Shown piece by piece: positions 1 to 36,983 of a stretch of 36,983 nt of DNA. Position numbers and translations under genes: made by a program. The DNA comes from Candidatus Adiutrix sp. Lineage in GTDB: Bacteria > Desulfobacterota > Desulfarculia > Adiutricales > Adiutricaceae. The notes below the pieces were generated by a model. The model saw only the letters and a program-made list of their open reading frames with translations. It did no database searches and was not told the origin of the DNA. The stretch's first letter is position 1; every line of letters starts with the position of its first letter. The stretch is from assembly GCA_031261565.1 (NCBI GenBank), contig JAISJK010000051.1, forward strand, positions 1 to 36,983. The letters run 5' to 3'.

Positions 1-2
1 AT

Positions 3-119
<117 letters not shown>

Positions 120-143
120 GGCCTTTCTGATATAAGGGTTAAT

Positions 144-458
144 ATGATGCTTAACAACCAAAAAATACGGATACGCCTCAGGGCTTATGATCACAAACTT
201 CTGGATCGCTCGGCTCAGGAGATTGTCGATACCGCCAAGCGGACGGGCGCCAAGGTGGCCGGCCCGGTGCCCCTGCCGACGACTATTTTCCGCACCTGCG
301 TCCTGCGCTCGCCCCATGTGGACAAAAAATCCCGCGAGCACTTTGAAGTTCGCACCCATAAGCGCTTGCTGGATATTCTCGACCCCACCCAGCAGACGGT
401 CGATGCTTTGATGAAGCTGGATCTGTCCGCCGGGGTGGATGTGGAGATCAAGTTATGA
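144..458 (+). CDS. rpsJ: 30S ribosomal protein S10
   Basis: [42 protein letters not shown] motif; first gene of the S10 operon. Confidence 0.98.
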
Positions 459-1075
459 CCAAAGGTATGATTGGCAAAAAGTTGGGCATGACCCGCCTCT
501 TTGTCCGCGAGGGCTTGTCCGTGCCGGTGACGGTGATTGAGGCCGGACCGGCCACCGTGGTTCAGCTAAAGACCCGGGAGGCTGACGGCTACACGGCTGT
601 CCAACTGGGCTTCAGCCCCAAAGATGAGAAACATTCCAATAAACCGGAGCAGGGCCACGCCTCTAAAGCCGGGGTCAAGGGTTTTCGTATTTTACGGGAA
701 TTCCAGGCGACCGATGGCGAGGACTTGCAACCCGGCGCCCAGGTCACATTGGGTATTTTCGCCCCCGGCGAAAAAATCTCCGTGACCGGAACCAGCAAGG
801 GCAAGGGCTTTGCCGGGGTCATGAAGCGTCATGGCTTTCGCGGCGGCCGGGCGACCCACGGTTGTCTGACCCCTAGAGGGCCGGGTTCCATTGGTTGCGC
901 GGCCGATCCCAGCCGGGTCTTTCCCGGACGGCGGATGGCCGGCCATGCCGGAGCCGCCCGCACCACAGTCAAGAATCTGACGGTGGTGGATGTGCGCCCT
1001 GAATATGGCGTTATTCTGGTTCGCGGCGCTGTGCCAGGCCCCAACGGCGGCCTAGTTTTGCTCAAGAAAAATTAA
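455..1075 (+). CDS. rplC: 50S ribosomal protein L3
   Basis: [12 protein letters not shown]..., [25 protein letters not shown] overlap with rpsJ. Confidence 0.98.
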
Positions 1076-1115
1076 TCTCTGAGCCAGCCCGGTCGAGGCT
1101 TGTGGAGAACTTAAA

Positions 1116-1736
1116 ATGATTGTCAATGTGGTGAATCTCAAAAACGAAACGGTGGGGCAGGTTGAGCTGCCAGACCTGATTTATAATGTGGAGATGCGCC
1201 CTCATCTGGTTCATGAAGTGGTCACCGCCCAGTTGCATTCCCGCCGGGCCGGCACAGCCTGCACCAAGACCAGAGCTGAAGTGGCTTTTTCCAATCGTAA
1301 ACCTTTTCGCCAGAAAGGCACTGGCCGGGCCCGGGGCGGCACCCGCCGCTCCCCGGTCTGGCGCCATGGCGGCACCATTTTTGGGCCCAAGCCGCGTGAT
1401 TTCTCCTGGCGGCCTTCAGCTCAGGTTCGCCGGAGCGCCCTCAAAATAGTTCTGAGCGCCAAACTTCAGGACAAACAACTGGTGGTTCTGGATGATTTCC
1501 TGGTGCCGGAGGCCAAGACCAAAACCTTCGCCGAAGGGCTCAAGGGCCTGGGTATTAAGAAGGCGGTGGTGGTCACCCCGGGCCTCAATGAAAACCTGGA
1601 GCGCTCCTCCCGGAACATTTCCGACTCCAAAGTGTTGCGGGTTGAGGGCCTTAACTGCTACGACCTTCTGAACCACACCCATCTGGTGGTGCTGAAGGAG
1701 AGCCTGGCCGGCATTGAAGCGAGGTTGATGAAATGA
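1116..1736 (+). CDS. rplD: 50S ribosomal protein L4
   Basis: KPFRQKGTGRARGGTRRSPVWRHGGTIFGPKPRDFS signature. Confidence 0.98.
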   Translation: MIVNVVNLKNETVGQVELPDLIYNVEMRPHLVHEVVTAQLHSRRAGTACTKTRAEVAFSNRKPFRQKGTGRARGGTRRSPVWRHGGTIFGPKPRDFSWRPSAQVRRSALKIVLSAKLQDKQLVVLDDFLVPEAKTKTFAEGLKGLGIKKAVVVTPGLNENLERSSRNISDSKVLRVEGLNCYDLLNHTHLVVLKESLAGIEARLMK

Positions 1737-2023
1737 AATACGCTCATGAGATACTGTTCCGGCCCCTGGTGACTGAAAAGAGCATGCTGGCCCGGGAGAA
1801 CAATAACCAGTTCGCTTTCCGGGTTAACCCCCAGGCCACCAAGCTGGACATAGCCAACGCGGTGGAAAAGGCCTTTGAGGTCAAGGTGCTTGAGGTTCGC
1901 ACCGTCAATGTTCTCGGGAAAAACAAAAGGCGCGGCCGGATTATGGGCAAGCGCGCCGACTGGAAAAAGGCCATTGTCCGTCTGGCTCCGGGCCATAGCA
2001 TCAAATATTTCGAAGGCGCGTAA
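1733..2023 (+). CDS. rplW: 50S ribosomal protein L23
   Basis: ILFRPLVTEKSMLARENNNQFAFRVNPQATKLDIANAVEKAFEVKV; overlaps rplD stop. Confidence 0.98.
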   Translation: MKYAHEILFRPLVTEKSMLARENNNQFAFRVNPQATKLDIANAVEKAFEVKVLEVRTVNVLGKNKRRGRIMGKRADWKKAIVRLAPGHSIKYFEGA

Positions 2024-2079
2024 TTGTTGGCCTTTAGTCAGTCAATTGCGTCCGATTAATTGGAAAGGTATGGAAGGCC

Positions 2080-2907
2080 ATGGCCATCAAAGAAGTTAAA
2101 CCAACCTCCTCCGGGCGGCGAACCCAGACCTACTCGACCTTTGAGGAGATCACCAGGACTACTCCGGAAAAGTCTTTGCTCCGCCCTTTGCCGAAGACCG
2201 GCGGACGGAACAATCAGGGCCGCATCACCACCCGCTTTCGCGGCGGCGGACACAAGCGCCAGTATCGACTGATTGATTTTCAGCGCAGCAAGATTGACAT
2301 CCCGGCCAAGGTTTTCGCCATTGAGTATGATCCCAACCGAGGAGCCCGCATTGCTCTTCTGCACTATGTTGACGGGGAAAAGCGTTACATCCTGGCACCG
2401 CAGAATCTCAATATCGGCGATGTGGTCATCTCCAGCGAGACAGCGGATATTAAGCCCGGCAACGCCATGAGCCTCAAGGTTGTTCCTCTGGGCAGCCTGG
2501 TGCACAATGTGGAGATGAAGCCGGGCAAGGGCGGGCAGTTGGCCCGGGGGGCCGGCAATTACGCCCAGGTTATGGCCAAGGAGGGCAGCTACACCCTGTT
2601 AAAACTGCCTTCCGGAGAAATGCGGCTGGTTCTTTCCACCTGCAAAGCCACTATTGGCCAGTTGTCCAACTCGGATCACAACAGCATCTCTCTGGGCAAA
2701 GCCGGGCGCACCCGCTGGCTGGGGCGTCGCCCCCATGTCCGGGGGGTGGCCATGAACCCGGTGGATCACCCTCTGGGCGGCGGTGAGGGCCGCAGTTCCG
2801 GCGGCCGCCATCCGGTCTCCCCCTGGGGCGTCCCGGCCAAAGGCTTTAAGACCCGCAAGAAGAGTAAACCTTCCAATAAGTTTATTGTCAAGCGCCGCAA
2901 CAAGTAA
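2080..2907 (+). CDS. rplB: 50S ribosomal protein L2
   Basis: [52 protein letters not shown]. Confidence 0.98.
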
Positions 2908-2938
2908 TAAGCGCGTTTAGCAGATAGAGGAGAGGCGC

Positions 2939-3223
2939 ATGCCCCGCAGCGTAAAAAAAGGACCCTTCGTGGACGATCACGTCATGAGCAAGGTCTCAGT
3001 CGCGGTTGAAGCCAATGATCGCCGGGTGATTAAAACCTGGAGCCGCCGTTCGACCATTATTCCTGACATGGTCGGTCTGACTTTCGCCGTCCACAACGGC
3101 AAGAAATTTGTGCCGGTCTTCGTCACTGAAAACATGGTCGGGCACAAACTGGGCGAGTTCTCCCCCACGCGCACCTTTTACAGCCATGCGGCCGACAAAA
3201 AGGCCAAGAAGGGCAAGAAGTGA
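2939..3223 (+). CDS. rpsS: 30S ribosomal protein S19
   Basis: [19 protein letters not shown]...[13 protein letters not shown]. Confidence 0.98.
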
Positions 3224-3237
3224 GTAGGGTCTAGATT

Positions 3238-3642
3238 ATGGTCAAGCAAATTGAAAAAGGCGAAGGTTTGCCGAAATATAAAAAGCAGGAAAGGCCCCGC
3301 GATGAAGCGGTGGCTGTGGCCCGCTACATCCGCGTGCAGCCGGCCAAGGTGCGCATCATGGCCCGCAACATCATCGGGCAGCCCATCGGCGCGGCCATCA
3401 ATACCTTGACTTTCAGCCCCAACAAGTCGGCTCAGGTTCTGCTCAAGGTTTTGAATTCAGCGGTGGCCAACGCCTCGACCAGTAGCCGCAGCCAGGTGAG
3501 CGATATTGACAAGCTGGTGGTTTACCGGGTTTATGTCGATGGCGGCCCGACCCTGAAACGGTGGCATCCCCGCTCGCAGGGCCGGGCCAACGCAATCCTG
3601 AAGCGCACCAGCCATATCACTGTGGTGGTCAAAGAATCTTAA
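3238..3642 (+). CDS. rplV: 50S ribosomal protein L22
   Basis: AVARYIRVQPAKVRIMARNIIG... LKRWHPRSQGRANAILKRTSHITVVV. Confidence 0.97.
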   Translation: MVKQIEKGEGLPKYKKQERPRDEAVAVARYIRVQPAKVRIMARNIIGQPIGAAINTLTFSPNKSAQVLLKVLNSAVANASTSSRSQVSDIDKLVVYRVYVDGGPTLKRWHPRSQGRANAILKRTSHITVVVKES

Positions 3643-3668
3643 TCATTTGAAGGTCTGGAGGTCAGGTT

Positions 3669-4370
3669 TTGGGTCAAAAAACACATCCCACAGGTTTCCG
3701 TTTAGGCGTGATCAAGACATGGAGTTCACGCTGGTATGCCGGTCGTGACTTTGGTCGGCAGGTTGTGGAAGACCGGAAAATCCGCGATTACGTCAAAAAG
3801 AAACTGGAAGCCGCAGGTGTCTCCCAGATTGAAATTGAGCGGGCGGCCAATAAGGTCAAACTGCGCATCCACACGGCCCGGCCGGGTATTGTCATCGGTA
3901 AAAAGGGCGCGGACATTGAGGTCTTGCGCCGGGAAGTGGAAAGCCTGATTCGCCGGGATGTGGTGGTTCACGGTGAAAACGGCCTGGAGAAAAAGCCCCT
4001 GCGCCGCGAGGTGCTGATTGACATTCAGGAAGTGCGCAAGCCGGAGATTGCCGCCCAACTGGTGGCCGAGGCTGTGGCCCAACAGTTGCAGCGCCGGGTG
4101 GCCTTTCGCCGGGCTATGAAAAAATCCATCTCCCTGGCCTTTAAATTCGGGGCTCTGGGGGTTAAGATTCACTGCGCCGGCCGTCTCGGGGGTGCGGAAA
4201 TGGCCCGCCGGGAATGGTATCGCGAGGGTCGGGTGCCTCTGCACACTCTGCGGGCCGATGTGGATTACGGCTTTGCCGAGGCCCTGACTGCCTACGGGAT
4301 TATCGGGGTTAAAGCCTGGATTTTCAAGGGTGAGATTCTGAGCGCCGACACCCCGGAGCTCTTTAAGTAA
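3669..4370 (+). CDS. rpsC: 30S ribosomal protein S3 (TTG start)
   Basis: [26 protein letters not shown] domain GxxGxxI; C-terminal [15 protein letters not shown]. Confidence 0.98.
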
Positions 4371-4422
4371 CCGCTCGTCCTGGCCAGGCGGCGTTCAATT
4401 ATATATTTAGAGGAGCCGGATA

Positions 4423-4839
4423 ATGTTAGCCCCCAAGAGAACGAAATTCCGCAAACAGCAGAAAGGCCGCCGCGGCGGCCCGGCCAAAGGCGCGACCAGG
4501 CTGGATTTTGGCCAGTTTGGCCTGCAGGCCCTGGATCGCGGATATATGACTTCCCAGCAGATAGAGGCGGCCCGTGTGGCCATTAATCGCTATATCAAGA
4601 GGGGCGGTCAGGTCTGGATCAGGATTTTTCCGGATAAGCCTGTGTGCAAAAAGCCTGCTGAAACGCGTATGGGTAAGGGCAAAGGCGCGCCGGAGGGTTG
4701 GGTAGCGGTGGTCAAACCAGGCCGGGTGCTGTTTGAGCTGGACGGGGTTCAGGAAACAGTGGCCCGGGAAGCCATCCGCCTGGCGGCCAACAAGCTTCCC
4801 TTCCCGACCCGATTTATCCTGCGGGGGGAGATACTGTGA
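4423..4839 (+). CDS. rplP: 50S ribosomal protein L16
   Basis: [16 protein letters not shown]...[20 protein letters not shown]. Confidence 0.98.
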
Positions 4840-5066
4840 AAACGAAAGAATTTAAAGAACTTCGTCAAATTTCGCCTGAGGAGCTGACCAGGAGGGAAGG
4901 GGAGTTGCGGGCCGAGCTGTTCAACCTTCAGATGCAGCGCGGCACCAGCCAGCTGGAAAATCCCAAGCGTATTCGCAATGTGAAAAGGGATGTGGCCCGT
5001 ATCCAGACCGTCATCAGGGAAAACAAGAACAGGGAGACGACCTCCGTCTCCCCGAGCGAGGGTTAA
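4836..5066 (+). CDS. rpmC: 50S ribosomal protein L29 (GTG start)
   Basis: [50 protein letters not shown]. Confidence 0.96.
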
Positions 5067-5068
5067 CT

Positions 5069-5329
5069 GTGGAAGAGACAAGGCGCTTACACAAGGTTAT
5101 GAGCGGAGTGGTCGTTTCTGACAAGATGGACAAGACCGTGGTGGTACTGGTCAGCCGGGTCATTGAGCATCCCGTCTATAAAAAATATATTCGCCGCCGG
5201 GCCAAATTTATGGCCCATGATGAGCAGAACAGCGCCCGTATGGGGGACACCGTGGAAATCATCGAGTCCCGTCCCCTGTCCCGCTTAAAGCGTTGGCGCC
5301 TGACCCGCATTATCGAGCGGCGCGCGTAA
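5069..5329 (+). CDS. rpsQ: 30S ribosomal protein S17 (GTG start)
   Basis: [44 protein letters not shown]. Confidence 0.97.
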
Positions 5330-5341
5330 GGAAGTGACACC

Positions 5342-5710
5342 ATGATTCAGCCGGAAACCAGATTGACGGTGGCCGATAATTCAGGCGCCAAGCAGCTTTA
5401 CTGCATTAAGGTGCTGGGCGGCAGCCGCCGCCGCTATGCCTCGGTCGGGGATATTATTGTGGTCTCGATCAAGGAGGCCCTGCCCAACTCCAAGGTCAAA
5501 AAAGGCGATGTGATGAAGGCCGTGGTGGTCAGGACGGCCAAGGAAGTCGGCCGGGGCGATGGCTCTTTCATCAAGTTTGATGACAACTCCGCCGTTTTGA
5601 TCAACAATGCCCGCGAGCCCATTGGGACACGCATTTTTGGCCCGGTGGCCCGGGAACTCAGGGCCAAGCGCTTTATGAAAATAATCTCCCTGGCTCCTGA
5701 AGTTATCTGA
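5342..5710 (+). CDS. rplN: 50S ribosomal protein L14
   Basis: [46 protein letters not shown]. Confidence 0.98.
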
Positions 5711-5733
5711 AGGAAGCTCGAGGTGCATATAAA

Positions 5734-6084
5734 ATGACCACTAAGTGTGAAATTAAGAGAGATGACCGGGTGGAAGTCATCACCGGCAAAAACCGGGGCA
5801 AGGTCGGCAAAGTCAAGAAGCTGACCACCATTAAAAATCATGTGCGGGTGATTATTGACGGCGTCAACATCGTCACCCGCCACACCAAGCCCGGCGGCCC
5901 CGGCCAGCCCGGCGGCAAGATCGAAAAAGAGGCCCCGCTGGATATCTCCAATGTGGCTCTTCTTTGCCCCAAGTGCAATGAAAAAACAAGAGTCGGCCAC
6001 GCCTTTGCGCCTCAGGTCGGCACTGACAAGCAACGCAAAGTCCGCGTCTGCAAAAAATGCAGGGAACACATTGACGATAAATAA
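5734..6084 (+). CDS. rplX: 50S ribosomal protein L24 with C-terminal CPKC...CKKC zinc-ribbon-like extension
   Basis: KRDDRVEVITGKNRGKVGKVKK... ; C-terminal LLCPKCNEKTRVGHAF...KVRVCKKCREHID. Confidence 0.97.
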   Translation: MTTKCEIKRDDRVEVITGKNRGKVGKVKKLTTIKNHVRVIIDGVNIVTRHTKPGGPGQPGGKIEKEAPLDISNVALLCPKCNEKTRVGHAFAPQVGTDKQRKVRVCKKCREHIDDK

Positions 6085-6175
6085 TCGCTGTTTTTTTTAT
6101 TTAAACGGCCTTAAAGCTCATCGGACGCCCCGACGGAGCGCCCCTGCCGGGGTGGCCGGTTGACAGGAGTGATCA

Positions 6176-6739
6176 ATGCCCAGCGCCCCCAGGATTAAAG
6201 AGTTTTACGAAAAGACCGTAACGCCCAAATTAGTCAAGGAATTCAACTATACCAACCCCAATCAGGTGCCCAGGATAGTCAAGGTCAGCCTGAATATGGG
6301 GCTGGGCGAGGCCATTCAGAACGCCAAAATTCTGGACAGCGCCGCCCAGGAGCTGGGGGCCATCAGCGGCCAGAAACCGGTCATCACCAAAGCCCGCCGC
6401 TCCATCGCCGCTTTTAAATTGCGCGAGGGTATGCCCATCGGGGTGACGGTGACCTTGCGCCGGGACAAGATGTTTTACTTCCTGGACAAGCTGATTAATA
6501 TTGTGCTGCCTCGCATCCGCGACTTCCGGGGCGTTTCGCCCAAAGCTTTTGACGGCCGGGGCAACTATACCCTGGGCATTAAGGAACATATCATTTTTCC
6601 CGAGATTGACTACGATAAAATCGACAAGATCAAGGGTTTGAATATCAGTATTGTGACTACCGCCAAAACGGATGAGGAAGCCCGTTTTCTGTTGGCTGAA
6701 CTGGGTATGCCCTTTCGCAAGAGCGGGCAACAGCATTAA
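6176..6739 (+). CDS. rplE: 50S ribosomal protein L5
   Basis: [20 protein letters not shown]...[32 protein letters not shown]. Confidence 0.98.
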
Positions 6740-6754
6740 GGAGCCTTACGTAAC

Positions 6755-6940
6755 ATGGCCAAACAATCCATGATCATCAGAGCCGCCCGCCCGGCCAAAT
6801 TCGGCGTGAGGGATTATAACCGCTGCCCCATCTGTGGCCGCCCCCGGGCTTTTATCCGCAAATACCACCTGTGTCGTATTTGTTTCCGCAACATGGCCCT
6901 GGCCGGCGAAATCCCCGGCGTTATCAAGGCCAGCTGGTAA
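6755..6940 (+). CDS. rpsN: 30S ribosomal protein S14 type Z (zinc-binding)
   Basis: 61 aa; [38 protein letters not shown]. Confidence 0.97.
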
Positions 6941-6951
6941 GAGGCGAACTT

Positions 6952-7350
6952 ATGACCATGACCGACCCCATCGCCGATCTGTTGACCAGAATCAGAAACG
7001 CCCTGATCGCCCGCCATGACCGGGTGGATGTGCCGGCCTCCAAAATCAAGGTGGCTATTGTCCGCATTCTTAAAGACGAGGGCTTTATTAAGAATTTCAA
7101 AGTTTCCAAGGACAACAAGCAGGGCCTGATCCGCGTTTTCCTTAAATACTCTGATCGCAATACTCCGGTTATCTACGGTTTGACCCGCTTGTCCAAACCC
7201 GGCCGGCGCCTCTATCAGAAGGCCGCCGAAATTGAGCCGGTGCTGTCCGGCCTCGGGGTGGCCATTGTCTCCACCTCGTCCGGGGTCATGACCGATAAGG
7301 AAGCCCGCCGCCAAAACATAGGCGGAGAGATGATTTGCCAAATCTGGTAA
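6952..7350 (+). CDS. rpsH: 30S ribosomal protein S8
   Basis: [33 protein letters not shown]...; the ATG at 6952 is in frame with the longer track ORF from 6871. Confidence 0.97.
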
Positions 7351-7369
7351 AGAGTTTGGAAGGTATATT

Positions 7370-7912
7370 ATGTCGAGAATAGGGAAAATGCCCATTGTCA
7401 TACCCAAAGGCGTCAAGGTCGAATGGCAGGCCCCGACGGTCAAGGTCACCGGTGCCAAGTCCACCCTGACCAGAAAGCTCCATCCTCAAATTGCCCTGGA
7501 GGTTTCCGGGGCCACGATTGATGTATCCACTGCCGATCTCTCCACGGCCAGCCGGGCTCTGTGGGGGCTTTCCCGCACCCTGGTCAACAATATGGTGGTT
7601 GGAGTGTCCACCGGCTTTACCAAGATTCTGGAAATGTCCGGGGTGGGCTGGCGGGCCGAAGCCGATGGCCAGACTCTTAAGCTGTCGCTTGGTTTCTCCC
7701 ATCCGGTTAATTTCCCTCTGCCCCAGGGCATCAGCGCTCAGGTGGATCCTAAAACCAATAAAATCACCCTGGCCGGGGCCGATAAAGAAGTCTTGGGCGA
7801 AGTTGCGGCCAAAATACGGGCTCTGCGTAAACCCGAGCCTTACAAGGGCAAGGGCATTCGCTACGCGGGCGAGCGCATCATCACCAAGGTCGGCAAGGCC
7901 GGCGGCAAGTAA
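7370..7912 (+). CDS. rplF: 50S ribosomal protein L6
   Basis: [19 protein letters not shown]...[26 protein letters not shown]. Confidence 0.98.
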
Positions 7913-8009
7913 AACGCCGGGTAGTTTCTCGTTGCCAAAATCGGCCATATCGGGTAATATAAAAAGATTCGCCGCTTTGTCGGTGCATAAGGGTATTTGA
8001 GGTAACATC

Positions 8010-8378
8010 ATGACCAAGGTCAACATCCGCTTGGCCGCCCGCCAGAGAAGGCAGGCGCGGGTTCGTAAAAAAGTTCTGGGCACTGGCGAGCGTCCCCGTT
8101 TGTGCGTCTTTCGCTCCTCGGCTCATATCTACGCCCAGGTGATTGACGATGAAAAAGGGGCCACTCTGGCGGCTGTTTCCAGTCTGAGCCCGGCCCTGAA
8201 GGATTCTTTGAAGGGCCTTAAAAAATCCGAGGCCGCCAAAGCCGTGGGCAAAGCCCTAGCCGAGGCCGCCAGGGGCCAGGGTTGCCAGAAGGTCGTCTTC
8301 GACCGCAATGGCTTTATTTATCATGGCCGGGTTAAAGCTTTGTCCGAGGGCGCCCGGGAGGGTGGCCTGGATTTTTGA
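8010..8378 (+). CDS. rplR: 50S ribosomal protein L18
   Basis: [31 protein letters not shown]...[28 protein letters not shown]. Confidence 0.97.
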
Positions 8379-8417
8379 TTTTTGTTATTTTTCTAATTCA
8401 ATAGTTGGAGGGCTCGC

Positions 8418-8918
8418 GTGTACCGGCCGGAAACAGAAGACTCAAATTTAGTTGACAAGGTCGTCCATATCAACCGGGTGGCCAAAGTGGTCAAGGGCGG
8501 CCGCCGGTTTTCCTTCTCCGCCATTGTGGTGGTCGGCGATGGTAAAGGTCAGGTCGGTTACGGGCTGGGCAAGGCCAATGAAGTGCCGGAAGCCATCCGC
8601 AAAGGTCTCGAGCAGGCCAAAAAATCCATGGTCAAGGTCGATTTGACCGGCACGACCGTGCCTCATCAGATTGTTGGCCACACCGGCTCTGGCTCGGTGC
8701 TTTTGAAACCGGCGGCCAAGGGCACTGGGGTTATCGCCGGCGGCGCGGTGAGGGCGGTAGTCGAGGCGGCCGGGGTTCAGGATATCCTGACCAAGGTGCT
8801 GGGTTCCAACAACCCTCACAATGTGGTTCGGGCTACTGTTGACGCCCTGAAAAAATTGCGCCGGGCCAAAACCGTGGCTCAGGAGCGGGGTATCCCGGTG
8901 GAGCGGTTGCGGGTTTAA
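8418..8918 (+). CDS. rpsE: 30S ribosomal protein S5 (GTG start)
   Basis: [53 protein letters not shown]. Confidence 0.98.
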
Positions 8919-8952
8919 CCCCGGTCTATTTTAAAGAGAATGGTGGGTTGAA

Positions 8953-9132
8953 ATGGAAAAAGAAATAAAGATCACCCAGTTGCGCAGCACCATTGGCCGT
9001 CTGCCGGCCCACCGGAGGACGGTCAGGGCTCTGGGTTTGCACCGCATCGGCCAGACCGTGGTTCAGAAAGACAACCCGGCTATCCGGGGTATGATCAACG
9101 CCGTTAACTACCTTTTAAAGGTTGAAGAATAA
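8953..9132 (+). CDS. rpmD: 50S ribosomal protein L30 (59 aa, below the ORF-track cutoff)
   Basis: Read from the sequence: [59 protein letters not shown]; located between rpsE and rplO. Confidence 0.96.
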
Positions 9133-9146
9133 GAAGGTTTTGGGAA

Positions 9147-9593
9147 ATGGATCTGCACAGTCTCAGCCCTTTGCCGGGTTCCAAGAAAAAAGCCAAGCGG
9201 ATAGGCCGGGGTGAAGGCTCCGGCTGGGGCAAAACCTCCGGGCGCGGCCACAAGGGCCAGAAAGCCCGGAGCGGCGGCGGGGTTGGCCCCGGCTTTGAAG
9301 GCGGCCAGATGCCCCTGCAGCGCCGGTTGCCCAAGCGCGGCTTTAACAATCTTTTCAAAAAGACTTTCGCTCTGGTCAATATCGGTTCCCTCAAGTCCTT
9401 TGCGGCCGGCTCGACTATTGACGCCCAGGCCCTCCTGGCGGCCGGCTTGATCCGCAATGATCATTTGCCTTTAAAATTGCTGGCCAAGGGTGCCATTGAC
9501 CACGCTCTGACCATCAAGGTTCAGGCCGCCTCGGAAAAGGCCGTGGCCCTGGTGGCGGCGGCCGGCGGCTCGGTGGAAATTAATACCCTTTAA
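9147..9593 (+). CDS. rplO: 50S ribosomal protein L15
   Basis: MDLHSLSPLPGSKKKAKRIGRGEGSGWGKTSGRGHKGQKARSGG. Confidence 0.98.
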   Translation: MDLHSLSPLPGSKKKAKRIGRGEGSGWGKTSGRGHKGQKARSGGGVGPGFEGGQMPLQRRLPKRGFNNLFKKTFALVNIGSLKSFAAGSTIDAQALLAAGLIRNDHLPLKLLAKGAIDHALTIKVQAASEKAVALVAAAGGSVEINTL

Positions 9594-9610
9594 TATTTAA
9601 GGAACCGAAA

Positions 9611-10960
9611 TTGGCACTAGGTGGATTTGAAAATATCGGCCGCTCGCCGGAGCTGAGGAAGCGCCTCTTATTCGTGCTGATTATGCTGGCCGTCTATCGG
9701 GTCGGTGTTCATATCCCCACCCCGGGGGTCAATACCGTGGCCTTGGCCGAATATTTCCGCCGCTTTCAGGGCACTCTCCTAGGTCTTTTCGATATGTTTT
9801 CCGGCCGGGCTCTGTCGCAGTTTTCAGTGGTGGCCCTGGGGATTATGCCCTATATTTCGGCCTCCATTATTGTGGAATTGCTGACCGTGGTCTGGCCCTA
9901 CCTCACCCGTCTCAAAAAAGAGGGCGGCCAGGAGGGCCGGCGGAAACTGACTCAATATTCCCGCTACGGCACGGTCGTGCTCTCCCTGTTTCAGGGTTAT
10001 CTCATCGCGGTGGGCCTGGAGCGAATGCAGTTGACCGGCGGAGTGGGGGGCGTTGTCCTTCATCCCGGTCTGCCGTTTCGCCTCCTGACCATGCTGACCC
10101 TGACGGCCGGGACGGCCTTTATCATGTGGATAGGCGAGCAGATCACCGAGCGCGGCATTGGCAATGGCATCTCTCTGATTATTTTCGCCGGTATTGTGGA
10201 GGGGCTGCCTGCGGCCACGGCCAGGACGGTCAGCCAGGTTTCTGGCGGAGAAATGTCGGCCTTTGCCGCCCTGTTCCTGTTGCTGGGTATGGTCGCCATT
10301 GTAGCGGCCGTGATTTTTTGCGAAAAGGCCCAGCGCCGAATTACCGTTCAGCATGCTCAGAGGATGGTTGGCCGCCGGCTGATGAAAGGCGGGTTGACCC
10401 ATTTGCCTTTGAAACTCAACCCGGCCGGGGTCATACCGCCTATTTTCGCCAGCTCGCTGATCATGTTCCCGGCCACCTTGTCTCAGTTTTGGGATCACGA
10501 ATTCTTCAAGGCCATGTCGACCTGGCTGTCCCCCGGCACCTGGCTCTATAATCTCTTATATGTGACCCTGATTATTTTCTTTTGTTATTTTTACACCGGG
10601 GTGACTTTTAACCCGGTGGATGTGGCTGAAAATATGAAAAAGCAGGGCGGCTTTATCCCCGGCATCCGGCCGGGGGTCAAAACCTCCGAGTTTATTGACC
10701 GAGTTTTGACTCGCATTGTTCTGTGGGGCGGAATTTATGTCTCGCTGATTTGTCTCCTGCCCACTTTTGTCAACCAATATTTCCATGCGGAATTTTATTT
10801 CGGAGGCACGGCTCTCCTCATTGTGGTGGGGGTGGCCATTGATACCTTGAGCCAGATTCAGAGCCACCTGATGAATGTGCAATATGATGCATTTCTGAAG
10901 CGTGGCACCCGCACTGCCGTCGACCCTGGTTTCGGAGGTTCCGGCCGTATTCGCCGCTGA
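9611..10960 (+). CDS. secY: Preprotein translocase subunit SecY (TTG start)
   Basis: Polytopic protein with ALGIMPYISASIIVELL, GNGISLIIFAGIV, GIRPG, downstream of rplO. Confidence 0.98.
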   Translation: MALGGFENIGRSPELRKRLLFVLIMLAVYRVGVHIPTPGVNTVALAEYFRRFQGTLLGLFDMFSGRALSQFSVVALGIMPYISASIIVELLTVVWPYLTRLKKEGGQEGRRKLTQYSRYGTVVLSLFQGYLIAVGLERMQLTGGVGGVVLHPGLPFRLLTMLTLTAGTAFIMWIGEQITERGIGNGISLIIFAGIVEGLPAATARTVSQVSGGEMSAFAALFLLLGMVAIVAAVIFCEKAQRRITVQHAQRMVGRRLMKGGLTHLPLKLNPAGVIPPIFASSLIMFPATLSQFWDHEFFKAMSTWLSPGTWLYNLLYVTLIIFFCYFYTGVTFNPVDVAENMKKQGGFIPGIRPGVKTSEFIDRVLTRIVLWGGIYVSLICLLPTFVNQYFHAEFYFGGTALLIVVGVAIDTLSQIQSHLMNVQYDAFLKRGTRTAVDPGFGGSGRIRR

Positions 10961-10967
10961 CCGGCTC

Positions 10968-10997
10968 TTGACATCTGGTAGCGATTTGGGTAATAAT
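10968..10997 (+). promoter_or_regulatory. Predicted sigma70-like promoter upstream of adk
   Basis: TTGACA (10968-10973), 18-nt spacer, AATAAT (10992-10997), in the secY-adk gap. Confidence 0.55.
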
Positions 10998-11027
10998 AGA
11001 AAGTTAGCTTGAAAGGGGCGGCTGATA

Positions 11028-11672
11028 ATGATTATAATTCTGCTGGGCCCTCCTGGAGCCGGCAAAGGGACTCAGGCCGGGGCCATTGCTGAAAAATTCA
11101 ATATTCCTCATATTTCCACCGGCGATATTTTCCGGGCCAATCTGAAGGAGGGGACACCTCTGGGCCTGGAAGCCAAAAAGTATATGGATGCTGGCGCCCT
11201 GGTTCCGGATGACTTGGTGGTGCGCCTGGTGGCTGACCGTCTGACCGCCCCCGATGCCCGGCCAGGCGCGCTTTTAGATGGTTTCCCCCGAACCGAGGCT
11301 CAGGCCGGGGCTTTGAGCGAGTATTTACGCTCCAGTGGCCGTCAGGTTGATCATTGCGTCTGTCTGAATGTTCCTGACGAAGCTCTGGTGGCCCGGCTGT
11401 CCGGTCGCCGGATGTGCCGGTCTTGCGGGGCCAGCTACCATGTGGTCTATTCACCGCCTCCGGCCGAGGGCCGGTGCCGCTGTGGCGGCGATATTTACCA
11501 GCGCGATGACGATCTGGAATCCACTATTGTCAATCGCCTGAAAGTCTATCATGAGCAGACCAGCCCTCTGGTGGCCTGGTATGGCCAGGCCGGGCTTTTA
11601 CGGCCCATTGACGGCCAGGGGACGGTGGATGAAATCAAAAATAGAATATATGCGGCCTTGGGCCAAGGGTGA
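11028..11672 (+). CDS. adk: Adenylate kinase with Cys-containing lid domain
   Basis: [36 protein letters not shown]; lid [34 protein letters not shown]. Confidence 0.98.
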
Positions 11673-11677
11673 GTGCT

Positions 11678-11791
11678 ATGAAAGTCCGTTCATCGGTTAA
11701 GAAAATGTGCATGAAATGTAAAATTATCCGCCGTTTTGGTCAGGTTCGGGTTATTTGCCAGAATCCCAAGCACAAACAGCGCCAGGGCTGA
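11678..11791 (+). CDS. rpmJ: 50S ribosomal protein L36 (37 aa, below the ORF-track cutoff)
   Basis: Read from the sequence: [37 protein letters not shown]. Confidence 0.97.
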
Positions 11792-11846
11792 GCTCCGGCG
11801 GTTTGGTCAGGCGATGATTTCTTTTTTATCAATAGGAGGATGACAG

Positions 11847-12218
11847 GTGCCCAGGATCTCCGGCATTGACTTGCCCCGTCAGAAGCGCATTGAGATTGCT
11901 CTGACCTATATTTATGGTATCGGCCGCCCCGGCGCGCAGACTATTCTGACCAAGGCCGGTGTTGATTTCGGCGTCAAAGCCGATAACCTGACCGATGATG
12001 AAGTTGCCCGTATTCGCCGGGTCATTGACGCTGAGTTTAAGGTGGAGGGCGATCTGCGGCGCGATGTGACTATGAATATCAAGCGTCTGATGGATCTGGG
12101 CTGCTATCGCGGCCTTCGCCACCGGCGCGGCCTCCCGGCCCGGGGCCAGCGCACTCATACCAACGCCCGCACCCGCAAAGGGCCGCGCCGTTCGGTGGTC
12201 GGCAAGAAGAAGAAATAA
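11847..12218 (+). CDS. rpsM: 30S ribosomal protein S13 (GTG start)
   Basis: [27 protein letters not shown]...[28 protein letters not shown]. Confidence 0.98.
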
Positions 12219-12278
12219 CGCCGGTCAGTCTTTATTTAATAACCATATCCCAGCATTATTTCGGGAAAGGGTAGCCAA

Positions 12279-12677
12279 ATGTCCGCCAATAAACCAGTCC
12301 GCAAGTCACGCAAGAAAAAAGAAAAGAAAATTGTGCCGGTGGGCGTAGCCCACATTCAGGCGACGTTCAACAATACGATAGTGACCATAACCGACCCCCG
12401 CGGCAACGCGATTGCCTGGTCCAGCGCCGGGGTGCAGGGTTTCAAGGGTTCCCGCAAATCAACCCCCTATGCCGCCCAGACCGCCGTGGAAGACGCGGCC
12501 AAAAAAGCCATGGAACATGGTATGCGCACAGTTGAGGTTTATATCAAAGGCCCCGGCAGCGGCCGGGAATCGGCTCTGCGCGGCCTCCAGTCGGCTGGCT
12601 TCAATGTGACTCTCATCCGGGATGTGACGCCGGTGCCCCATAACGGCTGCCGTCCGCCCAAGCGCCGCCGCGTCTGA
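12279..12677 (+). CDS. rpsK: 30S ribosomal protein S11
   Basis: [30 protein letters not shown]...[18 protein letters not shown]. Confidence 0.98.
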
Positions 12678-12769
12678 TTTAGTCCGCTTTAGTCCGCGAT
12701 CAAATCAAAATCCGCTGGCCGCCTGGCCAAAGTGGCCAAGACAACCTGGAGTGGTTCCTGGGAGAGGTT

Positions 12770-13771
12770 ATGGATAAAAACTGGAAAGACCTGATTAAGC
12801 CTAAAAAAGTTGAAGTTGAATCATATGACCGTAACGCCAATTACGGCAAATTTGTCTGCGAGCCTCTGGAGCGCGGCTTTGGCCTGACTTTGGGCAACGC
12901 CCTGCGCCGGATACTCCTGTCCTCCCTTCAGGGGGCTTCCATAGTTTCGGTCAAGATTGAAGGCGTCCTCCACGAGTTGACGACCATGCCCGGGGTGCTG
13001 GAAGATGTCTCGGATGTCATCTTAAACTTAAAGGAAGTCCGTTTAAAACTGCACTCCGGTCACCCTAAGGTGGTGCGGATTGAGGCGAACGGCCCCCATA
13101 AGGTGACGGCCGCTGACATCATCACCGACGGACAGGTCGATGTGTTGAATAAAGACAAGCATATCGCCACTTTGGCCCGGGGCGGCTCCCTGAAGATGGA
13201 AATGAGCGTGGCTTTGGGCAAAGGCTATGTGCCAGCCGAAAAAAGCCCCACCGATGAGCAGATCATTGGAGAAATCCCTATTGACGGGCTTTTTTCGCCC
13301 ATCCGCAAGGTCAATTTTCTGGTGACCAATGCCCGGCTTGGCGACCGGACTGATTATGACAAACTGACTTTGGAAATCTGGACTGACGGCAGTATTACGC
13401 CGCAGGATGCGGTGGCCTATTCGGCCAAGATTCTCAAAGACCAGTTAACCATTTTTATTAATTTTGAAGAGGGGGAGGTGTTGCCGGTCTCACCCGACGA
13501 GCCGCACCGGGCTACCCCTCTCCCCGACAACCTCAACCGCACCGTTGATGAGTTGGAATTGTCGGTTCGTTCAGCCAACTGTCTGAAAAACGCCAATATC
13601 TTTTATATTGGCGAGCTTGTGCAGCGCTCGGAATCGGAAATGTTGCGCACCAAGAATTTTGGGCGTAAATCTCTTAATGAAATCAAGGAAGTGCTCACGG
13701 AAATGGGCCTTTCCCTGGGGATGAAAGTCGAGGGTTTTGTGGCCCCGGCGCCTCCAGTCAAGAAGGAATAG
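12770..13771 (+). CDS. rpoA: DNA-directed RNA polymerase subunit alpha
   Basis: [28 protein letters not shown]...; alpha-[26 protein letters not shown]. Confidence 0.98.
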
Positions 13772-13775
13772 GGTT

Positions 13776-14297
13776 ATGAGACACCGCAAATCTAATGTTA
13801 AGCTGGGCCGAACCGCCAGTCACCGCAACGCCATGTTGCGCAACATGGTCACCAGCTTGTTTGAATACGGCCGTATCTCCACCACCATCTCCAAAGCCAA
13901 GGCTCTCCGACCCCTGGCCGATAAAATGATTGGCCTGGCTAAAAACGGCAAAAGCGATCTGGCCTCTTTCCGCCAGGCGGCTTCGGTCATTACCAAGCGT
14001 CAGGTGCTGGATCGGATATTTGAGGAGGCCTGCACCCGTTTCAACGACCGCCCCTGCGGCTACACGGTCATGGTCAAGAATGGTCTTCGAAAAGGCGATG
14101 CCGCCACTATGGTCATTCTGGAACTGTCCCGTTCCGGCCAGGACAAGGCCCGCACCGGCGGCGGCGCGGTGGCCAAAAAAATCAGGCCCTCTGCCGGCGA
14201 CAGGGCCAGGCGCGTGGCTCAGTCCGCTAAAAAAAGTGACGATCCAGCTCCGGCGGAAACGGCTCCGGCGGAAACGCCCCCTGTGGAGCAAAACTGA
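13776..14297 (+). CDS. rplQ: 50S ribosomal protein L17 with Ala/Pro/Glu-rich C-terminal tail
   Basis: MRHRKSNVKLGRTASHRNAMLRNMVTSLFEYGRISTTISKAKALRPLADKMI; the ATG at 13776 is in frame with the track ORF. Confidence 0.97.
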   Translation: MRHRKSNVKLGRTASHRNAMLRNMVTSLFEYGRISTTISKAKALRPLADKMIGLAKNGKSDLASFRQAASVITKRQVLDRIFEEACTRFNDRPCGYTVMVKNGLRKGDAATMVILELSRSGQDKARTGGGAVAKKIRPSAGDRARRVAQSAKKSDDPAPAETAPAETPPVEQN

Positions 14298-14334
14298 TTG
14301 CCTGACCGCGCCCGGCCGAGAGCCGGCCGCTACT

Positions 14335-14371
14335 GACGCCGCTCGAAAAATTTCTGGCGGCGTTGTTTTTT
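14335..14371 (+). terminator. Rho-independent terminator after rplQ
   Basis: ACGCCGC-tcgaaaaatttctg-GCGGCGT stem followed by TGTTTTTTAT. Confidence 0.75.
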
Positions 14372-14381
14372 ATAAATCAGG

Positions 14382-14410
14382 TTGCAAGCTGGCTCCGGTC
14401 AGGGTATAGT
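14382..14410 (+). promoter_or_regulatory. Predicted sigma70-like promoter for mreBCD-mrdA
   Basis: TTGCAA (14382-14387), 17-nt spacer, TATAGT (14405-14410), about 50 nt upstream of the mreB ATG. Confidence 0.55.
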
Positions 14411-14456
14411 AATCGTTTAACGGTTGCATTCAACTGATGATGGCCCGCCGGAATGA

Positions 14457-15500
<1,044 letters not shown>

Positions 15501-15506
15501 ACAATC

Positions 15507-16412
15507 ATGTTTGAACGCCTTAAATGGTTATTGCCGGCCCTGACTCTATTTCTGGCCTTGGCTATCCTGTCATCTTCCAGCCGCCAGGCCGGGCGGGCCG
15601 GTGCCCCGACTTCCCTGATTCTGGAGGTTGTGGGGCCGGTGGAGCGGCTGTTGATGGGGACCGCCCGGCAGGTGGGCGATTTCTGGAGCGAGTATCTGGC
15701 CCTGTTGGGGCTCAGGGAAGAAAATACAGCTCTGCGCCAGATGGTTGACCGGCAACGACAGCAACTGACCTCTCTGGGCGAGTATAAAGCCGCCAGCGAG
15801 CGACTGACGGGTCTCCTCGGTTTGCGCGAGGCCTACCCCCATCTGGTGATGAAACCGGCCTATGTTTTGGCCTGGGATCCCGGCCCCTGGTTCCGATCCA
15901 TCATTATCAGCGTCGGCTCCCGGGACGGAGTGGTGGTTGAGCAGGCCGTGATTCATGATCGGGGCGTGGTCGGCCGGGTGGTGGAGGTTATGCCCAACTA
16001 CGCCCGGGTGCTCCTGGCCACGGACTATAACAGCTCCATTGACGCCTTTATTCAGCGAACCAGGGCGGTGGGCCTGGTGGCCGGACAGGGGGCCAGACCT
16101 ATGCGGCTCAATTATATGCGCAAGGACGAGGACGCCCGCCCGGGCGATCTGGTCATCACTTCCGGCCTGGATGGCTTCTTTCCGCGAGGGTTGGCCCTGG
16201 GGGTGGTCAGCCGGGTCAATCGCGAGAGCGCCGATATGTTCGCGGTGGTGGAAGTGGCTCCGCAAGTGACTTTCGATCGCCTGGAGGAAGTCATGGTGGT
16301 CATCAACCAGGGCCCGCCGGTCGACTGGCTGTCCGGAGGGTCAACGCCCCGGCCGCTCCTGGAGGATGCCGAGGAGGCCCGGCGCCAGGCCGAGGAAAGA
16401 TCACCGGACTAA
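15507..16412 (+). CDS. mreC: Rod shape-determining protein MreC
   Basis: N-terminal TM plus coiled-coil, then VGRVVEVMPNYARVLLATDYNSSIDAFIQRTRAVGLVAGQG; downstream of mreB. Confidence 0.95.
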   Translation: MFERLKWLLPALTLFLALAILSSSSRQAGRAGAPTSLILEVVGPVERLLMGTARQVGDFWSEYLALLGLREENTALRQMVDRQRQQLTSLGEYKAASERLTGLLGLREAYPHLVMKPAYVLAWDPGPWFRSIIISVGSRDGVVVEQAVIHDRGVVGRVVEVMPNYARVLLATDYNSSIDAFIQRTRAVGLVAGQGARPMRLNYMRKDEDARPGDLVITSGLDGFFPRGLALGVVSRVNRESADMFAVVEVAPQVTFDRLEEVMVVINQGPPVDWLSGGSTPRPLLEDAEEARRQAEERSPD

Positions 16413-16414
16413 AT

Positions 16415-16948
16415 ATGGCCACTTTCCCCTCCTATGCGGCCCGGCAATTCGGGTCGGGTGATTTTCTTAAAGTTTTGCTCTGCGGCCTGTTGCTCCTGCC
16501 GGTGCAGGGCGCGCTGGCGGCCACCATCGGCCGGCCGGGTTACGGGCCGGAGTGGATGATAGTGCTGACCGTGTATGTGGCCCTGAGAAGCGAATTGTGG
16601 GTGACGGTTTTGGCCGCTCTGGCTCTGGGTGCCGGCCGCGACACTCTGAGCGGTTTTATGACCGGCCTGTGGCCGCTGACCTTGATCATGCTGGCCTGGC
16701 TGTTTCACCCCTCCCGATCCCGCCTTGATTTCTTTCACCCGCTGGCTTTGATCCCGCTGATTTTTATGCTGACCCTGGGCAGTTATATTTTGATCATGAC
16801 GCCTGTCATGGCCATTTTAGGCTGGCCGGGCAATCAATACAACCCGGTGCCCTTTTTCCTGATCTCCTCCCTGGCCACGGCCCTGACGGCCCCGCCTGTC
16901 TTTGCCTTGCTCAACCTGATGACGGTTGCGAAAGACCCTGGCCGATGA
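16415..16948 (+). CDS. mreD: Rod shape-determining protein MreD
   Basis: Small polytopic membrane protein located between mreC and mrdA. Confidence 0.85.
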   Translation: MATFPSYAARQFGSGDFLKVLLCGLLLLPVQGALAATIGRPGYGPEWMIVLTVYVALRSELWVTVLAALALGAGRDTLSGFMTGLWPLTLIMLAWLFHPSRSRLDFFHPLALIPLIFMLTLGSYILIMTPVMAILGWPGNQYNPVPFFLISSLATALTAPPVFALLNLMTVAKDPGR

Positions 16949-18924
16949 TCAGCAGCCAGACGCCTCTGGCCGACCAACACGGCAAATCCGGCCGCCATTA
17001 CTACCTGATGTTTTGGGGGATGATTTTCTTTTTCATTATTCTGGGCCTCCGGCTGTGGTATCTCCAGATTATCAAGGGCGAGGAACTCCGGCGCCGGAGC
17101 GAATCAAACCGCACGGAAATGGTGGAGATGAACTCCGTGCGAGGGCTGGTGCAGGATCGCCACGGGCTGGTGCTCCTGGATAACCGGGCCAGTTTTGACC
17201 TCTGCCTCAAAAAATCGGAAGTGAAAGATGTCCCGGCCCTCCTGGCCGAGCTGGCCCACCTGACCGGCCGCTCAGACGCGGAGCTGGCTGCGCGCTATGA
17301 GGCCCTGCCCCCCTCCCGCCAGGCTGTCTCGGTTTTGATTCGCGGCTTGACCCGGGAACAACTGGTGGCTGTGGAGAGCCGGCGCTGGCGTCTGCCGGGG
17401 GTCAGTATTCAGGTTTCCACCGCCAGGGCGCCCCTGTCTGATGTCCTGGCTTCCCATGTTCTGGGCTACATGGGCCAGATCGGCAAGAGGCAGCTGGAGA
17501 GCGAGCGCCAGCGGATTGAGGACACCCTGCGGGATCTCAACCGGGAGGGCGAAAAAATAGACGAGACCGTGATCAAGACCGTGGAAACTGACCTGAAGCC
17601 TCACCGGCCCGGCGACTTGGTGGGTCAGAGCGGCGTGGAACAGAGTATGGAGTGGTATCTGCAGGGCCGCCGGGGCACAGCCCGGCGGGAGGTGGATTCC
17701 CGGGGGCGGATTTTACGGGAAACGGTGGTGACCCGGCCCGGGCCGGGCTACAATATTCGCCTGACCCTGGACAGCCGCCTTCAGGCTCTGGCCCAGTCTC
17801 TGCTGGCCGGGAGGGCCGGGTCGATCGTGATGATGGATCCGCGCAACTTTGAGATTCTGGCTATGGCCTCCAGCCCCACTTTCAGTCTCAATGATTTTGT
17901 GGAGGGCATCAGCAGCGAGCGCTGGAAATCGCTCCAGAACGATCCTTTCCTGCCCATGACCAACCGGGCCGTGGCCGGGCAGTATTCACCGGGCTCGACC
18001 TTCAAGATGGTCGTGGCCCTGGCCGCCCTGGCCGACGGCCTCATCACCCCGGAGACCATCTTTCACTGCCGGGGCAGCCTGAAACTGGGCGACCGCGTCT
18101 TTAACTGCCACAACAAATACGGCCACGGGGCGGTGAACCTGCGGCAATCCCTGAAAGTGTCCTGCGACGTCTATTATTATGAAGTCGGCCGCAAGATCGG
18201 GGCTGACCGCCTGGCCCAGTTGGCCCGCGATTTTTTTGGCCTGGGCCGCAAAACAGGGGTTGATCTGCCGGCCGAGCAGACCGGCCTGATGCCCGACAGC
18301 GACTGGCTCAAGAGGCGGTATCAGAAGAGATGGTCAACCGGGGATACCCTGCCCATGGCCATTGGCCAGGGCTATCTGACCACCACGCCTCTTCAGGTGG
18401 CGCAGTTTACGGCCGTGGTGGCCAATGGCGGCCTCCTCTACCGGCCCCATCTGGTCAAAGAAGTTCTGGATGTGAATGGGGCGGTGGTCAAGAGCTTTGA
18501 GCCGGAGCTGGTTTCCAAAATAAAAGTGGCCCCGGCCTATCTGGAAGTGGTCAAGCAGGGGTTGGCGGCGGTGGTGGGCGAGGCCGGCGGATCAGGCTGG
18601 CGGGCGGCCCTGCCGGGCGTCAAGGTTTCCGGGAAAACCGGAACGACCCAGGTGGTCAGCCTGAAGAGATTTCAGAGTTACGCCAAGGGGAAAGTCCCCT
18701 ATAAAGATCGCGACCACGCCTGGTTTACCGGCTACGCCCCCTCGGATCGGCCTGAGGTGGCGGTGACCGTGCTTCTGGAAAACACCGGCGGCGGCGGCAC
18801 TTTTTCCGCGCCCCTGGCCCGTCAGATGATGGCCGCCTATTTTGACCCCGCCATTGTGGCCGAAACGCTGCCCCCGCCGCAGGAACAGCCTGATGAGGCT
18901 GAAGAGCCTCCTTTACTTCCCTAA
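16945..18924 (+). CDS. mrdA: Penicillin-binding protein 2
   Basis: FIILGLRLWYLQIIKGEEL...; transpeptidase SxxK motif YSPGSTFKMVVA, SCDVYYYEVG, SGKTGTTQV. Confidence 0.96.
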   Translation: MISSQTPLADQHGKSGRHYYLMFWGMIFFFIILGLRLWYLQIIKGEELRRRSESNRTEMVEMNSVRGLVQDRHGLVLLDNRASFDLCLKKSEVKDVPALLAELAHLTGRSDAELAARYEALPPSRQAVSVLIRGLTREQLVAVESRRWRLPGVSIQVSTARAPLSDVLASHVLGYMGQIGKRQLESERQRIEDTLRDLNREGEKIDETVIKTVETDLKPHRPGDLVGQSGVEQSMEWYLQGRRGTARREVDSRGRILRETVVTRPGPGYNIRLTLDSRLQALAQSLLAGRAGSIVMMDPRNFEILAMASSPTFSLNDFVEGISSERWKSLQNDPFLPMTNRAVAGQYSPGSTFKMVVALAALADGLITPETIFHCRGSLKLGDRVFNCHNKYGHGAVNLRQSLKVSCDVYYYEVGRKIGADRLAQLARDFFGLGRKTGVDLPAEQTGLMPDSDWLKRRYQKRWSTGDTLPMAIGQGYLTTTPLQVAQFTAVVANGGLLYRPHLVKEVLDVNGAVVKSFEPELVSKIKVAPAYLEVVKQGLAAVVGEAGGSGWRAALPGVKVSGKTGTTQVVSLKRFQSYAKGKVPYKDRDHAWFTGYAPSDRPEVAVTVLLENTGGGGTFSAPLARQMMAAYFDPAIVAETLPPPQEQPDEAEEPPLLP

Positions 18925-19544
18925 CTTGCCGCCAGAAGGTCGGCGGCGGCCAGAGCCGGATCCTCGGCCTGGGTCAGAGCCGAGATGACGGCCAGGCCGG
19001 TGAATCCCAGGGCCCAGACTTCGGGCGCCCGGGCTGCGGTCAGCCCGCCGATGGCCACAGTGGGGGCGCCCAGGGCCAGGATGGCCAGGATGTCCTCCGG
19101 GTTGATGACCACAGCGTCGTCTTTACTGCCGGTGGGAAACATGGACCCCACCCCTAAATAGTCGGCGCCGGCGGCCAGGGCGGCCCGGGCCTGGGCCGCA
19201 TTGCCCACGGAAACGCCCAGAATTTTATTGCGGGGCAACAGCCCGGCGGCGGCCGCCGCCGGGAGGTCGTTCCGGCCCAGGTGCAGGCCGTCGGCCTCGG
19301 CGGCCAGGGCGATGTCGAGGCGGTCATTAATAATCAGGAGCCGGCCCCGGGCCCGGCACAGGTCGCGCATCGCCAGAGCTTCTTCATAGTACTCCCGGTC
19401 GGTAATATTTTTCTCCCGCAACTGCAGGGCTGTGGCCCCGCCCTCACCTGATTTATCGGCCAATTCGGCCAGGCTCCGGGGGGCGGCCTCCCGGCGGCCG
19501 GTAACCAGCGTCAGTCTGAGGAGGCGAGCCAGGATCTGGTTCAT
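18921..19544 (-). CDS. thiE: Thiamine-phosphate synthase
   Basis: ALQLREKNITDREYYEEALAMRDLCRARGRLLIINDRLDIALAAEADGLHLGRNDLP...DYLGVGSMFPTGSKDD. Confidence 0.95.
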   Translation of the reverse strand: MNQILARLLRLTLVTGRREAAPRSLAELADKSGEGGATALQLREKNITDREYYEEALAMRDLCRARGRLLIINDRLDIALAAEADGLHLGRNDLPAAAAAGLLPRNKILGVSVGNAAQARAALAAGADYLGVGSMFPTGSKDDAVVINPEDILAILALGAPTVAIGGLTAARAPEVWALGFTGLAVISALTQAEDPALAAADLLAAS

Positions 19545-19549
19545 ATCTT

Positions 19550-20473
19550 TTAACTTTCCAGATGATAATAGGGGTGGAAGTGATTCAGGGGGCCGGGGCC
19601 GCGGCCCAGACGCAGACTCTGGCGCAGACCCTGGGTAACATAAGATTTGGCCTGGCCGATGGCCTGGGGCAGCTCCAGCCCCAGGGCCAGGTTGGCGCAG
19701 ATGGCCGCCGACAGGGTGCAGCCGGTGCCGTGGGTGTTGAGCGTCTCCACCCGGGGGCCCTTAAACCAGGTTTCCCCCTCCGGGCCCAGCAGATAATCAT
19801 CAGCCTCCGGCCCCTGGCCGTGGCCGCCCTTGATCAGCACCCGCCGCGCCCCGGCCTCCCGGAGGCGCTCGGCCGCCGCCCGCCGGTCTTCCGGCCGGCG
19901 GATAGCCAGGCCGGACAGGGCCTCGGCCTCCGGCAGGTTGGGAGTGATGACCGTGGCCAGGGGCATTATTTCCTTCAGGGCCGAGATGGCTGCCGGAGCC
20001 AGGAAGGTGTGGCCGCTGGTGGAGACCATGACCGGGTCAAGCACCAGGGGCGTGGCCGGGCAGATATCCGCCAGAAAAGAGGCCACCCGCCCGGTGTTGG
20101 CCGCATCCCCCAGGAGCCCGATTTTGATGGCCGCGATTTTCATGTCTTCAAAAACAGCCTGGAGCTGGGCCGTGACCAGATCCGGCGGCAGACAGGCCGA
20201 GGCGGTCACGGCCAGGGTGTTTTGAGCGGTCACCCCGCTGAGGACGCTGAGGCCATAGACCTGGAGGGCGGCGAAAGTTTTCAGATCGGCCTGCACTCCG
20301 GCTCCGGCCCCGGAATCAGAGGTGGCGATGGTCAGGGTGCAGACGAGGGGTCTGGACTGGGGCGGGGTTGGCAGGGGCAAATCCGGCACTGGCAGTAATC
20401 TCCTCAAATTTGTATTCTCTAATCTTAGGCCATCATCTTTGGCTCTGTCAAGGATGTTTTCGGATTTCTGCAT
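19550..20473 (-). CDS. thiD: Hydroxymethylpyrimidine/phosphomethylpyrimidine kinase (N-terminal start uncertain)
   Basis: TIATSDSGAGAGVQADLKTFAALQVYGLSVLSGVTAQNT...DPVMVSTSGHTFL...HGTGCTLSAAICANLALG. Confidence 0.95.
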   Translation of the reverse strand: MQKSENILDRAKDDGLRLENTNLRRLLPVPDLPLPTPPQSRPLVCTLTIATSDSGAGAGVQADLKTFAALQVYGLSVLSGVTAQNTLAVTASACLPPDLVTAQLQAVFEDMKIAAIKIGLLGDAANTGRVASFLADICPATPLVLDPVMVSTSGHTFLAPAAISALKEIMPLATVITPNLPEAEALSGLAIRRPEDRRAAAERLREAGARRVLIKGGHGQGPEADDYLLGPEGETWFKGPRVETLNTHGTGCTLSAAICANLALGLELPQAIGQAKSYVTQGLRQSLRLGRGPGPLNHFHPYYHLES

Positions 20474-20577
20474 CTCCTGAAAATGAGCTAAATCAGGCCA
20501 GATATTGGGTTTAGGGCCTTGGATTAACCAAGATGATGTATAACTTAATAAAATTATATATAATTAGCATAAAATGC

Positions 20578-20606
20578 TTGACAATATCACTTCAAAGTGG
20601 TGAAAT
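20578..20606 (+). promoter_or_regulatory. Predicted sigma70-like promoter upstream of the structured leader, with a palindrome in the spacer
   Basis: TTGACA (20578-20583), exactly 17-nt spacer, TGAAAT (20601-20606); AT-rich tract upstream (20541-20575); CACTT-CA-AAGTG in the spacer. Confidence 0.6.
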
Positions 20607-20611
20607 GGTTT

Positions 20612-20889
20612 CAGTCTGACGGGAAGTTAAGCGACTTTCCGGCGGCCATCTCGGAAATTTCAGCCTTGACGATCCCCTGGTCAAGGTGAGCCTTTCCGTC
20701 TCAACCTGAATGGGTGGGCGGCTCTAGGCTCTCAGGACGCGTAAGCAGGTTAGTATTTTCCCGCTCTAGGCACACGGGATCACAACCAGGGCGCCTGGGT
20801 TTGGTGTCAGCCCGGCCTGACTGGGCATCACCGAGGGCCGTTTCAAGGCAAACGGCAACCGGAAGGCCGGAGTGTAGCCGACAGGAGCC
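20612..20889 (+). ncRNA. Candidate structured leader RNA of unrecognised class upstream of the XRE-pilMNOPQ cluster
   Basis: No credible ORF. Serial complementary stems: GGAAGT/ACTTTCC, CGGAAA+CCTTGAC/GTCAAGG+TTTCCG, AACCTG/CAGGTT, CCCG/CGGG, CCAGG/CCTGG, GGTG+GCCC/GGGC+CACC, GCCGTTT/AAACGGC, CCGG/CCGG. Confidence 0.5.
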
Positions 20890-20907
20890 TTGTTAAACAA
20901 CGAGGTA

Positions 20908-21114
20908 ATGAAATTGGCAATTAATTCTCTGAGAGTGATCAGGGAGCAGCTTTTGATGAGCAAGGCCGAGCTGGCCCGCAAAGCGGGCGTCTCTCCCCTG
21001 ACGATTGACCGGATTGAAAACGGCAAGGAATGCCGCATGGAAACCAAGCGCAAGATTATCCTGGCTCTCGGCTACAGCCTGGAGGACAAGGATAAAATTT
21101 TCGCTGACTTATGA
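20908..21114 (+). CDS. Small XRE-family helix-turn-helix regulator (track ORF starts at an upstream TTG, 20890; start codon uncertain)
   Basis: RVIREQLLMSKAELARKAGVSPLTIDRIENGKECRMETKRKIILALGYSLEDKDKIF: canonical XRE HTH. Confidence 0.9.
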   Translation: MKLAINSLRVIREQLLMSKAELARKAGVSPLTIDRIENGKECRMETKRKIILALGYSLEDKDKIFADL

Positions 21115-21130
21115 GCTGAAACATTCAACC

Positions 21131-21149
21131 TCCGCCGGTCTCCGGCGGA
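21131..21149 (+). other. Strong hairpin between the XRE gene and pilM
   Basis: Perfect 8-bp stem TCCGCCGG-tct-CCGGCGGA with no following T-tract. Confidence 0.6.
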
Positions 21150-21218
21150 TTGGCGGCTAAAGCAGCCTCCAGCCCTTAATGTGGGCGGCGCTGGAATTGG
21201 AAGGCGAGGGTTCCCTAC

Positions 21219-22265
21219 ATGGCAATTAGTGTTTTGGGCATTGACATCGGCTCTTATGCGACCAAAGTGGTGGCTTTGGGCAACATCAAGGCGGATCGGG
21301 CCAACCTTTTGGGCCTGGGTATGGCCCAGGTGCCGACCGCTCTGGTTCTCAACTGGGAGGACGAGCCGGCCCCGGCCAAGACCGCCATCAGCCAGGCCAT
21401 GAAAAATCTGGTGGCCAATTTGAAATTGACCGGCAAGTATGTCTCGACCTCGGTCAGCGGCGACTCCATCGTGGTGAAAAAGATCACCCTGCCCAACATG
21501 AGTCCGGCGGAGCTTAAGACGGCCATAGTCGGCGAGGCTGAGCAATACATCCCCTTTTCCATCAACGAGGTCAACATCTCCTATCATGTTCTGGACACCT
21601 CGGCCACCGACAACCAGATGACGGTGCTGCTGGTGGCGGCCAAAAAAACAGTGGTTCAGAACTACATGGAGGCCATGGCCCTGGCCAAACTCAAGCCGGC
21701 GGTCATTGATGTCGACGGCCTGGCCCTTTGCAATGCCTATGGCTTTGTGTATCCGGGCAACACCGATGACGCGGTTTTGGTGGATATCGGGGCCAATATG
21801 CTGAATATCATCGTGCTCAGCCGCGGCATCCCCGTGGTCTTTCAGGATGAGCCCGGCGGCGGCCAGTATTTGACTGACGAGCTGGGCCGCCTCTTTGATC
21901 TGGGCCAGGACGAGGCCGAGGCCGTTAAATTTGGCTCGGAGCCGGCGGCCGACCCCGGTGAAGCGGCCAAGGCGGTGGACAAAGTGGTGGTGAACTGGAT
22001 AAACGCGGTGGAGAAGGTGATGGACAAGGCCAAGGCGGAAAACCACGCCTACCGGCCCAGCAAAATCATGCTGTCGGGCGGCTCCAGTCTCATCCCCGGT
22101 CTGCTGGAAGAGTTCAGCCGGTATTTCAACATCAGCACCGAGATTTTCAACCCTCTGCTCAATACCGTCTATAACAAGAAATATGACCCGGAATATATAA
22201 AATACATTGGGCCTCAGATGGCGGTCAGTTTCGGTCTGGCCCTGAGAAAGGTGGAAGTCCAGTGA
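21219..22265 (+). CDS. pilM: Type IV pilus assembly protein PilM
   Basis: VLGIDIGSYATKVVALG..., actin-like ATPase motifs DIGANMLNIIVLSRG and LSGGSSLIPGL; followed by pilNOPQ. Confidence 0.95.
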   Translation: MAISVLGIDIGSYATKVVALGNIKADRANLLGLGMAQVPTALVLNWEDEPAPAKTAISQAMKNLVANLKLTGKYVSTSVSGDSIVVKKITLPNMSPAELKTAIVGEAEQYIPFSINEVNISYHVLDTSATDNQMTVLLVAAKKTVVQNYMEAMALAKLKPAVIDVDGLALCNAYGFVYPGNTDDAVLVDIGANMLNIIVLSRGIPVVFQDEPGGGQYLTDELGRLFDLGQDEAEAVKFGSEPAADPGEAAKAVDKVVVNWINAVEKVMDKAKAENHAYRPSKIMLSGGSSLIPGLLEEFSRYFNISTEIFNPLLNTVYNKKYDPEYIKYIGPQMAVSFGLALRKVEVQ

Positions 22266-22957
22266 TTACCATAAATCTTCTGCCCATTGGCGCGTTTAAG
22301 GAAACCTACCGGGGCAAGCTTTTTCTGACCGCCTACGGCATCTTTGTGGCCATTTTGGTGGCGGCGCTGTTTTTGGTGGACAGCAATGTTTTTGGGCCCA
22401 ATATTGAAAGCCTGAAAGACCAGCAGACCCAGCAGGAGGCCAAAAAAAACCAGGTCAAAAACCAGGTCGCGGCAGCCAGCGAGAAAACCACTCAGACCTA
22501 TCGCCAGTGGAAACAGCTGTCGGCCATTATGGAGCTGGAGGAGCGGCGGCGCGACCAGACCCGTTTTCTGGTGGAAATTGACGGCCTGCTGCCCAAGAGC
22601 AACGCCTGGCTACTGTCCCTGGCTCACAACAAGGGCAAGGTAACCCTGGAGGGGCTGGCCACCGACAAGGAAACAGTCAGCCAGTTTCTGACCAGGCTGG
22701 AAGGGGCCAGATACATTGAAAAAAATACGGTCATTTTGCTGGAAATCACGCAGAATATGGTTATCAACGGCATTAAGCTGACCAAATTCAAAGTTACGGC
22801 CAACACCGCCTTTCCTTCGCCGACCATCATGGCCGAGGGGCTGCCGGATTTGGGCCTGCCCGGTCAAGACGCCTTTTTAAAGCTGGTGGAGGCCGCCGCG
22901 CCGGATCTGGTCAAAGCGGCCACGTCGGCCAAAGGCAAGGGCAAAAAGGGACTTTAA
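22262..22957 (+). CDS. pilN: Type IV pilus assembly protein PilN (GTG start)
   Basis: MITINLLPIGAFKETYRGKL... single TM; order M-N-O-P-Q; 4-nt overlap with pilM. Confidence 0.92.
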   Translation: MITINLLPIGAFKETYRGKLFLTAYGIFVAILVAALFLVDSNVFGPNIESLKDQQTQQEAKKNQVKNQVAAASEKTTQTYRQWKQLSAIMELEERRRDQTRFLVEIDGLLPKSNAWLLSLAHNKGKVTLEGLATDKETVSQFLTRLEGARYIEKNTVILLEITQNMVINGIKLTKFKVTANTAFPSPTIMAEGLPDLGLPGQDAFLKLVEAAAPDLVKAATSAKGKGKKGL

Positions 22958-22975
22958 GTCACAAGGAGACAGGCA

Positions 22976-23641
22976 ATGGCCAAAGCAGCGGGCAAAAATA
23001 AACCAGCCAAAATAAATCTGGCCGACAAGGCCGCCAAACTATCTGCGGCGGCCAAGGCGGCGGTCTTTATCGTCACCGGGCTGGCCCTCGGGGGAGCCTT
23101 TTACGGCCTGGTTTTCACCCCCTACAGCGAAGAGGCGGCTGGGTTGGAGGCCACTATAGAGGCGGCAAAACAGGAGATAACCACTAATGAGACGGCTCTG
23201 AAAAAACATCAGGCCGTGGGCAAGCTCAGTGAAACCGTCCATGCGGCCTATCTGTATATCAAGACCTATCTGCCCGGGGAGAATGAAATGCCCAAACTGG
23301 TGCAGATGGTTTCCGATATCGCCTCCAAGGCCGGCATGACCGATGGGGTGACCCTGTTCGCCCCCAAACTGCCGGCCCAGGTCAAGGAAGACTACGCGGA
23401 AATACCGTTTACTCTGAACCTGGAGGGCGAGTTTTTGACTGTGCTGAGTTTTTTATATGATTTCAGCCGTTTAAACCGCATTATCAATGTGACGGAAGTG
23501 AGCATCGGCTCCCCCAAAGTGATAGACGCTCATCAGGAGATTTTTTTCGTGCCGGTCAAATGCACTGGCAGCACCTATCGCAGCCTGACCGAGGCCGAGA
23601 TGGCGGCTCCGGCGGCTACTAAGGGCAAAGGCAAAAAATAG
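22976..23641 (+). CDS. pilO: Type IV pilus assembly protein PilO
   Basis: Single TM; LPGENEMPKLVQMVSDIASKAGMTDGVTLFAPK; position between pilN and pilP. Confidence 0.9.
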   Translation: MAKAAGKNKPAKINLADKAAKLSAAAKAAVFIVTGLALGGAFYGLVFTPYSEEAAGLEATIEAAKQEITTNETALKKHQAVGKLSETVHAAYLYIKTYLPGENEMPKLVQMVSDIASKAGMTDGVTLFAPKLPAQVKEDYAEIPFTLNLEGEFLTVLSFLYDFSRLNRIINVTEVSIGSPKVIDAHQEIFFVPVKCTGSTYRSLTEAEMAAPAATKGKGKK

Positions 23642-23680
23642 TCTTCCAACCTCGGTAATAATCAAGATGGAGCCTTTAAT

Positions 23681-24463
23681 ATGATGACCAGGCCAAGCCT
23701 TTATCTCCAACGAGCGACTTTGCGGCTGATTTTAGCCCCGCTGACTTTCATCTTTATCCTGGCTGCGCCTCTGTGGGGCCAGGCCAATACCGCCGGCGGG
23801 GCCGGGGCCGGGGACGTCAAAATTGAAGTCCTGGATGTGGCCACCGGCACCGGCTCCCGGACGGCCGGCTCCGGCGGCGCCGAGCTGAAAATAGAAGCCG
23901 TGCCGGTCAACCCGGCCGCTCTGGAGGGGCCCATGTTTGACCGTATGTCCGGCACCGGCGCCCTGACGCCCGAGGAGCAGAAAATCGCGGATCAGCACAA
24001 GGATCTTTTCGCGGCCCTGACCCAAAAGCGGACTCAGACCATGGCCACCTATAACTTTAACATCAGGACTATGGACGATCCCTTCCTGCCCATCAAGGAA
24101 GTGCGGGGCACGGTGGAGGAAAAACTGGCCAATGACCGGGCCTCGGAGGCCAATCTGCCGCCCATTTTGCGCCTGGAGCTGACCCAGTTAAAGCTGGTGG
24201 CCATCACCATTCTCTCCAGCAACCCCAACAATTCCTGGGCCTCTTTTGAAGACGGCACCGGAGCCAGTTATATCCTCAAGGTGGGCCAGAACATTGGGCG
24301 AAATCATGGCCGGATCACCAAAATTATGCCCAACGAGGTGGTGGTGGAGGAAACCGGCCGCACCGGCAATGATCGGCCCAAGATTACCACCATCAAGTTG
24401 GATGTTACCAAAACTGATGGCCTGACCTTAACAAACCAGAGCGAAGCGGCCCAGGGCCAGTAG
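23681..24463 (+). CDS. pilP: Type IV pilus assembly lipoprotein/inner-membrane protein PilP
   Basis: DDPFLPIKEVR...LRLELTQLKLVAITILSSNPNNSWASFEDGTGASYILKVGQNIGRNHGRITKIMPNEVVVEE, PilP domain. Confidence 0.9.
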   Translation: MMTRPSLYLQRATLRLILAPLTFIFILAAPLWGQANTAGGAGAGDVKIEVLDVATGTGSRTAGSGGAELKIEAVPVNPAALEGPMFDRMSGTGALTPEEQKIADQHKDLFAALTQKRTQTMATYNFNIRTMDDPFLPIKEVRGTVEEKLANDRASEANLPPILRLELTQLKLVAITILSSNPNNSWASFEDGTGASYILKVGQNIGRNHGRITKIMPNEVVVEETGRTGNDRPKITTIKLDVTKTDGLTLTNQSEAAQGQ

Positions 24464-24502
24464 TTTTCAGGTTTGGTGATTTATCAATAAAGGAGATGAA
24501 TT

Positions 24503-25930
24503 ATGACAAGGGCTTACAAACAGATTTTTATGCTGGCTCTGGCCTGTTGGGCGGCCGGCCTTTGGATTAGCCCCCAGGCGGCCCGGGCGGGCGCCGCCTT
24601 GAGCGCGAGTCAGGGCAGTTTTGCCCCGGTGGCCGAGGCCGCCGCGCCGGCCGCGCCGGCCGCCCCTCCTCCGGTCTCACCGGCCGTCGCTCCTCCTGAC
24701 CCGAATGCGACGCCCCAGGCCGCGCATTACGAGTCAACTAAAATTTATACTGGCGAGCGGATCTCCCTGGATTTCCAGAATGCCGATCTGCACAACATCA
24801 TCAGGATTATCGGTGAGGTTTCCGGGAAAAACATCGTGGTCTCGGACGCGGTGAACGGCAAGGTCACTCTGAAGCTAAAAGATGTGCCCTGGGATCAGGC
24901 CCTTGATATTGTGCTGTCTTCCCGCAATCTGGGCGTGGAGGAGTCGGGCAATGTCCTGACCATCTATGATCTGCCGACTCTAAGCTCCATCCAGGCCGGG
25001 CGCGAGCGGGTGGCGGCGGAAAGAGCGGCGGCCCAGGCTCAAATGCCCCTGGCCAAAAAAGTCTTTACCCCCAAATACGCGCCCATCAGCACGGTGGCCA
25101 GCGAGTTGACTAAGATTAAAACCGCCCGGGGCAAGATAGTGGCCATTGGCAATGATATTTATGTGGAAGACGAGCCCGGCAGCATCGCCTCCATGAGCCA
25201 GATATTTTTGCGGATAGACCGGGTGGCCCGCCAGATCCTCATTGAGGCTCGAATTATTGACGCCACGGCGACTTTTACCAACAGGCTGGGGGTTGACTGG
25301 CATGTTAATTATGATAAAGCCCGGACAGGTTCTGGGGTAACACCCGGGGATGGGGTGGGCAGTATTGACATGACCCACGGGGCGGCGGCTCTGGGCTTTG
25401 GTTTCCTCAACAAAGCCGGCAGCCTATATCTGAACGCCGCCATCACGGCCAGTGAAACATCCAATGACGCCCGCACTGTTTCAGCCCCGCGCATCATGGC
25501 CGCCAATGACCAGAAAGTCTCTATTAAACAGGGAACTCAGATTCCCTACAGCACCAGCTCGGCCAATAACGGAACCAATGTCCAGTTCAAGGAAGCGGAG
25601 ATGGAGCTGGAAGTGACGCCGCATATTGAGGAAAATGGCCAGATAGTCACCCTTGACATCAAGCTGACCAATGACTCTCAGGGCGAGCTAAGCGAATCCG
25701 GGCCAGCCATCAATACCAATGAGGCGGAGACCAAGTTGATGGTCAAAGATGGCGAAACAGTGGTTATCGGCGGCATCATTAAAGATCAGCAGATCACCGG
25801 CACCAGCCGGGTGCCCGGCCTGCACCGCATCCCCATTCTGGGCTGGCTCTTTCAGGAGCGGAATATAGACAGCAACAAGAGGGAAATACTCATCTTCATC
25901 ACCGCCAACATTATACCCATCAACATTTGA
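24503..25930 (+). CDS. pilQ: Type IV pilus secretin PilQ (short form)
   Basis: STN-like ISLDFQNADLHNIIRIIGEVSGKNIVVSDAVNGKVTLKLKDVPWDQALDIVL; secretin core VSAPRIMAANDQKVSIKQGTQIPY...VIGGIIKDQQ...VPGLHRIPILGWLFQ. Confidence 0.93.
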   Translation: MTRAYKQIFMLALACWAAGLWISPQAARAGAALSASQGSFAPVAEAAAPAAPAAPPPVSPAVAPPDPNATPQAAHYESTKIYTGERISLDFQNADLHNIIRIIGEVSGKNIVVSDAVNGKVTLKLKDVPWDQALDIVLSSRNLGVEESGNVLTIYDLPTLSSIQAGRERVAAERAAAQAQMPLAKKVFTPKYAPISTVASELTKIKTARGKIVAIGNDIYVEDEPGSIASMSQIFLRIDRVARQILIEARIIDATATFTNRLGVDWHVNYDKARTGSGVTPGDGVGSIDMTHGAAALGFGFLNKAGSLYLNAAITASETSNDARTVSAPRIMAANDQKVSIKQGTQIPYSTSSANNGTNVQFKEAEMELEVTPHIEENGQIVTLDIKLTNDSQGELSESGPAINTNEAETKLMVKDGETVVIGGIIKDQQITGTSRVPGLHRIPILGWLFQERNIDSNKREILIFITANIIPINI

Positions 25931-25948
25931 GACCCTAGCGGTCAAAGC

Positions 25949-25990
25949 AAAGCGGCCGGGGGAGGCATCCACCCCGGCCGCTTTATGCTT
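25949..25990 (+). terminator. Rho-independent-type terminator after pilQ
   Basis: Perfect 13-bp stem AAAGCGGCCGGGG-gaggcatcca-CCCCGGCCGCTTT followed by ATGCTTTAT. Confidence 0.75.
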
Positions 25991-25992
25991 TA

Positions 25993-26208
25993 TTGATGGT
26001 CTCGCAAAAAGTCAATTTGCCTAATTTATATGATAATATAGGGCGGCCGACCAAAGACTTGTATTCTCTCTTGCAGCTTGATCGCCTGACCGGGCTGAAG
26101 CATTTGCGAGTGCGAGGACTGGCGGCGGTGAGTTATCGGGTGGTTCTACGCGCTCTCGGCGTCAATATATTGCGGGCCGCAGCCGTAATGGTCGCCAGAT
26201 TGGCCTAA
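25993..26208 (+). pseudogene. Remnant of a DDE transposase C-terminus (IS5/IS1182-like)
   Basis: RLTGLKHLRVRGLAAVSYRVVLRALGVNILRAAAVMVARLA resembles transposase C-termini ('RxRGLxxVxxxxxLxALxxNxxRA'); no catalytic region nearby. Confidence 0.6.
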
Positions 26209-26273
26209 AGAGGGCCTTCCGGTGGCCATAGAGGCCTTGACACAACCTTTTTGAAGATTTTTTGTGGAATTAT

Positions 26274-26348
26274 TGGAGCTGGCGATGGGAATCGAACCCG
26301 CAACATCCTGATTACAAATCAGGTGCTCTACCATTGAGCTACGCCAGC
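26274..26348 (-). tRNA. tRNA-Thr (anticodon TGT), CCA encoded
   Basis: Reverse complement GCTGGCGTAGCTCAATGGTAGAGCACCTGATTTGTAATCAGGATGTTGCGGGTTCGATTCCCATCGCCAGCTCCA; 7-bp acceptor, D, anticodon and T arms present. Confidence 0.95.
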
Positions 26349-26371
26349 TTTAAGCCATCCCAAACTTGTCT

Positions 26372-26400
26372 ATTATGCCATATCTCCCCGGAGGTTTCAA
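26372..26400 (-). promoter_or_regulatory. Predicted promoter for tRNA-Thr
   Basis: On the minus strand TTGAAA, 17-nt spacer, CATAAT, about 24 nt upstream of the tRNA 5' end. Confidence 0.5.
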
Positions 26401-26494
26401 GAACAGCCCGGCCGCAATTCCATCTTGCCCTTTGGCCCCCAGTATGATAAAAATAAAGGCAAAAATTATTATCACTATCTGGTAGGTGGCACCA

Positions 26495-26971
26495 ATGAAA
26501 AAATATATCCCGCTTTTACTGGCAGTTATGGTTTGCTCGGCTTGCGCGATGGGTGAATGGCTCAGTCTGGGCCCGGTGGCCGCCACGCCTAGGCCCTCCG
26601 CTTCCCCGGCCCAGCAGCTCAGCGATGGCCGGGCCGCTTTTAAACAAAAACTGGGCGAGGCTCCAGGCAAAACCCTGGCCCGAATCAAAAAAGAGTGGGG
26701 CGCATTGGAAAAAGGCCCGAGCCACGGCGACATGACCGGCTACACCTGGCGCCAGACGGCCCGCCTCACCGTGCCGGCCGGCGAGGCCAACCCGGCCAAT
26801 CCCAGCCAGCCCAAGACCGCCGCCCGGCCGCAGACCGCCTCCTGCATGGCCATGTTTATTGTCAACAACGACGAAAAAGTGCTGGACGCCACTTCCGAGG
26901 GCCAGTGTTTTGACTACCGGCTGATGCCCGCCTGGCAACCCTCCATCCTCGGCGGGCCGGCCAACCCCTGA
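26495..26971 (+). CDS. Putative small lipoprotein, unknown function
   Basis: MKKYIPLLLAVMVCSACAMGEW: signal peptide with lipobox-like LVCSAC; remainder not recognised. Confidence 0.65.
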   Translation: MKKYIPLLLAVMVCSACAMGEWLSLGPVAATPRPSASPAQQLSDGRAAFKQKLGEAPGKTLARIKKEWGALEKGPSHGDMTGYTWRQTARLTVPAGEANPANPSQPKTAARPQTASCMAMFIVNNDEKVLDATSEGQCFDYRLMPAWQPSILGGPANP

Positions 26972-27076
26972 GATTACCGCTTATATTTTAGCCTCCTCAA
27001 CAATACCTTGACCTCAAGGCCAAAGTATGGCACAACATATATGGTCATACCGGCAATAACTGTCTTCAGGGTAGCT

Positions 27077-28258
27077 ATGCGTAAACATCTCAAACTGATA
27101 ATGGCGGCTCTGGCCGCGCTTATCCTGGTCATCATCGTGGCCCGCTCCTTTTCCCGGGGCGAGGAAAAAGTCAGCCACCTGACCGAGACAGTCCGGCGGG
27201 GCGATATTGTCAAGACGGTCAACGCCACCGGCGAGGTGGCCGCCGGGCAGATGGTCAGCGTCGGCGCCCAGGTCTCCGGCCAGATTCAGACTCTGGCCGT
27301 GCAGTTGGGCCAGATGGTCAAAAAGGGCGACCTCATCGCCGAGATTGATTCCACCACCCAGCGCAACGATCTGGCCATCAACCAGGCCAAGCTCAATACT
27401 TACGAGGCCCAGTTGACCGCCCGGGAGGTGGCCCACAAGGTGGCCGAGACCCAGTATGAGCGGGAAAAAAAGCTCAAGACCCGCGACGCCGCCTCGGATG
27501 AAAGCCTGGAAAACGCTGAAAACACCCTGGCCGCCGCCCGGGCCGGCGTTGACGAAATCAGATCCCTTCTCACCCAGACCCGCATTTCCGTCAACACCGC
27601 CGAGACCAACCTGGGCTACACCCGGATTTCCGCCCCCATGGACGGCACCGTGGTCTCCATCCCGGTGGAAGAGGGCCAGACCGTCAACGCCAACCAGACC
27701 ACCCCCACCATCATTCAACTGGCCGACCTCAGCCAAATGGAAATCAGAATGCAGATTTCCGAGGGCGACGTGACCAAGGTCAAGCCGGGCCTGGCCGTCA
27801 GCTACACCATCCTCTCCGAGCCCGATCGGGTCTTCCACGGCACCCTGAACTCCGTTGACCCCGGCCTGACCACCCTGTCCGACGGCCGGGACACCAGCGC
27901 CTCTGATTCCGTCACAGCCATCTACTACTATGGCAAGCTGGTCGCCCCCAACCCCACTGGGACGCTGCGGATCGGCATGACCACCCAGAACGTCATCACC
28001 ATTGGCGAGGCCAAAAACGCGCTGATGGTGCCCTCCATCGCCGTCAACGGCCACGGCGGCCAGTATTTTGTCCAGGTGCTGGAAAACGGCCGGGCCGAGG
28101 AGCGGGCCATCAAAGTCGGGCTGACCGACAACCTCAATACCCAGGTGCTGGAGGGTCTGGCCGAGGGCGAACTGGTGGTGGCCGCCCAGATGACCTCCTC
28201 GGAGCAGGCCGCGGCCGACGCCAAAATACGGGCCCGGGGCGGGCCGCCCCGGCTCTAA
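27077..28258 (+). CDS. macA: MacA-like periplasmic adaptor (HlyD/RND membrane fusion protein)
   Basis: ETVRRGDIVKTVNATGEVAAGQMVSVGAQVSGQIQTLAVQLGQMVKKGDLIAEID...NLGYTRISAPMDGTVVSIPVEEGQTVNA; the ATG at 27077 (MRKHLKLI) gives a better signal anchor than the track start at 27008. Confidence 0.92.
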   Translation: MRKHLKLIMAALAALILVIIVARSFSRGEEKVSHLTETVRRGDIVKTVNATGEVAAGQMVSVGAQVSGQIQTLAVQLGQMVKKGDLIAEIDSTTQRNDLAINQAKLNTYEAQLTAREVAHKVAETQYEREKKLKTRDAASDESLENAENTLAAARAGVDEIRSLLTQTRISVNTAETNLGYTRISAPMDGTVVSIPVEEGQTVNANQTTPTIIQLADLSQMEIRMQISEGDVTKVKPGLAVSYTILSEPDRVFHGTLNSVDPGLTTLSDGRDTSASDSVTAIYYYGKLVAPNPTGTLRIGMTTQNVITIGEAKNALMVPSIAVNGHGGQYFVQVLENGRAEERAIKVGLTDNLNTQVLEGLAEGELVVAAQMTSSEQAAADAKIRARGGPPRL

Positions 28259-28261
28259 ATC

Positions 28262-30205
28262 ATGAATATCATCGAGATCAGCCGGGTCAACAAGTTTTAC
28301 GGCCAGGGCGAAAACCGGGTGCAGGTGCTGAAGGATATTGACCTGTCCGTCAGCCGGGGCGATTTCGTGGCCATCATCGGCCAGTCCGGCTCGGGCAAAA
28401 CCACCCTGATGAACACCATGGGCTGCCTGGATGTGCCCACCTCCGGCACTTACCGGATTGACGGCATTGAGACCAGCGGGCTGTCGGCCAACGCCCTGGC
28501 CTGGGTGCGCGGCCACAAGATCGGCTTCATCTTTCAGCGCTACAATCTTCTGGCCAGCCTGAGCGCCCTCGATAATGTGGCCCTGCCGGCCGTCTATACC
28601 GGCCTGAGTTATAACGACCGCACCGACAGGGCCCGGGAACTGCTGATCCGCCTGGGGCTGGCCGACCGGCTCCAAAACCGGCCCAACCAGCTCTCCGGCG
28701 GCCAGCAACAGCGGGTCAGCATTGCCCGGGCCCTGATGAACGGCGGTGAAGTCATCCTGGCCGACGAGCCCACCGGCGCTCTGGACTCCAAAAGCGGGGA
28801 GACCCTCATGGGCCTCCTCCAGCAGTTGCACCAGGGTGGCCACACCATTATCCTGGTCACCCACGACCCGACCATCGCCTCCTACGCCCACCGGGTCATT
28901 GAAATCAAGGACGGCCTGATTATCGCCGACACCCGCCGGGTGGCCGAGGCCGGGGCCGGCTACCAAAACCCGGTGGACAAAAAGGTCAACCCCCTGGCCT
29001 TTTACCGCGACCAGTTTATTGAGGCCTTCAAGATGTCCCTCCAGGCCATCCAGGCCCACAAGCTCCGCTCCCTTTTGACCATGCTGGGCATTATCATCGG
29101 CATCGCTTCAGTGGTCTCGGTCATCGCTCTGGGCCGGGGTTCCCAGGAGCGCATCATGGCCAACATCAGCTCCATGGGCACCAACACCATCAATATCTAC
29201 CCCGGCACCGGCTTTGGCGACCGCCACAATAGCCGGATCCGCACCCTGACCGTGTCTGACTCCGACCTCCTGAGCCAGCAGAGTTATATTGACAGCTCCA
29301 CCCCCAGCACCTCGGCCTCCGGCAATCTGGCCTACGGCAACCAGACCCTGACCGCCAGCCTCAATGGCGTAGGCGACCAGTATTTCGAAGTCAAGGGGCT
29401 GAAAATCGACCGGGGCCGCCTGCTGACCCCGGCCGATATCAAAGAGGTGGCCTCGGTGGTGGTCATTGACCCCAACACCCGGGACAAACTCTTCCCCAAT
29501 GGGGAAAACCCTCTGGGCCAGGTGCTCATTTTCCGCCGCCAGCCCCTGATCGTCATCGGGGTCACCCAGCCCCAGGAGGCCATGTTCGGCCCCTCTGACC
29601 AGTTGACCCTCTGGTCGCCCTACACCACCGTCCTGAGCAAGATCACCGGGGATCACCACATCAGCTCCATCATCGTCAAAATCAGCGACACGGTCGGCTC
29701 TCAGGTGGCCGAAAAAAATCTGACCGCCCTCCTGACCGTCAAACACGGCGGCCGCAAGGATTTTTTCACCCAGAATATCGACAGCATCAAGCGCACCATC
29801 GAGAGCACCTCTCAGACCATGACCATCCTCATCTCCTCCATTGCCTTCATCTCCCTGGTGGTGGGGGGCATCGGGGTGATGAACATCATGCTGGTCTCGG
29901 TGACCGAGCGGACCAGGGAAATCGGGGTGCGCATGGCCATTGGGGCCAAGCGTTTCAATATTTTAGAGCAGTTTCTGATTGAGGCGGTGCTGTTGTGCCT
30001 CATTGGCGGGCTGGCCGGCATCGCCCTGGCCGGGCTCATCGGCCTGGGCTTTAACGAGCTGTCCAGTGATTTTAAGATGTCTTTTTCCACGCCCTCCATC
30101 TTCCTGGCCCTGGGCTGCTCCAGCTTTATCGGCGTCCTCTTCGGCTTTATGCCGGCCCGGAACGCCTCCCGGCTCAACCCTATTGACGCCCTGTCCTATG
30201 ATTGA
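28262..30205 (+). CDS. macB: MacB-like ABC transporter, fused ATPase/permease
   Basis: Walker [10 protein letters not shown], signature [29 protein letters not shown]-terminal FtsX-like permease [30 protein letters not shown]. Confidence 0.95.
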
Positions 30206-30214
30206 GGCCTGAAT

Positions 30215-31600
30215 GTGAAAACCAGCCGCCGATTTCTCGTCCTCATCGCTCTCCTGGCTCTCCTGGCCCTGACCGGCTGCGCCCGGGTCAGCCGGCCGGA
30301 GCAAAATCTGGCCGAACGGCTGGCCTTTGACGAGGCGGCCCGGGCCCGCTATAAGCTGGACGCGGACTGGTGGAAAGTCTATCAGGATGACCGGCTCAAC
30401 CAGCTGGTCAGTCAGGCCCTGGAGCGCAACCTGGATCTGGCCAAAGCCGCCCTCAGCGTCAACCGGGCCCTGTATGAAGCCAAACTGATCGCCGCTGACC
30501 TGACCCCCTCTTTCTCCGGGGGCCTGGAGGGCTCGGCCCGCCGAAACATCAAAGAGAGCGGGCCCTCGGCCCGCTCGGTCAGCGGCCAGGTGGGCCTCAG
30601 CTATGAGCTGGATCTGTGGCGGAAAGTGGCCGACGCGGCCAGCGCCGCCCAGTGGGAATACCGGGCCACGGTCGAAGACCTGGCCGCCGCCCGCCTGGCC
30701 CTGGTGGGCAGCGTGGTGGACGCTTATTTCCAGATGGCTTACCTCAATGACGCCCTGGCCGCCACTGAGCAGAATCTGAAAAATTATAAGGCCATTGAAG
30801 CCACGGTCGCGGCCAAACACCAGGCCGGCAAAGTGGCCGCAGTGGAGCCGGCCCAGGCCCGCCAGGCCGTCTTGAGCGCGGAAAACACTCTTCTGGATTT
30901 GCGGAATCAGCACCAGACCACCGAAGAGACGCTGCGCAATTTACTGAACTTCCAGCCGGCCCAGCCCCTGGCCCTGGAGGGCCTGACCCTGGCCGGGCTG
31001 AGGCTGCCGGAGCTGAACCTCAATATCCCCCTGTCCGTCCTGGCCAATAGGCCCGACCTCCGGGCGGCTGAATTTAGGGTGGAAAAGGCCTATAAAAATG
31101 TTCAGGAGGCGGAAAAGGGCTGGCTGCCCTCCATCAGCCTCAGCTCGATCCTGAGCTCGTCCGGCGATAAAGTGACCAACGCCTTCAACACGCCCATGGC
31201 CAGCGGGGCCCTGTCGGTCAGCCTGCCTTTTCTGGACTGGTCCCGGGTGTTATACAGCCTGCGCATTTCCGAAACCGATTTTGAGCGGATCCGCCTTGAT
31301 TTTGAAGAGGCTCTGACCACGGCCTTAAACGAGGTGGACACCTGCTATCAGACCTACCGCCGCAACCGTCAGGATTTGACCAACACCCGCCGGAAATACG
31401 CCAATGATCAGCGCATCAGCGCCTATTATCAGGATCGCTATCAGGCCGGGGCGGCCCAGCTATCCGACTGGCTCTCAGCGCTCAACACCACCAATTCCGC
31501 CCGTCTCGAGGCTTTAAATTCCCTAAACCGGGCCATCCAGTCGGTCAGTCTGACCTATCGGGCGCTGGCCGGGCGCTATGAGTCGGCCGGGGCGCTCTAG
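30215..31600 (+). CDS. TolC/OprM-like outer membrane efflux lipoprotein (GTG start)
   Basis: Lipobox ALTGCARV; NRPDLRAAEFRVEKAYKNVQEAEKGWLPSISL; follows macAB. Confidence 0.92.
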   Translation: MKTSRRFLVLIALLALLALTGCARVSRPEQNLAERLAFDEAARARYKLDADWWKVYQDDRLNQLVSQALERNLDLAKAALSVNRALYEAKLIAADLTPSFSGGLEGSARRNIKESGPSARSVSGQVGLSYELDLWRKVADAASAAQWEYRATVEDLAAARLALVGSVVDAYFQMAYLNDALAATEQNLKNYKAIEATVAAKHQAGKVAAVEPAQARQAVLSAENTLLDLRNQHQTTEETLRNLLNFQPAQPLALEGLTLAGLRLPELNLNIPLSVLANRPDLRAAEFRVEKAYKNVQEAEKGWLPSISLSSILSSSGDKVTNAFNTPMASGALSVSLPFLDWSRVLYSLRISETDFERIRLDFEEALTTALNEVDTCYQTYRRNRQDLTNTRRKYANDQRISAYYQDRYQAGAAQLSDWLSALNTTNSARLEALNSLNRAIQSVSLTYRALAGRYESAGAL

Positions 31601-32570
31601 CCCAGGCGGAAATCTCCTCCGGCCCGGCCGTGGCCGTGCCGACTTTCCCCACCACCACCCCGGCGGCCAGATTGGCCAGGCGGGCGCCCACCGCCAGGGG
31701 CGCACCCAGGGCCAGGGCGGCGGCCATGACCGCCACCACCGTATCCCCGGCCCCGCTGACATCAAAGACCGCCCGGGCCTGGGAGGGCAGCAGCACCGGC
31801 CGGCCCCCGGGCTCAGCCCCGGTCAGCAGCATCATGCCGTCTTCACTGCGGGTGATCAGCAGGTTAGCCAGCCCGCTCTCAACCATGACCCGGCGGCCGG
31901 CCGCCTCCAGCTCAGCTTCAGTCACGGCCTGGCCGCCGGCGGCCTCCGACAGCTCGGCCCGGTTGGGGGTGACCAGGGTGGCCCCCCGGTAGCGGCCATA
32001 GTCGGCCCCCTTGGGATCCACCACCACCGGCTTCCCGGCCTGACGGGCCAGAGAGATGATTTCCGGCAAAATATCGCCGGAGAGAGCGCCTTTGCCGTAA
32101 TCAGACAGGGCCAGGGCCCCGGCCCGGGGCAGCTCATCCCGCAGGGCGGCCAGAAATTCCTCGGCCGCCGGGCCGGCCAGCGGGCGCTCATCCTCTTCGT
32201 CATAGCGCACCACCTGCTGAATGCCGGCGATAATGCGGGTCTTGACGCTGGTGGGCCGGCCCTCGTCAGCGACCAGGCGGGGCCGGGGCAGCCCGGCCTC
32301 GCTAAAAAGATCGGCCAGGAGCGCGGCGTTCCGGTCGCGGCCGGTGACGCTGACGGTCAGGGGCCGGCAGGTCAGGGCCCCCAGATTTTTGACCACATTG
32401 CCCACGCCCCCGGGCATTAGGAGGCGCTTTTTAACTTTGACCACCGGCACCGGGGCCTCCGGGGAGATGCGGGTGGCCTGGCCGTAGATATAACGATCAA
32501 CCATAATATCGCCGGCGCAGAGGACGGTGACCCCCCGGAGGCGGGGTAAGAGGGCCAGGGCTGCTTCCAT
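31545..32570 (-). CDS. rfaE1: D-glycero-beta-D-manno-heptose-7-phosphate kinase-like (RfaE1/HldE kinase domain), PfkB family
   Basis: VLCAGDIMVDRYIYGQATRISPEAPVPVVKVKKRLLMPGGVGNVVKNL..., DVSGAGDTVVAVMAAALALG; no nucleotidyltransferase domain. Confidence 0.9.
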   Translation of the reverse strand: MEAALALLPRLRGVTVLCAGDIMVDRYIYGQATRISPEAPVPVVKVKKRLLMPGGVGNVVKNLGALTCRPLTVSVTGRDRNAALLADLFSEAGLPRPRLVADEGRPTSVKTRIIAGIQQVVRYDEEDERPLAGPAAEEFLAALRDELPRAGALALSDYGKGALSGDILPEIISLARQAGKPVVVDPKGADYGRYRGATLVTPNRAELSEAAGGQAVTEAELEAAGRRVMVESGLANLLITRSEDGMMLLTGAEPGGRPVLLPSQARAVFDVSGAGDTVVAVMAAALALGAPLAVGARLANLAAGVVVGKVGTATAGPEEISAWARAPRPTHSARPAPDRSD

Positions 32571-32592
32571 TTTAGCCTTTAGTCCGGAGATT

Positions 32593-33855
32593 TCATTTTG
32601 ACAGGCCCACCAGGGCGGCGAAACCCGGTTGAGCGTCCTGTCTGGCCATGGCCGCCAGAGCCGCTGGCGTGTCTTCGGCCGATTTCCAGCTGCGCAGGGC
32701 CACCGGGGCCCGGCGGGTGAGGAAGGCTGTTTTAACCAGAAAATTCAAGTCCCCCTGCACCGGCTGGAAATACAGGCCGCCGTCCTTGACCGCCACCGGC
32801 ATGAACAGGCCCTCCTGGTGGAGCTTCTGAAAAACCTGGGCCGGGTTGGGGTAGTGGTTGAAATTTTTGTTGAGGTGGCTGATTTGGGCCGGGGCCAGGT
32901 CGCGCAGACGGAAACTCTCGATGACCACCTCCCGGTTCAGAGCCGGGTCAAAGGCGCAGAGACCGCCCTTGACCGGGTGGTCAGGGTTCTGGGCCACAAT
33001 TTCCATGGTCATGCCAAAGCCCTGGTCAGCCAGGCCCAGGGCCAGGCCAATGGTTTCAAAATCAAGGGCCCGGGTCAGATAGTCCAGGTCTTCAATATTA
33101 TAGGAAACCAGGTCGGCGGTGTCGGCCAGCCGGCCAAAAAAATCAGCCCGGCTCAGGCGATGAATCTGCCCGGCCCGATCCAGGCGGAAAATCTGGCCGT
33201 CCATGGTTTTCTGCATGGCCATCTGGCCGTGGTTGTGCAGGCGCCGGGGCGTGGCCGGGTCAAAATTCCAGCCGTCCGGCCCCCGGGTCAGGCCGTAAAA
33301 GGCCGGCTGGGTCAGCAGGAGGAAATTTTCCGGGTTTAACCCCAGAAAGTCGGCGGCCAGAATGCGCCGGGTGATGGTCTCCCGGGCCCCTTCATTGACC
33401 ACCAGGAGGAGCTGCTGGCGGGCCAGCACCCGGGCCGGATCCAGCCCGGCCTCCCGGGCCAGGCCGGTCATTTCCAGCACCCACTGCCAGAGGTGGCGGG
33501 CCCCGAGGGGCAGGGGCAGGAGAGGGGGCGAACCGTTGGGGGCCACCTGGCCGGGCTCGATGAGATACTTGGGCCCCAGCTTCAGGCGGGTGGCCTCTCC
33601 GGCGGCGGCATGCTCCCAGAAAATCAAGCCCTCAAGGACAGCCCGGCGGGCCCGGTCGCGCAGATCGTCATCCAGATAATCATCCAGGGTAATCAGGCTG
33701 CGCGGCGGGGTCAGGCCGGCCAGGCCCGGGTAGGCGTTATAATCATCGCTGGCCGCCTGGGCCTCGGCCAGGCTGAGGCCGGCGAAATCGCGGTTGGCGA
33801 TCCGCCGGCAGGATTCGGCGTAGGAGGCCGGCGAGGTCAGATCCAGGTCGCTCAT
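32593..33855 (-). CDS. Divergent UDP-sugar pyrophosphorylase-like (UDPGP superfamily) protein
   Basis: N-terminal AAGEATRLKLGPKY resembles the (L/A)GGxGTRLGxxxPK signature; later VSYNIEDLDYLTRALDFETIGLALGLADQGFGMTMEIVAQNPDHPVKGGLCAFDPALNREVVIESFRL parallels UDPGP core; ATG at 33855. Confidence 0.55.
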   Translation of the reverse strand: MSDLDLTSPASYAESCRRIANRDFAGLSLAEAQAASDDYNAYPGLAGLTPPRSLITLDDYLDDDLRDRARRAVLEGLIFWEHAAAGEATRLKLGPKYLIEPGQVAPNGSPPLLPLPLGARHLWQWVLEMTGLAREAGLDPARVLARQQLLLVVNEGARETITRRILAADFLGLNPENFLLLTQPAFYGLTRGPDGWNFDPATPRRLHNHGQMAMQKTMDGQIFRLDRAGQIHRLSRADFFGRLADTADLVSYNIEDLDYLTRALDFETIGLALGLADQGFGMTMEIVAQNPDHPVKGGLCAFDPALNREVVIESFRLRDLAPAQISHLNKNFNHYPNPAQVFQKLHQEGLFMPVAVKDGGLYFQPVQGDLNFLVKTAFLTRRAPVALRSWKSAEDTPAALAAMARQDAQPGFAALVGLSK

Positions 33856-33859
33856 GGCC

Positions 33860-34612
33860 TCAGCCGAGGGTCTTTTTGAAAATGGCCTGGGCCGCGGCCA
33901 CGGCCGGGCTGGCCCCCGGCTGGAGCAGAGAGCTGGGCTGGGCCTTTTGGTCAGCCTCATAGATGGTCAGGTCATCGGGCACGACCCCGGCCAGATTCAT
34001 CTTTTCCTTGGCGATGATGTCCAGCACTTCCGGGGAGACCTCCCCGCGCACCCGGTTGAGGATGAGATATTTGTTGGGCACGGTGATTTTCAGCTCGTCC
34101 ACCAGTTGCCAGATGCGGGTGGCCGCAGTCAGCCCCCGGCGGGAGGCGTCGGTGACCACGTAAAAGACATCCATATAGCGGGCCGTCAGGCGGGAGATAT
34201 GCTCCATGCCGGCCTCATTGTCAATGACCTGATAGGGGTAGTTTTGCAGGGCCTTTTCCAGCACGGCGGCCAGAACGGAGTTGGCCGCGCAGTAACAGCC
34301 GGCACCCTCGGGCTTGCCCATGACCACCAGGTCAATCTGGTCGCCCTCGACAATGGCCTCCTGGGTGCGCATTTCAATGAGCACATCCTTGGTGATGGAG
34401 ACATCGCCCACCGATGACTTCATCTCTTCCCGGGCTTCCGAGAGGGTGTGTTCCCAGGCCAGACCCAGGACATCGCCCAGATTGGCGTTGGAGTCGGCGT
34501 CCACGGCCAGCACCGGAGTGCGCCCGGTCTGCACCAGATATTTAATGGCCAGCCCGGCCATGGTGGTTTTGCCTGTGCCGCCCTTGCCGGCCATGCCTAT
34601 GATCAAGCTCAT
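33860..34612 (-). CDS. cooC: CooC/AcsF-type CO dehydrogenase maturation ATPase
   Basis: Deviant Walker A GKGGTGKTT; VMGKPEGAGCYCAANSVL (CxC CooC signature); VIDNEAGMEHISR. Confidence 0.9.
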   Translation of the reverse strand: MSLIIGMAGKGGTGKTTMAGLAIKYLVQTGRTPVLAVDADSNANLGDVLGLAWEHTLSEAREEMKSSVGDVSITKDVLIEMRTQEAIVEGDQIDLVVMGKPEGAGCYCAANSVLAAVLEKALQNYPYQVIDNEAGMEHISRLTARYMDVFYVVTDASRRGLTAATRIWQLVDELKITVPNKYLILNRVRGEVSPEVLDIIAKEKMNLAGVVPDDLTIYEADQKAQPSSLLQPGASPAVAAAQAIFKKTLG

Positions 34613-34627
34613 TAGAGTCGCTCCTTT

Positions 34628-35986
34628 TTAAAATTCCAGGTTATTGGGGGTGCGGGGGAAGGGAATCACATCCCGGATATTGTTCACCCCGGTCAGCATC
34701 ATCAGCAGCCGCTCAAACCCGAGGCCAAAGCCGGCGTGAGGTGCCCCGCCGTAGCGGCGGCTGTCCAGATACCACCAGTAGTTGGCCAGGTTCAGGTGGA
34801 GGGATTCCATGCGCCGGGTCAAGACCTCCAGCCGCTCTTCGCGCTGGCTGCCCCCCACCAGCTCGCCCACCCTGGGCGCCAGGAGATCCATGGCCGCCAC
34901 TGTCCGCTCATCATCGCTCAGGCGCATATAAAAAGGCTTGATGGCGGCCGGGTAGTCGTAAACAATGACCGGCTTTTTAAAGTGCGCCTCGCAGAGGTAG
35001 CGCTCGTGCTCGGTCTGGAGGTCACCGCCCCATTCCGGCCGGAACTCAAATTTAGCCCCGGAACTTTTCAGTATATCAATAGCCTCATCATAGGGCAAGC
35101 GCTGGTAGGGCTCGGCCACCAGATTGGCCAGGCGGTCAAAGAGGCCGGGCTCGACGAAGCGGTCAAAGAGAGCCAGGTCGTCCCGGGCCTCCTTTAAAGC
35201 GAATTCGGTCAGATGCTTGACCAGAGATTCGGCCAGATCCATGTTATCCTGGAGGTCGGCAAAGGCCGCCTCCGGCTCAATCATCCAGAATTCGGCGGCG
35301 TGGCGGGGGGTGTTGGAGTTTTCGGCCCGGAAAGCGGGGCCGAAAGTATAGACCCGGCCCAGAGCCAGGGCCAGCATTTCGGCCGGGAGCTGGCCGGAGA
35401 CCGTCAGGGAGGCCTCCCGGCCGAAGAAATCGTCAGCCGGCTGGCCCCCCGGGGGCAGGGTGGTCACCCGGAACATTTCCCCGGCCCCCTCGCAGTCGCT
35501 GCCGGTGATGATGGGGGTGTGGATGTAAAAGAAGCCCCGCTGGCGGAAAAAATCGTGGATGGCCAGGGAGAGGCGGCTGCGGAGGCGGAAGATGGCCCCG
35601 AATTTGTTGGTTCGGGCCCGGAGGTGGGCCTGTTCCCGCAGAAATTCATCGGAGTGGCGTTTTTTCTGTAGGGGGTAGGTGTCGTCGGCCGGGCCGATCA
35701 GAGTCACTTCCGTGGCCCGGAGCTCCCACTTCTGCCCGCCGCCCGGGGAGGCCACCAGCTGGCCCCGGACAGCCACCGCCGCGCCGGTGTGGGCCTGTTT
35801 GACGGCCGAATAGGTCGGCAGGGCTTCATCGACTACGGCCTGGAGGTTGGCCAGGCAGGAGCCGTCACTGATTTCCAGAAAGGAAAAGCCCTTGGCGTCG
35901 CGCCTGGTCCGCACCCAGCCCCGGGCCGTGATTTCCCCGCCCTCCGGCGCCCGGCCGGCCAGTATTTCCGCTATGGTTATCTTCAT
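34628..35986 (-). CDS. asnS: Asparaginyl-tRNA synthetase
   Basis: MKITIAEILAG...GWVRTRRDAKGFSFLEISDGSC...AEFWMIEPEAAFADL...GFGLGFERLLMMLTGVNNIRDVIPFPRTPNNLEF; the ATG at 35986 is preferred to the track start at 36040. Confidence 0.96.
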   Translation of the reverse strand: MKITIAEILAGRAPEGGEITARGWVRTRRDAKGFSFLEISDGSCLANLQAVVDEALPTYSAVKQAHTGAAVAVRGQLVASPGGGQKWELRATEVTLIGPADDTYPLQKKRHSDEFLREQAHLRARTNKFGAIFRLRSRLSLAIHDFFRQRGFFYIHTPIITGSDCEGAGEMFRVTTLPPGGQPADDFFGREASLTVSGQLPAEMLALALGRVYTFGPAFRAENSNTPRHAAEFWMIEPEAAFADLQDNMDLAESLVKHLTEFALKEARDDLALFDRFVEPGLFDRLANLVAEPYQRLPYDEAIDILKSSGAKFEFRPEWGGDLQTEHERYLCEAHFKKPVIVYDYPAAIKPFYMRLSDDERTVAAMDLLAPRVGELVGGSQREERLEVLTRRMESLHLNLANYWWYLDSRRYGGAPHAGFGLGFERLLMMLTGVNNIRDVIPFPRTPNNLEF

Positions 35987-36052
35987 TAAACACCCGCCCA
36001 AATATATCCGTAATTTAATGCCTAATGAGGCAAAGGTCAAGGGCTCAGGGGC

Positions 36053-36081
36053 TTGCCTTCCTGTATCAATCCAGCTAAACT
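36053..36081 (+). promoter_or_regulatory. Predicted promoter for the small antitoxin-like gene
   Basis: TTGCCT (36053-36058), 17-nt spacer, TAAACT (36076-36081); AAGGAGAG upstream of the ATG at 36103. Confidence 0.45.
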
Positions 36082-36102
36082 GAAATATAAGGAGAGCCCC
36101 AA

Positions 36103-36306
36103 ATGAATACTGTTGTAAAACATGAAATGTTATATCAACTCATTAGCGAGCTATCAGCTGAAGCTACGGAGCAGGCGATAGATTATGTTGAATATTTAGC
36201 CGCGCGGGAAGCGAAGGAAAATATTGACGATATGGCCTATATAGAGGCGGTCAAGGATGAGGAGTCAATACCGCTGGAAGACGCGTTACAGGGCCTTGGG
36301 CTTTGA
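36103..36306 (+). CDS. Small antitoxin-like protein (DUF2281/RelB-type N-terminus suggested)
   Basis: 67 aa, strong SD; MLYQLISELSAEATEQAIDYVEYLAARE...EEAIPLEDAL-like layout typical of small antitoxins; followed 2 nt later by ATGACCTATACTGTCACAATA. Confidence 0.5.
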   Translation: MNTVVKHEMLYQLISELSAEATEQAIDYVEYLAAREAKENIDDMAYIEAVKDEESIPLEDALQGLGL

Positions 36307-36308
36307 TA

Positions 36309-36407
36309 ATGACCTATACTGTCACAATATTATGGTATAATGGCGGAAAAGTCACTAGTGATGAAGAAGCCAATGGAACACGGCGCAGAACGGGGGTTTT
36401 ATGGATT
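36309..36407 (+). pseudogene. Possible truncated RelE-type toxin start
   Basis: MTYTVTILWYNGG... : the first 7-9 residues look like a RelE-family start, then the reading loses similarity and stops. Confidence 0.3.
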
Positions 36408-36549
36408 TGATGGAGGGGCAGGGTATCTACAGACAGCTCAGTCTCCCAGGGAAATTTTGGCGGAAGATTTTAAGTCTTTAAACGGAGGTATTCCCATAAA
36501 CGGTGGTTGGGGCTATACCATGGATGAGGCCTGCATCATTGAAAAAGAT
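36340..36549 (+). pseudogene. N-terminal fragment of an uncharacterised protein with a GGWGYT..(D/E)A.II(D/E)K(D/N) motif, truncated at the repeat element
   Basis: REILAEDFKSLNGGIPINGGWGYTMDEACIIEKD, then reading enters the terminal repeat (VSVHGN*). Confidence 0.4.
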
Positions 36550-36761
36550 GTAAGCGTTCACGGCAATTGAAAGCGCTTGTATGGCCGTAGCCGAAGAAGA
36601 AACCACCCCGGCCCTGCGGGCCACCCCTCCACGGGAGGGGAATACAGATGCAACGTCCGTTCTTAAAAGTCCCCTCCTCTGGAGGGGTGGCGGCTCCCCG
36701 CCGACGGGGTGGTTTCTTCCAATGGCGATGCTACCAACGGAATACTGCGGTGAACGCTTAC
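36550..36761. mobile_element. 212-bp nested inverted-repeat element (MITE/BIME-like, non-autonomous)
   Basis: Perfect 12-bp termini GTAAGCGTTCAC (36550-36561) / GTGAACGCTTAC (36750-36761); inner 15-bp inverted repeat GAAGAAACCACCCCG (36596-36610) / CGGGGTGGTTTCTTC (36705-36719); inner hairpins GGCCCtgcGGGCC, CCCCTCCacgGGAGGGG, CCCCTCCtctGGAGGGG. Confidence 0.8.
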
Positions 36762-36860
36762 GCGTTTTTTGAGCCAATCGTCCAGGATGGGCACGCCGCA
36801 ACAAAAGGCGCTAAGGTCATGGTCAGAATTTATCGGCTCCGGGCCGATGAAGACCGACAT
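36762..36860 (-). pseudogene. TacT-like GNAT toxin, N-terminal 33 codons only, truncated at the repeat element
   Basis: MSVFIGPEPINSDHDLSAFCCGVPILDDWLKKR matches the conserved N-terminus of TacT/AtaT-type GNAT toxins; translation past 36762 enters the terminal repeat. Confidence 0.75.
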
Positions 36861-36983
36861 CAGTCATCCCAGGGCGCTTTGCCGGCCAGAAGTTTGCGCA
36901 ATCCTGGGTTTTCCTGCGGCGGGGCATCCAATAAGCGATTGAACTCAGCCCATTGCTCGGCATTCAAGTGAAATTCTGTCCGA
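36860..36983 (-). CDS. TacA-like DUF1778 antitoxin, C-terminal part (cut by window edge)
   Basis: ...RTEFHLNAEQWAEFNRLLDAPPQENPGLRKLLAGKAPWDD*; TGATG overlap with the toxin start. Confidence 0.8.
   Translation of the reverse strand, partial: RTEFHLNAEQWAEFNRLLDAPPQENPGLRKLLAGKAPWDD

Follow-up and report, generated by a model that had tools for sequence, protein, structure and literature searches.

In Candidatus Adiutrix sp., the regulator gene xre, located in front of the pilus genes pilM to pilQ, is preceded by a genuine 5′ leader that had not been classified before. The window, that is, the whole 36,983-nt stretch of DNA that was analysed, carries this leader; it is contig C110 in a draft genome of 2.24 Mb whose nearest named relatives, Candidatus Adiutrix and strain Smac51, are Desulfobacterota living in the termite gut. 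We are moderately confident that the region is the 5′ untranslated leader of xre, about 300 nt in length, starting from the promoter at 20578–20606; it is presumably transcribed as one leader, with the start site deduced from the promoter. We give about even weight to the view that the leader is lineage-specific and fast-evolving, and that it restrains the translation of a conserved Cro/C1-type regulator. Since the leader belongs to no known Rfam class and is conserved and structured in the genus, a cis-regulatory RNA is the leading reading. The initial annotation had suggested a new cis-regulatory RNA; a conserved, structured 5′ leader does exist in the genus, but its conservation is only local.

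All window features described below are on the + strand unless stated otherwise. Pfam gave the gene order thiD (divergent), xre, pilM, pilN, pilO, pilP and pilQ, in agreement with the XRE-pilMNOPQ order first annotated. The xre gene (20914–21114) encodes a 66-aa Cro/C1-type HTH protein with a UUG start (HTH_3, 6.8e-10); it is followed by pilM (21219–22265; PF11104, 7.9e-47) and by pilN, pilO, pilP and pilQ (22262–25930; Pfam). In most of the phylum, xre and pilM are separated by about 20–40 nt; the window has 107 nt between them, and the gap widens to as much as about 1.1 kb in termite-gut relatives (L031, L059, L062 and L082). One tRNA-Thr (TGT) gene is located 3′ of pilQ on the opposite strand (26274–26348, minus). 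The annotated promoter, TTGACA-17-TGAAAT, is present at 20578–20606, and its spacer contains the inverted repeat CACTTcaAAGTG, a possible xre operator. The AT-rich block 5′ of the −35 element (20533–20577) is kept at xre promoters across the phylum and may serve as an UP element or operator.

The start of xre lies in the context GAGGTAATGAAATTGG. The TTG at 20914, eight bases past the GAGG of the Shine-Dalgarno (SD) sequence, is kept in all six Adiutrix species, whereas the ATG at 20908 is missing in L017, L018 and L019; therefore, the xre start is the UUG at 20914. It follows that the leader extends to 20913, past the interval of the initial annotation, which ends at 20889 and omits the SD hairpin.

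The leader begins with P1 (20616–20645), a 5′-terminal stem-loop of 9 bp, one A·G mismatch and 3 bp. P2 (20663–20687) is a hairpin, gCCUUGAC/GUCAAGGu. One motif, UUCCCGY..rGGCaCaCGGGAuc..CCAGGG, with a short CCCG/CGGG stem (20757–20792), is common to the window, L020, L017 and L018; the hairpin GCCGUUU/AAACGGC (20837–20856) is not among the parts of the leader found to be conserved. The SD hairpin, CCUUGUU-AAAC-AACGAGG (20888–20905), pairs the SD GAGG (20902–20905), for which the predicted probability of being unpaired is 0.001. The annotated stems with separately listed arms all pair fully by Watson-Crick pairing, and the annotated 9-nt repeat, GCTCTAGGC, occurs at 20721 and 20763 as claimed. 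The folding of the window leader is only modestly unusual (z = −1.98 and −2.26). Whole-leader z values in the six Adiutrix species are all negative (−2.3, −0.5, −2.7, −0.7, −1.6 and −2.5), and the reverse strand of the leader region gives only −1.2.

The leader contains no credible ORF, as had been noted, and a leader peptide was rejected because a conserved ORF with an SD is absent from it. Terminator-like sites in the window leader do not exceed chance; the initial annotation had noted no U-tract after the stems. The small RNA offered as an alternative in the initial annotation, transcribed on its own from this promoter, is thus very unlikely. The strong promoter, the structured transcript and the lack of an ORF would suit it; however, it has no terminator of its own, and in relatives xre itself is transcribed directly from this promoter, as is the xre paralogue in the window's genome (C13).

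The SD of xre is predicted to be hidden in all six Adiutrix species, the probability that it is unpaired being.001,.001,.204,.108,.043 and.074. For comparison, the median is.35 in 161 genes of the window's own genome, picked for a clear SD. Six random genes reach so low a mean with P = 1.4e-4 when the species are treated as independent, a value that is optimistic because the six species are related. Tested against shuffled upstream sequence, the occlusion is individually strong in only three of the six. The window and L020 share a nearly identical SD hairpin; L017 keeps the occlusion by a register-shifted hairpin, not by column-by-column covariation. Stable pairing of the SD, kept in relatives, is expected of an SD-sequestering leader and is predicted here. 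We also considered a switch in which an upstream loop pairs with the anti-SD strand (window loop CAAGGC versus GCCUUG; also in L017 and L018), and this strand exchange was dropped because only two of the six species beat dinucleotide shuffles.

The leader was compared across relatives, including Ca. Adiutrix intracellularis (loci L018 and L156), Smac51 (L019) and isolate Gx485_bin45 (L020); G000 denotes the window's genome. The xre-pilM pair is common throughout the phylum Desulfobacterota, where the promoter and the AT-rich block in front of it are conserved as well. The distance from promoter to xre is mostly 35–75 nt in the phylum; it is 230, 263, 299, 307, 361 and 678 nt in the six Adiutrix species, 420 nt in one genome of another genus, and about 175–190 nt in the sister genus g6. 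Because both the promoter and the gene are conserved and the distance between them is lengthened in Adiutrix, the long leader is a lineage-specific expansion. Local alignments gave scores of 60 for the window and L020, 41 for the window and L018, and 53 for L017 and L018, none of which was reached in 200 shuffles; similarity between the window and L017 is weak (3 of 200 shuffles). No sequence similarity to the other Adiutrix leaders was found for L016 and Smac51 by local alignment. By sequence comparison, then, the leader is homologous in four of the six species. The Smac51 leader contains, towards its 3′ end, ∼75 nt (L019:2898–2975) of a dispersed repeat with at least 50 matches listed in the Smac51 genome; some of these follow each other in tandem at a spacing of about 71 nt. 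None of the other five leaders is repetitive within its own genome, and a mobile-repeat origin of the window leader was rejected, as nothing beyond its promoter and P1 recurs elsewhere in the window's genome.

The conserved parts of the leader, P1, P2 and the SD hairpin, are local. P1 has the same two-part form in the window, L020 and L016, including the A·G mismatch, with compensatory pair changes; in Smac51 it is present in a different form. It is therefore a stem-loop with compensatory changes at the 5′ end of a transcript whose start is placed by the promoter. L020 retains P2, with one A-U pair turned into G-U, and L016 has a 9-bp analogue. Consensus folding of L017 and L018 gave z = −3.0, a value reached by none of 100 column shuffles; that of the window and L020 gave only z = −1.4 and is marginal compared to column shuffles. 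The consensus structure of the four-way alignment is not significant (z = −0.4), and double changes in the leader alignments are not above shuffles. Covariation of the whole leader is thus not demonstrated, given the weak window/L020 and four-way folding and double changes at the shuffle level. A structure-weighted alignment of five leaders and the four-way alignment likewise yielded no trustworthy whole-leader consensus, and model R2, built on the 5′ domain of the window, reaches only L020 (E 0.015 in the genome of L020). Conservation and covariation of seven stems had been put forward as a check of the initial annotation: P1, P2 and the SD hairpin are kept rather than each of the seven stems, and for the window none of the whole-leader covariation tests reaches significance.

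These comparisons also bear on the main rival explanation, namely that the leader is a passively lengthened GC-rich spacer in which only the promoter and P1, as a stabiliser, matter, and the rest drifts and sometimes gains repeats. We regard this as possible, with a probability that is appreciable but well short of even. The 230–680 nt range in length, the two leaders of six that lack sequence similarity, the repeat in Smac51, the weak whole-leader covariation and the enlargement of the xre-pilM gap in this family as well are all consistent with drift. However, passive lengthening does not readily account for significant leader similarity in four species, one of them a reduced endosymbiont without pil genes, for SD occlusion predicted in six of six, or for leaders that, except that of Smac51, are unique in their genomes.

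The initial annotation placed the main role of the RNA in the control of type IV pilus assembly. In the endosymbiont Ca. Adiutrix intracellularis, the promoter, the leader and a 91% identical xre are kept beside thiD, and no match to pilM to pilQ was found on the contig even at an E of 1. The sole PilM-profile match in its genome (91% complete) scores 18 bits and has the appearance of a cross-match with a different actin-like protein. Downstream of xre at these loci (L018:3001–4968, and L156) comes an AT-rich stretch of about 1.7 kb in which no genes were recognised. Since the leader persists without the pil operon, its immediate target is xre, and pilus control as the main role is not supported. 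Across the genus, Xre is 91–92% identical and PilM 56–76%. The leader is associated with xre more closely than with the pilus genes downstream.

In the Rfam scan, the window matched tRNA only, and the leader region had no credible match even at an E of 5; the RNA is of an unrecognised class and not GEMM-I, as first judged. A TPP riboswitch was matched in isolate Gx485_bin45 on the divergent thiD side (L020:2285–2414, minus), and no such match occurs in the window. In L049, L055 and L057, Rfam identified c-di-GMP-I aptamers at a distance of about 160–220 nt upstream of xre. This agrees with the pilM riboswitch of Geobacter metallireducens, a cGAMP-responsive transcriptional ON switch that acts via a terminator (PMC9262584). 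Like the window leader, the GEMM-I of the Geobacter pilM locus (RF01051) is a structured RNA before xre-pilM in the same phylum. Different from the window leader, it acts on transcription and lies upstream of the xre promoter; because the xre promoter of Geobacter-type loci comes after the GEMM element, the Adiutrix leader occupies a different position. That the leader is a diverged c-di-GMP/cGAMP (GEMM) riboswitch is hardly credible, even though GEMM elements precede xre-pilM in Geobacter-type relatives and Adiutrix has GGDEF proteins. The window leader shows neither an RF01051 match nor an aptamer-controlled terminator, and GEMM was found in none of 37 family genomes, in a search whose control genomes also gave no positive; the family model did match the Geobacter loci through cmscan.

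A metabolite riboswitch of a new class, with an aptamer and the SD hairpin before xre, is improbable. The length, the 5′ position, the SD hairpin and the failure to match Rfam would all fit such an element, as would the conserved internal motif with GGCaCaCGGG and the use of GEMM near the same operon by relatives. However, aptamers are normally the best conserved part of riboswitches, and the middle of this leader is its least conserved part. In addition, model R2 detects just one other species, and short shared motifs were found across species instead of a ligand-binding core.

For a leader that restrains xre translation, the following mechanism can be proposed. Positioned right at the 5′ terminus, P1 probably shields the message; the final hairpin would pair the SD before the UUG and keep xre translation low unless it is opened. 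From the predicted pairing, we infer that SD occlusion lowers xre translation and that a signal, which may be a ligand, a protein such as CsrA, or a small RNA, relieves it. In species that have the pil genes downstream, these would be affected via the shared transcript or via the regulator. Leaders that sequester the SD are known among thermometers, ribosomal-protein leaders and translational riboswitches; as in Adiutrix, a terminal hairpin that follows a structured leader holds the ribosome-binding site. Different from those systems, the Adiutrix leader carries no recognised sensor domain or ligand motif, and its middle part evolves fast. A stabilising 5′-terminal stem-loop is known from ompA, where, like the predicted P1, it is located at most a few nucleotides from the transcript start; in Adiutrix, another 260 nt of leader follows, and the stabilising role of P1 is putative.

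The sister genus g6 also has an xre leader (L114–L120, the same region as L024–L028), about 180 nt in length. It contains two conserved hairpins with the loops UUCAGGC and CAGGCuACA; seven pairs of helix 1 are altered on both sides, helix 2 is almost invariant, and a short SD hairpin is present. No Rfam match was found in the g6 loci scanned. Model R1, built on the first 83 positions of this leader, finds one copy per genome, at xre, in six of seven g6 genomes and nothing elsewhere in the family, including Adiutrix; homology of the two leaders was therefore rejected. Like the Adiutrix leader, the g6 leader belongs to the same gene, occupies the same promoter position, is structured and ends in an SD hairpin; unlike it, and with no detectable homology to it, the g6 leader is a better-behaved structured RNA. 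This lends support to the view that each lineage gains and replaces its own leaders on this promoter. A bolder proposal, which we consider speculative and unlikely, is that separate leaders evolved in termite-gut Adiutrix and in its sister genus on the same ancient xre promoter, each forming a new translational switch that senses a signal and governs a global Cro/C1-type regulator, and being kept even in the pilus-less endosymbiont. The Adiutrix leader would be an instance of fast turnover of leader RNAs between a promoter that stays fixed and a regulator that hardly varies. Loss of the pilus in the endosymbiont would be a natural experiment that separates the role of the leader from the pilus, and the small Xre is an unstudied, probably important regulator in Desulfobacterota.

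Elsewhere in the window's genome, part of the AT-rich block recurs at C12 and C13. The C13 locus (L005:1019–1324) carries the paralogous xre, which is not adjacent to pil genes; its promoter is the same, its leader measures 55 nt, and a 5′ hairpin and a partly paired SD are present. At C12 (G000:C12:21317–21406; L004:1018–1107, minus), a second copy of the promoter and P1 (first 40 nt) matches at 84%, with P1 altered. It stands 5′ of a gene for a 159-aa lipoprotein with DUF5061, which is likely a member of the same regulon.
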